Positions 1 to 64,000 of a DNA stretch of 64,000 nucleotides are shown here, one piece after another. The stretch is from contig NZ_FOLO01000014.1 in the NCBI RefSeq assembly GCF_900112265.1, positions 1 to 64,000 of the forward strand, in the 5' to 3' direction. The position numbers were made by a program, and so were the translations under genes. Below the pieces are notes generated by a model. It was given only the letters and a program-made list of their open reading frames with translations. It was not told where the DNA came from and ran no database searches. The number at the start of each line of letters is the position of its first letter. Position 1 is the stretch's first letter. Source of the stretch: Pseudoalteromonas denitrificans DSM 6059 (lineage in GTDB: Bacteria; Pseudomonadota; Gammaproteobacteria; Enterobacterales; Alteromonadaceae).

Positions 1-22
1 CCGTTAATTGCTTGGGGTGCGA

Positions 23-50
23 ATAATACACCTTAAAAACCTTGAGTCAA
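23..50 (-). promoter_or_regulatory. rRNA operon promoter P2 (reads leftwards)
   Basis: On the minus strand a TTGACT -35 box (45-50) is followed after 16 bp by a TATTAT -10 box (23-28) and then a CGCACCCC segment. From memory this has the same layout, spacing and near-identical boxes as E. coli rrnB P2 (TTGACT, 16 bp, TATTAT, then GCACACCCC). The rRNA genes themselves would lie left of the window. The paired P1 promoter upstream supports the call. Confidence 0.8.
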
Positions 51-181
51 CACTTAATTTTAATTTTCTTTAGAAGAAGTTTCTTTCTAAAGAATCGTTA
101 AGTTTTACTTGCCTCGCCAACCTAGCTAACTTGCTACACCCCTTTAAGAATGTTGCTTGCCGTCTGTGTCGGTGGAGGCGC

Positions 182-245
182 AGTATAGAGAGATTTGGAT
201 TGAGCGCAAGTGTTTTTATCACTTTTTTTGAATTAATTATTTATA
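182..245 (-). promoter_or_regulatory. rRNA operon promoter P1 with AT-rich UP region
   Basis: On the minus strand a TTGCGC -35 box (204-209), a 16-bp spacer and a TATACT -10 box (182-187) are followed by a GCGCC-type discriminator and a CCACCGACAC segment. This closely resembles the start region of E. coli rrn P1 promoters, where the GC-rich discriminator confers ppGpp and growth-rate control. Upstream (210-245) is a run of A/T suited to an UP element. P1 lies about 155 bp upstream of P2, a typical tandem arrangement. Confidence 0.8.
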
Positions 246-468
246 CTGTATTTAACACATATTGATACCAAGTTATTCACAAAGTCCTGTGCACAACCCT
301 GGATTTAACACTCTCAAAACCTATGCATTTTACTTATATATAAATAATCACTATTTTCTATGCTATATATAGTGATAACATTTAACCTCTATATAGGTAG
401 AATTAAACCTTAGTGAGCTCTTATCCACTTTGAGCCAGTACATAATAAATTCACGGAACTCATAAAAG
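246..468. other. Intergenic region with DnaA-box-like sequences
   Basis: No gene is visible between the rRNA promoters and xthA. TTATTCACA at 273-281 matches the DnaA-box consensus TTATNCACA exactly. TGTGCACAA at 289-297 is an inverted copy with one mismatch, and TTATCCACT at 421-429 has one mismatch. The stretch must also hold the xthA promoter, but no convincing pair of boxes stood out. Whether DnaA binds here is only an inference. Confidence 0.35.
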
Positions 469-1275
469 ATGAAAATCATCAGTTTTAATATAAATGGCCT
501 ACGTGCACGCCTTCATCAACTTCAAGCTATCATTGACAAGCATCAACCCGACATTATCGGTTTGCAAGAAATAAAAGTGCACAATGATGCATTTCCGATT
601 GAAGACGTTGAAGCCATGGGCTATCACGTTTATTTCCATGGCCAAAAAGCACATTATGGTGTTGCTATGCTCTGTAAAAAAGAAGCTGATAGTGTGCAAA
701 TGGGTTTTCCAACCGATGATGATGACGCTCAAAAACGCATGGTCATGGTAACAACAACAAATGATGCTGGAGATAAAGTTACAGTTTTAAATGGTTATTT
801 TCCACAGGGTGATAATATTTCCCATGAGACTAAGTACCCATATAAACGTCAATTTTATACTGATTTAATGGGTTATTTAGATGAACACCATGATAATGAG
901 GAAAACATCATTGTGATGGGCGATATTAATATTTCTCCCACAGATTTAGATATAGGTATTGGCGAGACAAATGCAAAACGCTGGTTAAAAACAGGAAAGT
1001 GTTCTTTTCAACCAGAAGAAAGACAATGGCTCTCAACATTAATGGACTGGGGTTTTAAAGATACCTTCAGAGAACAGTTTCCTGATGTCGCAGATAAGTA
1101 CTCATGGTTTGATTATCGCTCTAAAGGTTTTGTAGATAATAGGGGATTACGAATTGATGTAATACTTGCAACTGAATCTCTTGCAAAAACATGCATAGAT
1201 ACAGGCATTGATTATGAATTACGTGCAATAGAAAAACCTTCTGATCATGCGCCCATTTGGTCTGAGTTTAAATAA
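469..1275 (+). CDS. xthA: Exodeoxyribonuclease III (AP endonuclease)
   Basis: Class II AP endonuclease and 3'-5' exonuclease of base-excision repair, a Mg2+-dependent cytoplasmic enzyme. The 268-residue length equals E. coli XthA. The exonuclease-endonuclease-phosphatase fold residues are all visible: N7 in [11 protein letters not shown]34 in LQEIK, Y110 in NGYFPQG, D152 and N154 in [10 protein letters not shown]230 in RIDVIL and H260 in SDHAPIW. It is the first gene of a two-gene unit with rlmA, which starts one base after the xthA stop. Nothing is unusual about it. Confidence 0.96.
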
Positions 1276-1276
1276 G

Positions 1277-2077
1277 ATGTCATTAGCTTATATATGTCCA
1301 ATATGTACACAAAACTTAAGTCTTAATAACAAAACACTAAGTTGTTCAAATAATCATAGTTTTGATTTTGCGAAAGAAGGTTATGTAAACTTATTGCCCG
1401 TACAGCATAAAAAGAGTAAAGATCCAGGTGATAACATTGCAATGGTTCAAGCTCGGCGTCAATTTTTATCCCAAGGGCATTATTGTTTTTTACAAAATGC
1501 AGTTGCTGATAAATTAAAGTCAGTTGGCCCAGATAAAACAGTTATCGATTTAGGCTGTGGTGAAGGCTTTTATACACAAGCTTTGCAAAAGTCAGCACCT
1601 ACATGCACGGTTTATGGTGTAGATATTTCCAAGCCCGCGATAAAGTATGCCGCTAAACGGTACCCAGATTGTCATTTTAGTGTTGCTTCTATCGCACAAG
1701 CACCATTTAATGATTTGAAAGCAGATGTAATCGTCAGTATTTTCGCTCCTTTATTTGATACTGAACTTTCACGTTTATGTAAAGACAAGCTTATTGTAGC
1801 AAGCCCTGGTCCAAGACATTTATTTGAACTTAAAAAGCAAATCTATCAAGATGTCAATCTTCATACACCAGTTGATTGCCCTCAAGGATTTGAAAGTTAT
1901 AGTGAAGAGACACTAACCAGAACTGTGGTACTTGATATTCCTACTGCAAAAAATTTAGTTATGATGACACCTTTTGCATGGAAATTTAGACCTGAGCATT
2001 GGCAAGATTTAGAGCAAAAAGAAAATATTGAAGTTACTTTAGAGTTCTACTTATCTATATTTAAAAAGATAATTTAG
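1277..2077 (+). CDS. rlmA: 23S rRNA (guanine-745 N1)-methyltransferase
   Basis: SAM-dependent methyltransferase that modifies G745 in helix 35 of 23S rRNA. The N-terminus has a zinc-binding Cys4/Cys3His-type knuckle (CPIC near residues 7-10, then a second Cys and a His), followed by the family signature KEGYVNLLPVQHKKS. The SAM-binding motif I is VIDLGCGEGFYTQAL near residues 90-105. An upstream in-frame ATG at 1247 lies inside xthA; the ATG at 1277 gives the N-terminus typical of RlmA and is preferred. It follows the xthA stop by one base, so translational coupling is likely. A strong terminator follows. Confidence 0.94.
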   Translation: MSLAYICPICTQNLSLNNKTLSCSNNHSFDFAKEGYVNLLPVQHKKSKDPGDNIAMVQARRQFLSQGHYCFLQNAVADKLKSVGPDKTVIDLGCGEGFYTQALQKSAPTCTVYGVDISKPAIKYAAKRYPDCHFSVASIAQAPFNDLKADVIVSIFAPLFDTELSRLCKDKLIVASPGPRHLFELKKQIYQDVNLHTPVDCPQGFESYSEETLTRTVVLDIPTAKNLVMMTPFAWKFRPEHWQDLEQKENIEVTLEFYLSIFKKII

Positions 2078-2105
2078 TTTATCTGAATTGAGGTATTAAA
2101 GTATT

Positions 2106-2145
2106 AAAAAAGGCTTTCTTTGATAAGAAAGCCTTTTTAGTTTTT
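2106..2145. terminator. Bidirectional Rho-independent terminator (rlmA / nhaD)
   Basis: A 14-bp stem, AAAAAGGCTTTCTT (2107-2120) against AAGAAAGCCTTTTT (2125-2138), with a 4-base TGAT loop and T/A tracts on both sides. It sits between the convergent ends of rlmA and nhaD and can serve both. Confidence 0.88.
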
Positions 2146-2152
2146 ACGTTTT

Positions 2153-3547
2153 TTATGAACCATTAATTAATATATGAACATAAATACTTGCCCCGTAGCC
2201 TAATGCTATAACAGGAGTCCATTTTAAGTGACTAAAGAAAGTATAATACCCTCTAGCTTGACCCATCAATGCAACGCCAGCAGCAGAACCTATTGATAAC
2301 ATACTACCACCCACTCCAGCAGTTAATGTTACAAGTAGCCATTGTGAATGAGACATTTCAGGCTGCATCGTTAAGACTGCAAACATGACCGGAATGTTAT
2401 CTACAATTGCAGATAAAATTCCTACTAATACATTCGCCGTTGTGGCACCTAATTGAACATACATAAATTCAGATGCTAAGCCTAAATAACCAATATAGCC
2501 TAAACCGCCTACAGCTAATATTACCCCGTAGAAGAAAAACAACGTATCCCATTCCGCTTTAGCAATTTTATTAAAAATATCAAAGTCATCTTCAATTTGA
2601 TGACCAGTTGGTATGTCGTTGTGGTCAATTTCAATTTTTGCAGATTGGCGTAAGTAGTAACCAAATAATTTAAGATAAGCTAGTCCTAGCATCATACCGA
2701 ATACAGGCGGTAAATGTAGGAAGTTGTGGAATGATACAGCTGTAATAATTGTAAGAATAAACAGACCAACAATTGTTAATCCACCTTTTTTAATCGGGGT
2801 CATTTCAAGCGATGATGATTTTGGTTTGCCAGTAGGTAATGCAAATTGCATGATGAATGCAGGTATAATAAAGTTAACTACGGAAGGGATAAATAATACA
2901 AAGAATTCCTGGAATTGTACGATGCCTTTTTGCCATACCATTAATGTTGTAATATCGCCAAATGGACTAAATGCACCACCGGCGTTAGCACCAACAACAA
3001 TATTAATACAGCTAATCGCAATGAATTTTGGTTCATCTTTACCTACGGCTAATACTACAGCGCACATAATTAAAGCTGTTGTTAAGTTATCTGCGATCGG
3101 CGAAATAAAGAAAGCTAAGATTCCAGTTAACCAAAATAAAGAACGGTAACTAAAACCCTTTAGAACCAACCAATCGCGTAATGAATTAAATACATCACGT
3201 TCCAGCATCGCATTGATATAGGTCATGGCAACCAAAAGGAAGAAAAACAGCTCCGCATATTCTAAAAAATTATGACGGATCGCGACTTCTGCCGAATGCG
3301 GCATACCCTGAGAGTTATAAAATGCGGCTATTAAAATCCATATAAGGCCAGCTGCTAATAAAACAGGTTTTGATTTACGTAAATGAAGTTTCTCTTCAAG
3401 AATAACTAAACTGTATGAGAGTACAAATATTGCGAGGGCTGTATAACCAATCCAGTGCGTTGTTAAGTCGATGGTATCACCCCCACCTGAAGCAAAAGCA
3501 GATCCTGAGCAAACCAGTGCAATCAGAATGAATAAAAGTTGTTTCAT
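2153..3547 (-). CDS. nhaD: Na+/H+ antiporter NhaD
   Basis: Inner-membrane sodium/proton antiporter of the ArsB/NhaD ion-transporter superfamily, used by marine and halotolerant gammaproteobacteria for Na+ extrusion and pH homeostasis. The product (464 residues from the chosen start) has an N-terminal signal-like segment ending in SGSAFA and about a dozen hydrophobic segments. Family-typical stretches include SPIADNLTTALIM, GANAGGAFSPFGDITT and the C-terminal GGSMLSIGSAAG. The longer frame opens with TTG at 3565; the ATG at 3545-3547, 11 nt after GGGGA, gives a cleaner signal peptide and is preferred. A second, diverged paralogue lies at 8604-9860. Confidence 0.92.
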   Translation of the reverse strand: MKQLLFILIALVCSGSAFASGGGDTIDLTTHWIGYTALAIFVLSYSLVILEEKLHLRKSKPVLLAAGLIWILIAAFYNSQGMPHSAEVAIRHNFLEYAELFFFLLVAMTYINAMLERDVFNSLRDWLVLKGFSYRSLFWLTGILAFFISPIADNLTTALIMCAVVLAVGKDEPKFIAISCINIVVGANAGGAFSPFGDITTLMVWQKGIVQFQEFFVLFIPSVVNFIIPAFIMQFALPTGKPKSSSLEMTPIKKGGLTIVGLFILTIITAVSFHNFLHLPPVFGMMLGLAYLKLFGYYLRQSAKIEIDHNDIPTGHQIEDDFDIFNKIAKAEWDTLFFFYGVILAVGGLGYIGYLGLASEFMYVQLGATTANVLVGILSAIVDNIPVMFAVLTMQPEMSHSQWLLVTLTAGVGGSMLSIGSAAGVALMGQARGYYTFFSHLKWTPVIALGYGASIYVHILINGS

Positions 3548-3750
3548 ATAATTTAGCGTCCCCAAATTTTTGTGATTATTTTATCGTGCTATAAGTACTA
3601 ATAAAATAATCCCCTACAATAGATAGAATCTTTGCGGGGGAAAATAGCACTTTGTAACTTATTTTTATTGATTTAAAACAAATAAATGAAATACATAATA
3701 ATTGTTAATTGAATTACCTTGCTTTATGATTTAAATATAATCAATATTAA

Positions 3751-4635
3751 CTATTTATCTCTTCTCATATTTTCAAGTCGTGATAATAAGCTGGAGGTAT
3801 CTTGCCGATTACCACCAATTGCCTGTACTTCAGCATAAAACTGATCTACCAGTGCTGTTAAAGGGAGGCTCGACTGGTTATTTCTAGCTTCATCTAACGC
3901 TATACCTAAGTCTTTTCTCATCCAATCAACAGCAAAACCAAAGTCATATTCACCTTGCCACATGGTTTTATATCTATTTTCCATTTGCCAAGAACCTGCA
4001 GCCCCTTTTGAAATGGTTTCAATCACTTTTTCACCATCAAGCCCTGCACTGCGCGCAAAATGTAATCCTTCAGCTAAACCTTGTACTACCCCTGCAATGC
4101 AAATTTGATTTACCATTTTAGTTAATTGACCAGCCCCCACCGGGCCTAGCAGTTGACTAAATCTAGAATAAGCCCCCATAATGGGCTGTGCCTGCTCAAA
4201 GGTTTCAGCTTCACCACCAACCATAACCGTCAGCACACCATTTTCAGCACCTGCTTGACCACCAGATACTGGCGCATCTAAAAAGGCAATTTGCTTTTTG
4301 TTAGCCATTAGAGCGATTTCTCGTGAGACTTCAGCAGATGTTGTTGTATGATCAACCAAAATAGTATTTTCAGACATAGTGCTGAGCACACCATCGTCAT
4401 TCAAAGTTACTTGACGTAAATCAGCATCATTACCAACACATATAAATACAAATTTGGCATCTTTTGCTGCAAGTGCAGGTGTTTGTGCTATTTTACCTTG
4501 ATATTCAGCCATCCATTTTTGTGCTTTTTCTTGTGTACGGTTATACACAGTGACATCAAAACCTGCATTTTTTAAATGCCCTGCCATCGGATATCCCATC
4601 ACACCCAAACCAATAAAAGCGACTTTAGTCGACAT
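3751..4635 (-). CDS. NAD(P)-dependent beta-hydroxyacid dehydrogenase
   Basis: Member of the 3-hydroxyisobutyrate dehydrogenase / 2-hydroxy-3-oxopropionate (tartronate semialdehyde) reductase family. The N-terminal Rossmann motif is GLGVMGYPMAGHL, the substrate-binding motif DAPVSGGQAGAENG lies near residues 120-135, and the catalytic lysine is expected in KMVNQI near residue 170. The 294-residue length is normal. An AAGGAAAG ribosome site precedes the ATG. The next gene upstream is an NSS transporter, which does not settle the substrate. Valine catabolism (MmsB) genes are not adjacent, so a GarR/GlxR-like semialdehyde reductase is equally possible. Confidence 0.85.
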   Translation of the reverse strand: MSTKVAFIGLGVMGYPMAGHLKNAGFDVTVYNRTQEKAQKWMAEYQGKIAQTPALAAKDAKFVFICVGNDADLRQVTLNDDGVLSTMSENTILVDHTTTSAEVSREIALMANKKQIAFLDAPVSGGQAGAENGVLTVMVGGEAETFEQAQPIMGAYSRFSQLLGPVGAGQLTKMVNQICIAGVVQGLAEGLHFARSAGLDGEKVIETISKGAAGSWQMENRYKTMWQGEYDFGFAVDWMRKDLGIALDEARNNQSSLPLTALVDQFYAEVQAIGGNRQDTSSLLSRLENMRRDK

Positions 4636-4738
4636 TTTAACTTTCCTTATTTCTTATTATTTACCTGTGAAATACATTTAAAAATATCTTTGCCTTAGTT
4701 AATAGACAAACGATATGCCAAATTCCACCTAATTTTTA

Positions 4739-6061
4739 TTATTTAAATGCGACATTAGCAAAAACAGCGGTCATCAATACTGGACAAATATAACGTATAT
4801 ACTGGGCAAACCAATAATGTAGGCCCTTAGAAACTGACAATAACTTATTTCCTTTACGCCATAACCAACCAACCGTTATAAAATAAAATAGTCCCATTAG
4901 AGGCAATTGATATTGAGTAAATAATTTAATTACTAAACCAAATAACCAATCAAAATTTAAAATAATCGTACTAGATGCAATAAAAATAACTAAAGTTACT
5001 AACCAAGTAGACTTTTGTCTGCTCAAACTTTTATTTTCAACCAAAAAAGCAACGGGTATTTCAGTTGAGGAAATAGTAGAGGTAATTGAAGCTATCGACA
5101 TTAAAACAAAAAAGATAAACCCAATGAATAAACCAATTTGGCCCATAGAATTAAAAAGTTCAGGTAAAACAGCAAAAATTAATTGCCCCTCACCTATCAA
5201 CTTACCATTTTGAAAAACTTCAACGCCATGGCTTTGGGCTACATAAATTGCAGGTATAATCAATAACCCAGCTAGAAATGCAACGCCTGTATCTAACATT
5301 GCGACCGATAATGTCAACTTAGGTAAATTAGCATCCGGTTTCAAATACGAACCATAAATCATCATACAGCCTACACCTAATGACAAAGAGAAAAAGGCTT
5401 GTCCCATTGCTGCAAGAATCAAATCAGGATTAAGAACTTGATTAAAATCAGGATTTAAATATGCATTAAAACCTTCCGCTGCCCCCTCTAAAGTTGCAAT
5501 ATAAGCGGTTAAAGCAATTAATAAAATTAACAATAACGGCATTAACCGCCTAGACCAGATCTCTATACCTGACTTTACCCCTTTAAGAATAATACTTGCG
5601 CTTAATAACAACATAAATGGCGTAAAAATGAAGTTTTTTAACATTGAGTCTGAATTAAGAAATTTGCTTAATTCATTAAGCTCAAAGAACCTTGCAATGG
5701 GGTCTAAACTATACGCAAGCATCCAACCAGCAACAATCGAATAAAAACTTAACATAACAATTGCACCAGACAAACCAATATAACCCGCTGCAGCTCCCAT
5801 ATTTTTTGAGCGCTCTTTACAAGCATTTTGAAGTGCTTTAACAGGATTAGCTTGTGCGCTATGCCCTAAATATAATTCGGTATAAAGTGCAGGCAATGCC
5901 AGTAGAAATATGACCAAAAAGTAGACTAAAAGAAAAGCTCCACCGCCATGATTCGCGGCTTGTGTTGGAAACCCCCAAATATTACCTAAACCAACTGCAG
6001 CACCTGCTGCTGCAAGTACAAAACCTAAACGACTTTGAAAGCCATCACGTATTTCTGCCAT
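4739..6061 (-). CDS. Sodium-dependent transporter, NSS (SNF) family
   Basis: Inner-membrane Na+-coupled symporter of the neurotransmitter:sodium symporter family (LeuT fold), likely for an amino acid or small amine. The family signature at the N-terminus is intact: RLGFVLAAAGAAVGLGNIW followed by GFPTQAANHGGGAF, including the unwound TM1 glycines that bind Na+ and substrate. About eleven to twelve hydrophobic segments follow; 440 residues is typical of bacterial members. The substrate cannot be told from sequence. It is separated from the downstream dehydrogenase by about 100 bp without a clear terminator, so co-transcription is possible. Confidence 0.9.
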   Translation of the reverse strand: MAEIRDGFQSRLGFVLAAAGAAVGLGNIWGFPTQAANHGGGAFLLVYFLVIFLLALPALYTELYLGHSAQANPVKALQNACKERSKNMGAAAGYIGLSGAIVMLSFYSIVAGWMLAYSLDPIARFFELNELSKFLNSDSMLKNFIFTPFMLLLSASIILKGVKSGIEIWSRRLMPLLLILLIALTAYIATLEGAAEGFNAYLNPDFNQVLNPDLILAAMGQAFFSLSLGVGCMMIYGSYLKPDANLPKLTLSVAMLDTGVAFLAGLLIIPAIYVAQSHGVEVFQNGKLIGEGQLIFAVLPELFNSMGQIGLFIGFIFFVLMSIASITSTISSTEIPVAFLVENKSLSRQKSTWLVTLVIFIASSTIILNFDWLFGLVIKLFTQYQLPLMGLFYFITVGWLWRKGNKLLSVSKGLHYWFAQYIRYICPVLMTAVFANVAFK

Positions 6062-6246
6062 TTTATTGTTATCTCTTATTATTTTTATGTATTATGCACG
6101 CCGACGAGTTGGAATAGTACAGCCTTAACTCACTATATAGCAAGCGCCTTAAGGTAGGAACACGCATTAAACCACAGCCTTTTTTAATTAATGATCTTAA
6201 GTATCAAAAACAAGATATACCGACTTCGCTTGAAGCAGGTATTAAT

Positions 6247-6891
6247 TTGTTTATATATGACTCAAATAAGTTGCAAATAGACAATTACACTTACAATAAG
6301 TTATTTACCCAATTTGAAATAGACACTATCAATACACGTAAAAAACATGCTGCTAAACAAGAATATATTGCAAGTCGATATATGATAAAGCAGGTATTAA
6401 GTCAGTATTTAAAATGCCAACTTGTTGAACTTGAAACACGTTTTAACTTAAAAGCAAGTCGTTTAGAAGTCTTTTATAAAGATACCCTTTTACAAGTTTC
6501 AATTTCAATATCACACAGTAACGGTGTAGTGCTAGTTGCACTAAGCAATACAGTATTCACTTTTGGTGTCGATATTGAAAAAATAAATTTAAAACGTCCT
6601 TTTATAAAACTTGCCAAACACTTTTATCATGATGACGAAGTTGCATTAATAGTTAATGCAAATAAAGCACATGATAGTTTTTATCGAATCTGGACATTAA
6701 AAGAAGCACTCGCAAAAACAATTTGCCAGCCAATATCTCAGTTATTAAGTAAAAACGTTTTTGATGAAATCCAAAAACGCGCTTTAAATACAACTTCATG
6801 TCACTGGCAAGAATATGATGTCAGTTTAATAAGCAGTCATATTAGTGCGAAAGTTAACATTCAATCTATTAACTTCCCACTAAGCCTCTAA
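6247..6891 (+). CDS. 4'-phosphopantetheinyl transferase, Sfp type
   Basis: Transfers the phosphopantetheine arm of CoA to a serine of acyl or peptidyl carrier proteins. The two metal/CoA-binding motifs of the superfamily are visible: FGVDIEKINLKRP (near residue 110) and FYRIWTLKEALAK (near residue 145). No polyketide or peptide synthase is in the window, so its carrier-protein client is elsewhere. The start given is TTG at 6247 with AGG 7 nt upstream, making a rather short 214-residue protein. The frame stays open upstream to 6118 with no ATG, GTG or TTG, but an ATT at 6166 follows an AGGTAGGA ribosome site. The last 12 bases overlap the end of lysC on the other strand. Confidence 0.82.
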   Translation: MFIYDSNKLQIDNYTYNKLFTQFEIDTINTRKKHAAKQEYIASRYMIKQVLSQYLKCQLVELETRFNLKASRLEVFYKDTLLQVSISISHSNGVVLVALSNTVFTFGVDIEKINLKRPFIKLAKHFYHDDEVALIVNANKAHDSFYRIWTLKEALAKTICQPISQLLSKNVFDEIQKRALNTTSCHWQEYDVSLISSHISAKVNIQSINFPLSL

Positions 6892-8223
6892 TAATTGACT
6901 ATGAATTTTTTGCACTATTGAGTCAGATTGAGACTGTTCAACCAAAAAACATAAATTATGCTTACTTGCTCCATGACAAATTAACCTAATATTAAAGTCA
7001 GCCAAAACTTGCATAAGATTAATTTCATGTTGCTGTAATTGGATTTGTGAACCGATTAATGCAATTAATGTCAGGTTATTTTCAACACTCACATGACAAA
7101 ACTTAGTTAATTCGTCTAAGCAAGCTTGCTCTAACTCAGGACGGCTCGTATTCGGTGCATTATCTAATGTAAGCGCAACGCTAATTTCAGAAGTTGTAAT
7201 TAGATCAACCGAAATATTATACTTTGCTAATATTGAAAAAACTTTTGCTAAAAAACCGCTGGCTAACAGCATTTCAGGGCTTTTAAGCGTTAAGAGTATT
7301 TGGTTTTTCCTTTGTGTAACCGCTCGGATCCCCGAATGTTGTGATTTTTCTTTTTCTATCCAAGTTCCACCTTGTTCTGGAGCTCGACTTGACCCCACAA
7401 AAACAGAAATACCTGCGCGACTGGCTGGTAATATGGTTGCAGGATGTAATACTTTGGCGCCAAAAGTTGCCATTTCAGCCGCTTCATCAAAACTAAGTTT
7501 AGCAATTGGCTTTGCTTTGATACATAAACGAGGATCTGTTGAAAATATACCAACAACATCAGTCCAGATATGTATACTCGATGCCTCAACTGCCTCAGCA
7601 AATAGCGCTGCACTATAATCTGAGCCTCCTCGGCCTAAAGTTGTCGTTTCATTAAATTCGTTAGACCCAATAAAACCTTGTGTAACTACAACTTGGCTGG
7701 TTAATAAAGGTAACAAATATTTTTCAGCTGCTGTTTTAGTCGCATTAATATCAGGAACTGCTTTTGAAAACTGACTGTTCGTCTTCAAAATATCTCTAGC
7801 ATCGAGACGGGTCGCTTTTATATTTAAGCGGCGTAATACTTGTGTAAATAAATAGGATGAAAAGCGTTCACCAAAGCTTAATAATTCGTCTTTTTGCTGC
7901 TCCGAAAAAACTTGCTGTATTGCCACAAACTTAAACTCACTTAAAGTATGTTCAAAGCCAGTCGCTAAGTCAGCATCAAGGCTAATATCCTCTAAAATAG
8001 AATATTGAATATCTACAACTTGTTTAATATGCGTAGTCCGTTGTTCATCCGTTATATCGTTTAGGCATAAAGCAACAAGATGATTTGTGACCCCTGCACT
8101 TGCACTGACTACAACAAGGCGAACCTGATCATTATTTTTTATTATCTGAGCACAACGGCTCATTGCTGAGAAGTCAGCAACACTGGTACCGCCAAACTTG
8201 GCGACTATATAAGATGAATTCAT
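6880..8223 (-). CDS. lysC: Aspartokinase III, lysine-sensitive
   Basis: Phosphorylates aspartate as the first step of the lysine/threonine/methionine (and diaminopimelate) pathway. The 447-residue product follows E. coli LysC along its length: kinase motif VAKFGGTSVADF at the N-terminus, TTTLGRGGSDYSAAL, MATFGAKVLHPATILP, then tandem ACT domains with the lysine-site stretch ISVDLITTSEISVALTLD. Being a monofunctional, LysC-type enzyme it is expected to be feedback-inhibited by lysine. A lysine riboswitch in the leader adds gene-level control. The 3' end overlaps the phosphopantetheinyl transferase gene by 12 bp in convergent orientation, leaving no room for a conventional terminator. Confidence 0.95.
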   Translation of the reverse strand: MNSSYIVAKFGGTSVADFSAMSRCAQIIKNNDQVRLVVVSASAGVTNHLVALCLNDITDEQRTTHIKQVVDIQYSILEDISLDADLATGFEHTLSEFKFVAIQQVFSEQQKDELLSFGERFSSYLFTQVLRRLNIKATRLDARDILKTNSQFSKAVPDINATKTAAEKYLLPLLTSQVVVTQGFIGSNEFNETTTLGRGGSDYSAALFAEAVEASSIHIWTDVVGIFSTDPRLCIKAKPIAKLSFDEAAEMATFGAKVLHPATILPASRAGISVFVGSSRAPEQGGTWIEKEKSQHSGIRAVTQRKNQILLTLKSPEMLLASGFLAKVFSILAKYNISVDLITTSEISVALTLDNAPNTSRPELEQACLDELTKFCHVSVENNLTLIALIGSQIQLQQHEINLMQVLADFNIRLICHGASKHNLCFLVEQSQSDSIVQKIHSQLLEA

Positions 8224-8227
8224 GGGA

Positions 8228-8249
8228 TCTCCTAATACTTATAAGGAGA
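8228..8249 (-). promoter_or_regulatory. Hairpin that can mask the lysC ribosome-binding site
   Basis: On the minus strand TCTCCT (8244-8249) can pair with AGGAGA (8228-8233), the Shine-Dalgarno sequence just before the lysC ATG, with a 10-base loop. It lies between the lysine aptamer and the start codon, where an expression platform is expected. This suggests translational control, as in E. coli lysC, rather than attenuation by a terminator. The pairing is seen in the sequence; the switching is inferred. Confidence 0.6.
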
Positions 8250-8308
8250 ACTTGGCAGGACTTGATAATATTAAAACCGAATAAAATACAATTCTAAAAT
8301 ATGTGTCT

Positions 8309-8506
8309 CAGCCAGAAGCTCTCCACCTAATCAAACATGTTGAAACAATATTTGATTCTCGGTGACAGTTTTTAGGGATTCAGCCCAAAAAACCGAAAAA
8401 TAATTTCACGGAAAATTATTTTCCTCGGCAAAAGTCCCCCTCATTAGTGGTCAACGGATCCCGCTCCTATCACTAAATAACCTGGCTTTCGCTCCTCTTC
8501 TGTTTA
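8309..8506 (-). promoter_or_regulatory. Lysine riboswitch (L box) aptamer in the lysC leader
   Basis: Read on the minus strand, the leader reproduces the core of the E. coli lysC lysine riboswitch: AGAAGAGG-AGCG at the 5' side, GGGGGACTTTTGCCGAGG, GGGCTGAATCCC, CTGTCACCGAGAATC, and AGGTGGAGAGCTTCTGG at the 3' side. The closing P1 helix is CAGAAG (8497-8502) with CTTCTG (8313-8318). Its place directly upstream of aspartokinase III fits lysine feedback on the gene. Boundaries are approximate and no covariance model was run. Confidence 0.9.
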
Positions 8507-8526
8507 TTAAAAGGAAAATTTCCTTA

Positions 8527-8560
8527 AAATAAAACCTCACTACTATGAGTGAGGTTTTGA
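8527..8560 (-). terminator. Rho-independent terminator downstream of the second nhaD
   Basis: AAAACCTCACT (8531-8541) pairs with AGTGAGGTTTT (8548-8558) around a 6-base loop; on the minus strand it runs into TTTTATTTT. It separates the second nhaD transcript from the lysC leader. Just beyond it, AAGGAAAATTTCCTT (8511-8525) is a hyphenated palindrome in the expected lysC promoter area. Confidence 0.75.
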
Positions 8561-8603
8561 AATTTACATTTTAGACGTCTAGCTGTCAATAATTAATTTT
8601 AAT

Positions 8604-9860
8604 TTAAAGCACTGGCATTAAGAAACCAGCTAAATATGCGCCACTATAACCAATTGTATACGCAATTAATAAATAAAGGCTCATTTTCAAATAGCTTAAA
8701 AATGTCAGTTCTTTTATTTTACTCATTGCAATAATACCAGCTGCTGAGCCAATAATCAGCATTGACCCTCCCACTCCTGTAGCATAAGTGAATGCAAGCC
8801 ATTGACGGGGATCCATTGCGATGTCAGCTTTCAATAAAGCAGCTGTCAGTGGTACATTATCAACAGCAGCCGATAGAATCCCCATGAGATAGTTAGCATA
8901 CTCAGGTGCCAAAATTTCATATAAATGTGTAAATTGATTTAGTACACCGACTTCTTTCATTGCGCCAACTAATAGCAATACACCTACAAAAAATAGTAAA
9001 GTATCGTATTCAATCTCACGTATGTAGTCGATAATCTTTTTATTCACATCTTTTTTACGCATTAAAAACTGTGCGACTAAAAACATGAAAGACAACCCAA
9101 ACAAAAAAGTTAAAACAGGTGGTACATTGTACATTACACTTAAAACTAAGGTTGCTGTAATAGTCGACAAAAATATAACGGCAATTGTAATATCTGTCTT
9201 TTCAATTCTTCGTTGTTTTTCAGACTCAAAATAAAGCGTACCATTCATATTAAAAGATAACATGCCCGCTAAAGCCATAACACTAATTGCAGATGGAACC
9301 ACTAAGAGTAATAAATGACCAATAGTGACTTTGTCAGCTAAAAATATCATTAAAGTAGTTACATCACCCGTGATCAAAGAAACACCTCCTGAGTTAACAG
9401 AGAATATGATTAAAGTAGCGTATTTAATACGTTTTTTAGCTTCCAACTTTAATGACAAAACAACAGCTAAAGAAATTAAAGTTGCCGTGATATTATCTGA
9501 AATTGATGAAAATATAAAAGCTGAAATACCAATCAAAAACATTAACTTACGTTCAGATATTTGTTTTGGCATGGCCTTGTGTACCAAATTCTGAATAAAC
9601 CCTTTTGAGTTTAAATATGCAACAAAAGTCATTGCTGACATCAAAAACAGCCATAAAGTCGCAATCTCTAAAATATTATCATCTAGCTGATGTTGTATAG
9701 TTTCAGGCGTTTGACCATTAATAGGAGAGATAAAGGCGATAATCCAACATAAAGTACCAAAAAATAATGTTGTTTTAGCTTTGTTAACATGAATAATATC
9801 TTCAATCACGATTAAAAGAAATGCGATTGCGACCAGGGACAGTATGATGCCAGTTACCAT
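8604..9860 (-). CDS. NhaD-family sodium/proton antiporter, second copy
   Basis: Integral membrane protein (418 residues, about 11-12 hydrophobic segments) of the same ArsB/NhaD superfamily as the gene at 2153-3547. Shared landmarks are SSISDNITATLIS, NSGGVSLITGDVTTLM, SAAVDNVPLTAAL and GGSMLIIGSAAG. It lacks the N-terminal cleavable signal segment seen in the first copy and is about 45 residues shorter, so the two are diverged paralogues, not a recent duplication. Na+/H+ exchange is the likely activity. It could instead use another cation or have a different pH range. It is a single-gene unit with its own terminator. Confidence 0.85.
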   Translation of the reverse strand: MVTGIILSLVAIAFLLIVIEDIIHVNKAKTTLFFGTLCWIIAFISPINGQTPETIQHQLDDNILEIATLWLFLMSAMTFVAYLNSKGFIQNLVHKAMPKQISERKLMFLIGISAFIFSSISDNITATLISLAVVLSLKLEAKKRIKYATLIIFSVNSGGVSLITGDVTTLMIFLADKVTIGHLLLLVVPSAISVMALAGMLSFNMNGTLYFESEKQRRIEKTDITIAVIFLSTITATLVLSVMYNVPPVLTFLFGLSFMFLVAQFLMRKKDVNKKIIDYIREIEYDTLLFFVGVLLLVGAMKEVGVLNQFTHLYEILAPEYANYLMGILSAAVDNVPLTAALLKADIAMDPRQWLAFTYATGVGGSMLIIGSAAGIIAMSKIKELTFLSYLKMSLYLLIAYTIGYSGAYLAGFLMPVL

Positions 9861-10049
9861 TGGGTGTTTAACCTTTTTACAAAAATGTGAAATAGTTAGG
9901 GTACAAATTTGGCGCGGAGTCTAACACTTAAATTATCATAAAACTATTATGATTTTGTTTAAAATCAAGGCTTAAAATTTATAAGTAGTATATATGCCTT
10001 TACGGTGAATAATTATGATTTACAACCGATGAAATATTGGTTTATATAT

Positions 10050-10083
10050 AAACAAAAAACCAACCTGGATCGGTTGGTTTTTG
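10050..10083 (-). terminator. Rho-independent terminator downstream of the S9 peptidase
   Basis: AAAAACCAACC (10055-10065) pairs with GGTTGGTTTTT (10072-10082) around the loop TGGATC, and on the minus strand ends in a run of T. It lies about 30 bp past the peptidase stop. Confidence 0.88.
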
Positions 10084-10111
10084 ATAAATTTAGACTAGTA
10101 AAGGTCTATAA

Positions 10112-12163
10112 CTAATTTTGCGTATGTTTTTTCATCCAGTCAAACACTTCACCATACCAATGTACTCGATTATCTTTATTTAAAATCCAGTGATTTTCAT
10201 CTGGATAAATAACCAGTTTTGACTCAATGCCCATGCGTTGTAATGTAGTATAAGCACCAAGACCTTGTGCATAAGGTACTCGGAAATCTTTTAGACCATG
10301 GATCACTAACATAGGTGTTTTCCAATTTTTTGTAAATGAAGCCGGATTAAATGATTTATAATCTTTTTCATCTGTCCAAAATGGACCACCCATATCATGC
10401 TCTGGAAACCATAATTCTTCAGTGCTTTGATAAAAACTGTCCATATCAAACAAACCTGCATGATTGATTAAACAGTTAAAACCTTCTGTCCAATTTCCAG
10501 CAATCCAGTTCATCATATAGCCTCCATAAGATGCTCCTAAAGCACAAGCATTGTTAACATCTAGCCAAGTTTGCTGTTTTGCGATGAAATCAAAACCTTT
10601 CTGTAAATCTTCAAGAGGTTTACCACCCCAATCTCGAGAAATTGAATCAGTAAAATCTTGCCCATAACCCGTTGAACCATGAAAATCTATCATAACAACG
10701 CCATATCCCTGTGCAGCCCATAATTGTGCGTTCCAGCGAGTGCTGAATAAATTGCCAAATGATCCTTGAGGTCCACCATGTACTAAAAATGCAATAGGGT
10801 ATTTTTTGCCTTCTTTTACTTTATTTGCATCATAGTTCCAAGGCTTCACTAAATAACCATGGACAGTTTCATCATTCCATCCAGGAAAATTGAACTGTTC
10901 AAATTCACCGAATTGTACATTGGCTAGCTTTTCTTTATTAATGTCAGTTAATTGATTGAAATCTGAACCATCTCGATTAATAGAATATATATTTTTAGGT
11001 GAATTAAGCGCATGGCGCGTAAAAATAATTTTATTGCCTGCTAAGTGCAAATCGCCAGCGCTGCCATCTGAATAAATTTTACGGACATCACCAAAATTTG
11101 TACTTATTTCATATATGCTTTTTTGACCCATATCTTGTGCAACGACATAAACAGCGCGATTATTTGCTGAAAATGTAAAGCTTGAAACACTGCGGTCCCA
11201 TAGCGGTGCAATTTCTTTTAATTCGGCTGTTTTTAAATCTTTTAGCATTAATGAGAATTTATCGGCTTCAAAGCCTGCTTTTTTCATGGCTAAATAAACC
11301 ATAAAGCGACCATCATCAGAAAAAGTAGGTTGTGAGTCCCAAGCGGTGTTATCAGCCGTTAAGTTTGTCACCTCACCGCCTTCTATGGATACCTGAAACA
11401 AATCATAGTTTGTTGTCCATGCTTGATCTTTATTCGGTGCTTTTGCTGAAAATACAACATTTAAACTATCAGGTGTAAAAGTGACTTCTTCCATACCAGC
11501 AAAGGGTTTAGCGGGTATATCAGTATTCCAATCTGGTGTTAAATCTTTTGCTTGTATTGCTGGTTTATCAGAAATGTCACTCACAAAAACATGACTTCTA
11601 AATTCTGTTTTCCAAGTATCCCAATGACGTACAGGCAATTGTTTATACACTTGAGCCGTATGTTTTATTTTATTAAGCGATTCTTTTTTATCAACCGAAC
11701 ATTGAATTGTCTGGCATGTAGGAAATACTTCTAATGCTAAAGCAAGCTTTTTATTATCCGGCGATAACTTATATCCATTAATACCTAAAGCCAAATCTGT
11801 TAACGCAAGGGCTTCACCACCATTTAGTTTTAATTGCCAAACTTGAGTTGACTGCGCTCTATTCGCTAAAAAAAGAATACTGCTGCTATCTTTTGTCCAA
11901 ATAACATCAGACTCTGTTGATGGATGTGAAGTTAAACGTTTATCATCTACCTTTGTTTGTAAATTTTTAAGATACAGATCACTACCTGACTCAGTGCTAA
12001 GTGCATAGACTAATTTTGATCCATCAGGAGAAACACTTATGCTATGTAGAGAATTTAGTGAGTTTAATTTTTCAACTGTAAATGGTACTTGTGCTGTATC
12101 TTCTGCTTGAGCAATTGATATTGCTCCGGTTGCAAGTAAAGATAAGGCGAGTATTTTTTTCAT
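10112..12163 (-). CDS. Secreted S9 family prolyl oligopeptidase-like peptidase
   Basis: Serine peptidase of the acylaminoacyl/dipeptidyl peptidase type, exported by a signal peptide (MKKILALSLLATGAISIAQA) and probably periplasmic. The first about 400 residues look like a WD/PD40-type beta-propeller with repeated SPDGSKLVYAL- and TPDSLNVVFS-like blades that limit access to short peptides. The C-terminal alpha/beta hydrolase domain has the nucleophile motif GASYGGYMMNW (Ser near 545), the acid in HGLKDFRVP (Asp near 626) and DENHW (His near 658). The 683-residue length is typical. It is transcribed alone, with terminators on both sides. Confidence 0.9.
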   Translation of the reverse strand: MKKILALSLLATGAISIAQAEDTAQVPFTVEKLNSLNSLHSISVSPDGSKLVYALSTESGSDLYLKNLQTKVDDKRLTSHPSTESDVIWTKDSSSILFLANRAQSTQVWQLKLNGGEALALTDLALGINGYKLSPDNKKLALALEVFPTCQTIQCSVDKKESLNKIKHTAQVYKQLPVRHWDTWKTEFRSHVFVSDISDKPAIQAKDLTPDWNTDIPAKPFAGMEEVTFTPDSLNVVFSAKAPNKDQAWTTNYDLFQVSIEGGEVTNLTADNTAWDSQPTFSDDGRFMVYLAMKKAGFEADKFSLMLKDLKTAELKEIAPLWDRSVSSFTFSANNRAVYVVAQDMGQKSIYEISTNFGDVRKIYSDGSAGDLHLAGNKIIFTRHALNSPKNIYSINRDGSDFNQLTDINKEKLANVQFGEFEQFNFPGWNDETVHGYLVKPWNYDANKVKEGKKYPIAFLVHGGPQGSFGNLFSTRWNAQLWAAQGYGVVMIDFHGSTGYGQDFTDSISRDWGGKPLEDLQKGFDFIAKQQTWLDVNNACALGASYGGYMMNWIAGNWTEGFNCLINHAGLFDMDSFYQSTEELWFPEHDMGGPFWTDEKDYKSFNPASFTKNWKTPMLVIHGLKDFRVPYAQGLGAYTTLQRMGIESKLVIYPDENHWILNKDNRVHWYGEVFDWMKKHTQN

Positions 12164-12194
12164 TGTTATACCTTTTAAATTAAAACAATTTACA

Positions 12195-12220
12195 TAAAAA
12201 AAGCGCCGTAGCGCTTTTTT
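12195..12220 (-). terminator. Rho-independent terminator downstream of fumarase
   Basis: AAAAAAGCGC and GCGCTTTTTT form a 10-bp stem around CGTA (12197-12220), eight bases after the fumarase stop on the minus strand, and run into T residues. Confidence 0.88.
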
Positions 12221-12228
12221 AAGTTAAA

Positions 12229-13758
12229 TTAAGATTTAAGTTTTGCATCAAGTTCTTCGATTTTAGCCTTCCAGATTGCAGGGCCTTGTGTGTGTGCGTT
12301 AGCACCTTCACTATCAACAGCGACGGTCACTGGCATATCTTCAACTTCAAATTCATATATCGCTTCCATACCTAAATCTTCAAAAGCAACAACGCGTGCT
12401 TTTTTAATTGCTTTAGATACTAAATAAGCAGCACCACCTACGGCCATCAAATAAACTGACTTATTTTGCTTTATTGATTCAACAGTTGCAGGGCCACGCT
12501 CCGCTTTACCTATCATACCAACAATACCTGTTTTTTCTAACATAATGTCAGTGAACTTGTCCATTCGTGTTGCTGTGGTAGGGCCAGCAGGGCCAACTGC
12601 TTCATCACCTACAGCGTCAACAGGACCAACGTAATAAATAAACTTATTATCAAAATCGACTCCTTTAGGTAAACCTTCACCTGAATTAATCATATCTTGT
12701 AATCGTTTATGGGCAGCATCACGACCAGTTAAAATAGTCCCCGACAGTAATACTGTTTCGCCCATTTTCCATTCTTGAGTGTCTTCTTTAGTTAATGTAT
12801 CTAGATTAACTCTACGTGTATCTTCACCCACTTCGAAAGTCACTTCAGGCCAGTCTTCAAGTTTTGGTGCTTTTAAATCAGCGGGGCCTGTTCCATCTAA
12901 AGTAAAATGAACATGGCGTGTTGCTGCACAATTAGGGATCATTACAACAGGTTTTGAAGCGGCATGTGTTGGTGCTGTTTTAATTTTAATGTCAACAACG
13001 GTTGTTAACCCACCTAAACCTTGTGCACCTATCCCTAACTTATTTGCACGTTCAAAAATATCTAAACGCATTTTTTCTTCTGTTGTTTGCGCGCCACGCT
13101 CGATTAACTCATGAATATCAACAGGGTCCATTAAAGATTCTTTTGCAAGTACAGCAGCTTTTTCTGCTGTACCGCCAATGCCTATACCTAACATGCCTGG
13201 TGGGCACCAACCAGCCCCCATAGTAGGCAACGTTTTTTCTACCCAGGCTGCAACATCATCAGATGGGTTAAGCATAACCATTTTAGTTTTATTTTCAGAA
13301 CCGCCGCCTTTCGCTGCTATCATCACTTCAACTTCAGAACCTGAAACTAGGTCAACATGCACAACGGAAGGTGTATTATCTTTGGTATTTTTACGTGATC
13401 CAGCTGGATCTGCAACAATTGATGCGCGAAGTGGATTATCCGGGTTTAAATAAGCTCTACGAGTTCCTTCATCAACCATTTGTTGAACGGTTAAGTCCGT
13501 TTTATCCCATTTAACATCCATTCCTACTTTTACAAAGCAGGTCACTATGCCTGTATCTTGACATAAAGGACGTTTACCTTCTGCAGACATGCGAGAATTA
13601 ATGAGTATTTGTGCAATTGCATCTTTCGCCGCTTTACTTTCTTCGCGGTGATATGCCTTTTCAAGTGCCTGAACAAAATCTAGCGGGTGATAAAAAGAAA
13701 TATACTGAAGTGCATCTTCAATGCTATCAATTAAATCTTGCTGACGAATAATAGTCAT
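12229..13758 (-). CDS. Fumarate hydratase, class I (4Fe-4S)
   Basis: Oxygen-sensitive iron-sulfur fumarase that interconverts fumarate and malate in the TCA cycle. The product (509 residues from the chosen start) is collinear with FumA/FumB. Cysteine-bearing motifs expected to hold the cluster are RPLCQDTGI, GWCPPGMLGIG and MIPNCAATRHVHF; the C-terminal beta domain has GPAGPTTATRM. The frame extends to 13806, but the ATG at 13756-13758 has AAGGAT six bases upstream and gives the family's usual beginning (MTIIRQQDLIDSIEDALQY), so it is preferred. It is divergent from pabB. Confidence 0.95.
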   Translation of the reverse strand: MTIIRQQDLIDSIEDALQYISFYHPLDFVQALEKAYHREESKAAKDAIAQILINSRMSAEGKRPLCQDTGIVTCFVKVGMDVKWDKTDLTVQQMVDEGTRRAYLNPDNPLRASIVADPAGSRKNTKDNTPSVVHVDLVSGSEVEVMIAAKGGGSENKTKMVMLNPSDDVAAWVEKTLPTMGAGWCPPGMLGIGIGGTAEKAAVLAKESLMDPVDIHELIERGAQTTEEKMRLDIFERANKLGIGAQGLGGLTTVVDIKIKTAPTHAASKPVVMIPNCAATRHVHFTLDGTGPADLKAPKLEDWPEVTFEVGEDTRRVNLDTLTKEDTQEWKMGETVLLSGTILTGRDAAHKRLQDMINSGEGLPKGVDFDNKFIYYVGPVDAVGDEAVGPAGPTTATRMDKFTDIMLEKTGIVGMIGKAERGPATVESIKQNKSVYLMAVGGAAYLVSKAIKKARVVAFEDLGMEAIYEFEVEDMPVTVAVDSEGANAHTQGPAIWKAKIEELDAKLKS

Positions 13759-13917
13759 ACTGTATCCTTGGTTGGCCCGTGACGGTGGCTTGTTTTCAAT
13801 TTTCATTATTTTAACTTAACTAGCGCCAAGGTGTAATTATTTTTGCAATTAATCACACTGATTTTTTAATGCTTTGGGCTCAAAAGGCTTGAAACTCGCA
13901 TTTTATAGTGTTTTGGG

Positions 13918-13923
13918 TATAAT
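13918..13923 (+). promoter_or_regulatory. -10 box for pabB
   Basis: TATAAT lies 48 bp before the pabB ATG in the 213-bp divergent spacer between fumarase and pabB. No good -35 box sits 16-18 bp upstream, so an activator or an unusual -35 may be involved. No fumarase promoter could be picked out with confidence. Confidence 0.5.
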
Positions 13924-13971
13924 GCCCCCCCATCTGATTTACACCAATATATTGAAAGTAAAAAGCTGTTA

Positions 13972-15333
13972 ATGAATAAAGATCAATTAATTTGTATAGA
14001 ATTAGATATTTCAGAAACCAGTTGTGATATTTTTTCACGATTTTGCACTAAACCTTGGGCTATTTTTCTAGACTCAGCCAACCCTGAACATGTTAATAAT
14101 CGCTTTGATATTATTGCAATCGACCCACTCATAAAAATAGAAGCAAAAAATGGGCAATGCTTTGTTGATGGCCTTAAAACTGACGCTTCTCCTTTTAACT
14201 TAATTCAACACTATTTGAAAAGGTTTAATGCTCAAAAAGCTCCCTTTGACTTACCCTTTAGTGGTGGGTTTTTAGGTCACTTCTCCTATGATCTAGGTCG
14301 TTATGTTGAGCAAATTGATACTTTATCTAAAAAAGATATCTCACTTCCAGATATGGCTGTGGGCTTATATCCTGATGCATTAATTTTTGATCATAAAGCT
14401 GTTAAATGGTTTTATATTGCACAAATAAAGCATAACCGTTTAGCGCACTATATAGATTTAATTCATGCAAAACCCAACAGTGATAATCAATTTAAGCTCA
14501 TGTCGCCATGGCAAGCAAATATGGACAAAAGCCAGTACATAGAAAAATTTGATCAAGTACAAGCCTATTTAAAATCAGGCGATTGTTACCAAATCAATCT
14601 AGCCCAAAGGTTTAGTGCACAGTATCTTGGCTCCCCCTGGCATGCTTATTTAAAATTAAGACAAGAAAACCTTGCACCATTTTCAGCTTACATAAATCAT
14701 CCTACAGGTGCTATTTTATCGCTTTCTCCTGAACGCTTTATACAAGTAAAAGGCAATTTAATAGAGACAAAACCTATTAAAGGCACCATGCCCCGCAGTA
14801 GTGATCCTATCATAGATAAAAATAATGCGAGTCAATTGGCCCACTCAGAAAAAGATCGTGCTGAAAATGTTATGATAGTTGATTTATTACGTAACGATTT
14901 AGGTAAAGTTTCGACTGCAGGAAGTGTCAAAGTCCCTTCATTGTTTAATATTGAAAGCTTTGCGGCTGTTCATCATCTGGTGAGTACTATCACTGCTCAG
15001 TTAGCACATGAAAAAACAGCAATTGACCTATTAGAAGCCTCATTTCCTGGCGGTTCAATCACAGGAGCACCTAAAATTCGTGCCATGCAAATAATTGAAG
15101 AACTTGAACCACATCGACGTTCTATTTATTGTGGTTCAATTGGTTATTTAAGTGCTTGTGGAAATATGGATACCAGTATTACCATTAGAACATTAATATG
15201 TGATAATAAAAGCCAACAAATTCATTGTTGGGCTGGGGGTGGCATAGTGGCAGATTCAACTTCTCATGCTGAATATCAAGAAACTTTTGATAAAGTAAAT
15301 AAAATATTGCCAGTATTGAGTACTATGAATTAG
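13972..15333 (+). CDS. pabB: Aminodeoxychorismate synthase component I
   Basis: Chorismate-binding enzyme that, with the glutaminase PabA, makes 4-amino-4-deoxychorismate for folate synthesis. The chorismate-binding domain shows the family landmarks KPIKGTMPRS, DLLRNDLGKVS, HHLVSTITAQL and the long FPGGSITGAPKIRAMQII motif. KPIKGTMPRS carries the lysine characteristic of PabB, rather than the alanine of TrpE-type enzymes. Length 453 is normal. It leads the conserved gammaproteobacterial order pabB-nudL-sdaA, with nudL starting 8 bp after its stop. Confidence 0.94.
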   Translation: MNKDQLICIELDISETSCDIFSRFCTKPWAIFLDSANPEHVNNRFDIIAIDPLIKIEAKNGQCFVDGLKTDASPFNLIQHYLKRFNAQKAPFDLPFSGGFLGHFSYDLGRYVEQIDTLSKKDISLPDMAVGLYPDALIFDHKAVKWFYIAQIKHNRLAHYIDLIHAKPNSDNQFKLMSPWQANMDKSQYIEKFDQVQAYLKSGDCYQINLAQRFSAQYLGSPWHAYLKLRQENLAPFSAYINHPTGAILSLSPERFIQVKGNLIETKPIKGTMPRSSDPIIDKNNASQLAHSEKDRAENVMIVDLLRNDLGKVSTAGSVKVPSLFNIESFAAVHHLVSTITAQLAHEKTAIDLLEASFPGGSITGAPKIRAMQIIEELEPHRRSIYCGSIGYLSACGNMDTSITIRTLICDNKSQQIHCWAGGGIVADSTSHAEYQETFDKVNKILPVLSTMN

Positions 15334-15341
15334 GGACGAAT

Positions 15342-15929
15342 GTGAATATTCATAAATTTATACCACAATTTCAACTGAATGCTTTAACAGGTGATCATGG
15401 TTATCCGCATAATGCGATTAAAAGCGGGGTTTTAGTACCTTTATGTGATATTAATAATAAATTGCATGTACTCTTATGCAAACGTCCGAGTTATTTAAAG
15501 CATCACCCGGGACAAATATGCTTTCCAGGTGGCAAACTTGAAAAATCAGATATGTCTTTACAAGACACAGCGATCAGAGAAACACACGAAGAATTGGGCA
15601 TTATTAAAAGCGAAATAAATCTCCTTGGTCAAATGAATAGCTATTGGACTTTGACTGGTTTTGAAATAAAACCCTATATTGGCGTTATCGATGCTAACGT
15701 CACAATTATTCCGCAAAAAAATGAAGTCGTAGATACTTTTTTCCTGCCATTCAATGCCCTTACTCAAAAAAATAATTGGATCGATCTCAACTTTACAAGA
15801 AACCATAAAAAAATAATCTTAAAAGGTTTTATGACAGAATATGGTCTACTGTGGGGAGCCACAGCACAAATCATTTTAAACCTTGTTGCGCAAATCACGC
15901 CAAATAAAAACGCTTCATATTCTCTATAA
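15342..15929 (+). CDS. nudL: CoA pyrophosphatase, Nudix hydrolase
   Basis: Nudix hydrolase of the NudL/YeaB group, expected to cleave CoA derivatives to phosphopantetheine and 3',5'-ADP. The group-specific motif LLCKRPSYLKHHPGQICFPG leads into the Nudix box, with RETHEELGI carrying the metal-binding glutamates. The start is GTG at 15342, five bases after a GGGA ribosome site; the overlapping ATG at 15340 meets a stop at once. It is 195 residues and lies between pabB and sdaA exactly as in E. coli. Confidence 0.9.
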   Translation: MNIHKFIPQFQLNALTGDHGYPHNAIKSGVLVPLCDINNKLHVLLCKRPSYLKHHPGQICFPGGKLEKSDMSLQDTAIRETHEELGIIKSEINLLGQMNSYWTLTGFEIKPYIGVIDANVTIIPQKNEVVDTFFLPFNALTQKNNWIDLNFTRNHKKIILKGFMTEYGLLWGATAQIILNLVAQITPNKNASYSL

Positions 15930-15994
15930 TTGAGACCACTTTATCTTTAATATTTTTTATGAAGTAGATAAATAAATACAATCGCTTTATAGCA

Positions 15995-16021
15995 TTACAA
16001 TTTTTTTTATTACGTTATAAT
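15995..16021 (+). promoter_or_regulatory. Probable sdaA promoter
   Basis: TTACAA (15995-16000) and TATAAT (16016-16021) are separated by 15 bp, and the -10 box ends 33 bp before the sdaA ATG. The spacing is slightly short. Confidence 0.5.
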
Positions 16022-16054
16022 GGTAAATCCGTTCTAGGTATTAAGAGAATTTTT

Positions 16055-17431
16055 ATGATCAGTGCATTCGATATGTTTAGCATTGGAATAGGTCCATCGT
16101 CTTCTCACACAGTGGGACCTATGCGAGCTTCACGCTTATTTGTTAAATCATTACAAAAACAAAACCTGATTAGTAAGACAACAGAAGTAAAAGTAGAATT
16201 ATTTGGTTCATTAGGACAAACAGGTATTGGTCATGGTTCGGGCAAAGCTGTGATATTAGGTTTAGCGGGCTTTGATCCAGACACAATAGATACAGATAAA
16301 GTACCACAAATACTGGCTAAAATTGAACAAGACGAAATTATCCATCTTGATCAATCATTCCCTGTCGCTTTTCCAAAGAAAGGCGCTGTTGTATTTCATC
16401 GCAGAAAAACATTACCTAAACACTCCAATGCAATGGAACTCATAGCTTACGAAGGTGACACCATACTTCATAGCCAAGTCTATTACTCTATTGGTGGTGG
16501 GTTCATTGTTTCAGCTGAAGATTTTGATAGTCAAAAACAAACTGAAATCGCTAAAAGGACAACTAACCCTGCACCTTTTTTATTTGAATCTGCTCAAGAG
16601 TTAGTCGATCTCTGCAAAGAAAATGGCTACAGTGTTTCCACTTTAATGATGGAAAATGAAAAAACACTCAAAACAGCCGACGAAATAAAAGACGCACTTT
16701 ATAACATTTGGCAAGTCATGGAAGCTTGTATAACAAAAGGTATTGAGACTGAAGGAATTTTGCCTGGAGGTCTTAAAGTAAAACGCAGGGCCCCGAGTTT
16801 ATACCTTCAAGTGAATGTCGAAAATAATAACGACCCATTACGTGCTATGGATTGGGTTGATTTATTTGCCTTAGCGGTAAACGAAGAAAATGCAGCAGGT
16901 GGACGTGTTGTCACCGCCCCAACGAATGGTGCTGCAGGTATTTTACCTGCGGTATTAATGTATTATAACAAATTCATCAAAACTGTAGACCGTGATATTG
17001 CTACCCGCTACTTGTTAACAGCTGCTGCAATTGGTATTTTATACAAAAAAAATGCTTCAATTTCTGGTGCCGAAGTTGGCTGTCAAGGAGAGGTAGGTGT
17101 TGCTTGTTCAATGGCGGCAGGTGCACTTGCTGAAATTATGGGCGGCAATGTGGAGCACGTTGAAAATGCGGCTGAAATCGGAATGGAACATAATTTAGGG
17201 CTTACTTGTGATCCCGTTGGCGGGCTAGTTCAAGTGCCTTGTATAGAAAGAAATGCCATGGGAGCTGTAAAAGCAATTAATGCTGCAAGGCTTGCTATGA
17301 GAGGCTCTGGCGAGCAAAAAGTATCATTAGATAAAGTCATTAAAACCATGCTCGATACTGGTAATGATATGAAAACAAAATATAAAGAAACGGCCCGAGG
17401 TGGTTTAGCTGTTAATATCATTGAATGTTAA
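16055..17431 (+). CDS. sdaA: L-serine ammonia-lyase (L-serine dehydratase)
   Basis: Iron-sulfur enzyme that deaminates L-serine to pyruvate and ammonia. It is the single-chain type (458 residues) with fused beta and alpha domains. The N-terminus has the signature [16 protein letters not shown]. The C-terminal domain has [33 protein letters not shown] and the closing CIERN stretch that supply the cluster cysteines. It follows pabB-nudL with its own probable promoter in the 125-bp spacer and ends at a clear terminator. Confidence 0.95.
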
Positions 17432-17464
17432 TATCACAACAATAGCCTAATAATTAGCCTCTTC

Positions 17465-17495
17465 AAAAGCCTCAGTTGATATTGAGGCTTTTTAG
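17465..17495 (+). terminator. Rho-independent terminator after sdaA
   Basis: AAAAGCCTCA (17465-17474) pairs with TGAGGCTTTT (17483-17492), followed by T residues, 34 bp after the sdaA stop. Confidence 0.85.
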
Positions 17496-17625
17496 TTTGT
17501 CTATTTAAAATTTCAGGCTTATAAACTAACTTTTTAAAATATATCAATTCTTTCGTTTGCGCGATCTTTTGCTATATTTTGTTATGGCAAGGAACAACTA
17601 TGCTTTTATAAAGTGGAAATGATAT

Positions 17626-19653
17626 ATGCTGATTTTGAAAAGTTATCTATTACGTAATTTCGAACAACTTTTTATTTTAATCATACTATTAAGTGTCTCT
17701 AGCATAGTATATTTCATTCCACATAAGTTAGCATTTCTTAGCTTTTTCTTTATACCCATTTTACTTGCGGCCTCTTACCTTGGAACAAAACAAGCAATTC
17801 TTGGCGCATTATTTTCCATAATTATGGTGTCAGTTTACGCATTTTATTTCCCACAAAAATTCTATGTCAATAATGCAGAGCTAGATTTGTTTGCTCGTAT
17901 TATGGTTTGGGGGGGCTTCTTGATCCTAAGTGGTTCAGTAGTCGGTTATTTAAATAAGCAATTAAAAGAAAAATTGCTCGAAGCAAGTAAAATGAGCTCA
18001 GAGCTAAACGAAAATACAGAGTTACTTAATAAAACTACAAGTGAACTGATTGAGTTTACAAATGAATTTGATAAAAAAGTAGCGGAGCGTACCTGTAACT
18101 TAGAAAAATCAAAACGTGAAATTGAAGTGCATAAACATAAAATTGAAGATGCGCTGTACTCTACTATGGATGCAGCTGTTGTAAAACTAATGATAGAAAA
18201 GCGTCTCAGAACGGAAAAACGTCGCATTAGTATTTTATTTTGTGATTTAGTGAGTTTTACCCTTTATTCAGAAAAACACCACGCAGAAGTCGTCATCACG
18301 GATTTAAATAATTATTTAGCATCTATGGAGACTATCTTACTACTTTATAATGCCCATATAGATAAATATGTTGGCGACGGCATTATGGCTGAATTTGGTG
18401 CGCCTATTGATTATGAAAGACATGCCCTACTTTCAGTTATGGCTGCATTAAAAATGCAAGAGCAGCTCAATCACGATAACTTTCCCTGGAAAATGCGCAT
18501 AGGTATTGCGACTGGAGAGCCAATAATCGGATTAATTGGTCATAAACGCCAATCCTATACTGCTTTAGGTGATGTGGTAAATTTGGCTTCTCGCATAGAG
18601 AATTTATGTATCCCGGGGGAAGTGACAATAGATAAAGATACTTATGAAGAAATAAAAGATTATTTTGATGTTGAATCAATTTACATTTCAAATAATAAAA
18701 ATCAAATGTCACAGGCTTTAGCTAAAGAAATTGAAGCTGAACTGATACTTTGGCAACAAGAGAAATCAGTAAAACAAGCGAGTATTTTAGCTATGCTATA
18801 CGAGCAAGGAGGCCAATATAATAAGGCAAAAGATTTTTACACATATGCGCTTGAATTTGACCCTACTAACTCAGATATAAAAATAAAATTTGCGGAGCTT
18901 GCTTTAAAAACCGAACATATAAAAGAGGTACCAATTAAAGGTAGAATAAAACCAAGCCATTTATATAAAGTAATTGCAGTTAAAAATCCGCTTTATGATC
19001 AAGAAATTATTCCAAAATCATTATTTAATTTATATTTTAATGAAATTGAACGTTTAATTAAATATCCAGAAGATATTATTCTCCCTGTAGAGTGTTTAGA
19101 TGCTTCAATTGGGCACTCTAGAATCGTCGGATTTTTAGCTTATATTATTGCAGATAAACTCAATCTACCTGATCAAGACAAAAAGGATATTTTGGAAGCA
19201 GGCTATCTTGCAGATATCGGTAAGTCTATTATTCCCCATCATTTACTGAATCGAAAAGGTAGTTTAAATAAAGATGAATTTACAGAAATATTCAAGCACC
19301 CTAGGGAAGGTTTAAGAAAATTAAAAAGTATGGGATATCAAAATATTAGTATGCTAGAGATTATTGAATGTCACCATGAATATTTTGATGGCAGTGGCTA
19401 CCCCAAAGGGCTATCAGGTAGTAATATTCCATTAGGTGCTCGAATAGTTGCAGTGACAGAGGCTTATACTTCATTAACATCCCGGCGTCCCTACAGGGAA
19501 AGATGGGAAAGTCATGCTGCTATTTCAGAACTAAAAAAACACGCTGAAAATGGCAAGTTTGATCCTGAACTAATGCAACTTTTTGAACATATTTTATTTA
19601 ATAATGCTTCCGATATTGAGTTTAAAACTTTACTTAAAAAAGTCATGAATTAA
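17626..19653 (+). CDS. Membrane class III adenylate cyclase fused to a degenerate HD-GYP domain
   Basis: Four-part signalling protein of 675 residues. Residues 10-110 hold three or four hydrophobic segments. Residues 110-195 are a probable coiled coil. Residues 200-345 are a class III nucleotide cyclase with both metal aspartates (D207 in LFCDLVSF, D251 in YVGDGIMAEFG), a lysine suited to adenine (K247) and the transition-state N319 and R323 in VVNLASRIE. A TPR-like stretch (385-430) follows. Residues 490-655 are an HD-GYP domain with HHEYFDGSGYPKGL intact, but the HD dyad is A529-D530 (YLADIGK) and a later metal aspartate is E612. I infer an active cyclase with a non-catalytic, perhaps c-di-GMP-sensing, output. 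A GGAA ribosome site precedes the ATG. Confidence 0.85.
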   Translation: MLILKSYLLRNFEQLFILIILLSVSSIVYFIPHKLAFLSFFFIPILLAASYLGTKQAILGALFSIIMVSVYAFYFPQKFYVNNAELDLFARIMVWGGFLILSGSVVGYLNKQLKEKLLEASKMSSELNENTELLNKTTSELIEFTNEFDKKVAERTCNLEKSKREIEVHKHKIEDALYSTMDAAVVKLMIEKRLRTEKRRISILFCDLVSFTLYSEKHHAEVVITDLNNYLASMETILLLYNAHIDKYVGDGIMAEFGAPIDYERHALLSVMAALKMQEQLNHDNFPWKMRIGIATGEPIIGLIGHKRQSYTALGDVVNLASRIENLCIPGEVTIDKDTYEEIKDYFDVESIYISNNKNQMSQALAKEIEAELILWQQEKSVKQASILAMLYEQGGQYNKAKDFYTYALEFDPTNSDIKIKFAELALKTEHIKEVPIKGRIKPSHLYKVIAVKNPLYDQEIIPKSLFNLYFNEIERLIKYPEDIILPVECLDASIGHSRIVGFLAYIIADKLNLPDQDKKDILEAGYLADIGKSIIPHHLLNRKGSLNKDEFTEIFKHPREGLRKLKSMGYQNISMLEIIECHHEYFDGSGYPKGLSGSNIPLGARIVAVTEAYTSLTSRRPYRERWESHAAISELKKHAENGKFDPELMQLFEHILFNNASDIEFKTLLKKVMN

Positions 19654-19678
19654 GATGAAAATAGTCGTGCTATTTCCA

Positions 19679-20182
19679 TTAATTACTTTCTTTTACATCA
19701 TAACCATATTGTTGATTTATATCTTTTATCTCAAGTCGATATGAGTGATGATTTTGCCAACCTAAATCCATCATGCACTGTCTTTGCAGATCACTTTTTT
19801 GTAAACTCATACGCTTACGATTTATTGCACTGTTGGATAATGAGTTATTTTCAGTACACTGCTGCTGTGGATTGATGTTGCCAGAAACTGATGCATTAGC
19901 TGATTTTACTAAAGTTGTATTTTGACTACTTTCACAGCGATTACCATCTATTTTTTGAGAGATATATTTTTCACACTGATTTTTATTTTCACGGAACTTA
20001 GTCATGATCTCTTGTTTTTTTGTTAGATAATCTTTTCTATGCTTAACGCAATCACTATAAAAATCTCTATCATGCTCCATACAATACAACTGAGCATTTT
20101 TAATAGGGCTCGTACTTTTACATGCAATTAGCCCAAATATAGAAAAAATAATAAAAAATACAAAACTCTTTTTCATCATCAC
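19679..20182 (-). CDS. Hypothetical lipoprotein
   Basis: Small secreted protein of 167 residues that I do not recognise. The N-terminus is a lipoprotein signal: positive MMMKK, a hydrophobic core, and a lipobox FGLIAC with the acylated cysteine at residue 21. The mature part is charged and glutamine/asparagine-rich with several cysteines. CMEHDRDFYSDCVKHRKDY near residue 33 resembles a CX10-type cysteine pair. It is convergent with the cyclase gene, with only 25 bp between the stops and no terminator hairpin seen. Confidence 0.65.
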   Translation of the reverse strand: MMMKKSFVFFIIFSIFGLIACKSTSPIKNAQLYCMEHDRDFYSDCVKHRKDYLTKKQEIMTKFRENKNQCEKYISQKIDGNRCESSQNTTLVKSANASVSGNINPQQQCTENNSLSNSAINRKRMSLQKSDLQRQCMMDLGWQNHHSYRLEIKDINQQYGYDVKESN

Positions 20183-20300
20183 TTTATCCTATGAGTATGC
20201 TTTAAAATGATTATTTTAGTGTAGCATAAAGGAAAAAAATTGAACGAAATGATCTGGTACGTAAAGTAAAAAGGGTGCCTATTCACCAATGCCAAGTGTT

Positions 20301-20990
20301 CTAAACTAACTGATTTATGAGTAAGCCTTTTCGCTCTTCATCAGATTTTTTTACAATAAGGGATGCCTGTAACAATAAATTATTTTTTTGCTGTTCAGAG
20401 GTTTCTTGTGCGTAATCTGTATCTAAAATTCGTGAACGAGAGGCACTACTATTTATACTTGTTACCTCATAAGTTGCAATTTGACTCGAAAGTCCATTCG
20501 ATTGGGCACCAATAGAAGTTGCTTGTTCACCAATATTGCTAAGTGCATCACTTATGACTGTCTGTGTTGCACTGGGATCATTAGCATCAAGACCTGAAAT
20601 AAAATTTGACTGTCCTAAAGCTTGCTCTGCAACTAAATTAATTTCTTCCGTTAATTGATCAAATTCAGCCTGAACAGCTGAGTTCGAATATAAAGGGTTT
20701 CCTGATTGAATCGACAACTCATTGGCACGTTGTAAAGTATCTGTAATTGATGAAAGTTGTGCATCAGCCACATTATTTGCATTAATTTTATCTTGTGCAT
20801 TGCCAACTAATCGATTTAGCCCTTCTATCTGAGATGTTAAACGATTAGATAACTGTAACCCAGCAGCATCATCGCTTGCAGAATTAATTTTTAAACCAGA
20901 AGCTAATTTTTCGGATTGTTCTTCACGTTTTTTACTTTGGACATCTATAAAACTCATCATAGATGTTGGTTGACCTACAGAAAACTTCAT
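20301..20990 (-). CDS. Short orphan flagellin-like protein
   Basis: Flagellin homologue of 229 residues, close to the size of a flagellin reduced to its D0/D1 helices. The N-terminal helix has the family motif GLKINSASDDAAGLQLSNRL and the C-terminal helix has ILDTDYAQETSEQQKNNLL. It lacks the usual flagellin beginning and ends with a charged KKSDEERKG tail instead of the typical C-terminus. The frame opens upstream at 21023, but the ATG at 20988-20990 follows AAGGTG by six bases and is preferred. No other flagellar gene is in the window. It could be a minor filament or cap-like subunit, or a secreted non-motility protein. Confidence 0.8.
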   Translation of the reverse strand: MKFSVGQPTSMMSFIDVQSKKREEQSEKLASGLKINSASDDAAGLQLSNRLTSQIEGLNRLVGNAQDKINANNVADAQLSSITDTLQRANELSIQSGNPLYSNSAVQAEFDQLTEEINLVAEQALGQSNFISGLDANDPSATQTVISDALSNIGEQATSIGAQSNGLSSQIATYEVTSINSSASRSRILDTDYAQETSEQQKNNLLLQASLIVKKSDEERKGLLINQLV

Positions 20991-21265
20991 TACGACACCT
21001 TTAGCATAAAAAACATACAACATTGTAAGTGTAAACTAAATTAAAGGCACGTAAATAAAAATTAGCGCAATAACCATAATAAATAAACTGAGATTTATAG
21101 TTTCAAATAAATAATACATATCGTGCATTTTTTATTCGATAAACTATATTCGATAAAGTCTTTAAAAATCTTAACCTTGAGGTGTCATTAAACTGAAATA
21201 TAAATGTAATATTATAGCCATCTAAACGTCACTTAAATGTAGTAATTAATTAGTAAGGATCATTT

Positions 21266-23167
21266 ATGAATTATTTAAGTATAAAATGGAAAATGGGGAT
21301 ATTAGCATTGTTATCAGCTATTGCATTCATTTTTTTGATTGCCTCCAATTATTTTGTTATTACTTCATTAACAAGTTTCAATAATATTTCTGTACAAGCA
21401 ACTCAAATTCAAACTCATATGCTTATGCTTCGTAGGCATGAAAAAGACTTCATCGCCCGTAAAGATATGAAGTATTTAAATAAGTTTGAAAGCACATATA
21501 ACACAATATCAAGCACCATAAATTCACTTAGTCAAAACCTAAACAATACAAATATTTCTATCGATAGAATAACGTCTTTAAAAAGAATTTTAGCTGAATA
21601 TAAAGTGCAATTTGAACAGCTGGTCAAACAACAACAAGTGATAGGTCTACATTCAAAAGATGGCTTATATGGCGCATTAAGGTTTGATGTTCATCAAATT
21701 GAATTATTGATAAAGCACTATGAGACAAAACAAGGAGCCAGTACACAAACCCATAGTTTAATGCGAACTATGCTCATGCTTCGAAGACATGAAAAAGATT
21801 TTATGCTAAGGCGTCATTTAAAGTATGTTGATAAATTTAATAAACGTTTGGTGATAATGCGAGAAAAATTATCACATAATATTTTCAGTAATAAGTTTAA
21901 TATAAATGCTAATAATGCCCTAAATAATTATGAAAATAAATTTTTAAAGCTTGTGTATGCTGAACAAGAATTTGGGCTTAACAGTACCAGTGGTATTTTA
22001 GGTGAAATGAGGCAAGTAATACATCAAAGTGAAACCTTATTCAATGAATTACATAATAAAATTTCATTACAAATTGAAGCATTTGTATACAAAGAAAAAT
22101 TATTTAATATCTTAATAGGCATCAGCCTCATTTCGCTTACTATGGCATTATTTATCTTTATCGCAAATGGTGTTTCAAGCAGGATCAGTATTTTGTCTTC
22201 CTTCATGTCTGAAGCATCTAACAAACGAGATTTAAGTATTAGAGCAGATTTAGCAGGTAATGACGAAATCACTCTTATGGCTAATGTTTATAATATTATG
22301 ATGACTGAGTTTGATGAACTGATGACTGAAGTTAAACATTCATCAATAGAATTAGCCGCTGCATCTCAAGATTTAAGACAATCTACCGTTGATACTAATC
22401 AAGGTGTTAATAAGCAACTAATAGACAGTGAGCAAGCTGCAACTGCAATGAATCAAGTGACTGATTCTGTTTCAGAGGTAGCAGCAAGTGCATCGGATGC
22501 AGCACAAGCTTCCACATCTGCAGATAAAGCTTCAATTACAGGGCACCATCTTGTTAAGGAAAATAAAAATAGTTTTACAAAACTTGTTGATGAAATTGAA
22601 AAATCGGCACTCATTATTGAACAACTCAGCGATGAAAGTAATAATATTGGTGATATGCTAAATGATATTCGTAGCATTGCAGATCAAACAAACTTATTAG
22701 CACTCAATGCGGCAATAGAAGCAGCAAGAGCCGGTGAACAAGGTCGTGGTTTTGCTGTCGTTGCAGATGAAGTACGTACTTTAGCAAAACGCTCTGCCGA
22801 TTCGACTCAAGAAATTGAAAACGTTATTACGCGTTTACAGTTACTTGCAAAAAATGCAGTCATCGCAATGCATCAAGGCAAAATTCAAGTGCAAGAAGGT
22901 GTTACAAATTCGAATAGGGTAGAACGTGCTTTATTTGATATCAAAAATTCCAGTGAAATTGTTAATTCTATGAATTTACAAATAGCTACAGCAGCACAAG
23001 AGCAAAGCATGGTGACACAAGAAATTAATCAAAATATAATTTCTATTGCAAGTGTTGCTAAGAATACCTCAGTTCTGACTGAAACCATTTCAGTCTCAAG
23101 TGAACAATTAAAATTATTATCTGATCAATTAGGCGATAGGGTTTTAAAATTTAAGTTATCTAGCTAA
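21266..23167 (+). CDS. Methyl-accepting chemotaxis protein with HBM-type sensor
   Basis: Transmembrane chemoreceptor of 633 residues. TM1 is about 10-33 and TM2 about 280-302. Between them is an all-helical periplasmic domain made of two similar modules: [12 protein letters not shown] near 51-62 recurs as [12 protein letters not shown] near 168-179. This is the pattern of the helical bimodular (HBM) sensor known from McpS, which binds TCA-cycle acids; the ligand here is not known. A HAMP domain follows (about 300-355), then the signalling hairpin tip [25 protein letters not shown] six bases before the ATG is a good ribosome site. It is divergent from the flagellin-like gene. Confidence 0.92.
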
Positions 23168-23180
23168 TTTCATATTTAAC

Positions 23181-23206
23181 CTAGGCATTAATCTATTAAT
23201 GCCTAG
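23181..23206. terminator. Hairpin between convergent genes, possible terminator
   Basis: CTAGGCATTA (23181-23190) and TAATGCCTAG (23197-23206) form a perfect 10-bp stem between the chemoreceptor stop and the convergent hypothetical gene. There is no T-tract, so termination efficiency is uncertain. Confidence 0.5.
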
Positions 23207-23220
23207 TTAAATACGTCATT

Positions 23221-24126
23221 TTATAACTCAAAGGCTGACGCTTTATTTTTTTCTTTTTCAATCTCTTGTTTCAAGTATTTTTTATAACTTTTAATGCATT
23301 CCGATAATGAATTTTCATAATTCACGTTTAATTCATCGATAGATTTAGCTAAGTAAGTTACTGAAAGGTCTTCAATTGTAATTAGTAATTGATTACCTCT
23401 ATACTTTTTTTGATGTTTCTCTTGCTTAGGACGCGTTACTTCATTATAAAATTCAAGGTTCATACTATCATTCAGCCGGCCTTCATAAATTAATTTAGTT
23501 ACCGAATAACCACCTTGAATTTTAGGCTTTCCTAATTTTTTCTTTAAGGCTTCGCTAATAACTTTTTGTCCTGGAGAACTTAAATAATGCTTAATAACAG
23601 CCATACCAATTACTTTTTTATTTCTATCAATCATGATTTCAAAATTGCTATATCCTTGCGCACCATTATGGACTTTGTAAGATTTCATGCCTAAATATTG
23701 CTTAGCTAAAGAAATTGCATATTTTTCATATTTAAATTTATTTTTTTTATGTTTTCCTTTAATTTTGCCAATTTGTTTAATTAATTCGGCACCACTTTCA
23801 CTACATTCAAATGAGATTTTCTCTAATAAATCAGTTGGATACCAAGAACCTGGTGTTATAAAAATGGTTTTTGAATCTGGCTTTTCAGGTCGATTTAAAT
23901 ATCTGTCATTCAATACAGCACCTATAAAAATACGCCCTATGCCAAATGTATTCGCTGTATTACCAAAAGGTCCTTTTGTAAAATTATCAGCTTGAGCTAA
24001 TTCAGGTTTTTTTGAAGCTAATAAATCACAACTAAAACAGAATAAACTGAAACAAAACACAAATACGATCATGCTTCGTATTATTAAATCAATGCTTTTT
24101 GTCAGATTAAATTTTGCCACTTTCAT
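23221..24126 (-). CDS. Hypothetical secreted or membrane-anchored protein
   Basis: Protein of 301 residues that I do not recognise. Residues 12-36 form a hydrophobic segment ending in an FCFSCDLLA stretch that may be a signal peptide, a lipoprotein-like site or an anchor. The remainder is lysine-rich and soluble in character, with a lysine-rich stretch near 120-130 and a charged, probably helical C-terminus. The 'kGPFG' and 'ITPGSWYP' stretches suggest a folded periplasmic domain. It stands alone between a chemoreceptor and an RNA helicase; neither neighbour hints at function. Confidence 0.6.
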   Translation of the reverse strand: MKVAKFNLTKSIDLIIRSMIVFVFCFSLFCFSCDLLASKKPELAQADNFTKGPFGNTANTFGIGRIFIGAVLNDRYLNRPEKPDSKTIFITPGSWYPTDLLEKISFECSESGAELIKQIGKIKGKHKKNKFKYEKYAISLAKQYLGMKSYKVHNGAQGYSNFEIMIDRNKKVIGMAVIKHYLSSPGQKVISEALKKKLGKPKIQGGYSVTKLIYEGRLNDSMNLEFYNEVTRPKQEKHQKKYRGNQLLITIEDLSVTYLAKSIDELNVNYENSLSECIKSYKKYLKQEIEKEKNKASAFEL

Positions 24127-24342
24127 TCTCCCACATTAAATAGCACTTATTTTACTCAGCATATGTAATTAATCTTTAAGAGGTATAAGTCAGTGAGATA
24201 CTTAAAAATGTCGCACCTTCTTTTATAAATTTAGCAGATAAAAGAATAAAATTTAAAGGTCTCGCATTGACTATTTTTTATTTCTTTTTTAAATTTCCAC
24301 TGTGAATAACTTAATCTATGCCTTTTTCTTGTAAAACCTAGG

Positions 24343-24348
24343 TATAAT
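24343..24348 (+). promoter_or_regulatory. -10 box for the DEAD-box helicase gene
   Basis: TATAAT lies 30 bp upstream of the helicase ATG. No good -35 box is at the right distance. The long spacer before it (24127-24342) shows no gene. Confidence 0.45.
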
Positions 24349-24378
24349 GCCGCCATTATTTGTTATAAGTTGATCATC

Positions 24379-25620
24379 ATGACTATATTTGCCGAATTAG
24401 GCCTAAACAAAACACTTCAAGCAAACATTAAACGCTTGGGCTATAAAACACCGACTAATATTCAAAAGAAATCGATTGGCGCTGTTTTATCTGGCGCTGA
24501 TACCTATGCCATCGCACCTACGGGCACAGGTAAAACGGCTGCTTATTTATTACCCACCTTGCAGGAATTAAGTCAAACAGATCATAGTAATGATGAAATC
24601 AGACCAATAAGAGCCGTATATTTAGTACCAACAAGAGAGCTTGCACAACAGCTTGAGCTTTCAATTGCCAATTACGGCAAAGACCTTAATTTACGTACAA
24701 TCTCTATTTTTGGCGGTGTTCGGATTGAGTCTCAGGTTAAGCGTTTTAAACGCGGTGCTGATATTGTAATTGCGACACCTAAGCGCTTGGTTGATTTATT
24801 AAAGTTAGGTACATTTTCTTTAGATAAAATAAAACACTTTGTGATGGATGAAGCCGACAGATTAGTTAGCATGGGGATCCAACAAGAATTAAGAACTATT
24901 TTAACGGCGTTACCTAAAAAAAGACAAATCGTTTTATTTTCAGCCACAGACTCAAAAACCTTAGCAAAATTTTCAAAAGACAATTTGTCTCATCAAAAAG
25001 AAATTAAAACTGAGCAACAACAACCTGCACAATCTAAGATTGTACATACCATGTACCGTTGTTATCGTAAACATAAAACAGGCCACTTAATTAGTTTATT
25101 AACCATGCTCAATTGCGATCGTGCCTTAATATTTACTCGTACTAAGCAAGATGTAAAAGAATTAACCCAATTATTAACTGAAAAAGGCTTATCAAACCAA
25201 GGTATTCACAATGAAGTTGCTCAAAAAAGAAGACAAGAACGTCTAACTGGATTCAAAAATGGTGAATTTAAGTTTTTAGTGGCAACAGATATCGCTTCAC
25301 GGGGTATCGATTTTGACGACCTTTATTATGTGATCAATTTTGATTTACCAGTTAATAGCAACGATTATATTCATAGAGCTGGCAGAACGGCACGTAAATC
25401 AGTTAAACAAATAACAAACAGTGAAAAAGTATCTAAACAAAACCTTTCAAAAGATGTGATCACAACCAAACAATTTGAATTTTCGGATGCACCAAAAGTA
25501 ACAGTTGATGATATCCAAGGACATGTATTTTCATTGGTTTGCCCAGAGCAAGAACGTTTAGTGCCTAAAATAGCCAATACATTAAATACTGAATTAAAAC
25601 TCGATAAAACTCCTTGGTAG
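24379..25620 (+). CDS. DEAD-box ATP-dependent RNA helicase
   Basis: Superfamily 2 RNA helicase (413 residues) of the RhlE/DbpA-like bacterial group. In order: Q motif around GYKTPTNIQKKSI, Walker A APTGTGKTA, PTRELAQQ (Ia), MDEADR (II), SATDS (III), DIASRGIDF (V) and HRAGRTAR (VI). The C-terminal tail is short with no obvious RNA-binding extension. A TTG three codons upstream (24370) is in frame, but the ATG at 24379 gives the normal N-terminus. The fully conserved motifs indicate an active enzyme; its RNA target cannot be told. Cold adaptation or ribosome assembly is a usual role for this group. Confidence 0.92.
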   Translation: MTIFAELGLNKTLQANIKRLGYKTPTNIQKKSIGAVLSGADTYAIAPTGTGKTAAYLLPTLQELSQTDHSNDEIRPIRAVYLVPTRELAQQLELSIANYGKDLNLRTISIFGGVRIESQVKRFKRGADIVIATPKRLVDLLKLGTFSLDKIKHFVMDEADRLVSMGIQQELRTILTALPKKRQIVLFSATDSKTLAKFSKDNLSHQKEIKTEQQQPAQSKIVHTMYRCYRKHKTGHLISLLTMLNCDRALIFTRTKQDVKELTQLLTEKGLSNQGIHNEVAQKRRQERLTGFKNGEFKFLVATDIASRGIDFDDLYYVINFDLPVNSNDYIHRAGRTARKSVKQITNSEKVSKQNLSKDVITTKQFEFSDAPKVTVDDIQGHVFSLVCPEQERLVPKIANTLNTELKLDKTPW

Positions 25621-25653
25621 TTTTAACTTAAATATCTGTCTAATTTATCGATG

Positions 25654-25679
25654 AAATAGGGTCTATTCAGACCCTATTT
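25654..25679. terminator. Bidirectional terminator (helicase / chemoreceptor)
   Basis: AAATAGGGTC (25654-25663) pairs with GACCCTATTT (25670-25679) around a 6-base loop. It lies between two convergent genes. Confidence 0.75.
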
Positions 25680-25693
25680 AAATACTCTCTTAT

Positions 25694-27583
25694 CTATACT
25701 TTAAATTTAAGTAACATTTGCTCAAGTTCATAAAATGCATTTTTAAGTAAAGTACACTCTTCTAACGTACCATTTAAATTTACCTGACCTGTACTATTTA
25801 ACTCACTAATATGTGTAATTTCTTTATCCAATGAATCAATAACCTGACTTTGCTCAACAGTTGCATTTGCTACGGTTGAATTTACTTGGTCTATTTCTAA
25901 AATAGTTGTGGTTACCTTAGCCATCTGGTCTCCTGCTGAACGTGCTGATACCACACTATTTTCAGAGTCCTTCTGACTTTGGGTGATCACAGTCACAGCT
26001 TGTGAAGATCCATCTTGTAATTGGCCAATTGTTATTTCAATTTCTTTAGTAGACTCCTGCGTTCGTTGTGCTAACTGTCTGACTTCATCAGCAACCACTG
26101 CAAAACCACGCCCAGCTTCTCCAGCTCTTGCAGCTTCAATAGCAGCATTGAGTGCCAGCAAATTAGTCTGCTCACTCACACCTTTAATGACTTCTAATAT
26201 TTGCCCTATGCTCGCTGTATGTTCACTTAAACTTGTTACTGAATTATGGGCTGATGCCATTTTTTGCGATAAGTAGTCAATTGCAGCAATATTCTCGTTT
26301 AATGTACTTTGACTATGTTCAGATTCTGTATTTGCACTATTTGCTAAATCTGATGCATTTTTTGCATTATTTGATATTTCAATGGCACTTGCAGATAGTT
26401 CATTAATTGCCGCAGCGACACTAGTTGTACAATGTGTTTGATCACTATACATATCTAATGTTGATTCAGTACTGGCAACTAAACTCTCAACTGATTTCTC
26501 TAAAGCAATTGTAGTTTCTTTTACTTGTATGATTGAGCTATGAATTTTATCAATAAATGCATTAAAATAACGTGACAGTTCGCCAAATTCATCATCAAAC
26601 TCTATTGCAAGTCGCCTTGTTAAATCTCCCTCTCCTTGCGCAATGTCTTTAATTGCATCAGATACTCTATTCATAGGTTTCATTAAATAACGTAATGAAA
26701 GTTGCATCATTAGAATGATTGCAAAGACACCTAATATCATATAGATAGCTGCCATATTACGAAATGAATCTACTGAAGAAAATGCAATGTTTTTATCTAT
26801 TACGACAGCCAAGTACCAGGTAACATTTTTTATTCCTTTAATTTCTATAAATGATACAAGGTGTGTTTCGCCATCTATATCATATTCAGCAAAATCACTT
26901 TTTAATGTCATAGTTTGACCAAATAACCGACTGAGCTCTTTATCGTTATATTCCTTATTTGGATGACTTAGTATGCGACCTTTTTTATTCACTAAAAAAG
27001 CATAACCATAACCTAAAAAATCTATACCATTGACAATTTCTGTAATTGTAGCCATATCGATATCACCACCAGCAACACCGGAAAACTGACCATTTATTAA
27101 TATGGGCGCCACAGCTGAAATCGTAAATTCATTGGTAGTGACGTCTATATAAGGTGCTGTAAAAGCCGTTGAATTTTGTTCTTTTGCAAGTTGATACCAA
27201 GGTCGCTGCCTTGCATCATAATCACTGGGTAGTTCAATACTTGGGTCGTTTAGTACAAACGTACCATCTAATTTCCCAATATAAGTATTTTTAAAGTCAC
27301 CAGATTTATTAGCTTGTTTTATTTGCATTAGGGTCAGTGATTGCACATCTTCTTGCTGATAAGTATTGGCAACAGAAACAACAATATTTAATTTACCATT
27401 TAACCAATTCGCAATATTTTGCGATACAGATTGTGATATTTCCTTTAATACTAATTCAAGTTGCTGCTCGGTTTGAGTCCGCATTGAAATAAAGTTATTA
27501 ACTGTAAATAGCCCCAAAACCAAAACTAATACGATAGAAGCAGCCATCGTTATTTTGGTGGTAAATTTAAGCGAATGAAACAT
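25694..27583 (-). CDS. Methyl-accepting chemotaxis protein with dCache sensor
   Basis: Transmembrane chemoreceptor of 629 residues: TM1 about 12-32, a periplasmic double-Cache domain to about 275, TM2, HAMP and a signalling domain with the tip [20 protein letters not shown]. The distal Cache module contains YDARQRPWY (122-130), a Y at 145 and D174 in AGGDID. This fits the amino-acid-recognition pattern described for dCache_1 receptors, so amino acids are likely ligands, though this is an inference. The frame opens at a GTG (27589), but the ATG at 27581-27583 has AGGG five bases upstream and is preferred. Confidence 0.9.
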
Positions 27584-27757
27584 AAACACCCTAGAAGTAT
27601 TATTTAAAATCTATTTAATATAATTAACACTAGGTTAACCCATTTAAGATGATATTTGAAAGCAGTTATCAATTTTTCATTTCAAACATCTGTAAAATTG
27701 TATTTGCACCTGTATTTACAGATGCAAAACACTTTTAAATGAATATATTTCAACCTT

Positions 27758-29056
27758 TTAGTGGAGTTTCATCCGTGGGCGAACAACTTTCATAAGCTTT
27801 TCCACTAGCCATAAAGCGAAGGTTTTCATACTGCCATGAATGGCACGTTGATGCATACGATATAACGACATATACATAATACGTGCTATTTTACCCTCAA
27901 CAAACATAGAGTTCTGAGTTAAATTTCCCATTAAGCTTCCTACAGTACTAAAACGAGATAAGTTAACCAGTGAACCATGATCTGTATAATCAAATTTAAT
28001 TAAAGGTTTTTGATCAATTTCATTTAAAATATTATGTGCAACATTCTTTGCCATTTGATGAGCAGCTTGCGCTCTGGGTGGTACAAAACTGCCATCTCCT
28101 TGCTTAAATGCACATGCATCGCCTAAAACATAAATAGAATCATCGACACTTGATTTAAGCATATCAGTTACAATTATTTGATTGGCGCGATTTAATTCAA
28201 ATATATCAAGTTCTTTTATAAAATCAGCAACTTTAACACCTGCAGCCCATACTCTGAGGTCTGCTTTAATCAAAGTACCTTCCGATGTTAATAAACCAGC
28301 CTCATTTGCACTGGCTATTTTCGTATTTTCATGTACTTCAACACCTAGTTTCATTAATTCTTTTTTTGCTGAATGTGTGATCCTCTCAGGTAAAGCAGGT
28401 AGTATTTTAGGGCCCGCTTCAATCAAATAAACTTTTAACTTATCCGCCGTCATATTATTCAAACCATAACTTTTTAATAAAGCCGCAACATGATAAAGCT
28501 CAGCAGAAAGCTCAACACCTGTAGCACCCGCTCCTACAATGGCTATTTTCAATTCAGGTAATTTAGAATTCTGATGTATTTGAGTAAAGTGATTTAATAA
28601 AGCGTGTTGAAACCGTTCAGCTTGTTTATGAGAGTCTAAGAAATAGCACTGCTCTTTAACACCCGGTGTATTAAAGTCATTTGATACACTGCCTATCGCT
28701 ATGACCAAGGTACTGTATTGAATTGTACGTTCCGCAAAAGAATGTGACATATTCTCATGGATCATTTTAAGTTTTATTGTTTTATCTAATTTATTGAGCG
28801 AATAAAACTCACCTAGTTGAAAACTAAAGCCATGCTTAGCCGCATGTGCAGAGTAAACTACACCATCAAGGCTAGTGTCTAATGAACCAGTTGCAACTTC
28901 ATGCAATAAAGGCTTCCAAATATGGGTTCGATTTTTATCGATTAAAATGATATTTGCTTTATTTTTCCTTCCTAATTTATGACCTAACTGAGTTGCTAAT
29001 TCAAGCCCACCAGCACCACCACCTATAATGACGATATTAGGTTTAATTGTTTGCAT
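27758..29056 (-). CDS. ndh: NADH dehydrogenase, type II (NDH-2)
   Basis: Single-subunit, non-proton-pumping FAD enzyme that passes electrons from NADH to quinone at the inner-membrane surface. The 432-residue protein has two dinucleotide folds: FAD-binding VIIGGGAGGLELATQLG at the N-terminus and NADH-binding IVGAGATGVELSAELYH near residue 170. A further FAD-contact motif is VLGDACAF near residue 315, and the C-terminus is hydrophobic and basic, as expected for membrane association. It stands alone with no clear operon partner. Confidence 0.9.
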   Translation of the reverse strand: MQTIKPNIVIIGGGAGGLELATQLGHKLGRKNKANIILIDKNRTHIWKPLLHEVATGSLDTSLDGVVYSAHAAKHGFSFQLGEFYSLNKLDKTIKLKMIHENMSHSFAERTIQYSTLVIAIGSVSNDFNTPGVKEQCYFLDSHKQAERFQHALLNHFTQIHQNSKLPELKIAIVGAGATGVELSAELYHVAALLKSYGLNNMTADKLKVYLIEAGPKILPALPERITHSAKKELMKLGVEVHENTKIASANEAGLLTSEGTLIKADLRVWAAGVKVADFIKELDIFELNRANQIIVTDMLKSSVDDSIYVLGDACAFKQGDGSFVPPRAQAAHQMAKNVAHNILNEIDQKPLIKFDYTDHGSLVNLSRFSTVGSLMGNLTQNSMFVEGKIARIMYMSLYRMHQRAIHGSMKTFALWLVEKLMKVVRPRMKLH

Positions 29057-29282
29057 AGTTGTTCCCTTAATATTATTAAAGAACTAACCACTCAAGAGTA
29101 TTTAGGTCTTTAACAACAACCAGCATAAAAAACCACATAAAAGCCAAACTGTAATTTTTTATTCTGAGTTTTAAAGATTATTAAAACTTAACAACACGCA
29201 TTTTCATAAATGTATAGTGAACCTATTTATTGAGATGTACATATTTAATTTGTAACAAAATGACTTAATTATTAAATATAAA

Positions 29283-29315
29283 AAAATCGCCATCAAAATA
29301 TTTGATAGCGATTTT
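29283..29315 (-). terminator. Rho-independent terminator after the TonB receptor
   Basis: AAAATCGC-ATCAAA and TTTGAT-GCGATTTT pair (one opposed mismatch) around a short ATA loop, 20 bp after the receptor stop on the minus strand. Confidence 0.8.
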
Positions 29316-29335
29316 ATATATTAAAAACCTTTTAG

Positions 29336-32227
29336 CTAAAATTTGTAGTTAATACCTAAGTAATATTGTCGACCAAAACTTTTGTACTCACCTAATAAGG
29401 AATCAACACCATAATTGGCGACATTTGCTTCGTCTGTTAAGTTATTACCTTGTAAAACAGCTGTAACTCCATTTTCAAAATCATATGATGCTTGCATATC
29501 AACTGTTGTATATTCTTTTGATTTAATCGGTGTATTACTACCAGGAATAGCCATATTAATCACAAAATCATCTCTGTATCTCACATTTATATGTGTACTG
29601 AAATTATCTATGTCCCAAAATATAGTTGTGCTCCACACATTTTTTGATAAACCAGGCAAGTCCATCTTTTCCCCAAATAAGTTTCCGCCAGAAATTTCAG
29701 CTTCACTTTCAGTGTAAGAATAACTTGCAGTTAGACCTAAACCAGAAAAAACCCCAGGTAACTGTTCAAATGTTTGTGTTAATGCAAGTTCTAATCCTCT
29801 TATATATCCACCTTTATCACTATTTTGTTTAGTATAATAGTCACCTTTAACAAAACCTTCGGGGATCTCTATACCCACCCATTCATCATCAGGTCCATAA
29901 GCTGCATCTTCAACTAATGTATCTATGTCTTTCCAAAACAGCGCGACTGTTACAGCACCATTATCTTCAAAGTAATGTTCGTAAGATAAGTCAAATTGAT
30001 TTGCCATAAATGGTTTGATAAAAGGTGAACCCTTAGACCAAACATTATATTCATCTCCGTCTACACCGGAAACCCAAGAACCCGCCCCCCCTTTCAATTG
30101 ACCAGCAGGTGGACGACCCATTACTTTTGCAGCAGCAAAACGTAACATATCTTGATCAGTCATTTCTAAGTTTAAATTTAAAGAAGGTAAAACATCAGTA
30201 TCTTTAGGACCATACTTAATGTGATCATAATTAGTACTTGTCACACCCACATCGTCTGTCATTTCAACACCTAAACCAGTGCCCACATTTTGAATGCCAC
30301 TGGCTTTAACATCAGACTTTACAACACGAACACCAAAGTTACCGGTCAATGCAAGCCCTTGAACTTCTGTTTCAATATTTGCCATTAAATAATATGCAAA
30401 TACTTTTTCTTCTAATTTACCAGATTCGATAAAGGTCCAGTCACGACTAAACACCTGTTTTCCCTGATAGTTTCCCGCACCAAATATACTGTCAGCCAAT
30501 CCATTTAAATCTACTACAAGGTGATCAGGCGCACCATTAACTGAACCTATCGATGAAAATCCAGCAACAGATTGAGGCTCACAGGCCAATGTAGGAGAAC
30601 TACTTAAATTATCAGCACACCAAGACTCCCAATTACCTTGTGCATTTACAGTATTAAACTGACCATCTCTACTACCATATAAAAAAGTGCCCCTATTTGA
30701 ATCAAATGTGCGTTTTGAATAACGTATACCCGTTTCAATTGAAGATATAAATCCTGAGTCTAGGCTGTATTTAAAATCTACTTTTAAACTATCTATATCA
30801 TCTAAATATTCATGAGGATATTCTTCATATCGCGATAACCTCATTAAGTTAGTATCTGTCAGATCAGTATTAAGTCCAAGAGTAGGTGTACCATCACCAT
30901 TACTCATATATTGCATTATTTGCCCAGAAAGCTCTTGCCAAGTTTCTCCGGTTACACTTTGTCCATTTTCATTTAAACCCGTTGCACTACCAAATTCATA
31001 AGCATGAAGAGATGCTAGGCGATCTTTTCTAGTCGTTTTCCCTTCACTATGTGCTATATCAACTTTTAAGTTCGCATTATCAGTAATTTGCCAATCTATA
31101 TTCAAACCAATTGCATCAGAGTCTGCCTGTATTGATTGATCTTCAGAGCGCGTTTCAAACCAAGGACTAGAATCATTACGTGTATTTGGGTTTGTTAGCC
31201 CTATTGTTGCACCGATTAAAGAGCCATTTACAATATTAGGATCTGTAATAGAAAAAAGGTCTGTATCACTGCCCAAACCACCAATAGTGACACCATGGCG
31301 AAGATCTTCAGACTCATATTCAGATTTAAAATAATCTAACTGCGCCTTAAAATTATCGTGTGGTTGATAAACCAATGTGGCTAAATATCCATTACGAATA
31401 TCGGTTCCTGCACCTGCTTGATACTGTAAGGCTCTCACTCTAGTTTCTTCAGTTCCATCACCATTAACATCATCCTTCTGATAGCCAATTTGACCATCTG
31501 CCCCAGCACGAGCACCTTCAAAATTATTAGGTTGATCTAATCTTGAATAACCAAGACCTAAACCTAATGTTTCATCTAAAAATTTACCTTGATATGAGAA
31601 ACTTATTTTATGACCATTTTCATCGGCACCCACATCTTTCGCAGCATCATTAAATGACGCTCGATAACTCGCAGTAAAGTTATTGTCTTTTTCAGCTTGC
31701 AAAGGGTTGGCTGTTTTTAATTCAACGGTTGCTGCAACCCCACCTTCAATATGAGACGCTTTCGGTGATTTAAAAACGGCTGCTTCAGTGATTAATTCTG
31801 CAGGATATTGGTCAAATGCCATCCAACGACTACTTTCTGTTCGTCCACTGGTACTCGCTTGCTCACGTCCGTTCAATGTTGTTTGAATAAAGTCGCCATT
31901 CATACCACGAATATTTAATTGTGAAGATTGCCCTGACTCACGAACAGTCGTCACACCAGATACTCGCCCAAGTGCATCTGCAATAGAAGCATCAGGTAAA
32001 ACACCTAAATCACCAGAACCAATGAAATCGCCAACGACATCTGCATTTCTTTTGGTGTCTAATGCCTTAATAATACTAGACCTCACACCTCGCACTTCAA
32101 TTACTTCAACTTCTTTTGCTGCGGCTTCTTTTTCTTTTTTAGTTTCTTCCACTGCATAAGCAGAAAATGAACCAACTCCAGCACTTAATAATGCGAGTGT
32201 TAATATACTTGGCTTGAAAACTGACAT
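29336..32227 (-). CDS. TonB-dependent outer-membrane receptor, probably for maltodextrins
   Basis: Outer-membrane beta-barrel of about 963 residues with a signal peptide (start MSVFKPSILTLALLSAG, cleavage after AYA), a TonB-box-like VEVIEVRGVR, a plug domain with LPDASIADALGRVSGV and a C-terminal aromatic-ending strand (YLGINYKF). The pattern is the large receptor class of Xanthomonas, Caulobacter and Alteromonadales often used for oligosaccharides. The divergent GH13 alpha-glucosidase and shared palindromes in the spacer suggest a starch/maltodextrin substrate, an inference from context. ATG at 32225-32227 has GGGGT six bases upstream; an ATG at 32248 is an alternative. Confidence 0.9.
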   Translation of the reverse strand: MSVFKPSILTLALLSAGVGSFSAYAVEETKKEKEAAAKEVEVIEVRGVRSSIIKALDTKRNADVVGDFIGSGDLGVLPDASIADALGRVSGVTTVRESGQSSQLNIRGMNGDFIQTTLNGREQASTSGRTESSRWMAFDQYPAELITEAAVFKSPKASHIEGGVAATVELKTANPLQAEKDNNFTASYRASFNDAAKDVGADENGHKISFSYQGKFLDETLGLGLGYSRLDQPNNFEGARAGADGQIGYQKDDVNGDGTEETRVRALQYQAGAGTDIRNGYLATLVYQPHDNFKAQLDYFKSEYESEDLRHGVTIGGLGSDTDLFSITDPNIVNGSLIGATIGLTNPNTRNDSSPWFETRSEDQSIQADSDAIGLNIDWQITDNANLKVDIAHSEGKTTRKDRLASLHAYEFGSATGLNENGQSVTGETWQELSGQIMQYMSNGDGTPTLGLNTDLTDTNLMRLSRYEEYPHEYLDDIDSLKVDFKYSLDSGFISSIETGIRYSKRTFDSNRGTFLYGSRDGQFNTVNAQGNWESWCADNLSSSPTLACEPQSVAGFSSIGSVNGAPDHLVVDLNGLADSIFGAGNYQGKQVFSRDWTFIESGKLEEKVFAYYLMANIETEVQGLALTGNFGVRVVKSDVKASGIQNVGTGLGVEMTDDVGVTSTNYDHIKYGPKDTDVLPSLNLNLEMTDQDMLRFAAAKVMGRPPAGQLKGGAGSWVSGVDGDEYNVWSKGSPFIKPFMANQFDLSYEHYFEDNGAVTVALFWKDIDTLVEDAAYGPDDEWVGIEIPEGFVKGDYYTKQNSDKGGYIRGLELALTQTFEQLPGVFSGLGLTASYSYTESEAEISGGNLFGEKMDLPGLSKNVWSTTIFWDIDNFSTHINVRYRDDFVINMAIPGSNTPIKSKEYTTVDMQASYDFENGVTAVLQGNNLTDEANVANYGVDSLLGEYKSFGRQYYLGINYKF

Positions 32228-32287
32228 GTTGTTACCCCGATTAACCATTTATTAGTTCCAATTTCAGTGCGGTATATACGTGAGCAT

Positions 32288-32662
32288 TGCACCAAAATGG
32301 GTTGCATTTGTTATCGTAAAAATCATACCGCCGACGCAATGTACGAAACAACAGCTTGCATACGTATTCAATGAAATCCAACACATTTCAGTTAACATTT
32401 TCATTACATAAAAATTTAAATTTATTTATTAAAACAAAGACTAAAAGCTTATTAATTAAACTCTTTCTTAAAATAAAAACAAACAAGCTAATACCCTCTA
32501 AGCCAGTGAAATCAATTAAAAGATATAAACTCATTATAAGTGATATTGCTATTTAAAAATAATGGAGAACATATAATATCACCTATAATAATTTGCATTT
32601 TCTTTTATTGTTAATTGGTTTTACCAATATACTGAAAATAACCATTTTGGTGCATTTGTTAT
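32288..32662. repeat. Paired motif: inverted TGCACCAAAATGG and direct GCATTTGTTAT
   Basis: TGCACCAAAATGG at 32288-32300 recurs as its reverse complement at 32642-32654, a perfect 13-bp match. Next to each, GCATTTGTTAT occurs in direct orientation (32304-32314 and 32652-32662). The two copies lie about 350 bp apart near the two ends of the spacer, as expected for binding sites of one regulator or a looping arrangement. Confidence 0.55.
32357..32370. promoter_or_regulatory. LacI-type operator, site 1 (upstream of TonB receptor)
   Basis: TGCATACGTATTCA, a palindrome centred on CG with core ATACGTAT (32360-32367), about 130 bp upstream of the receptor start. Sites 2 and 3 near the GH13 gene share the core or half-site. 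CG-centred palindromes are typical of LacI-family operators; the regulator (perhaps MalR-like) is not in the window. Confidence 0.55.
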
Positions 32663-32823
32663 TAGCCTTAGCGTTTATAAGCTTATATTTCATTTAGAGC
32701 TTTTTAAAAAGAGAATATTTGTTTTCGCTAAAACTAATTGGTCAAAATTTTATAAGTCCTCACATTTTGATATTCAAATAACCCCTATTAGAATTTTTAA
32801 TTACAAATTTAAAATAATTTTCA

Positions 32824-32837
32824 TGCATACGTATGTA
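32824..32837. promoter_or_regulatory. LacI-type operator, site 2 (upstream of GH13)
   Basis: TGCATACGTATGTA, core ATACGTAT at 32827-32834, about 105 bp before the alpha-glucosidase start. It is the most symmetrical of the three copies. Confidence 0.6.
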
Positions 32838-32857
32838 GTGTTTTTACAGTAAAAATT

Positions 32858-32871
32858 TAATCACGTATGCT
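32858..32871. promoter_or_regulatory. LacI-type operator, half-site 3
   Basis: CACGTATGC at 32862-32870 keeps one full half of the palindrome (CGTATGC). Its centre is 34 bp from that of site 2, about three helical turns, which would place both on one DNA face. Confidence 0.4.
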
Positions 32872-32940
32872 TTTATCAAAATCGCAATGACTAAAATAAA
32901 GACCTTATATATGTGTAATAAATAAGGTATGGAGAAAAGT

Positions 32941-34557
32941 ATGGCTAAGCATAATTGGTGGCAAGGAGCCGTTATATATCAAATATATCCTCGCAGTTTT
33001 CAAGATACCAATAATGATGGAATTGGCGATATTCCAGGAATTATAAACCGCTTAGACTACATAAAAAGCTTAGGCGTAGATGCAATTTGGGTTTCTCCTT
33101 TTTTCAAATCTCCAATGAAGGACTTTGGTTACGATATTAGTGATTACCGTGATATCGATCCTATATTTGGCAACATTGCAGATTTTGACCGTTTAATCGA
33201 GCAAGCGCATCAACGCAATATTAAAATAATCATTGATCAAGTTCTCAGCCATACATCAGACCAACATGCTTGGTTTAATGAAAGCAGGCAAAGTCTTATT
33301 AACAATAAATCTGACTGGTATGTATGGGCCGATGCCAAACAAGATGGTACAGCGCCTAATAACTGGTTATCAATTTTTGGTGGACCAGCTTGGCATTGGG
33401 AGCCCCGTCGTAAGCAATATTACCTGCATAATTTTTTAACTGAGCAACCTGATTTAAATTTTCATAATCCCGAAGTACGGGCTCATGTTTTAGATAACAT
33501 TGAATTTTGGCTTAAAAAAGGTGTTGATGGCTTTAGGTTAGATGCCATTAATTTTTGTTTTCACGATGAAAAGCTACGCGATAACCCTGCAAAGCCCGAA
33601 AAAAAACGAGAAGGTCGTGGTTTTAGTGAAGATAACCCTTATGCATTCCAATATCACTATTACAATAATACACAACCTGAAAATCTTGATTTCATGAAAG
33701 AGATACGTACATTATTAAATCAGTACCCAGGTACAGTGTCTTTAGGTGAAATATCCTCAGAGGATTCATTAGCGACCATGGCCCAATACACGGCCGATGA
33801 AGATAAACTGCATATGGGTTATAGTTTTGAATTATTAACCGATGACTATAGCGCTAGATATATTCGTGAAACGGTGCAATGCCTTGAATCTCAAATGCTT
33901 GAAGGTTGGCCTTGCTGGGCATTTAGTAATCATGATGTAACAAGAGTTGCATCACGGTGGAGCAAAAATGGTGTTAACTCTGAACAAGTAAAAATGCTAA
34001 CCGCATTACTTGCATCCCTCAGAGGCAGTGTTTGCATGTATCAAGGTGAAGAGCTTGGTTTAGGAGAAGCAGAGGTTAATTTTGAAGACTTACAAGACCC
34101 ATATGGCATTACATTTTGGCCAAACTTCAAAGGCAGAGATGGGTGTAGAACACCTATGCCATGGACAAATCAGTTAAACGGTAGTTTTTCATCAAACAAA
34201 CCATGGCTACCTTTAGCCGACGATCATTTAGAAAAATGCATCAGTACTCAAGAGCTATCAAGTGACTCGATATTAAACGCATATCGCGAATTTTTAACTT
34301 GGCGTAAAATTTATCCTGCATTAGTGACAGGAAACATTGAATTTATTGATACTCCAGAGCCTATATTAGCTTTTTGGCGACATACTAATGCACAAAAAAT
34401 ACTCTGCTGTTTTAACTTAAGTGATGCTGTTGCAGAGTTTAAAATGCCCAATGCACTTAATAGCACCCCATTATCCCCTTTGACGCATAACAAAGGCCAA
34501 TACCAAGCAAATAAAATCACGCTTCCCGGTTTTAGTTGCTTTTATGCTATGAGTTAA
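32941..34557 (+). CDS. Alpha-glucosidase, glycoside hydrolase family 13
   Basis: Alpha-amylase-superfamily enzyme of 538 residues, resembling GH13 subfamily 23 oligo-1,6-/alpha-1,4-glucosidases of marine proteobacteria. Catalytic motifs in order: DQVLSHTSDQH (region I), GFRLDAINF with the nucleophile Asp (II), SLGEISSED with the acid/base Glu (III) and AFSNHDVTR with the transition-state Asp (IV). No signal peptide is seen, so it acts in the cytoplasm. ATG at 32941 follows GGAG by six bases and is preferred to the ATG at 32929. The divergent TonB receptor and common palindromes suggest joint control by a maltose-type regulator. Confidence 0.92.
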   Translation: MAKHNWWQGAVIYQIYPRSFQDTNNDGIGDIPGIINRLDYIKSLGVDAIWVSPFFKSPMKDFGYDISDYRDIDPIFGNIADFDRLIEQAHQRNIKIIIDQVLSHTSDQHAWFNESRQSLINNKSDWYVWADAKQDGTAPNNWLSIFGGPAWHWEPRRKQYYLHNFLTEQPDLNFHNPEVRAHVLDNIEFWLKKGVDGFRLDAINFCFHDEKLRDNPAKPEKKREGRGFSEDNPYAFQYHYYNNTQPENLDFMKEIRTLLNQYPGTVSLGEISSEDSLATMAQYTADEDKLHMGYSFELLTDDYSARYIRETVQCLESQMLEGWPCWAFSNHDVTRVASRWSKNGVNSEQVKMLTALLASLRGSVCMYQGEELGLGEAEVNFEDLQDPYGITFWPNFKGRDGCRTPMPWTNQLNGSFSSNKPWLPLADDHLEKCISTQELSSDSILNAYREFLTWRKIYPALVTGNIEFIDTPEPILAFWRHTNAQKILCCFNLSDAVAEFKMPNALNSTPLSPLTHNKGQYQANKITLPGFSCFYAMS

Positions 34558-34572
34558 ATTTCAATCCCTGCG

Positions 34573-34597
34573 AAGGTGAGCCAAGCTCACCTTTTTT
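34573..34597 (+). terminator. Rho-independent terminator after the GH13 gene
   Basis: AAGGTGAGC (34573-34581) pairs with GCTCACCTT (34585-34593) around CAA and ends in six T, 16 bp past the stop. Confidence 0.9.
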
Positions 34598-34732
34598 ATT
34601 TTCACAACAACGATTATTATATTTTGGAAAAATAAAATATCCTTTAAGCCTTTATAAGAAGCAAAGGTGGCTCACTAATATAATACTTTATGATATTATA
34701 CTTAGCTGTTTATTGAATTGAATTATCATGTT

Positions 34733-35803
34733 ATGGCTGAAAATCTAAATACGTCTGAATATCATGCAATCTTTTATATTGCATACCCCTATTATTTTCC
34801 TCATTTTTTACCCATTCATGAATACTTTAAACAACAAGGTAAAAATACGTTATTTATTTTATCCACAAAACAAAACTCTGAACTAATGGAAAAAATAGCC
34901 TCTGAAGAGCAATTAGATTTTGTATTTGGAAAAGATAATTTATTTAAATATAAAGCTGATGCTTTTTTCTTTGCAAAAAACACGGATTCAACAAAAGGTA
35001 TTCAGGGTAAGACCCTATTTTTTGATCATGGTGTTGGTACAAAATACTGCAATTATCAGAAGGCCTGTGAATTATTTGACTATGTTATTATTGAAGGTAC
35101 TTACCGAGTTGAAATGCTACAAAAAGAGTTACCTCAATTTCAACATAAAATAAAGTGTTTAGGATTTAGTAAGCTTGACCCTATGGTTAATGATAACTCA
35201 GATAATAAACATGAAATGCTAAAAAAATATAATTTAGACCCGAATAAAAAAACAATATTATATGCCCCAACATTTTTTCCATCTTCCATTGAAAAAATGA
35301 GCAGACATTTCACTGAAGATTTTTCTGAGTTTAATGTCATTATAAAACCACATTATTTATCTTTAGAAAGAAAAGCATATAAAAACCAACAAAAACTATT
35401 TAAACATTGGGCTTTATCAAATAATTGTTATATCCCGGATGTTTCTCAGTACAACTTAACTAAATTTATCAGTTTAGCGGATGTTATGATAAGCGATGAA
35501 TCATCCGCTATTTTTGAATGCGTCGCATTAGATAAGCCTGTGATCATTAATCGTTTTTTAAAGTTACGCTGGTCGTATTATTTAAACCCTAAAAAGCTTA
35601 TAAAGCGACTTGATCAAGGTATAGAGGTGTATCGTCGTGTCGGCTACAATCCAAAGTCCTATGATGCAATGAAAAACGATGTCATTTGCGCACTTGAAAA
35701 TCCGAAAGAACACCAAAAATTACGCGCAGAAGTAACAAGTTCAATTTGTGGTATTGTGGACGGAAAAGTATCGCAACGCATTTTTGAACTCATTTATTCA
35801 TAA
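34733..35803 (+). CDS. CDP-glycerol glycerophosphotransferase-like protein
   Basis: GT-B-fold transferase (356 residues) of the CDP-glycerol:poly(glycerophosphate) glycerophosphotransferase family, whose members move polyol-phosphate groups from CDP donors onto surface polymers. Landmarks are FFDHGVGTKY near residue 95 (the conserved His-Gly) and ISDESSAIFECVALDKPVI near residue 250 (the Asp-x-x-Ser donor-site motif). A TTG at 34718 opens the frame, but ATG at 34733 is preferred. It is followed after 12 bp by an aminotransferase and then a nucleotidyltransferase, forming an apparent operon. A donor other than CDP-glycerol is possible given these partners. Confidence 0.82.
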   Translation: MAENLNTSEYHAIFYIAYPYYFPHFLPIHEYFKQQGKNTLFILSTKQNSELMEKIASEEQLDFVFGKDNLFKYKADAFFFAKNTDSTKGIQGKTLFFDHGVGTKYCNYQKACELFDYVIIEGTYRVEMLQKELPQFQHKIKCLGFSKLDPMVNDNSDNKHEMLKKYNLDPNKKTILYAPTFFPSSIEKMSRHFTEDFSEFNVIIKPHYLSLERKAYKNQQKLFKHWALSNNCYIPDVSQYNLTKFISLADVMISDESSAIFECVALDKPVIINRFLKLRWSYYLNPKKLIKRLDQGIEVYRRVGYNPKSYDAMKNDVICALENPKEHQKLRAEVTSSICGIVDGKVSQRIFELIYS

Positions 35804-35815
35804 AGTGATTAAAAT

Positions 35816-36895
35816 ATGAAACAAAATAAACTAATTTTTACCCCTGGTCCCGTAAAGGAATTTCCAGAAACAAATGCTATTGGTGGACAACAAACCCCTT
35901 ACTTTCGTAACGATGAATTTTCTCAGGTGATGTTAGAGTCTGAAAAAATGCTTTTAGCATTAGTAAATGCACCGCAAAATAGTAAAGTAATTACTTTAAC
36001 AGCCTCAGGTACTGCCGCGATGGAAGCTGCTGTACTTAATTTAGTATCCGTTGAAGATAAAACTTTAAGTATCGTTTCAGGTGGATTTGGACAACGTTTT
36101 TCAGACATTTGTAAAATTCATCAACGGGAGTGTCAGAGTTACCACCCTCAACAAGATGACGATTTAACCAATACTGATGTTTTATTACCCCATAAAGATA
36201 ATGATATTTTATTGATCAACGCACATGAAACAACAATTTGCCATCAATTTAATTTAACTCAAATAGGTCAATTTTGTAAAAAGAATGATTTGCTTCATAT
36301 TGTAGATGGCATTTCAGCTTTCCTCACAGATCCCTTAGACATGCAATTACATAATATTGATGCATTAATTGTGAGTTCTCAAAAAGGGTTAGCACTGCCT
36401 CCTGGTCTTGCAATGATAATTTTAACCCCTAAAGCAATTGATAAAATAATTCCAGAGCCTGCAACACTGTATTTTAAGTTTTCGGATTATTTAACGAATG
36501 CACAAAGAGGGCAAACACCCTATACTCCCGCAGTTTCAATCATTTTACAAATGCATCAAAGGTTAAAAAGTATCATTAAACAAGGTGGTATTGACTCTGC
36601 AATATCACATACTCAATCAATCGCACAATTTTTTAGAAATGGTATCAAAAACTTACCTTTAGCATTATATTCAAAGCATATGCCTAATAGTGTTACTGCA
36701 CTCATTACAACAAACGGCCAACATGCAGGAGAACTTGTCGCAGATATTGAAAGTAAATATCAAATAGTGCTATGCCCAAATGGTGGCGCACTATCAAAAA
36801 CCGTCTTTCGCGTTTCTCATATGGGCAATATAACACGTGAAGATACACAAAAATTACTTAATGTTTTACATGATTATTATGGAATAAACGTATGA
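35816..36895 (+). CDS. PLP-dependent class V aminotransferase (PhnW/AGXT-like)
   Basis: Fold-type I aminotransferase (359 residues) of the alanine-glyoxylate / 2-aminoethylphosphonate-pyruvate transaminase family. N-terminal FTPGPVKEF, the glycine-rich ASGTAAMEA (63-71), D164 in IVDGISAF for the pyridine nitrogen, and the Schiff-base K190 in VSSQKGLALPPG are all present. Genomic partners (CDP-alcohol-type transferase and LicC-like nucleotidyltransferase) suggest it makes an amino-alkyl compound for activation and attachment to a glycan. No PEP mutase or phosphonopyruvate decarboxylase is nearby, so 2-aminoethylphosphonate is not proven. Its stop overlaps the next start by four bases (ATGA). 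Confidence 0.85.
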   Translation: MKQNKLIFTPGPVKEFPETNAIGGQQTPYFRNDEFSQVMLESEKMLLALVNAPQNSKVITLTASGTAAMEAAVLNLVSVEDKTLSIVSGGFGQRFSDICKIHQRECQSYHPQQDDDLTNTDVLLPHKDNDILLINAHETTICHQFNLTQIGQFCKKNDLLHIVDGISAFLTDPLDMQLHNIDALIVSSQKGLALPPGLAMIILTPKAIDKIIPEPATLYFKFSDYLTNAQRGQTPYTPAVSIILQMHQRLKSIIKQGGIDSAISHTQSIAQFFRNGIKNLPLALYSKHMPNSVTALITTNGQHAGELVADIESKYQIVLCPNGGALSKTVFRVSHMGNITREDTQKLLNVLHDYYGINV

Positions 36896-37596
36896 AAGTT
36901 ATAATTATGGCTGCAGGTGTTGGCAGCCGAATAAGCCGACACTTAAAAGATCATCCAAAATGCTGTGTTGATATTAATGGCAAACCTCTGATCCAACATA
37001 CAATGGAGCTATTAAATAGCCAAGGCATAACTGATATTGCCATAATTTCAGGATATCACGATGACTATTTACAAAATGTTTTAAAGGACTTTGAATATAA
37101 ACGTATTTTTAACCCTTTTTTCAGAGTCACTAATTCTTTAGCTTCTTTATGGTTTGCCCAAGAGTTTTTAGACTCTGACGAGGATGTTATATTTATGAAT
37201 GGTGATGTATTTTTTGAAAAGGAAATACTCGATATTTTAAAAGAAACCGAGTTATCGCCACTCATGTTAGCTGACTCAACACGTATTGAAGATGCTGATT
37301 ATCGCTTTACATGGCAAGATAATAAACTAACTGCTTTTGGTAAAGAACTGACAAATGCACAAACGACTGGAGAATATGTTGGTATTGGTAAATTTAATGC
37401 CTTAGATGCAAAAAAACTGATCACAAAAGTGAACTCTTTAGTTAATTCAGAGCAATACAATATGTGGTGGGAAGATGCGATATATCGCCAAATAGACAAT
37501 GGCCAGATAATACACATTCATGATGTAAAAGGTTATTTTTGGGCAGAAGTCGATTATATAGAAGATTATGAACGCATAATAGCTTATTTAGCTTAA
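36892..37596 (+). CDS. LicC/PntC-like nucleotidyltransferase
   Basis: Nucleotidyltransferase (234 residues) of the phosphocholine/aminoethylphosphonate cytidylyltransferase type. The N-terminal signature MAAGVGSRISRHLKDHPKC binds the NTP; MNGDVFFEKE near residue 103 and WWEDAIYR near residue 191 supply metal-binding acids. It is translationally coupled to the aminotransferase through an ATGA overlap, so the two most likely act in succession: transamination, then activation to a CDP- or CMP-linked amine. The adjoining transferase would then use that donor. CTP is the expected but unproven nucleotide. Confidence 0.82.
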   Translation: MKVIIMAAGVGSRISRHLKDHPKCCVDINGKPLIQHTMELLNSQGITDIAIISGYHDDYLQNVLKDFEYKRIFNPFFRVTNSLASLWFAQEFLDSDEDVIFMNGDVFFEKEILDILKETELSPLMLADSTRIEDADYRFTWQDNKLTAFGKELTNAQTTGEYVGIGKFNALDAKKLITKVNSLVNSEQYNMWWEDAIYRQIDNGQIIHIHDVKGYFWAEVDYIEDYERIIAYLA

Positions 37597-37615
37597 TTTT
37601 CAGCTCATTATCGAA

Positions 37616-37644
37616 GTAAAGCTGATTTGAAAAATCAGCTTTAC
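37616..37644. terminator. Hairpin between convergent polymer genes, likely terminator
   Basis: GTAAAGCTGATTT (37616-37628) and AAATCAGCTTTAC (37632-37644) form a perfect 13-bp stem with a GAA loop between the nucleotidyltransferase and the convergent second transferase. There is no clear T-tract. Confidence 0.55.
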
Positions 37645-37679
37645 AATAAACACTCTAATAAAAACCCTGTATTCTTCAA

Positions 37680-38726
37680 CTACCAAAACTTCCAATAATT
37701 AAGCTTTTTACGCATTTTGAATTGACGTAATATATCTATTGACTTTGCCTTTACAGGTTTACTTTCTTCAAGCACTTCATCTATTGCATCCAGCACTCTA
37801 TAAGACGAGTTTGCATCATTATATGGATGAGTATGATCTATAAAAGTTTGTATCTTATCCATTAATCTAGAGGGGCGTAATAATGCATTTTCAATCGAAC
37901 TTTCAAGTACTTCAGGGTCATTGATATCAATTAAATAGTCATCCGGTGAAATATTATTAAAGGTCACTACAGGCTTATGTAGCAATAAAAACATAATTAA
38001 AACAGAAGATGTATCACATACCATAACATCAGCTTGCTGTAATAAAGGTATCACATCATCCGTTTCAATAAACTCTAAATGCTCATTTTGAATTGACTTA
38101 TACTTTTCTACAACCTCTAGAGACATTTTAGGATGAAATTGTACAAGCCAGCGCCACTTTCCTGTTTGACTAAGCTGTTTAACTTTTTCAAATAAATGAG
38201 GCGCACATGATAATTTTTTTGAAAATGTAGAACATAATAAAATCGTTTTTTTACCTTTATTATTAACCATATTATTTAATTGAAATAAAGGGTCTAACGC
38301 ACTCCAACCTGTTTCTTTAACTTTGAAGGATTGATGATTTTTTTCTAATTCTAAAAACGCTGCTGTTGATTCAGGCCCTTGAGTACAATATAAATCAAAG
38401 CAATTTCTGACTTTATAATGATCGTTATTACCTTTTTTATCTAGCTTTCCCGCATCAAAACCATGAAAAATTGCAACATTAATACCAGGTAAAAATGTTG
38501 GTGCTATATTAGCGGGGTATAAAACAGCAAGGGGATCAAACTTTTTTATTTCATCAACACATTGGAGCCTTTTTTCGTTCTTATTAAAATACTCTAATGA
38601 AATATCTCTTCCCATTACAAACCAAGCAACCTCTCCCCCTCTTTCAACAATAGCAGCTTGAATGGGTCTTAAAATAGCGAAACTATAATTTTTAGAAATA
38701 TAAAAAAGGTAACGTTTTGAAGGCAT
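37680..38726 (-). CDS. Second CDP-glycerol glycerophosphotransferase-like protein
   Basis: GT-B-type protein (348 residues) related in outline to the gene at 34733 but clearly diverged. It has AIFHGFDAG near residue 88 (conserved His-Gly), LLCSTFSKK near 165 and CDTSSVLIMFLLLHKPVV near 240 (the donor-site Asp-x-Ser-Ser motif). It is transcribed towards the three-gene operon. Two such transferases around one activation pathway could mean primer and polymer steps, or two acceptor sites on a surface glycan. No signal peptide or membrane segment was seen, so it acts at the cytoplasmic face. Confidence 0.78.
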   Translation of the reverse strand: MPSKRYLFYISKNYSFAILRPIQAAIVERGGEVAWFVMGRDISLEYFNKNEKRLQCVDEIKKFDPLAVLYPANIAPTFLPGINVAIFHGFDAGKLDKKGNNDHYKVRNCFDLYCTQGPESTAAFLELEKNHQSFKVKETGWSALDPLFQLNNMVNNKGKKTILLCSTFSKKLSCAPHLFEKVKQLSQTGKWRWLVQFHPKMSLEVVEKYKSIQNEHLEFIETDDVIPLLQQADVMVCDTSSVLIMFLLLHKPVVTFNNISPDDYLIDINDPEVLESSIENALLRPSRLMDKIQTFIDHTHPYNDANSSYRVLDAIDEVLEESKPVKAKSIDILRQFKMRKKLNYWKFW

Positions 38727-39129
38727 GCTATATATTTTATAAAATAGAAAAGGACTAAAATTTTACCATTTATCAAATAAAAAAAACAAGTCGATATATT
38801 TCTCTGAAAACGAAAAAAACCATCTTAAAGTATTGTATATTACCAATCTGTGAGTATGGGATTAACAAATTAAAATTTTATAAAAAATATTGTATTACCC
38901 AGCTTAATCGATACATCTGACACTCACCCTTTTTATAACAAGCATTTTAATTAAAATAATAACTCACAAAAAAGTGATGATTCTCCCGTTCTGAAATAGA
39001 CCCTGCAGCGCATCAAGGGGAAATTCTCAGTATAGTCAGAAATATCATTTTTAGTTTCAAACTAATTATTGTTAGTTACAAGGTAAAACGTACCTTATTC
39101 TTAGATACGTTTTATTTTCAGTTTAAGGC
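38727..39129. other. Intergenic region with a terminator-like hairpin
   Basis: About 400 bp with no gene visible. AAAACGTA (39085-39092) and TACGTTTT (39106-39113) can pair and end in T on the minus strand, a plausible terminator for the permease. The rest must include the promoter of the second transferase. I see nothing else definite in it. Confidence 0.5.
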
Positions 39130-40419
39130 CTACAAGAATGCAAACTTACTAATAAACATTACAGTCAAAATCCAAACACTTATGCTTACCTCATTTTTTT
39201 TACCACATAATACTTTTGCTGCTGTATAGGAAATAAAACCCAGTGCAATACCATTGGCAATTGAAAAAGTAAGTGGCGTCATAAGTAATACAACACATAC
39301 AGGAATCGCATCCGTCATATCATCCCAATTAACTAATTTTAAATTAGATAACATGAGTACTGATACATATAAAATAGCACCGGCTGTTGCATATGCAGGC
39401 ACCATAGCCGCAAGTGGCGCTAAAAATAGCATTAATAAAAAACAAATACCAACTACAACAGCGGTTAGTCCTGTTTTACCACCAACCGATACTCCTGCAA
39501 CAGACTCTATGTAGGAAGTTGTTGTAGAAGTACCCAACATACTACCCGCTATCGTTGCAGTACTATCCGCACTTAATGCTTTCCCTAAGCGTGGAATATT
39601 CCCCTTTTTATCGGTTAAACCCGCTTTTTGTGTTACCGCAACTAAAGTGCCTGAGGTATCAAATAAATCAACAAACAAAAACGCAAATATTACACTAAGC
39701 ATAGAGATATCAAATGCAGCTGCTAAATCAAACTGCATAAAAGTAGGTATTAATGAAGGAGGCATAGATACAATACCTTGATATTCAACTAACCCCGATA
39801 TTACGGCAATAAATGTGACAATAAAAATGCTAAATAAAACACCGCTTTTAATATCTCTATGAATTAATGCAACTATCACAAAAAAACTTAGAATAGCCAA
39901 TAAAGGTCCAGCCGATGATAAATCCCCTAATTGAACAAATGTAGCAGGACTCGCAATAATAATACCCGAATTTTTAAGTGCTATTAATGCCAAAAAAGCA
40001 CCTATCCCTGTCGCAATAGCTTGCTTTAGTACCATAGGAATTGCATTAATAATCCACTCTCGAACTTTGAAAAGGCTTAATAACAAAAAAATACAGCCTG
40101 AAATAAATACAGCACCTAAAGCAGACTCCCATGAATAACCCATACCTAAAACAACACCATACGTAAAAAAAGCATTTAATCCCATACCTGGTGCTAAAGC
40201 CAATGGATAGTTTGCCCAAAAACCCATAATAAAACAGCCAATTGCTGCCGCAATACAAGTGGCAACAAAGGCCGCACCTTGATCCATTCCAGCTTCAGCC
40301 AACATCGCAGGGTTAACAAAAACAATATAAACCATCGTAATAAATGTTGTCAGACCTGCAATTAATTCTCTTGGTATATTAGAGCCTTGTGATTTAACTT
40401 TAAAAATTCTTTCAATCAT
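39130..40419 (-). CDS. NCS2 purine permease, AzgA-like
   Basis: Inner-membrane proton-coupled nucleobase transporter of the NCS2 family, azgA-like branch (adenine, guanine, hypoxanthine), 429 residues. Family landmarks are the N-terminal EIIAGLTTFITMVYIVFVNP-like stretch, ANYPLALAPGMGLNAFF near residue 70, FLFVDLFDTSGTLVAV near 250 and GTSTTTSYIESVAGVSVGG near 298. About a dozen hydrophobic segments are visible. It is a monocistronic unit; no purine riboswitch or PurR palindrome was recognised upstream. Confidence 0.9.
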   Translation of the reverse strand: MIERIFKVKSQGSNIPRELIAGLTTFITMVYIVFVNPAMLAEAGMDQGAAFVATCIAAAIGCFIMGFWANYPLALAPGMGLNAFFTYGVVLGMGYSWESALGAVFISGCIFLLLSLFKVREWIINAIPMVLKQAIATGIGAFLALIALKNSGIIIASPATFVQLGDLSSAGPLLAILSFFVIVALIHRDIKSGVLFSIFIVTFIAVISGLVEYQGIVSMPPSLIPTFMQFDLAAAFDISMLSVIFAFLFVDLFDTSGTLVAVTQKAGLTDKKGNIPRLGKALSADSTATIAGSMLGTSTTTSYIESVAGVSVGGKTGLTAVVVGICFLLMLFLAPLAAMVPAYATAGAILYVSVLMLSNLKLVNWDDMTDAIPVCVVLLMTPLTFSIANGIALGFISYTAAKVLCGKKNEVSISVWILTVMFISKFAFL

Positions 40420-40580
40420 AGAAATAATATATTTAATAAAAAGATATATTGTAGCCTAGGTTAACACTGCAGTACAAAATGAATACTCACCTGCTCCATA
40501 TTTTTTTCATAGAAAGTTTTGAAGATCCTATTCATAAACTAAGCTCTATAACTAGATGAACATTGTGGGAGATATAAACA

Positions 40581-41072
40581 ATGCTTGATAAAAACCTACA
40601 AGAAATGACACTTTTTGAGCTCGAAGAACAACTGTTAAATACATTTTCAAAATTAATTGATATCGTTGATTCAAACCACAAAAAAATCACTACAACAAAT
40701 AAACAAATTCCCAGCACAGAACAATTATTTTCAACTGCGATTCACATGGCAAAAACAAAAAATGATGTGGGGGCAGCTAAATGGATGAGGCGAGCTGCAA
40801 TATCTGGTCATGTGAAAGCACAATTTTATCTTGGATTAATGTTTGCAAAAGGAAATGGCCTACCACAAAGTGAATACCATGCTGTTACTTGGCTAACACT
40901 CGCAGAGTCACAAGGTTTAATAGAAGCAGTTGAAGCAAAGAATAAATTACAAAGATCTTTATGTGCTAAGCAAATAAAAGATGCTCAAACACAAGCTGCT
41001 AATATATATGAACAAATTCAAGATGATCAATTTAAAATATATATAGATGAGAAACAGGATGTAAAAAATTGA
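40581..41072 (+). CDS. Sel1-repeat protein
   Basis: Small cytoplasmic protein (163 residues) with a central Sel1-like repeat pair: GAAKWMRRAAISGHVKAQFY and LGLMFAKGNGLPQ, then AVTWLTLAESQG. Such repeats form helical scaffolds for protein contacts. GGGAG lies upstream of the ATG as a ribosome site. Its partner is unknown. It sits just before sulA but a LexA box separates them, so they need not be co-regulated. Confidence 0.75.
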   Translation: MLDKNLQEMTLFELEEQLLNTFSKLIDIVDSNHKKITTTNKQIPSTEQLFSTAIHMAKTKNDVGAAKWMRRAAISGHVKAQFYLGLMFAKGNGLPQSEYHAVTWLTLAESQGLIEAVEAKNKLQRSLCAKQIKDAQTQAANIYEQIQDDQFKIYIDEKQDVKN

Positions 41073-41131
41073 TTAAAAAATGACAAAAAAAGCTTGCACC
41101 GAACAACTGTATAAACTACTGTATATAAATG

Positions 41132-41151
41132 TACTGTATAAATAACCAGTG
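41132..41151 (+). promoter_or_regulatory. LexA (SOS) box upstream of sulA
   Basis: TACTGTATAAATAACCAGTG fits the E. coli-type SOS box (CTG-N10-CAG with a TACTGTATAT-like left arm). It ends 9 bp before the sulA start. Two further CTGTATA copies begin at 41107 and 41119, making a run of three left half-sites, so LexA may bind more than once. Confidence 0.82.
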
Positions 41152-41159
41152 AGAAAGTA

Positions 41160-41603
41160 ATGCATCAGTCAATTGAAATCAGAAAAGTTAAAAGCTACAA
41201 CATGACCCACTGTCAATCATCATTACATTCGATTGAAATTGAAGATGATATTTCAGCTACTTTTGAATTAATAAAAATTTTACATCAATACAATAGCCAA
41301 AATGGTTGGATGCTTTTAATTGCTCCAGATCATGTTCCGAGTAAATCGCTATTAGACTCTTGTTCGATTGATAAATCTAAGCTGCTAGTTATCAGAAAAA
41401 AACATTTATCTAATCTAGATTATGTTCTAAATTCTGCATTAAATAACGGTAATTTTTCTGCTGTGATAACTTGGACCAATATGCTTACTAAATACCAATT
41501 AGCATCTATAGCCAAAGTTAAATCATCATCTAATACAAATTTATATTGCTTTACCGATCAAAAAAAACCAAATAATACATTCCATATGAAAAAGAACAGT
41601 TAA
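41160..41603 (+). CDS. sulA: SOS cell division inhibitor SulA
   Basis: Small protein (147 residues) expected to block FtsZ assembly during the SOS response. Similarity to SulA is clearest in the core: NGWMLLIAPDHVPSKSLL, a following segment with KLLVIRKKHLSNLDYVLNSA and NGNFSAVITW. The LexA box immediately upstream supports the identity. The N-terminus is divergent, which is common in this fast-evolving family. Unlike many gammaproteobacteria, lexA is not adjacent. Confidence 0.82.
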   Translation: MHQSIEIRKVKSYNMTHCQSSLHSIEIEDDISATFELIKILHQYNSQNGWMLLIAPDHVPSKSLLDSCSIDKSKLLVIRKKHLSNLDYVLNSALNNGNFSAVITWTNMLTKYQLASIAKVKSSSNTNLYCFTDQKKPNNTFHMKKNS

Positions 41604-41668
41604 ATAATTAATGCTATAAAAAATTTGTTAGACTTTCACTTAATCAAAAAATAAAGTGACCTCCTTAT

Positions 41669-42127
41669 ATGTGTTTATGTGGAAATGAATTAAGTTTTAA
41701 CCTATGTTGCCAACCTTTTATTAATGGTGACAAAATCCCCACCAATCCAGAAGCTTTGATGCGCTCAAGATATAGTGCATATAGTAAAGGGGATGCTGAG
41801 TATATTTACAAGACTTATGCTCAAGAAAAACAAGCTGAAAATCCAATTAAAGAAATTGCTGAATTTGCCAATAGCTGTCAATTTTTGAAACTTGAAGTGC
41901 TTGAAACTGATGACTTTATTGAAGAATCTTTTGTTACTTTTAAAGTACATTATTTATTTAGTAACTTATTATGTACTTTGCATGAAAAGTCAAAATTTAT
42001 AAAAGAAAATGATTGCTGGAAGTATTTAGATGGAAACATTGAGGAAACACCAGAAATAAAAATCAATAGAAATGATTTATGCCCTTGTGGTAGTAATAAA
42101 AAATTTAAAAAATGTCATTACAAATAA
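41669..42127 (+). CDS. YchJ family SEC-C motif protein
   Basis: Protein of 152 residues with cysteine-rich ends flanking an NTF2-like middle. The N-terminal CLCGNELSFNLCCQPFING and PEALMRSRYSAYSKGDAEYI are the YchJ/DUF1186-like signature. The C-terminal RNDLCPCGSNKKFKKCH is a SEC-C zinc-binding motif like the one in SecA. The molecular role of YchJ is not established. A weak hairpin (42133-42165) follows. Confidence 0.85.
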   Translation: MCLCGNELSFNLCCQPFINGDKIPTNPEALMRSRYSAYSKGDAEYIYKTYAQEKQAENPIKEIAEFANSCQFLKLEVLETDDFIEESFVTFKVHYLFSNLLCTLHEKSKFIKENDCWKYLDGNIEETPEIKINRNDLCPCGSNKKFKKCHYK

Positions 42128-42319
42128 AGGTCTTACAAAATAAAGTTAAGTTCCTTATTCTGTAAATTCTTAATTGCGTTAAATTACCTGCTTTCAGTTT
42201 GATAATTCAAATTTTAGTTATGCCAATTGATTGATTAAAAAAACAGCTAATTTAACCAAGGAAAAAATCAACAGCAAATAAAACACATTTAACATTCTCA
42301 CTGACAATTTAGAAAAAAT

Positions 42320-42835
42320 TTAAGCTTGTTGTAAAACCAAGTTATTATGGATTTCAGGACTTTTCAATTGTTCATAGAAACGCGCAGCATTCATTGGAGA
42401 ATGGCTTAACTGGATATCTTTATTTTTCACTCTTTTTCTAACTGCTAATTCACAGTTATCTATAATTTCAGTACGAATATGAGTTACATCATTTCTAATA
42501 GCTAGCGGCTCTGGTGTTAAATAGTTCATTAACTTAAACTGCTCTAGACTATCACCTTGAACTATTTCCGCATTTCTTATGCCGATTAAAAAATCAATAT
42601 GCTCAGGTGCTAATGTTTGTTCAACGCCAGCGCCCAGTGCTACTCTTAAGTTTTGATCCTGAGCATACAGTTCGCTAGGATCACTTTTAGGTAAAGCAAA
42701 CTCAGAAAAGTCCAATGCATTCTGTGACAACATAGCTAAAAGTATTGAAAAATCATTTCGACGGTTTTCAGCAACACAAATAGACAATTGATTGCCTAAT
42801 TGTGCTTCATTAATCAAAATGTCATCAAGTTGCAT
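42320..42835 (-). CDS. VC2046/SO_2500 family protein
   Basis: Cytoplasmic protein of 171 residues without signal peptide or membrane segment. The opening INEAQLGNQLSICVAENRRNDFSILLAMLS is, as far as I can judge, the hallmark of an uncharacterised family named after VC2046 and SO_2500, found in Vibrio, Shewanella and Alteromonadales. The function is unknown. It stands alone upstream of the tRNA-Tyr pair on the opposite strand. Confidence 0.7.
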   Translation of the reverse strand: MQLDDILINEAQLGNQLSICVAENRRNDFSILLAMLSQNALDFSEFALPKSDPSELYAQDQNLRVALGAGVEQTLAPEHIDFLIGIRNAEIVQGDSLEQFKLMNYLTPEPLAIRNDVTHIRTEIIDNCELAVRKRVKNKDIQLSHSPMNAARFYEQLKSPEIHNNLVLQQA

Positions 42836-43025
42836 AAAACATAACCCAGTGGATAACTTACATATTAAACATCGGCTAGATTATGAAATTCTTAAATTTT
42901 ATTTAAATAAAAATGGAATCGTTATTTTTTTGTTTCTCAATTGGATCTATCTTTTACCACAATGCTTAGTTTTCACTCTATTTGAACGGAATTAAGGCAA
43001 ACAAACGATTTTTAAAAAAAATAAC

Positions 43026-43053
43026 TTTACAGCTTAATTCTTTTTGTTAATAT
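43026..43053 (+). promoter_or_regulatory. Promoter of the tRNA-Tyr pair
   Basis: TTTACA (43026-43031), a 16-bp spacer and TAATAT (43048-43053) lie 14 bp before the first tRNA, a good distance for a start site just upstream of it. Confidence 0.7.
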
Positions 43054-43067
43054 CTGCTCCGTGTTCT

Positions 43068-43152
43068 GGAGGGGTTCCCGAGTGGCCAAAGGGATCAGAT
43101 TGTAAATCTGACGGCTCAGCCTTCGGTGGTTCGAATCCACCTCCCTCCACCA
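43068..43152 (+). tRNA. tRNA-Tyr (GTA), copy 1
   Basis: An 85-base tRNA with a long variable arm and encoded CCA. Acceptor stem GGAGGGG pairs with TCCCTCC. The anticodon stem TCAGA/TCTGA encloses loop TTGTAAA, anticodon GTA at 43102-43104. The T-arm has the GGTTCGAATCC core. Confidence 0.97.
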
Positions 43153-43218
43153 CTTTTTTCTTGGCCGAATCAAGTGTGAATACAAGCATGAACAATAATA
43201 TTGTTCGCCGCATACTGC

Positions 43219-43303
43219 GGAGGGGTTCCCGAGTGGCCAAAGGGATCAGATTGTAAATCTGACGGCTCAGCCTTCGGTGGTTCGAATCCACCTCCCTCCA
43301 CCA
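43219..43303 (+). tRNA. tRNA-Tyr (GTA), copy 2
   Basis: Identical 85-base copy starting 151 bp after the first, with a 66-bp spacer. Both are probably processed from one transcript, since no separate promoter or intervening terminator is evident. The end lies 6 bp from the stop of the convergent metallopeptidase gene. Confidence 0.97.
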
Positions 43304-43309
43304 GTTTCA

Positions 43310-43999
43310 TTAAATTTCTAATTTTTTTCCTTCTATTTTCAACCAACTTTCAGCTTTTTTAACCTCACAACAATACTTATTTACAAGCGACCAAAATTCC
43401 TTACTGTGATTTAAATGTTTTAAATGTGCGAGTTCATGGATCACAACATAATCAATTACCCATTCAGGCGCTCCAGCAAGTAACAGATTAAAACTGAGTT
43501 GTTTTTTAGAATTACAGGCTCCCCATCTACGCTTATACCTTTTTAATTGAAAATTTACATACTTTAAATTCATTACCTCAGCCAATTCAATAACTCTTTT
43601 TTGTAGGTATATATTTAAAGCAGTCTTTAAGAATTCTTTTAATTGATTCTGATGATATAGCGCAAGATTTTTAACACGAGGTGAAGCACTCAAAACCAAT
43701 TCACTACCATTAAACTGAGTGCTTGAATTTTGAGATACGATAAGTGTTAATTTAATAGTACGATCAAATAATTGAAACTCTCCGTTATCAAAAGCAGATT
43801 GCTTATGTTGACTAAAATATTCAGTTGATTTTTGCTGCTCTATTTTATCAATAATCCATTGATGTTTTTTATTCACTAATCTGTCGATATAACTTAGTGG
43901 GACAAAGTGAGGAGCTAAAACTGTAACTAATGTATTTTTTACATGTATTGCAATCGTTTTACGCTTGTAGCTTTTTTTTAATTGATAATCAATCGACAA
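43310..43999 (-). CDS. YgjP-like (DUF45) zinc metallopeptidase
   Basis: Predicted cytoplasmic zinc metallopeptidase (229 residues) of the YgjP/WLM superfamily. The zinc motif VIHELAHLKHLNHSKEFW gives HExxH plus the third histidine, with KRRWGACNSKKQLSFN upstream, typical of YgjP. The substrate is unknown; these proteins are often associated with restriction loci, but none is seen here. The best start is TTG at 43997-43999 with AGAG upstream, because no ATG lies near the N-terminus. Confidence 0.85.
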   Translation of the reverse strand: MSIDYQLKKSYKRKTIAIHVKNTLVTVLAPHFVPLSYIDRLVNKKHQWIIDKIEQQKSTEYFSQHKQSAFDNGEFQLFDRTIKLTLIVSQNSSTQFNGSELVLSASPRVKNLALYHQNQLKEFLKTALNIYLQKRVIELAEVMNLKYVNFQLKRYKRRWGACNSKKQLSFNLLLAGAPEWVIDYVVIHELAHLKHLNHSKEFWSLVNKYCCEVKKAESWLKIEGKKLEI

Positions 44000-44082
44000 A
44001 ATAATCTCTAAATAAATTTATTACGCAGTTCTAGTCAAATAGTTTACTATTCATAATACATAAAGGCGAAACATAAAAGCGG

Positions 44083-45738
44083 ATGCCAGAAAAAGAAATT
44101 ATTGATTTCAAAGAAAGAAAAGTATTAATCGTTGATGATCAACGTTCTTTTCAAACTTTATTAAAAGGAATGTTATTTGGCCTTGGTGCTAGAAACATTC
44201 ATTTTGCAGATACCGGTGAATCTGCAATTAAACAATGCATGGAAATTAAGTTTGACTTACTATTTATAGATTATAACCTTGGTTTAGGTAAAAATGGTCG
44301 CCAACTGCTAGAAGAATTAAGAATTAAGAAGTGCTTAGCTGTAGGTTCTATCTATATGATAGTTTCAGGTGAAACAACACGTCCCATGGTTCTAGGGGCG
44401 GTAGAAGCCGAGCCTGATGACTACCTAATAAAACCTTTTTCTCAAGGTGTTTTGAAAAACAGGATCCATAAAGTATTTAATAGAAAAAAAACCCTAAAGA
44501 AAACACTTTCTGCGATTTCAAATGATGATAAAGATACGGCTATTACTGAAGTCAAAAAAATTATTTCGTGTAATAATCGGTATAGACAATATTGTACAAA
44601 GTTATTATCAAACCTTTATAAGGAACAAAAAAATTTTGAACAGGCAGAACAATTACTAGTAAATGAATTAAATACCAAGCGAGTTGCTTGGGCACTTATA
44701 TCTTTAGCTGATATTTTTTATCAACAAAAGTTATATCGCGATGCTTTAGCGCTTTGTAATGAAGTTTTACAACAAAACCGATTTCGTGTTGAAGCCCATG
44801 ACATTAAAGCAAAGTGCTTATTAGCTCAAGGAGAGAAAAAACAAGCTTTAGACGTTATAAAAAAAAGTGCCGTTATTTCGCCCTATTCATTTACACGGCA
44901 ATACTTATTTGCCGATATTGCACGAAAGAATAGCGCCTACAACAGCTTGATTTGTGCCTGTCAATCAGTTTTAGCTATGAGTAAACGCTCAATACATCAA
45001 AACATAGAACACCAATTGAACTACGTGCGTTCTTTACTTGATGCTGCTCAAAATACCGATAATGCACCAGATAAAGAGCATTATATAAAAGAAAGTAAAT
45101 TAGCAATTCAGCAAGCCAAAAATGAGAAATCCTTATTTATTAAAACACCATTTTCTAGCTTTGAGGCTTTATGCCATGCACGAATAGATGCAGTTCAAGG
45201 GAAATTTTTAAGCGCTAAAAAAATCCTAGCGGATGCAAATTGTGTAATTGAAGAGAATAAAGAAACACTCCCTTACGATTTATACCCAGAATCTATTTTA
45301 ACTTTATTACAAATTGGTGAGTTTGAAGCAGCATTTGAACAACAAGAAGCTTTAAAGCAGCATAATAAGAATAGCCAATTCGTTGAATCTATGATTCTGG
45401 ATCAAACAAATAAAGCACAAGAAAATATTCGTATTTTTGAACAGCATAATAAAGAAGGTATAGAAGAATACAAAAAAGGTAACTTCAGCTTAGCAATTGA
45501 AGCTTTTGAAAAGGCGCTAGAGTATGCTCCCGTTAATACAGGTAGCGCCCTCAATTTAATTCAAGCATTGATACAAGTATTACAACATTCCAAAAAAAAT
45601 CGCACTGAAGTTGCTCAAAAATGTTCTAATACCTTTAAATTAGTAGATGGTATAAAACTGCCTCATTTACATGAACAACGCTATAACGATTTAAAAGCTG
45701 ATTTTAAACGTGTTTCAAAAACCCTCAAACATGAATAA
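44083..45738 (+). CDS. Response regulator with TPR repeats
   Basis: Protein of 551 residues. Residues 10-135 are a CheY-like receiver with the acidic VDDQ pair near residue 18, the phospho-acceptor Asp in LLFIDYNLG near residue 64, and the conserved lysine in YLIKPF. The rest is made of tetratricopeptide repeats, for example at 200-260 and GNFSLAIEAFEKALEYAP near 475. There is no DNA-binding or enzymatic output domain. Phosphorylation is expected to alter protein contacts through the repeats. No histidine kinase is adjacent. Confidence 0.88.
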   Translation: MPEKEIIDFKERKVLIVDDQRSFQTLLKGMLFGLGARNIHFADTGESAIKQCMEIKFDLLFIDYNLGLGKNGRQLLEELRIKKCLAVGSIYMIVSGETTRPMVLGAVEAEPDDYLIKPFSQGVLKNRIHKVFNRKKTLKKTLSAISNDDKDTAITEVKKIISCNNRYRQYCTKLLSNLYKEQKNFEQAEQLLVNELNTKRVAWALISLADIFYQQKLYRDALALCNEVLQQNRFRVEAHDIKAKCLLAQGEKKQALDVIKKSAVISPYSFTRQYLFADIARKNSAYNSLICACQSVLAMSKRSIHQNIEHQLNYVRSLLDAAQNTDNAPDKEHYIKESKLAIQQAKNEKSLFIKTPFSSFEALCHARIDAVQGKFLSAKKILADANCVIEENKETLPYDLYPESILTLLQIGEFEAAFEQQEALKQHNKNSQFVESMILDQTNKAQENIRIFEQHNKEGIEEYKKGNFSLAIEAFEKALEYAPVNTGSALNLIQALIQVLQHSKKNRTEVAQKCSNTFKLVDGIKLPHLHEQRYNDLKADFKRVSKTLKHE

Positions 45739-45823
45739 GTAAATCTTATTTTAAATCACTATTTTTTAGCAAGGTTTCAGATCCCTGCTACCATTATATA
45801 AATATAAAACACTCCAATTTCTG

Positions 45824-46810
45824 ATGCTTATGACCGAAAAGCCAAAATGCAGATTTCATAGCCCAACTAAACAAAAATGCCAAGAAACAGATATGGGCAC
45901 AGGTTTTTGTTTTTGGCATGATGAAAAGTTTGATAAAAGTGGGCTAAATTTAAAAGATAAGCTTGAGCGATATGCAAAGTCCGGGGGCCTACTTCAAGGA
46001 TTAAAACTTAAACGTGCAAATTTAGATGGCTTAAACCTTGTAAAACCAGGTTCAAAAGAAGGTTATGATTTAAGTGGCAGTGACTTTTATCGTGCAAGCC
46101 TAAAAGGAGCCCATTTATTCAATACCAAAATTGAAAACGGCTCATTAATGAAAGCTAATTTAAATGAAGCTAACTTACATTGTTGTAGTTTAAAAGACAC
46201 TAACTTACTTGGCATAAAATTATTTAATACCAGAATTGATAATATAAATATAGGCATCAAAATATTACAACAAACACAAGCTCAAAGTGCCCTAAATGAA
46301 GGTAAAAAAGACATCGCTTTAGATTATTATGAACAATCAGAAGAGATTTATCGAGATCTGCGTAAAGCAGCTGAATTTCAAGGGCTATTTGAGTTATCAG
46401 GTAAATTCAGTCATCAAGAATTAATAATGAGGCGATACCGTTATCCCAAATGGTCAAAACGCAGAATATTTTCAAAGTTCATTGATTTATTGTGTGGTTA
46501 TGGAGAAAAGCCACTTAATGTAATATTTTTCTCTTTATCCTTAATTTTTTGTTGTGCCATGTGCTACTTCGTTTTTGGTGTTAGTCAATCTAATCACATC
46601 ATTCATTTTAGTTTACAAAACTCTACAGCCGATAATATATCAGCTTTACTCAACAGCTTATATTTTAGTGTTGTGACATTCACGACCTTAGGTTATGGGG
46701 ACATAACACCAGTCGGATACTCACGTTTTATTGCTGCTTGTGAAGCCTTCTCAGGAAGCTTCACCTTAGCACTCTTTGTTGTAGTATTTGTCAAAAAGCT
46801 AACGAGGTAA
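45824..46810 (+). CDS. Pentapeptide-repeat potassium channel with Cys/His N-terminus
   Basis: Three-part protein of 328 residues. The N-terminus has a Cys/His-rich module (C9, H12, C19, C29, H32; ending FCFWHD) that may bind zinc. Residues 57-140 hold pentapeptide repeats (LKRANLDGLNL, LSGSDFYRASLKGAHL, MKANLNEANL). Residues 150-200 look helical, and 230-323 form a two-TM pore of the Ion_trans_2 type with the K+ selectivity filter TTLGYGD (287-293). The pore sequence is intact, so a functional K+ channel gated by the N-terminal modules is inferred. A second in-frame ATG at 45830 is an alternative start. Confidence 0.85.
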   Translation: MLMTEKPKCRFHSPTKQKCQETDMGTGFCFWHDEKFDKSGLNLKDKLERYAKSGGLLQGLKLKRANLDGLNLVKPGSKEGYDLSGSDFYRASLKGAHLFNTKIENGSLMKANLNEANLHCCSLKDTNLLGIKLFNTRIDNINIGIKILQQTQAQSALNEGKKDIALDYYEQSEEIYRDLRKAAEFQGLFELSGKFSHQELIMRRYRYPKWSKRRIFSKFIDLLCGYGEKPLNVIFFSLSLIFCCAMCYFVFGVSQSNHIIHFSLQNSTADNISALLNSLYFSVVTFTTLGYGDITPVGYSRFIAACEAFSGSFTLALFVVVFVKKLTR

Positions 46811-46814
46811 TTTT

Positions 46815-46970
46815 TTAAGTTGCAATTTGCATTTGACTGACAAAAAACAAGCACATAAAAGTAAAGCTAATAAGTCTCAAAAAAAATAGCTGAGAGCGTA
46901 ATTTTTTAATTTCTTTACTTTTTTTAAACATTCTGAGTTCTAAAGCTCGGCAATATTCTTTATTAAACAT
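46815..46970 (-). CDS. Small single-TM protein, hypothetical
   Basis: Predicted 51-residue protein. The basic N-terminal half (FKKSKEIKKLRSQ) is followed by one hydrophobic segment of about 20 residues (LISFTFMCLFFVSQ), consistent with a small inner-membrane protein. The longer frame starts at 47000, but the ATG at 46968-46970 has a near-perfect AAAGGAG site seven bases upstream, which is the main evidence that it is real. It is convergent with the channel gene, only four bases away. Function unknown. Confidence 0.55.
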   Translation of the reverse strand: MFNKEYCRALELRMFKKSKEIKKLRSQLFFLRLISFTFMCLFFVSQMQIAT

Positions 46971-47122
46971 AATAAATCTCCTTTGGAAATTCTGTGTCAA
47001 TAATTAAGCTACATATAAATGAAGCATAATTGATGCCATTAAAGGTTAAAAAACTTAGGAGAATCGATTAGTAAAGTAATAGAAATGATTTGATAAGAAG
47101 TTGTATGGTGATGAATTTGAAG

Positions 47123-47159
47123 CTAGAAATAAAACCAAAAAATTGGGTTTTATTTCTAG
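47123..47159 (-). terminator. Hairpin downstream of sapC, likely terminator
   Basis: CTAGAAATAAAACC (47123-47136) and GGTTTTATTTCTAG (47146-47159) form a perfect 14-bp stem, starting 13 bp after the SapC-like stop on the minus strand. The T-run lies within the loop and stem rather than after it. Confidence 0.6.
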
Positions 47160-47172
47160 ATCTCAGTTTTTA

Positions 47173-47880
47173 CTACATCTGCTCAGATTTTAATTTTGCT
47201 AAGCGGTTTATTTGATGCAAAGAAGTTAAAAATGAGTATATAGGACCTAAGAATCCGCGCTTACGGATATCTAAAAAGTCTTCATCAGATAATTCATTTA
47301 ATTTTTTCTCATCAATTAAATGAATACCATTAATGTCTCTTTTTTCACCTTTAATTTCTAATGTGAGTGTTTGAGCTATTAACAATTCTTTTTCAGCTAA
47401 GTACTTTGAAAACCCAGCTGTAACTTGGGAAAATTCAATAAAATTAATTAAAGACTCTTTACGACGCTTAAGATAATCTGTTTCCTCACCTTTTTCATCG
47501 AATAAAGCGTGACCTTCATCTTCATTCACTAAGTCACTAGATTCATTGATGCCTACAAGTAATTTAGTTTCATCATTCGGATTTGTAGATAAAACAAATG
47601 GGTAACGTGTAAGTGCATGAGGAATGTATGCTCCTTGCCATTTGTCATCTTTCATAAATAAGTTTTCACCGGGCTCAAGTCCAAATACCACTACCGGTTG
47701 AAATTCACCTGACTCACCATTTTTAATAAAAACTAAAGGATATTCATTTGCAACACGAGAAAATTCATGGGCAACAACTGGAACCAAATGTTGTAATTTT
47801 GTAAACTCAACATTTAAGCCGTTTTTAATTTTTGTTTTTGCATGTTCTTTACTACGTAAAGGTTGGATATTATCCGCCAT
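47173..47880 (-). CDS. SapC family protein
   Basis: Cytoplasmic protein of 235 residues resembling SapC, a family first named from a Campylobacter S-layer locus but found in Alteromonadales, Xanthomonadales and Caulobacterales beside TonB receptors and tryptophan halogenases. The middle has PVVVFGLEPGENLFM and YIPHALTRYPFVL, the best family landmarks. The frame extends to 47937, but the ATG at 47878-47880 follows GGAGAG by eight bases and is preferred. Function is unknown. It is the last gene of the receptor-halogenase-SapC module but has a 240-bp leader containing its own palindrome. Confidence 0.8.
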   Translation of the reverse strand: MADNIQPLRSKEHAKTKIKNGLNVEFTKLQHLVPVVAHEFSRVANEYPLVFIKNGESGEFQPVVVFGLEPGENLFMKDDKWQGAYIPHALTRYPFVLSTNPNDETKLLVGINESSDLVNEDEGHALFDEKGEETDYLKRRKESLINFIEFSQVTAGFSKYLAEKELLIAQTLTLEIKGEKRDINGIHLIDEKKLNELSDEDFLDIRKRGFLGPIYSFLTSLHQINRLAKLKSEQM

Positions 47881-47980
47881 GAGTACTACTCTCCATAAAA
47901 TTAAGATGCCACTACTTTGAATGATATACAGTAGCAATAAAATAAGTGCCTACATATTACATAACTTAGTAACCCAGTCA

Positions 47981-47996
47981 ATTGATAACTATCAAT
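47981..47996. promoter_or_regulatory. Palindrome upstream of sapC
   Basis: ATTGATAACTATCAAT is a perfect 7-bp inverted repeat with a 2-bp centre, about 100 bp upstream of the SapC-like start. It differs from the TGACAACG operators. Possibly an operator; no regulator is assigned. Confidence 0.4.
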
Positions 47997-48120
47997 GTTT
48001 ATAAACTAACTCTTTATGCCTTTCCTTAAGATATAAAAAGAGACAGTTAGATTTATATTTGTACAATTTCCATTATTATTAATAACTATAAATATATCGT
48101 AAATACCAACTAACTAGTTG

Positions 48121-49641
48121 TTAATTTTTAGCTACAGCAGCCTTTAACCCCATTAACCAGTCTTTATGTGGCATTAGATATTTATCAGCCTTATTAACTA
48201 AAACATCATTACTTTTAATAAGAGAGTAACTCTGTTCTATTTCCATTTGAGTTAATTTCGTTGATTTAGTGTCAAATTTCATTCCATAAAGTACATAAAG
48301 AAAATTCTTATCATCAAATAAGTCAAAACGACTAAAAAAGTCTGACTGCTGAGGAGGTTGAAGCTTAAATTTTTGTAAACGCGCTTTTAACTCTTCAGAA
48401 ATAGTATCTGGTTTTTGATTATCTAACCAAAACTGAGAGTCTCTTCTATCAGATATGCAATAATGTAACTTTATAAAGTCAACTACTTTCTCCCAAACAT
48501 ATGTAACAACTTTATTATAATAAGGAATCGATATATCTATATCTGATGCATATCTAGGAAAATTTCGCGCTAATAATTCTGCAGAAAAGTCAGATATTAA
48601 TATTGATGTTGCTTCTAAAGGCTCAAGAAAACCTTGAGCTAACCCTAAAGCTACACAGTTTTTACTCCAAAACTCTTTTCGATAACCTATGTCCATTGAG
48701 ATTTTTCTTGGTGAAATAGAGTCCTTAGGCACATTTAAATATTCAGCATAAAGACTCAAAGCCTCTGTATCACTCATATGTTGACTAGAATAAACAAAAC
48801 CAGTTCCTCGACGGTTAATAAGAGGGATATCCCAAATCCAGCCTGCTTTATGAGCTGTAGCTGTTGTATATGGATTGATATTTTCATCATCTACTAAGGG
48901 CATTTGCTGTACAAGTACTGTATCGGTTAGCAACTCTTTAGCTTTACTTACAAATGGTACTTTTAATTCTTTATCAATTAATATCGAAGAAAAGCCACTA
49001 CAATCAACATAAAAGTCAAAAGGTAACTCTGAGCCTGTATCAGTTAAAAGATGCGAAATATTAGCCTTATCATCTTTTTTTACTCCAACAATCGTTGCAA
49101 ATTCATGAACAACATTGAATCTTTTTTGTGCGTTCTCAGCCAAAAGAGTAGCAAATTTGGTTGCATTAAAATGATAAGCATATGCTAAGTCACCTAAATA
49201 TTCCCCTGAATTTTTTCTTTTAGGAGATAAGCCAAGTTCACATATTCTTGCTTGTATGCCGACATCATCAAAAGGACGACCCTCTCCTTGAGAAACCCAA
49301 AAAGGGCTTATATCAAAGCCTCCCGGATATGGTGTATCAAATGGGTGATAATAATAATTTTCGCCATGTGATTCGGGGTCTAGCCAATTAACAAACTTGA
49401 TCCCTTGTTTAAAAGTTGCATCACAAGAAAGGAGTAACTGTGCTTCTGAAATACCAAATCGTTTTAACCCTTTCATCAAATAAGGTACCGTTCCCTCACC
49501 AACACCAATTGAAGGTACATCTTTTGACTCTAGAACAGTAATTTCAATTTCAGGATCAGCATTAAGCTCGACTCCAAGATGATTTGCCGCTAGCCAACCT
49601 GCAGTTCCCCCTCCAATAATTGCAATACGTTTTATTTTCAT
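48121..49641 (-). CDS. Tryptophan halogenase family flavoprotein
   Basis: FADH2-dependent halogenase-like protein of 506 residues. All hallmark elements of PrnA/RebH-type enzymes are present: FAD-binding IIGGGTAGWLAANHLG at 8-23, SIGVGEGTVPYL at 44-55, the active-site lysine K78 in ATFKQGIKFVNW, the WxWxIP motif W268-P273, and FLEPLEATS at 338-346 with the glutamate paired to that lysine. The enzyme looks competent, yet the setting is a sugar-type uptake locus with no natural-product genes. Paralogues in such loci have unknown substrates. It starts 59 bp after the receptor, beyond a terminator. Confidence 0.9.
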   Translation of the reverse strand: MKIKRIAIIGGGTAGWLAANHLGVELNADPEIEITVLESKDVPSIGVGEGTVPYLMKGLKRFGISEAQLLLSCDATFKQGIKFVNWLDPESHGENYYYHPFDTPYPGGFDISPFWVSQGEGRPFDDVGIQARICELGLSPKRKNSGEYLGDLAYAYHFNATKFATLLAENAQKRFNVVHEFATIVGVKKDDKANISHLLTDTGSELPFDFYVDCSGFSSILIDKELKVPFVSKAKELLTDTVLVQQMPLVDDENINPYTTATAHKAGWIWDIPLINRRGTGFVYSSQHMSDTEALSLYAEYLNVPKDSISPRKISMDIGYRKEFWSKNCVALGLAQGFLEPLEATSILISDFSAELLARNFPRYASDIDISIPYYNKVVTYVWEKVVDFIKLHYCISDRRDSQFWLDNQKPDTISEELKARLQKFKLQPPQQSDFFSRFDLFDDKNFLYVLYGMKFDTKSTKLTQMEIEQSYSLIKSNDVLVNKADKYLMPHKDWLMGLKAAVAKN

Positions 49642-49654
49642 ATTCTTCTCATAT

Positions 49655-49681
49655 AAAAAAGCCCAGTCTAAACTGGGCTAT
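49655..49681 (-). terminator. Intra-operon terminator between TonB receptor and halogenase
   Basis: AGCCCAGT (49660-49667) pairs with ACTGGGCT (49672-49679) around a 4-base loop and runs into six T on the minus strand. It stands between the receptor stop and the halogenase ATG 14 bp further on, so the halogenase is likely made by read-through. Confidence 0.85.
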
Positions 49682-49700
49682 TTTTACTCAAAAATAGCGT

Positions 49701-52349
49701 TTAAAAATTATAACTAACGCCTAACTTATAAGTAGTTTCACCTTTGAAAGACCAAATTGGATTGCCTTCTTGAAGTGCAGCCTTAACCTCTGTGCCAGCT
49801 GCAGCTGCACCATATTGAACATCATCTTCAGCGGTTAGGTTTACAACTTCAAGTCTTAGCGCAATATTATCATTCACACTCCAACCTAAAGTCACGTCTA
49901 AAGTTCCAAAATCATCATGCATGCGGTTACCGTAGTAATTACCATATTCACGCACCATATACTCTGAACGATAGTTATAAGCTGTACGCGCAGAGAATGT
50001 TTCATTCTCCCAATAGGCAACTAAGTTTGCACTGTGTTTTGAAGATTCAGTAAAAACACCTATATTATCGGTATAAACTTCCGCAGGAGCATCCGCATCT
50101 GTGTATGTATAATTTGCATTTAACCCAAAACCATTATCCCAAGCATGATTTATTTGAAACTCAATACCATCAATTGTACCACCACCAGCATTTTGGTAAT
50201 TGTTAACAATCCAACTATCAGCAGGAGTATCCAAATCATTATTAACTACGCCAATTTGTTGATCAACTTCTGTAGTTGCTACAATAAAATTACTGATATC
50301 CTTAACAAAATAAGTCGCAGATACTAGATTGCCACTCCCATAATAATATTCCAAGCTTAAGTCAGCCTGTGAAGATTTCATAGGTAATAAACCAGGATTA
50401 CCATAAGTAATTTGCTCATTTCCACCACGATCATCAGGATAACCCGCAGAGCTTGACAAAAACAAGTTATCATAACTTGGACGCGTAATAGCTTGACCCG
50501 CTGATGCACGTAAAATCAAGTCATCTTGTAAATCAAATGCAACATTTACACTTGGTAATACATCGCTGTAACTGTCTTTTATGCTGCTAACACCAGTACT
50601 CCAACCTTCATTTATTGCAAGATCATCTGCAGGTGAGTTATCAATGACATGACCACTAGAAGTGACATCAGTTTTTATATAACGTAAACCAAAGTTTCCG
50701 CGAAAACCATCACCTTCAAAAGAGAACATACCGTACAAAGAGAAGTTTTCTTCTTCAATTTTGCCATAAGCTGAACGACTATAAGCAAACTTATCAACTA
50801 AAGATAAAGTTCCATCAATCATTGCATCTAGGTTAGCTTTAGGAACAGTCCACTCATCATAACCTAATTTCATTGTGCCACTATATAGGTCTGAACTATT
50901 AAATGAGTTAGTTTTATCTGCATCATAAATGGCGCGATTTTGAGACTTTTCAAATTCATGTTCAGTAAAGCGAACTCCAGCTTCAAACTTATTGATAGCC
51001 CCTAAATCTAAGTCAAAATCAATATCAATTTGCACATAAGTTTCTTCATCCGAGTTAGGACCTTGAATACCAGTCCACTGAGATGTACCTACAGTTGTGT
51101 CTAATTGATCAATACCAAAGCCCATATCACGTCCATTGATATCAATTTGCTTACCTGTGGCATCAACAGTACCAGCCCATTGAACTTGATTAAACTTATC
51201 ACCCCACCAGCCATAGCCAAAGTTTGCACTCATTTGAGTACCACCTTCTGCCTTGGTATTTCCCGCGATTACTTCTAAAGTAAAACCTTCACCTTCATAC
51301 TTGGCATTTAGTTCAAAAGTATCAGAAGTCATCTCACCTTTACGAGCCCAATTTTGGAAGAAAACTCTTGAAGGATCACTCTCGGGTGTTACACTTAAAG
51401 TACAAACACCAGCGGCATTGAACTTCTGACAATTAGAGTCTCCATCACCCCAATCTGTATCAGTATTTATGTACATATTAGCACCAATACTATCAGCACC
51501 TAATTCCAAAGAGAGTATATGCGCACCAAACTCTAAGTTATCGGTTGGCCTATATTGGAAAGTTGCGTCTAATGCTGTACGTTCCTGTTCTTGAAGAAAG
51601 CTAGATGGCTGTATAGATGATCTACCACCCCAATCTAAATCAGCTTCAGTTCCAACACGTAGATATTCGCGGTCAACATATGATCCAGCAACTAAAACAC
51701 CAAAAGTTTCTTCATCATTTTTCCAGCTATATAGAGCCGAAACTTCCGGTGATACTTCTTCATTAATAGTTCCATATTCACTTTTTGCTGAAGCAAATAC
51801 AGAGTTAGCTTTCATATCAAGTGGCTTACGTGTTTTAACAATTACAGTACCACCAATACCACCCTCAACTAAGTTAGCTTGGGTTGACTTATAAATTTCC
51901 ATACCACCGATCAATTCAGATGGCAGCATAGAATAATTAAAGGAGCGATCTATATTTAATTGATCATACCAGCCTGTAGATGCTACATTTTGACCATTTA
52001 ATGTTGTTAGTGTCATCACAGGATCCGTACCCCTTATAGATACGGACGAGCCTTGACCAAATGAGCGTCCAACTGTAATTCCAGGAACACGACCTAGCGC
52101 CTGACCAACATCAGAGTCTGGAAATTTACCGATATCTTCAGCACTCACAGCATCAATTACCGCATTTGAAAATCTTTTTGAGTTTATATTGGCTTTATTC
52201 GAAGCGCGTAAACCGCGTACTTCAATGACTTCTACATCTTCTTTAATTTTGACTTCATCAGCCGCAAATACTGAACCGCTAAAACCAGCGCTCATTGCAA
52301 GACCAATATTAACCGCTAATATATTTCTTTTAAATTTTTTAGCTAACAC
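49701..52349 (-). CDS. TonB-dependent outer-membrane receptor under LacI control
   Basis: Outer-membrane receptor of 882 residues with a signal peptide (cleavage after GSVFA), a TonB-box-like VEVIEVRGLRAS, a plug with FPDSDVGQALGRVPGITVG and SVSIRGTDP, and a barrel ending in YKLGVSYNF. It belongs to the same large receptor class as the gene at 29336. The start is GTG at 52347-52349 with GAGGGG six bases upstream. Two TGACAACGYTGTCA operators lie 55-100 bp upstream, so it is expected to be induced by the ligand of the LacI-family protein at 55721. The ligand is probably a saccharide. Confidence 0.9.
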   Translation of the reverse strand: MLAKKFKRNILAVNIGLAMSAGFSGSVFAADEVKIKEDVEVIEVRGLRASNKANINSKRFSNAVIDAVSAEDIGKFPDSDVGQALGRVPGITVGRSFGQGSSVSIRGTDPVMTLTTLNGQNVASTGWYDQLNIDRSFNYSMLPSELIGGMEIYKSTQANLVEGGIGGTVIVKTRKPLDMKANSVFASAKSEYGTINEEVSPEVSALYSWKNDEETFGVLVAGSYVDREYLRVGTEADLDWGGRSSIQPSSFLQEQERTALDATFQYRPTDNLEFGAHILSLELGADSIGANMYINTDTDWGDGDSNCQKFNAAGVCTLSVTPESDPSRVFFQNWARKGEMTSDTFELNAKYEGEGFTLEVIAGNTKAEGGTQMSANFGYGWWGDKFNQVQWAGTVDATGKQIDINGRDMGFGIDQLDTTVGTSQWTGIQGPNSDEETYVQIDIDFDLDLGAINKFEAGVRFTEHEFEKSQNRAIYDADKTNSFNSSDLYSGTMKLGYDEWTVPKANLDAMIDGTLSLVDKFAYSRSAYGKIEEENFSLYGMFSFEGDGFRGNFGLRYIKTDVTSSGHVIDNSPADDLAINEGWSTGVSSIKDSYSDVLPSVNVAFDLQDDLILRASAGQAITRPSYDNLFLSSSAGYPDDRGGNEQITYGNPGLLPMKSSQADLSLEYYYGSGNLVSATYFVKDISNFIVATTEVDQQIGVVNNDLDTPADSWIVNNYQNAGGGTIDGIEFQINHAWDNGFGLNANYTYTDADAPAEVYTDNIGVFTESSKHSANLVAYWENETFSARTAYNYRSEYMVREYGNYYGNRMHDDFGTLDVTLGWSVNDNIALRLEVVNLTAEDDVQYGAAAAGTEVKAALQEGNPIWSFKGETTYKLGVSYNF

Positions 52350-52403
52350 AGGATTCCCCTCGAATCATTTAGTTATATTTATTCACTTTCTGCCCAGTGA
52401 AAA

Positions 52404-52417
52404 TGACAACGCTGTCA
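52404..52417. promoter_or_regulatory. LacI operator O1 of the TonB receptor
   Basis: TGACAACGCTGTCA, a CG-centred palindrome identical over 14 bp and its A-rich flanks to the site at 55576 beside lacI. It is 55 bp upstream of the receptor GTG. Confidence 0.82.
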
Positions 52418-52435
52418 AAACTCATCCAAAATAAT

Positions 52436-52449
52436 TGACAACGTTGTCA
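52436..52449. promoter_or_regulatory. LacI operator O2 of the TonB receptor
   Basis: TGACAACGTTGTCA, a perfect palindrome. Its centre is 32 bp from that of O1, about three helical turns, allowing cooperative binding on one face. Confidence 0.82.
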
Positions 52450-52831
52450 TCTAGATACAAACCATACACATAAAATCACATCTTTGCTACATTTATTTTG
52501 TGTTTTTCATACAAAAATAGCGTTAAATTTCATCACTTGTTAAAACAAACGATGAACATAATTTAAATCAGCTATTTATATTTTTACATTCTGATATTGT
52601 ACCTGCAAGATATTATATAATGTTACCCTTGTGTGTAAAGATGTAACCCATCGATAATTTATCATTATAGGTACTATAATATATTTTGATGATGCTCATT
52701 AACTCAATTAAAGATTTTAATATTAGGTATTTACGAGGATTTATAAGAATAAGATGAAAGGATAAATTTTATTTGGGAAAAGATAAGATTTACTATATTA
52801 ATACAAAATAAACCTTATCTAGATAATAATA
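52450..52831. other. Intergenic region with hairpin after pgl
   Basis: AT-rich and without a visible gene. AGATAAG (52781-52787) and CTTATCT (52814-52820), each extended by a TTTA/TAAA pairing, form a hairpin followed by TTTT on the minus strand. This is a likely terminator for pgl just downstream of its stop. The receptor promoter should lie near the operators at its left edge. Confidence 0.5.
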
Positions 52832-53542
52832 TTATGGTGCCCAGTATACTTCAACAGTCACTTCCGTTTGATTTAATATAGCACGTAGTGGCATATCTTT
52901 TATTTCACCACTCATTTTTGCTTGTTTATAAACAGCGAGTTTTTCTTCGCCACTTATAAGTAATTTAACAACTTTAGATTGTTTTATTGCATGTAAAGTT
53001 AATGATAATCTTTGTGTGATATCACCCGTCACATCACTTTTAATCGCATCGATTGCACAAACAAAATCAGTTGTTGTTAAAGCATGTTCTAGTCCTTGTG
53101 CATTAGGGAACAAGGATGCTGTATGACCATCAGGTCCCATGCCTAAAATTGTAATATCAAATGGTTTTTTTAGTTTTTTGAAAGTTAGTTCACATTCTAC
53201 CTGTCCTTCTTGAGCAGTAATATGTGCGTTTTTCATCGATACAAAGTTTGCTTTTAGGGCTTCATTTTGTAGTAATGTTTCTTTTATGAATGTTTCATTA
53301 CTTTTTTCATGGCTTGGGTCTACCCAACGCTCATCGACCATAACAACATCAACTTGATCCCACGCTAGCGGTAAATGGGATAACTGTTGATAAGCTGGTT
53401 TTGGAGAAGACCCACCTGATACACAAATAACAGCACGCCCGTCATCTTTAATTCCTTGCTCTAAACCTTGCTCAATACTCTGTGCCAAATCAGCTGTTAA
53501 TTCAGTTTTAGAATTAAAAAATTTCTCAATGATATTATTCAT
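52832..53542 (-). CDS. pgl: 6-phosphogluconolactonase
   Basis: Hydrolyses 6-phosphogluconolactone in the oxidative pentose-phosphate / Entner-Doudoroff route. The 236-residue protein belongs to the NagB-like DevB family: CVSGGSSPKPAYQQL near residue 42, VVMVDERWVDPSHEKSN near 66 and ILGMGPDGHTASLFP near 132, the last carrying the catalytic His. AGGAC eight bases before the ATG is the ribosome site. In many Alteromonadales pgl sits with zwf, edd and eda; here it follows pgi instead, with a 263-bp spacer holding a strong hairpin. Confidence 0.93.
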   Translation of the reverse strand: MNNIIEKFFNSKTELTADLAQSIEQGLEQGIKDDGRAVICVSGGSSPKPAYQQLSHLPLAWDQVDVVMVDERWVDPSHEKSNETFIKETLLQNEALKANFVSMKNAHITAQEGQVECELTFKKLKKPFDITILGMGPDGHTASLFPNAQGLEHALTTTDFVCAIDAIKSDVTGDITQRLSLTLHAIKQSKVVKLLISGEEKLAVYKQAKMSGEIKDMPLRAILNQTEVTVEVYWAP

Positions 53543-53727
53543 TTTTATGTCCTAGATCCAAGCAATGGAATTTATAAATACAATAAGTTACAGTTTTATA
53601 CACGATTTAGGGAAATCTAAATGAAAAATTATAGATATGTATAAAAGAAGAAGATAATAATATGATTATTGTTTTGACGCTATCTAAGAATTGCGCTCTC
53701 ATCTAAGTAAAATACAAAATGAGTAAA

Positions 53728-53763
53728 GGGAGCCTGTGTTCCTCTCACAAAATCACAGGTCCC
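53728..53763 (-). other. Strong hairpin between pgi and pgl
   Basis: GGGAGCCTGTG (53728-53738) pairs with CACAGGTCCC (53754-53763) with one bulge and a 15-base loop. On the minus strand it begins 43 bp past the pgi stop and is GC-rich against an AT-rich background. A following T-tract is weak (CCCTTTACTCATTTTG). It may be a terminator, a processing site that sets pgi/pgl ratios, or part of a structured leader for pgl. Confidence 0.55.
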
Positions 53764-53805
53764 AATATCTCCAGCGCTACCCGTTCAAGGTATTCTATTT
53801 AAACT

Positions 53806-55449
53806 TTAAGCTCTTTTATTTTTAAAGTAACTAATTAGGCCATTTGTAGATGAATCATGCTCCGCACTCACATTATCATTTTCTAATTCATTCTGAATTT
53901 TAGAAGCAAGCCCTTTCCCTAGTTCAACTCCCCATTGATCAAATGAACAAATTTGTAATAAAATACCTTGGCAAAATATTTTATGTTCATATAAAGCAAT
54001 CAATTTGCCTAAATGTTTTGCATCAACTTTGTCCAACAAAATTGACGTTGTTGGTCTATTCCCTTTATGTACTTTATGCTGAATTAGGCTTTCAATATCC
54101 GACAGTTCTTGGCCTTTGCTTGATAGCTCCTGTCTTACTTGCTCTGCGGTGACACCCCCCATTAATGCTTCCGTTTGGGCAAAGAAATTTGACATTAAAA
54201 TTTCATGATGATTATTCACTTCTACCACAGGTTTTATTGAACCAATAAAATCAGCCGGTATAATTGTATTACCTTGATGTAAATATTGATAGAAAGCATG
54301 CTGACCATTGATCCCTGTCATACCCCATAATAATGGTACGGTTGTATATGGCACACTCTCACCTGTGAAAGTAACAGACTTACCATTACTTTCCATTTCG
54401 GCTTGTTGCAAATAAGCAGGTAGCATATGCATAGTTTGATCATATGGTAATATTGCCTGAGCTTTAGCACCCAAAAAAGTGGTATTCCACATGCTCAACA
54501 AAGCCATGATCACAGGAACATTTTCACTCAAATCTGCATTTTTAAAATGTTCATCCGCTTCAAATGCTCCTTCAAGCAATTGGATAAAAGCATCAAAACC
54601 TAAATAAAGGGCAATAGGTAATCCAATAGCTGACCACAAAGAAAAACGTCCACCAACCCAATCCCACATTGTAAAAACATTTTCACTGCTAATACCAAAC
54701 TCAGCTGTTTTTTTGAGGTTAGTGCTCACAGCAACAAAGTGTTTTGCTATTGCAGTATCATCTTTTGCAACTGATTTAAGCCATGCAACTGCCGTTTTAG
54801 CATTTGCCATAGTTTCAGATGTTGTAAAGGTTTTTGAAGAAACAACAAATAAGGTTGAAGCTGGGTTCAGCTCTTTTAAAACTTTAGAGATTTGTACACC
54901 ATCAGCGTTAGAAATATAATGAATGCGTAAAGTTTCATCGGCATAGTTTTGCAGTGCCTCCGTTGCCATTTGAGGGCCTAAATTAGAACCCCCGACACCA
55001 ATACTTACAACATCAGTAATCACTCTCCCCGTATAACCTTTCCATTCACCACTGCGAACTTTATTAACAAAAGCATGCATTTTGGATAATTCAGCAGCTA
55101 TTGCTTGAGATACATCTTCACCATTGACATAAATTGGAGCACAACTACGGTTACGCAGCGCAACATGTAATACAGCCCGATTTTCAGTGAAATTAATTTT
55201 TTCACCTGCAAACATTTTATCCCGCCAAGCGGTTAATTCTGTTTCTTGCGCTAATGACTGTAATGCATTCATTTCTTTTACGGTAATTAAGTTTTTAGAA
55301 TAATCAAACAATAAACCAGGTAATTGAATTGAAAAGTGTTTGAAACGTTGCGCATCTTCAGAAAACAACTGCTTCAAATGAACATTTTTCATTTCTTCTG
55401 CCAATGTTTCTAGTGACTGCCAACTAGACAACTGGGAACGACAACTCAT
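53806..55449 (-). CDS. pgi: Glucose-6-phosphate isomerase
   Basis: Interconverts glucose 6-phosphate and fructose 6-phosphate. The 547-residue product is full length with SIGVGGSNLGPQMATEAL near residue 158, DWVGGRFSLWSAIGLP near 268, GINGQHAFYQYLHQG near 380 (catalytic His) and FDQWGVELGKGLA near 508 (catalytic Lys). It is divergent from the LacI-family gene, and the operator at 55576 lies 127 bp upstream of its start. It is therefore a probable member of the same regulon as the TonB receptor. Confidence 0.95.
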   Translation of the reverse strand: MSCRSQLSSWQSLETLAEEMKNVHLKQLFSEDAQRFKHFSIQLPGLLFDYSKNLITVKEMNALQSLAQETELTAWRDKMFAGEKINFTENRAVLHVALRNRSCAPIYVNGEDVSQAIAAELSKMHAFVNKVRSGEWKGYTGRVITDVVSIGVGGSNLGPQMATEALQNYADETLRIHYISNADGVQISKVLKELNPASTLFVVSSKTFTTSETMANAKTAVAWLKSVAKDDTAIAKHFVAVSTNLKKTAEFGISSENVFTMWDWVGGRFSLWSAIGLPIALYLGFDAFIQLLEGAFEADEHFKNADLSENVPVIMALLSMWNTTFLGAKAQAILPYDQTMHMLPAYLQQAEMESNGKSVTFTGESVPYTTVPLLWGMTGINGQHAFYQYLHQGNTIIPADFIGSIKPVVEVNNHHEILMSNFFAQTEALMGGVTAEQVRQELSSKGQELSDIESLIQHKVHKGNRPTTSILLDKVDAKHLGKLIALYEHKIFCQGILLQICSFDQWGVELGKGLASKIQNELENDNVSAEHDSSTNGLISYFKNKRA

Positions 55450-55575
55450 AATTTTTCTCTACCTGTATTAATTTGCAAATATCGCGTAATGGCCTATTTT
55501 AACAAAATATTCTAATAAGTGATAACCTACTATCTGGTTTGCCCTAATCACGTTTATGATAACAATATGTTAAAA

Positions 55576-55589
55576 TGACAACGCTGTCA
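55576..55589. promoter_or_regulatory. LacI operator O3 between pgi and lacI
   Basis: TGACAACGCTGTCA, the same 14-mer as O1 (52404) including A-rich flanks, placed in the 271-bp divergent spacer. It suggests autoregulation of the repressor gene and control of pgi. Confidence 0.82.
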
Positions 55590-55720
55590 AATTCATTTTT
55601 AAAGAATTACCATATGAATTGATTATAAATAGATTAAAACTATGCCATAGTGCATACAATCACAATAAACTTAGTAAAATGCGCAGTAATTACATTTTAC
55701 TTTTAATAAAGTTAATAAAA

Positions 55721-56740
55721 ATGAAAGTCACAATTAATGATGTTGCCAAATTAGCCAGTGTTTCAATTAAAACTGTATCTAGAGTTATTAATAATGAACC
55801 ATCTGTTCGTAAAGCAACTTTTGATAAAGTAATGGAAGCAGTTAAGACGTTAAATTATCAACCTAATTTAGCAGCACGCAATCTAGCTGGGAGTAAATCC
55901 TTTACCATAGGTTTAGTTTATGACAATCCAAATGCATATTATGTTTTAGATATGCAAAACGGTATTTTATCATGTTGTAAAAGTGAAGGTTATGAATTAC
56001 TTATTCATCCATGTTCATATGCAAAAGACGACATGATTGAAGAGTTAAAAACCATGATAAACAGAGCTCGTATTTCTGGGTTAGTACTTACGCCACCTCT
56101 TTCTGAAATTAATGAAGTAATAGATATGCTTGATGAGCAAAACATTCATTACGTTAGAATATTATCTGGCCAAGAACTAGATCCCGCACAAACTGAATGT
56201 ATTTATGTAAATGATCACAATGCTGCTTTTCAAATAACCGAGCATTTAATTAGCCAAGGACATAAAAGCATTGCTTTTTTAAAAGGAGATAAAGGCCATA
56301 AATCTACACGAGAAAGGTTATCAGGTTACAAAGAGTCATTAGTATCCAATAATATCAAGGTCGATGAATCACTCATTTTAGAAGGTGAATACTCATTTTC
56401 TTCCGGTGTTGAAAATGCTAAGAAAATAATAAATCAAGATAAATCTGTGACAGCAATTATTGCATGTAATGATGAAATTGCTGCTGGTGCTTTATTTGCA
56501 GCTCGATTAATGGACATAAAAATACCAGATGAGTTATCAATATCTGGTTTTGAAAACTCCCCCTTCTCAAGACAAACCTGGCCAAAGCTTACAACTGCAA
56601 ATCAATCAATTGAAACAATTGCACAAAATGCAGCAAAATTGTTATTTTCAAAAACGCGAGGTCAAAGAAATAAAGATAAAGAAATTATCAAAACTTTCAC
56701 ACCTGAATTAGTAATAAGAGACAGCACAGGCCCTATTTAA
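55721..56740 (+). CDS. LacI family transcriptional regulator
   Basis: Repressor-type regulator (339 residues from the chosen start). The N-terminal helix-turn-helix MKVTINDVAKLASVS leads into KTVSRVINNEPSVRK with the hinge helix NLAARNLAG, then a periplasmic-binding-protein-like effector domain (SKSFTIGLVYDNPN onward). The open frame begins at 55619, but residues before the ATG at 55721 are unlike the family. Operators at 52404, 52436 and 55576 are the CG-centred type this family recognises, and proximity suggests this is their regulator. Partner genes point to a glucose- or glucoside-type inducer. Confidence 0.9.
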   Translation: MKVTINDVAKLASVSIKTVSRVINNEPSVRKATFDKVMEAVKTLNYQPNLAARNLAGSKSFTIGLVYDNPNAYYVLDMQNGILSCCKSEGYELLIHPCSYAKDDMIEELKTMINRARISGLVLTPPLSEINEVIDMLDEQNIHYVRILSGQELDPAQTECIYVNDHNAAFQITEHLISQGHKSIAFLKGDKGHKSTRERLSGYKESLVSNNIKVDESLILEGEYSFSSGVENAKKIINQDKSVTAIIACNDEIAAGALFAARLMDIKIPDELSISGFENSPFSRQTWPKLTTANQSIETIAQNAAKLLFSKTRGQRNKDKEIIKTFTPELVIRDSTGPI

Positions 56741-56746
56741 TAAAAA

Positions 56747-56774
56747 AAGTCACACTATGATAATAGTGTGACTT
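56747..56774. terminator. Bidirectional terminator (lacI / ankyrin gene)
   Basis: AAGTCACACTAT (56747-56758) and ATAGTGTGACTT (56763-56774) form a perfect 12-bp stem around GATA, with a run of T on the minus strand. It lies between convergent genes. Confidence 0.88.
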
Positions 56775-56777
56775 AAT

Positions 56778-58112
56778 TTAAGTTAATGCAACAATTATAA
56801 CGACAAGCAAAAGCATTAACTGAGATATTAAACTAAAGGGTGATATAGCGCGTAATAAGGATAAACTCCATGGATGCTTTATATCAGGATATAGACTACA
56901 ACGTTTTAAATTCATAGCAAAAAACATTAACAACATAGACACAAGCGCTAAAATAAAAGATAACTCACTTTTTAGATCAAAGTCTGGTTCAAAGAAAAAG
57001 AACAACTGAACAGGTAATAAAACACCAATAAATGCATGTATAGAATGAACCAAGTTTATGCGCTTAAACTGCTTTGGTTTACTCAATTCTTTGATCCCAA
57101 ACTGGGACTCCAAAAATTGAACAATTTGTTTATGTTCTAACTCTACCGCCAAGCCATACGCAGTAAACTCTAAGTTATTTCTAATTGTAAAATCAATGTT
57201 TTTCTTTAATAAGAATTTAATTGCAAATTCGTTTTTACATATAACTGCATAATGTAAAACAGTATTTCCTTGATTATCTTTTTGAGTAAGCAGTTCTTCG
57301 TTACATAAGATCTCTAGTACATCTAAAAAACCTCGCTCAACAGCCCACATTAAACATGTTTTACCATTTTCATCAGCAAGCAAGCCTTTGGCACCTTGTT
57401 CCATAAAACGTTTACAAATACTTTGTTTTGCAGAACTTTGTTTTAATTGCTCTAATAAAGCGCTCTCTAATAATATACCTTTAGAATCATCAGGCTCTAA
57501 TTGCGCTAAAAATTCAAATCTATCTTCGCCCTGCAATAATTGTTCAGTAAATAAACTTATTAAAGCCTGTTTGTCCATAACACTTTTATTCAAAAATGGC
57601 ATTAATAAAGGATGTAATTCATCATAAGATAAAAGTGACATTACATCAGATGTTGACAACTGTAAGCCTTGTTCTAATAATAACTTCAGCACGTTTAAAA
57701 ATCGTTTCTGTTGCGCTAGACATGCTAAACTTAATTTTGATTTTATGACCATTTGAGATTCTAAGTCGCTATAGCCACTCAAACGTTCTAGCAATAATAA
57801 AGTAATTTGTTCATCATTTCCTAGCTGAAGTTTTAAATCTTTAAGTACTGATTCAATATATTTATAAGCAAGATCATCAAAATCACTTAAATGTTGGCAA
57901 TCAGTGCTATCAAACGGTTCCGCTGGCTTTTGCCATAATAAGTAATAAATAGGCGGTAAGCTGATACTACAAACGCCTTGTTGATCTATTGACTCTTCGC
58001 ATTTTGGCCAAGCTTCTAAAGCATCTAAAATAAAGGCGCCATTTTGTTCTAATAGTCCTTTTAACAACAAGACATATTCTTCAGGCCAAATTAAGACATT
58101 TTCTGTCTCCAA
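56778..58112 (-). CDS. Ankyrin-repeat membrane protein
   Basis: Protein of 444 residues that I recognise only by its repeats. Residues about 1-220 are helical and leucine-rich without clear motifs. Residues 235-340 contain three ankyrin-like repeats (NGKTCLMWAVERGFLDVLEI, NQGNTVLHYAVICKNEFAIK). The C-terminal 90 residues have three hydrophobic segments, so the repeats are probably presented at the cytoplasmic face. The start is TTG at 58110-58112, seven bases after GGAG. The function and partner are unknown. Confidence 0.72.
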   Translation of the reverse strand: METENVLIWPEEYVLLLKGLLEQNGAFILDALEAWPKCEESIDQQGVCSISLPPIYYLLWQKPAEPFDSTDCQHLSDFDDLAYKYIESVLKDLKLQLGNDEQITLLLLERLSGYSDLESQMVIKSKLSLACLAQQKRFLNVLKLLLEQGLQLSTSDVMSLLSYDELHPLLMPFLNKSVMDKQALISLFTEQLLQGEDRFEFLAQLEPDDSKGILLESALLEQLKQSSAKQSICKRFMEQGAKGLLADENGKTCLMWAVERGFLDVLEILCNEELLTQKDNQGNTVLHYAVICKNEFAIKFLLKKNIDFTIRNNLEFTAYGLAVELEHKQIVQFLESQFGIKELSKPKQFKRINLVHSIHAFIGVLLPVQLFFFFEPDFDLKSELSFILALVSMLLMFFAMNLKRCSLYPDIKHPWSLSLLRAISPFSLISQLMLLLVVIIVALT

Positions 58113-58228
58113 CTGCTCACTCCAACAAAAATAAATTATTTAATAATAAGAGGCTTAGTTTAACAGGCTTTTATACCCAAACAACTTCAAAATGGTATTA
58201 TTAACCTTTATCAAAGAGGAAATTTATT

Positions 58229-58408
58229 GTGGAAACCTGGAAAGTTATTTTGATCATAGCGATAGTATTCGCGGTTGTTTGGAGCAATATTGCTTTATTA
58301 AAGTATTCAGCAAAATTTGATATCAAAAAATTTAATCAAGATCCAACAGAAAAGGCAAAAGAAGCACGTAAAAAACAAGAAGAGAAAACGAAGAAACCCC
58401 ACAAATAA
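58229..58408 (+). CDS. DUF2897 family small membrane protein
   Basis: Short gene of 59 codons. The product METWKVILIIAIV begins with one transmembrane segment, contains the conserved SNIALLKYSAKFDIKKF stretch of the DUF2897 family, and ends in a highly charged Lys/Glu tail. The start is GTG at 58229 with AGAGGA eight bases upstream. Such proteins are common in Alteromonadales and their function is unknown. The stop codon lies within a hairpin that may act as terminator. Confidence 0.8.
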   Translation: METWKVILIIAIVFAVVWSNIALLKYSAKFDIKKFNQDPTEKAKEARKKQEEKTKKPHK

Positions 58409-58425
58409 TGCAGAGTTTCTTCTTT
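58390..58425 (+). terminator. Terminator overlapping the DUF2897 stop codon
   Basis: GAAGAAAC (58390-58397) pairs with GTTTCTTC (58415-58422) and runs into TTT. The 17-base loop is long, so this is a moderate call. Confidence 0.5.
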
Positions 58426-58435
58426 CATTCAATCA

Positions 58436-59809
58436 TTAAACTAGCCAATGGGCCATTAATGCTATTACAGGCAGAGTCACTAAGGTACGTAATAAAAATA
58501 TAAGGAATAACTCCCAAAGACTCACTGGAATTTTGCTACCTAAAATTAGAGCGCCTATTTCAGACATATAAATAAGCTGGGTTACGCTCATAGCAGCAAT
58601 CACAAATCGCGTTACATCACTTTCTATAGCGTTTGCTGCTAAAATTGAAGGAATAAACATATCTGCAAAACCAACAACAATGGTTTGCGATGCTTGTTGG
58701 GCTTCAGGTATTTGTAATAACTCTAGTAGCGGAATAAATGGCATACCTAACCATTGAAAAAATGGCGTATATTCAGCAATAATTAAAGCAAATGTACCAA
58801 TAGCCATTACAACCGGCAATACAGCAAATACCATATCAACCGCGTTTTTTATGCCCTCTGTTAAAGTACCTTTAACACCTTGTGCATTATAGGCTTTTGT
58901 TAAAGCAACCTGCAGGCCATGTTTAAATAATGTTTTTCCTTCAGGTAAAGCTTCCGGTTCACCTTTTTTAATAGTGCCATCAATGTATTCATCTTTTTTA
59001 TTCCTAAGAGGTGGTAGTCTCGGAACAATTAAAGCCGCAACGACTCCTGCCAAGCATACAGTCAAATAAAATGGCGCAAATAAATGCTCTAACTTTACCT
59101 GCCCTATTACAACTAAACTAAAAGTAATTGAAACAGCAGAAAAAGTCGTTCCTATTATAGCAGCCTCTTTTTGTGTATAAAATTTTTCTTCATACTGTTT
59201 TGATGTCATTAATACACCAACGCTACCATCGCCTAACCATGATGCAACACAATTAACTGAACTCCGTCCTGGTACTTTGAATAAAGGGCGCATCACTTTT
59301 GTCAATAAAGTGCCTGCAAGTTCTAACAAGCCAAAATTAAGCAATAAAGGTAATAATAAGCCTGCTAAAATGAAAACTGAAAATAAAACAGGCATTAAAT
59401 CATGCAAAACTAATGTTCCTGTACTTCCAGAATGGATTGCATCAGGGCCTATTTTAAAAAATGTCATTGAAACAAAAATCATACCTGTTATACGAGTTGC
59501 AAGCCAAATAAGTGATACATCTAATAAATGACGCATAAAATCATTTTTCATAATCATTTTTGGTTTAAATAGCTTTACGATTACACTCAATACTGCAGTT
59601 GTTGTAATGACACCCATAACAATATGCGTTATGTATTCACTTGAAAAATTTTGTATTTCTTTGGCTAATACTGCAATAGGAATTGTAAATGCATCACCCA
59701 TTTGAACAGGTGTCATAAATAAAAATACACCAATTAACGAAGGTACAATAAAAGTCATGATTGTACGCCAATGATATAGCGCTTGATTATCGACTTGTTC
59801 TGAATTCAT
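58436..59809 (-). CDS. YjiH family nucleoside-recognition membrane protein
   Basis: Inner-membrane protein of 457 residues with about ten hydrophobic segments, resembling YjiH and the nucleoside-recognition ('gate') domain family related to spore protein SpmA/B. Landmarks are GRSSVNCVASWLGDGSVGV near residue 188, GTTFSAVSITFSLVVIGQV near 222 and VVGFADMFIPSILA near 380. A transport role is likely but the substrate has not been established for the family, and no neighbour helps. Confidence 0.8.
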   Translation of the reverse strand: MNSEQVDNQALYHWRTIMTFIVPSLIGVFLFMTPVQMGDAFTIPIAVLAKEIQNFSSEYITHIVMGVITTTAVLSVIVKLFKPKMIMKNDFMRHLLDVSLIWLATRITGMIFVSMTFFKIGPDAIHSGSTGTLVLHDLMPVLFSVFILAGLLLPLLLNFGLLELAGTLLTKVMRPLFKVPGRSSVNCVASWLGDGSVGVLMTSKQYEEKFYTQKEAAIIGTTFSAVSITFSLVVIGQVKLEHLFAPFYLTVCLAGVVAALIVPRLPPLRNKKDEYIDGTIKKGEPEALPEGKTLFKHGLQVALTKAYNAQGVKGTLTEGIKNAVDMVFAVLPVVMAIGTFALIIAEYTPFFQWLGMPFIPLLELLQIPEAQQASQTIVVGFADMFIPSILAANAIESDVTRFVIAAMSVTQLIYMSEIGALILGSKIPVSLWELFLIFLLRTLVTLPVIALMAHWLV

Positions 59810-59898
59810 AAATAAACCTATGTTTATATCAATTCCATTACTTAAACTTCTGAGTAATAACGCATTTAAGTAATGAAATTGCTTACCTAATTAAACAT

Positions 59899-59923
59899 AA
59901 AAGAGCGCTATTTGCGCTCTTTT
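59899..59923. terminator. Rho-independent terminator after bamC
   Basis: AAAAGAGCGC (59899-59908) pairs with GCGCTCTTTT (59914-59923) around TATTT, 36 bp past the bamC stop on the minus strand. Confidence 0.82.
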
Positions 59924-59958
59924 ATATAGTTAATATAAAAATAACTTTCATGTTAATT

Positions 59959-61035
59959 CTAAATTTCAATACCTTGCTTACGTAAAGCTTTAACTAATGC
60001 TTGCTGTAAATCATTCATAGTACCGGGTTCTAAAGTTTCACCTTGTTCATCCATCCAGGTAATACTTGTGCCACCTGAATTATTTTTATTTAACAAAATC
60101 TGATATCGCCCCATTTCAAGTGGTAACTCAGCCACATCGTCTCCCCAAATAGAATCCCAAACACTGGCGTCTGGTTTTTCATATGTAGCAGTAATTAATC
60201 CTTTATTATTATCCAATTCATCTATAGTGAAATTTAATTTTTCAATAAATGTAGAAAAACGTTCAAAAACGTCTTTATAAGTTTGCTCAGTCACTAAAGC
60301 AGCATTCCCCTGATTATCAAACCCGAGCTCTAAAGAAACAATCCCACTTTGTTTTTTAAGTTGGACAGCCAATTGACGATATTTAAAATCAAAATGGCTC
60401 ACATATGCATTTAAGGCTGCAATTTCTAATTGTTGACGTAACACAGGTGTGAGTGTTTGATCTTTACTTTGATAATCTAATAACTGAGTCTTAATTGAAG
60501 CAGTTCTTTGATGCTCTTTTTGCTCAATAATAAACTTAAACTTTTGCTTACTGATCTCTTTATCACTTTCCCAAAACCATTCATCCCAAAATCCAGGTTC
60601 TTCAACATCATAAATAGAGTACCAATCAGTTTCCAGCTCTCCTTTTGCTTCATTTTTCTGCGTTGCTGACACATTCTTTTCCGCTAAGAAACCGTTTAGA
60701 GTTGTCCATAGAAATCCTTTAAGATCATCAATACCGTCTGATTTGTCAAAAAAGATACGTGATGTTTTGTCACCTTCTTCAACCCAACTCCCCGAAGCGA
60801 CATTAAGAACTTGCGCAGGAGGTGAAATCATATCATTAGCCAGTGCTTTAGAGTATTGCGCTGGTGTCATTACAAACTCAGGATCTTGATAAGGTTTATT
60901 CAAATCCGATGGTACTTTAATATGCTCTGATACACGGTAATTTTTTTCATCATGGGCATTATCTATAAAAACACTACAACCAGTTAAGGCACTAATAACA
61001 CCTAATACCAAACTTTTACGGATCCAATACTGCAC
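59959..61035 (-). CDS. bamC: Outer-membrane assembly lipoprotein BamC
   Basis: Lipoprotein of the BAM complex that inserts outer-membrane proteins. The 358-residue product has a signal with lipobox ALTGC (acylated Cys20) and the BamC N-terminal stretch around VPSDLNKPYQDPEF. Helix-grip domains follow, ending with DVAELPLEMGRYQILLNK. The start is GTG at 61033-61035, eight bases after AAGGAG. In most gammaproteobacteria bamC follows dapA in an operon. Here the preceding 283 bp hold no gene and include a TATAAT box, so bamC is transcribed on its own. Confidence 0.9.
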   Translation of the reverse strand: MQYWIRKSLVLGVISALTGCSVFIDNAHDEKNYRVSEHIKVPSDLNKPYQDPEFVMTPAQYSKALANDMISPPAQVLNVASGSWVEEGDKTSRIFFDKSDGIDDLKGFLWTTLNGFLAEKNVSATQKNEAKGELETDWYSIYDVEEPGFWDEWFWESDKEISKQKFKFIIEQKEHQRTASIKTQLLDYQSKDQTLTPVLRQQLEIAALNAYVSHFDFKYRQLAVQLKKQSGIVSLELGFDNQGNAALVTEQTYKDVFERFSTFIEKLNFTIDELDNNKGLITATYEKPDASVWDSIWGDDVAELPLEMGRYQILLNKNNSGGTSITWMDEQGETLEPGTMNDLQQALVKALRKQGIEI

Positions 61036-61070
61036 TTACAATTCTCCTTAGCACGCCAATTTTATTAACT

Positions 61071-61076
61071 ATTATA
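61071..61076 (-). promoter_or_regulatory. -10 box for bamC
   Basis: TATAAT on the minus strand, 35 bp before the bamC GTG. The best -35 (TTGAAC) is 22 bp away, which is too far, so the -35 is uncertain. Confidence 0.45.
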
Positions 61077-61318
61077 TGAGTCAGTCATGCTCTATTTGGT
61101 TCAAAATTTGATTCAAAAAAATTATACCCTCATACGGTTTGTGTATAATTTAAACTTACCGTGTGAAAATCATTCATTTATTGCTTCAAAAGCGATTAAA
61201 TAAATATAATTGAGCAACATACTACTTTCCTACGCAGTTAAAAACAAGAATGAGAGAGTGTTTCTATTTCTGATGTGCTAAACTTCGCGACCATTATAGG
61301 GGCACACGGATAAAATAA

Positions 61319-61852
61319 ATGTCTGGATTTTCAAATCAACAACTCGTCTTAACTGCGATTGGTGATGATAGAACTGGAATTGTCGCGCAGTTAACAGAAC
61401 TTGTGAGTGAATGTAGCTGTAACATAATTGACAGCCGTATCGCCATTTTAGGCAATGAATTTTCAATTATAATGCTTTTATCAGGTGACATGTCAGCCAT
61501 TAGTCGCATAGAACATACTATCCCAGTTAAAAGTATGGAAATGGGGCTGTTAACCATGATGAAACGCACTTCTAATCGAACTGGCAGTGAATTTTGTGCA
61601 GGTTATACCTTAGAGTATAAAGGGTTAGATTCAGTTGGTGCTTTAAGTAAAGTAGCTGCTTTTTTAGCAGAAGATAATATCGACATTTGCTCTTTAAAAT
61701 CTGATACATACGAACAAGATGGGCAACTTTACATGTGCTCAATGTTAGAAATTAATGTACCCGTTGATAGCGCACTTGATAGCTTTAAACTTAAATTTGA
61801 AAATCTGTGCACTGATTTTAAACTTGAGTCTATATTACGACGCATTCGCTAA
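61319..61852 (+). CDS. gcvR: Glycine cleavage system transcriptional repressor GcvR
   Basis: Regulatory protein of 177 residues made of two ACT domains: QLVLTAIGDDRTGIVAQL from residue 8 and LEYKGLDSVGALSKVAAFLA from residue 98. In E. coli GcvR binds GcvA and blocks its activation of the glycine cleavage operon when glycine is low. GGA lies nine bases before the ATG. It is followed by bcp after 18 bp, the same order as in E. coli. Confidence 0.88.
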   Translation: MSGFSNQQLVLTAIGDDRTGIVAQLTELVSECSCNIIDSRIAILGNEFSIIMLLSGDMSAISRIEHTIPVKSMEMGLLTMMKRTSNRTGSEFCAGYTLEYKGLDSVGALSKVAAFLAEDNIDICSLKSDTYEQDGQLYMCSMLEINVPVDSALDSFKLKFENLCTDFKLESILRRIR

Positions 61853-61870
61853 TAAAAAATAGGAATAATT

Positions 61871-62350
61871 ATGAATACCTTAGTTGCGGGTGATAAAGCC
61901 CCCTTTTTTTCATTGCAAGATCAAGACGGAAAAACGGTTGTACTTGCTGAATTATTAAAACAAAATCAGGTTTTAGTCTATTTTTATCCAAAAGCCATGA
62001 CGCCAGGATGTATCATTCAAGCGGAGCATTTACGTGATCACAAAACACAATTAGCTCAGCTGAATACTTTAGCGATTGGAATTAGCCCAGACCCAGTAAA
62101 AAAACTTAAAAACTTTGAAACCAAAAAAGAACTAAACTTTACATTATTGTCAGATGAAGATCATGCAATAGCTGATGAGTTTGGCGTTTGGGGATTGAAA
62201 AAGTTTATGGGTAAGGAATATGACGGGATCCATAGATTAAGCTTTTTAATATCTCAAGATGGCACAATAAAACATGTTTTCAATAAATTCAAAACTAAAG
62301 AACATCATCAAGTTGTGATCGATTTTTTAACCCAAAATAGCTCAATTTAA
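61871..62350 (+). CDS. bcp: Thioredoxin-dependent thiol peroxidase, single-cysteine
   Basis: Peroxiredoxin of the Bcp/PrxQ family (159 residues) that reduces hydroperoxides. The peroxidatic cysteine is in YPKAMTPGCIIQ. E. coli Bcp has a resolving Cys five residues later; here that position is Glu, and no other cysteine occurs in the protein. It should therefore work as a 1-Cys enzyme needing an external thiol. The C-terminal GVWGLKKFMGKEYDGIHR is typical. It is probably co-transcribed with gcvR. Confidence 0.9.
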   Translation: MNTLVAGDKAPFFSLQDQDGKTVVLAELLKQNQVLVYFYPKAMTPGCIIQAEHLRDHKTQLAQLNTLAIGISPDPVKKLKNFETKKELNFTLLSDEDHAIADEFGVWGLKKFMGKEYDGIHRLSFLISQDGTIKHVFNKFKTKEHHQVVIDFLTQNSSI

Positions 62351-62357
62351 CTTTAGT

Positions 62358-62387
62358 CTGCGCTAATTAAAATCTTAATTAGCGCAG
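62358..62387. terminator. Hairpin between bcp and perM, likely terminator
   Basis: CTGCGCTAATTAA (62358-62370) and TTAATTAGCGCAG (62375-62387) form a perfect 13-bp stem with an AATC loop between convergent genes. There is no T-tract. Confidence 0.6.
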
Positions 62388-62392
62388 TGCCA

Positions 62393-63466
62393 TCATTCAA
62401 ACTCTTGAACAAACTCTTTGTCTTGTGTCGTCCAAGCATTTACTAAAGCCCGTACTAATGATGCTAATGGTATCGCAAAAAACACCCCCCAGAAGCCCCA
62501 TAAACCGCCAAAAAATAATACGGCAACAATAATATAAACAGGGTTTAAATCAACAGCTTCAGAAAATAGCAAAGGCACGAGCACATTACCATCAAGCGCC
62601 TGAATGACACCATAAGCAATAATGAGATACCAAAACTCAGGTGTTAAACCAAATTGAAATAATGCAACAGCAGCAACAGGAATCGTCACAAGCGCAGCAC
62701 CAACAAAAGGGATCAAAACCGACAGACCAACTAATACACTCAGTAATGCCGCATATCTTAAATCAAAAATGGCAAATGCGATAAAAGATACACCACCAAT
62801 AATCACGATTTCTATTACTTTCCCACGAATATAATTCATTATTTGCTGATTCATTTCATGCCAGACCTGGGTTATCAAACGCCTTTGTTTTGGTAAAAAA
62901 GTTTCAATACCTGATGTTAATTCAACTTTATCTTTAAGCATGAAGAACACTAATAAAGGTACTAATATTAAATATATCATCCAAGCAACAACATCTTTTA
63001 ATGACGTTAATGAGAAAGACAATACCTGCTGACTAAATTCAATTACTTTATTTTCAACACTTGTCATAACATTTTGTATTTGTGTGCCATTAATCAGTTC
63101 TGGATATTGTGTAGGCAAATGCATTAAAAATGACTTACCCTGTTCAAGCATATTTGGCGCTTCTTGAAACAAATTTGCAGTTTGTTGCCACAGTACTGGA
63201 ACCATAATCACAAAAACACCAACCAAAATACCTGCAAATGTTAATATAACAGTTGCACACGCAGTCAGTCGCGCTAACCCTAGACTTTGCAGCTTAAGTA
63301 CTGGCCATTCCAAAAGGTATGCAATCACCAAAGCAACAAGCACTGGAATAATTAATGAACCTACAAAATATAAAAATGCTATGAGCACAGTTAATAATAA
63401 TAATAATGTCACCGAATGTGGATCTGAGAATTTACGTTCGTACCAAGATTTCAAATATTCAAACAC
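62393..63466 (-). CDS. perM: AI-2E family transporter, PerM-like
   Basis: Inner-membrane protein of 357 residues of the AI-2 exporter/PerM family with about eight hydrophobic segments. Landmarks are LVPLLVFFMLKDK near residue 170, YIRGKVIEIVIIGGVSF near 215 and the C-terminal VDLNPVYIIVAVLFFGGLWG. The substrate of PerM members is not established; some members export ions. The start is GTG at 63464-63466 with AGGAAA upstream. It lies 24 bp after the TusA-like gene, probably in one operon. Confidence 0.87.
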   Translation of the reverse strand: MFEYLKSWYERKFSDPHSVTLLLLLTVLIAFLYFVGSLIIPVLVALVIAYLLEWPVLKLQSLGLARLTACATVILTFAGILVGVFVIMVPVLWQQTANLFQEAPNMLEQGKSFLMHLPTQYPELINGTQIQNVMTSVENKVIEFSQQVLSFSLTSLKDVVAWMIYLILVPLLVFFMLKDKVELTSGIETFLPKQRRLITQVWHEMNQQIMNYIRGKVIEIVIIGGVSFIAFAIFDLRYAALLSVLVGLSVLIPFVGAALVTIPVAAVALFQFGLTPEFWYLIIAYGVIQALDGNVLVPLLFSEAVDLNPVYIIVAVLFFGGLWGFWGVFFAIPLASLVRALVNAWTTQDKEFVQEFE

Positions 63467-63490
63467 TTATTTATTTCCTCTGCAAAGACC

Positions 63491-63766
63491 TTAGTGATTT
63501 TTTAAATTGACGAGTAATTCTTTATTGTGCATATAGCAATTAATTTGATATTTAAATCGATGTAATTTTAAATAATTTTCTATATCAGTGATGTCGACCT
63601 CTTGAAGATGCAAAAATGTAATTACGTGACACAATTCATCTTCTTGTGTCATTTCACCGGTTAATGTTAATTGTTGATTGTTTTTAGCTATAACTCTTTT
63701 TAATTGGTACTTAAATTGAACAAATAACTGTGGGCATTGATACGGCGTTAAATCAAATTTAATCAT
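63491..63766 (-). CDS. TusA-like sulfurtransferase-type small protein
   Basis: Small protein of 91 residues with a TusA/SirA-like outline. YQCPQLFVQFKYQLKR near residue 9 resembles the Cys-Pro-x-Pro helix start of that fold, though the second proline is a leucine. It lies directly upstream of perM, as small TusA-like genes often do in related genomes. Whether it carries sulfur is doubtful, given the altered motif. There is no clear ribosome site before the ATG. Confidence 0.6.
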   Translation of the reverse strand: MIKFDLTPYQCPQLFVQFKYQLKRVIAKNNQQLTLTGEMTQEDELCHVITFLHLQEVDITDIENYLKLHRFKYQINCYMHNKELLVNLKNH

Positions 63767-63933
63767 TGAATTTACAATTATTTCAAAATATAAAATGATA
63801 ATAACGGCAAATTTGATTAAAAGAAAATAAACCGTAATTTAAAGCTCTTTTTTAAAGGGTTCATCACTCAAATCTATACCAATTAAGTGCAATGCATTAT
63901 GCTTAAGGTAGTTAAGGAATAAGTATAAGTTTA

Positions 63934-64000
63934 ATGACAATGCAAAATGATAAAGCAAACTTGCCAGATAACCCAACGTTGAAAGATGTGAACTGGTATA
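63934..64000 (+). CDS. Start of an unidentified gene (cut by window end)
   Basis: An open frame begins with ATG at 63934 (or ATG at 63940) and continues to the edge: MTMQNDKANLPDNPTLKDVN and on. It has no signal peptide or recognisable motif. The 167-bp spacer from the divergent TusA-like gene would hold its promoter. Too little is present to name it. Confidence 0.45.
   Translation, partial: MTMQNDKANLPDNPTLKDVNWY

Follow-up and report, generated by a model that had tools for sequence, protein, structure and literature searches.

In the window (the whole stretch of 64,000 nucleotides of Pseudoalteromonas denitrificans DSM 6059 that was analysed), four neighbouring genes very probably form a cassette for making an amine-bearing glycerol phosphate and linking it to a surface sugar, as judged by sequence comparison. 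The best explanation, and in our estimate a probable one, is a route from dihydroxyacetone phosphate (DHAP) through serinol phosphate and CDP-serinol to phosphoserinol on a glycan. The aminotransferase AT, predicted to be a DHAP:amino-acid aminotransferase, would use an amino acid to turn DHAP into serinol phosphate (2-amino-2-deoxyglycerol phosphate); the nucleotidyltransferase NT, a predicted CTP:serinol-phosphate cytidylyltransferase, would join this with CTP to CDP-serinol, an aminated analogue of CDP-glycerol; and GT1 and/or GT2 would pass phosphoserinol from CDP-serinol to a glycan, which may be LPS core or O-chain, with GT1 as a predicted transferase for the activated amino-glycerol phosphate. 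We infer DHAP as acceptor, C2 as the position of the amine (hence serinol), the CDP product and the acceptor glycan. The route recurs in many unrelated microbes, and no description of it was found.

The arrangement given in the original prediction (GT1, AT and NT in tandem, the last two coupled by an ATGA overlap, with GT2 facing them) was confirmed by coordinates and Pfam, the best Pfam match of each gene exceeding its curated cut-off. GT1 (34733..35803, plus strand; the ATG at 34733 is a reasonable start, although there is also a TTG in frame further upstream, at 34718) and the convergent GT2 (37680..38726, minus strand) encode CDP-glycerol-type (Glyphos_transf) phosphotransferases (PF04464, gathering score 22.1 bits; GT1 76.4 bits, 2.7e-21; GT2 35.9 bits, 5.5e-9). 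AT (35816..36895, plus strand) encodes a class V PLP aminotransferase (Aminotran_5, 1.9e-16) and, in what reads as an operon, overlaps at 36892-36895 with NT (36892..37596, plus strand), a LicC-like cytidylyltransferase (NTP_transf_3, 4.5e-12). Outside the pathway, the cassette is flanked by genes for a GH13 alpha-amylase family enzyme (32929..34557, plus strand; Pfam Alpha-amylase) and a Xan_ur_permease family transporter (39130..40419, minus strand; PF00860), and the gene inventory between these two held nothing besides the four cassette genes. The same GT1-AT-NT order was found in an uncultured Shewanella (identities 63% for GT1, 62% for AT and 72% for NT), and the arrangement is therefore not due to chance. 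A terminator-like hairpin at 34572-34594, between GH13 and GT1, is weak evidence because such sites in the whole stretch numbered 4 against 2.2 ± 1.4 in shuffles; promoter-like sites were at chance level, Rfam gave no match within 34400-39300, the cassette DNA had no match in E. coli genomes, and an initial scan of genome contigs with a single-protein query confirmed no relative. By sequence, GT1 matched no solved structure at E 0.01. In Sulfurovum (L065), a GT1 encoded four ORFs downstream of AT shares 56% identity with that of the window, and a transferase seven ORFs downstream of AT shares 39% with GT2; GT2 is also 34% and 31% identical to those of loci L066 and L107, and 31% identical to the AT-adjacent transferase of a Bacteroides locus (L036).

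Both conservation across phyla and a cassette swap in congeners lend strong support to the logic proposed originally, in which a carbonyl compound is transaminated, activated with CTP and transferred to a glycan. Among 13 relatives carrying a GT1 homologue, wide flanks were read for eight, and in four of these eight congeners the GH13 and permease genes (72-86% and 81-91% identical, respectively) flank homologues of GT1 (34-37% identical to that of the window) and GT2 (41-56%) together with TagD-type cytidylyltransferases, with no AT or NT. Identity to B. subtilis TagD is 54% for the cytidylyltransferase of congener G002 and 50% for that of G017, and the enzyme of congener G003 is nearest to an ethanolamine-phosphate enzyme (3.3e-18) with TagD just behind (4.9e-17); from GH13 to permease the window itself has no TagD-type CTP:glycerol-3-phosphate cytidylyltransferase. 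Since TagD-type genes appear to replace AT and NT beside homologous transferases, the donor in the window should be an aminated CDP-glycerol. The low identity of the congener GT1s and the nearness of the G003 enzyme to an ethanolamine-phosphate enzyme count against the serinol reading.

Neighbourhoods of the AT family were compared in 84 countable loci (88 minus the AEP control L042 and minus L091, L095 and L100, where the ORF caller labelled no AT ORF), which describe the nearest members because the best 80 of 578 relatives were kept. Neighbours were labelled at 40 bits or more against single reference proteins. A CTP-transferase lay within three genes of AT in 77 of the 84 loci (adjacent in 71; missing from this range in seven), a pairing that reads as a cross-phylum module; the partner was TagD-like in 59 and LicC-like in 20, with both types in two, and, since the labels rest on single reference proteins at 40 bits, a few of the genes counted as LicC-like may be unrelated sugar nucleotidyltransferases. 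A recognised LicD or CDP-glycerol-type transferase was present within five genes in 64 loci and missing from that range in 20, LicD being the commonest transferase beside other family members among the best 80 of 578 relatives. On the AT tree, at least three changes between TagD-like and LicC-like partners are required (the bootstrap of that analysis is unsettled). In the one member compared, from R. albus, the TagD domain matched TagD (9.4e-38) and TarD (1.1e-36) best and ethanolamine (2.1e-17), choline (4e-11) and Fom1 phosphonate (3.2e-4) enzymes more weakly. At some loci TagD is fused to a Gfo/Idh domain; 57 such fusions were chosen by label and length (at least 380 aa; Pfam was run on three), and because 56 of the 57 aligned no longer have the EKP lysine, the Gfo/Idh half looks like a pseudo-dehydrogenase, and an oxidation step by it was not relied on.

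Characterised class V relatives of AT use mostly aldehydes or 2-keto acids, and Cj1437 of Campylobacter jejuni is an aminotransferase of a different class, which tells against the predicted DHAP activity of the AT family. This bears on an unlikely variant of the same pathway, in which AT would aminate glyceraldehyde 3-phosphate to 3-amino-1,2-propanediol phosphate or glycolaldehyde phosphate to phosphoethanolamine. It suits the aldehyde preference of these relatives and the nearness of the G003 cytidylyltransferase to the ethanolamine-phosphate enzyme, and TagD-like and CDP-glycerol-type partners would fit any C3 amino-glycerol phosphate; against it, phosphoethanolamine leaves the closeness of the R. 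albus TagD domain to glycerol-3-phosphate cytidylyltransferases unexplained, the 2-amino isomer exists in nature in the M. fermentans glycolipid MfGL-II, whose link is phospho-2-amino-1,3-propanediol (phosphoserinol; available part of PMC3403081), and the known DHAP aminotransferase, Cj1437, carries out the bacterial reaction from DHAP to (S)-serinol phosphate (available part of PMC11800397). It is improbable that AT acts after activation, NT making CDP-dihydroxyacetone and AT then aminating the CDP-linked ketone; gene order does not set reaction order, and a Gfo/Idh domain fused to TagD elsewhere might oxidise CDP-glycerol, but the lost EKP lysine speaks against such a step. The final decoration would be identical to that of the DHAP-to-phosphoserinol route.

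A 2-aminoethylphosphonate (AEP) decoration, with AT as AEP aminotransferase, NT as PntC and phosphonoacetaldehyde made elsewhere, is very improbable, although PhnW-AepZ is the best NCBIfam match of AT, NT resembles PntC (6pd1), and phosphonate clusters often contain PF12804 as well as PF01467 domains (available part of PMC6697681). AT scored 149.7 bits against PhnW-AepZ TIGR03301 (cut-off 360.8) and 96.4 bits against TIGR02326 (cut-off 400.8), below both. Its family forms a supported clade separate from five PhnW/AepZ references in two trees, of which the first included one gene twice (L042 and L033) and the second left out this duplicate and six family rows and held 10 of 14 mycoplasma ATs, several trimmed to the matched stretch. 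The presumed PLP lysine, Lys190, is invariant in seven of seven aligned rows. The closest solved chain is 3f0h (7.2e-85), the sole solved member of the clade, which was deposited without a stated function and in the tree lies nearest to members from R. albus and R. flavefaciens that are partnered by a TagD-Gfo/Idh fusion. PEP mutase, whose absence had been noted from the cassette region, is missing from the host genome as a whole (130 contigs, 100% completeness): TIGR02320 gave three matches, none above cut-off, and a six-frame check found the PEP-mutase motif EDKxxxxxNS in none of the three loci and KRCGH, which we take to mark the isocitrate-lyase group, in two. The survey was extended to the genomes of 35 of the best 80 loci, four family G genomes and the control G070, leaving out three plasmid-collection carriers (L034-L036); among 39 other carriers of the AT family, PEP mutase was above cut-off in four and not in 35, and in the four carriers the mutase cluster contains an Fe-ADH (three) or a DegT-type aminotransferase (one). 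An EDKxxxxxNS motif in L053 was attributed to chance, as it lies in a 781-aa ORF unmatched by a PEP-mutase reference in a genome without TIGR02320 match. The four carriers are a point against the serinol reading.

The closest solved chains of NT are LicC 1jyk (1.1e-15) and PntC-AEPT 6pd1 (2.7e-12). Compared with Tde-PntC, NT has Asn103 at the position of Glu104 and Glu194 at that of Glu196 (residue roles from the available part of PMC6697681), and at the LicC D105 position it likewise has Asn103, which is not acidic; LicC is one column out in this alignment and in register, with Asp, in a further one. Asn103 occupies the amine-ligand position in 19 of 19 AT-linked NTs and none of eight references, and WWE192-194 is present in all 19 AT-linked NTs compared (the PepM-linked NT of L127 aligned in part only). 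The exchange of the acidic amine ligand of LicC and PntC for Asn103 also counts against the serinol-phosphate reading. AEP as general substrate was rejected by the PEP-mutase genome searches, the trees and the NT residues, a phosphocholine (LicC) enzyme by the absent acidic ligand and the absence of choline genes from the cassette, and a sugar-nucleotide enzyme by NCBIfam sugar matches far under their cut-offs. TagD-type genes at the same site in congeners further oppose AEP. Of the two substrates first considered, phosphonoacetaldehyde is in effect ruled out, given the lack of PEP mutase and the outcome of the trees, and the DHAP or serinol-type option is the best supported, its product being a prediction. 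Neither AT within serine-glyoxylate metabolism nor NT as a sugar-nucleotide enzyme unlinked to the transferases was found: BhcA, SGAT and 6pk1 cluster by themselves (support 100/100) with the AT family outside, and NT is tied to AT in many genomes.

That the four genes, all from large promiscuous superfamilies, are unrelated neighbours, AT serving serine-glyoxylate or other central metabolism and NT sugar nucleotides, is scarcely credible given the pairing of AT with a CTP enzyme in 77 of 84 nearest loci from many phyla, the NT-AT fusions of mycoplasmas, the position of AT outside the BhcA/SGAT references, and the result that no AT match in 59 relatives exceeds 32% identity (27% where the alignment is longer than 300 residues).

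In a set of 61 mycoplasma genomes, to which G568 does not belong, AT was sought in those with Mf1-type transferases (41 of the genus have none); NT-AT genes, mostly fused, were present in 12 of 12 with at least two Mf1-type transferases and in none of eight with one, and PEP mutase was found in none of 21. The NT half resembles LicC (1.2e-25) and could make CDP-choline. These ATs form a clade apart from the AT family of the window, so the case is an analogy; orthology was tested by tree and was unsupported. A broader proposal, which could equally well prove right or wrong, is that CDP-serinol (CDP-2-amino-2-deoxyglycerol) is an undescribed, widespread donor, made by the AT clade with an interchangeable LicC-like or TagD/pseudo-dehydrogenase cytidylyltransferase in at least eight phyla including archaea (some by MAG titles only), the mycoplasma NT-AT route having been assembled in parallel for the serinol-phosphate arm of the glycolipid.

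The DHAP-to-phosphoserinol reading implies a novel activated building block and offers a testable function for the family of 3f0h, which shares its clade with AT and whose nearest relatives are partnered by the TagD-Gfo/Idh fusion. It points to a locus where related species swap surface-phosphate chemistry, much as serotypes vary; the glycan would become zwitterionic by gaining a positive charge on its anionic phosphate, which matters for recognition by phages and the immune system. Genes that could make the serinol-phosphate part of mycoplasma glycolipids are put forward as well, as are possible relatives of the two extra domains of Mycoplasma penetrans methionyl-tRNA synthetase.

Among known systems, the CDP-glycerol pathway (TagD plus glycerophosphotransferase; congeners G002 and G017) is alike in its homologous GT1/GT2, its locus and the CTP activation of a small phosphate, and differs in having TagD where the window cassette has an aminotransferase and a LicC-like enzyme. 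The Pnt pathway (PEP mutase, Ppd, AEP transaminase, PntC, LicD-like) shares the logic of aminotransferase, LicC/PntC-fold cytidylyltransferase and phosphotransferase, whereas the window lacks PEP mutase, has its AT outside the PhnW/AepZ clade and carries Asn for Glu104. The Lic-1 phosphocholine pathway (LicA, LicB, LicC, LicD) has the counterpart of the LicC-like NT, and of the LicD found by other AT-family members, but uses choline uptake and a kinase in place of an aminotransferase and an acidic amine ligand in place of Asn. In M. fermentans MfGL-II/GGPL-III, phospho-2-amino-1,3-propanediol is present and Mf1-type mycoplasmas have NT-AT genes; unlike the window, the acceptor is a lipid, phosphocholine sits on top, NT-AT is mostly fused and the AT clade is separate. 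Serinol amidation in C. jejuni (Cj1437, Cj1438C, Cj1435) shares the transamination of DHAP to (S)-serinol phosphate, which, unlike in the window proposal, is then amide-bonded and dephosphorylated, CTP activation not being described in the available part of its source.

The four genes lie where the original prediction placed them: a CDP-glycerol-type transferase (GT1, 34733–35803, + strand, PF04464), a class V aminotransferase (AT, 35816–36895, + strand, Aminotran_5) and a MobA/LicC-like NTP transferase (NT, 36892–37596, + strand) follow one another in tandem, AT and NT share an ATGA overlap, and a second CDP-glycerol-type transferase (GT2, 37680–38726, − strand, PF04464) faces them. The cassette is flanked by a GH13 enzyme on one side and a transporter of the Xan_ur_permease family on the other (Pfam); a TonB-dependent receptor (29336–32248) adjoins the GH13 gene on the opposite strand and probably belongs to a separate sugar-use locus. 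The AT was also searched for in 59 relatives, of which 35 share the host's genus; matches reached ≤32% identity, and ≤27% in alignments of more than 300 residues, so the cassette is accessory.

GT1 homologues (31–39% identity) were present in 13 of the 59 relatives. Nine of the 13 were read with narrow flanks, and a TagD-labelled ORF adjoined GT1 in eight and was lacking in G005. Wide flanks were read in eight relatives, four of which (the congeners G002, G016, G017 and G003) had the GH13/permease site of the window (GH13 72–86%, permease 81–91% identity); in the remaining four, GT1 was at another place. Between these flanks the four congeners carried homologues of GT1 (34–37%) and GT2 (41–56%), and neither AT nor NT was found at the site. 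In their place, G002 and G017 had a TagD (54% and 50% identical to the B. subtilis protein), G016 a short-chain dehydrogenase along with a TagD-like gene (L192, 5984–7025), and G003 a glycerol-1-phosphate dehydrogenase family enzyme along with a TagD-like gene (L195, 4892–6433). The G003 dehydrogenase scored 242 bits, below the family cut-off of 413, and among solved structures first matched 3ce9 ‘glycerol dehydrogenase’ (4.2e-44), with glycerol-1-phosphate dehydrogenases following from 6.8e-32; the G003 cytidylyltransferase was the least TagD-like (ethanolamine-phosphate enzyme 3.3e-18, TagD 4.9e-17, Fom1 6.4e-14), and this allele may possibly make CDP-activated sn-glycerol-1-phosphate in a bacterium. 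Because the four congeners keep the site and the transferase homologues and differ in place of AT and NT, we read this as one locus with homologous transferases and interchangeable small-molecule modules, the module of the window being AT plus NT. Should the donor of these transferases still resemble CDP-glycerol, the AT would be expected to supply its aminated form, for which dihydroxyacetone phosphate (DHAP) would be the obvious ketone and 2-amino-2-deoxyglycerol phosphate (serinol-P) the product. The AT would thus convert DHAP and an amino acid to serinol-P, the NT would form CDP-serinol from serinol-P and CTP, and GT1/GT2 would move phosphoserinol from CDP-serinol to a glycan. That an amino-glycerol phosphate of some kind is made appears very likely; that it is serinol in particular is a less secure reading, though one we favour.

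ORFs were called in 88 AT loci and labelled by profile search, and 84 loci were countable. A CTP-transferase lay within three genes of the AT in 77 of the 84 (directly adjoining in 71; TagD-like near the AT in 59, LicC-like in 20, both in 2), which argues against the NT being a sugar-nucleotide enzyme unlinked to the transferases; at least three changes between TagD-like and LicC-like partners are needed on the AT tree. A recognised LicD or CDP-glycerol-type transferase was found within five genes in 64 of the 84 loci. The TagD-like partner was mostly a long protein, a Gfo/Idh fusion in all three checked with Pfam; since the EKP lysine was gone in 56 of 57 aligned fusions (including L035, 10100–11374, and L038, 10502–11836), the Gfo/Idh half is probably a widespread non-working (pseudo-) dehydrogenase. 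Compared with solved chains, the R. albus TagD domain matched TagD (9.4e-38) and TarD (1.1e-36), and more weakly ethanolamine cytidylyltransferase (2.1e-17), choline enzymes (4e-11) and the phosphonate enzyme Fom1 (3.2e-4). In a Sulfurovum locus (L065, TagD/IDH-AT), homologues of GT1 (56%) and GT2 (39%) followed four and seven ORFs downstream, and GT2 homologues (31–34%) were near the AT in L036, L066 and L107. A Shewanella operon GT1-AT-NT (L043) stood amid LPS-core-type genes (heptosyltransferase family protein, GT25 and Kdo transferase; Pfam), close to genes that we take, by recognition of their sequences, to be coaD, mutM and rml genes. Cobetia phage Carin-5 (L037) encodes a LicC-like nucleotidyltransferase (26% to NT) in a cluster annotated with a glycosyltransferase, glycerol-3-phosphate dehydrogenase and glycerophosphodiesterase.

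The position of Tde-PntC Glu104 (LicC Asp105), which the consulted part of PMC6697681 places beside the substrate amine, was Asn in 19/19 AT-linked NTs compared and in 0/8 references (six PepM-linked, LicC and PntC), L127 being aligned in part only and LicC one column out, with its Asp in register in another alignment. The WWE motif, ending at the PntC Glu196 position, was kept in 19/19. The AT-linked NTs form a coherent subfamily, distinct from both standard LicC and standard PntC.

A phosphonate substrate was the other branch of the original prediction, and among NCBIfam models PhnW-AepZ did rank first for the AT, though its 149.7 bits fall short of the 360.8 cut-off. The absence of PEP mutase noted around the cassette extends to the whole host genome: the PEP mutase model TIGR02320 gave three matches, none over cut-off, with KRCGH in two and EDKxxxxxNS in none. 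Near the AT, PEP mutase or phosphonopyruvate decarboxylase occurred in one of the 84 loci (L083). Among 39 other AT-family genomes, mostly MAGs or drafts, four had PEP mutase over cut-off (the 2-aminoethylphosphonate control G070, also over, was counted apart), in a mutase-decarboxylase cluster with Fe-ADH in three and with a DegT-type aminotransferase in one; in one of the four (L083/L126) an AT-TagD/IDH-LicD module adjoins a phosphonate cluster having its own nucleotidyltransferase and Fe-ADH. TIGR02320 had no match in G093 (a single 100%-complete contig) or L073 (a record titled complete genome). In a maximum-likelihood AT tree of 55 rows, 40 family rows, including the window AT and its closest solved chain (3f0h, 7.2e-85, deposited as ‘Aminotransferase’), formed one supported group (100/98) and five PhnW/AepZ references a separate one (100/100); a 60-row tree agreed. 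Neither group took in the BhcA/serine-glyoxylate references or the two other matches from the host; the AT thus clusters neither with the serine-glyoxylate nor with the PhnW/AepZ enzymes. Relatives at E 1e-30 were found in 5 of 368 other genomes of the host's class, one being G070, and further ones were taken from plasmids and GTDB contigs (best 80 of 578 GTDB-contig relatives); by record titles and tree labels the family spans Pseudomonadota, Campylobacterota, Myxococcota, Bacillota, Fusobacteriota, Bacteroidota, Spirochaetota, Verrucomicrobiota and Methanobacteriota, with many MAGs. In L053 (6633–9062) the AT is in one frame with an N-terminal part of ~450 aa that weakly matches UPF0227.

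In the consulted parts of the respective papers, Cj1437 of C. jejuni converts DHAP to (S)-serinol-P, which is there amidated onto glucuronate (PMC11800397), and human PSAT1 with DHAP very slowly gave a compound with the mass of serinol-P (PMC9283133); the consulted part of a marine bacterial glycan review names glycerophosphate among Pseudoalteromonas components and does not mention ‘propanediol’ (PMC3210612). Nothing was found on CDP-serinol, or on GGPL-III together with aminotransferase, in literature without most subscription journals, and novelty is thus unproven. Among the matches listed for serinol phosphate and aminotransferase no title indicated a CTP route, those listed for CDP-aminoglycerol and related names concerned C. 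jejuni only, ‘phosphoserinol’ led to biotechnology only, and aminotransferase, LicD, cytidylyltransferase and CDP-glycerol jointly matched only on coenzyme A.

The glycolipid GGPL-I bears only phosphocholine, and MfGL-II of Mycoplasma fermentans bears phospho-2-amino-1,3-propanediol as well (consulted part of PMC3403081), so MfGL-II would need a second transferase and an aminotransferase. NCBIfam includes a model for Mf1, the M. fermentans transferase for phosphocholine glycolipids, and in a class-level draw of 395 genomes three exceeded its cut-off; the profile of the window AT family (A2) matched all three and a fourth, weaker one, 55–780 bp from an Mf1-type gene, as an NT-AT fusion of 601–612 aa in three and as two separate genes in one. 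Within the genus that includes G630, Mf1 was over cut-off in 20 of 61 genomes. Among these 20, an AT (>170 bits) was present in 12/12 genomes with at least two Mf1-type matches (E 1e-20; the second copy below the 225-bit cut-off in G876 and G878, that of G876 with two in-frame TAG) and in 0/8 with one, one of the eight having a 19.5-bit AT fragment; the chance of this split is 1/125970 if genomes are independent, which related species are not. Of 14 mycoplasma AT loci read, 12 had an NT-AT fusion and eight a recognised LicD neighbour within 1.5 kb per side, and PEP mutase was found in 0/21 mycoplasma genomes. The NT-AT genes, fused or separate, near Mf1-type LicD genes (L142, L144, L145 and L147) are candidates for the serinol-phosphate arm of MfGL-II. 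Their products may also be related to the NTase-like and aminotransferase domains that M. penetrans MetRS has in addition (consulted part of PMC13215547).

The parallel is one of convergent logic and not orthology: in the 60-row tree the mycoplasma ATs and the MetRS domain of M. penetrans cluster together and separately from the family of the window AT, their NTs have Glu or Asp at the Asn position (13/13), and the one NT tested was nearest LicC (1.2e-25). The mycoplasma NT-AT is mostly fused, has a separate AT clade and Glu/Asp in the NT, whereas the window has separate genes and Asn. By comparative genomics, the cassette would extend the CDP-activated decorations with phospho-alcohols (teichoic-type glycerol, Lic and Pnt) by a variant built around an aminotransferase clade that is both distinct and widespread.
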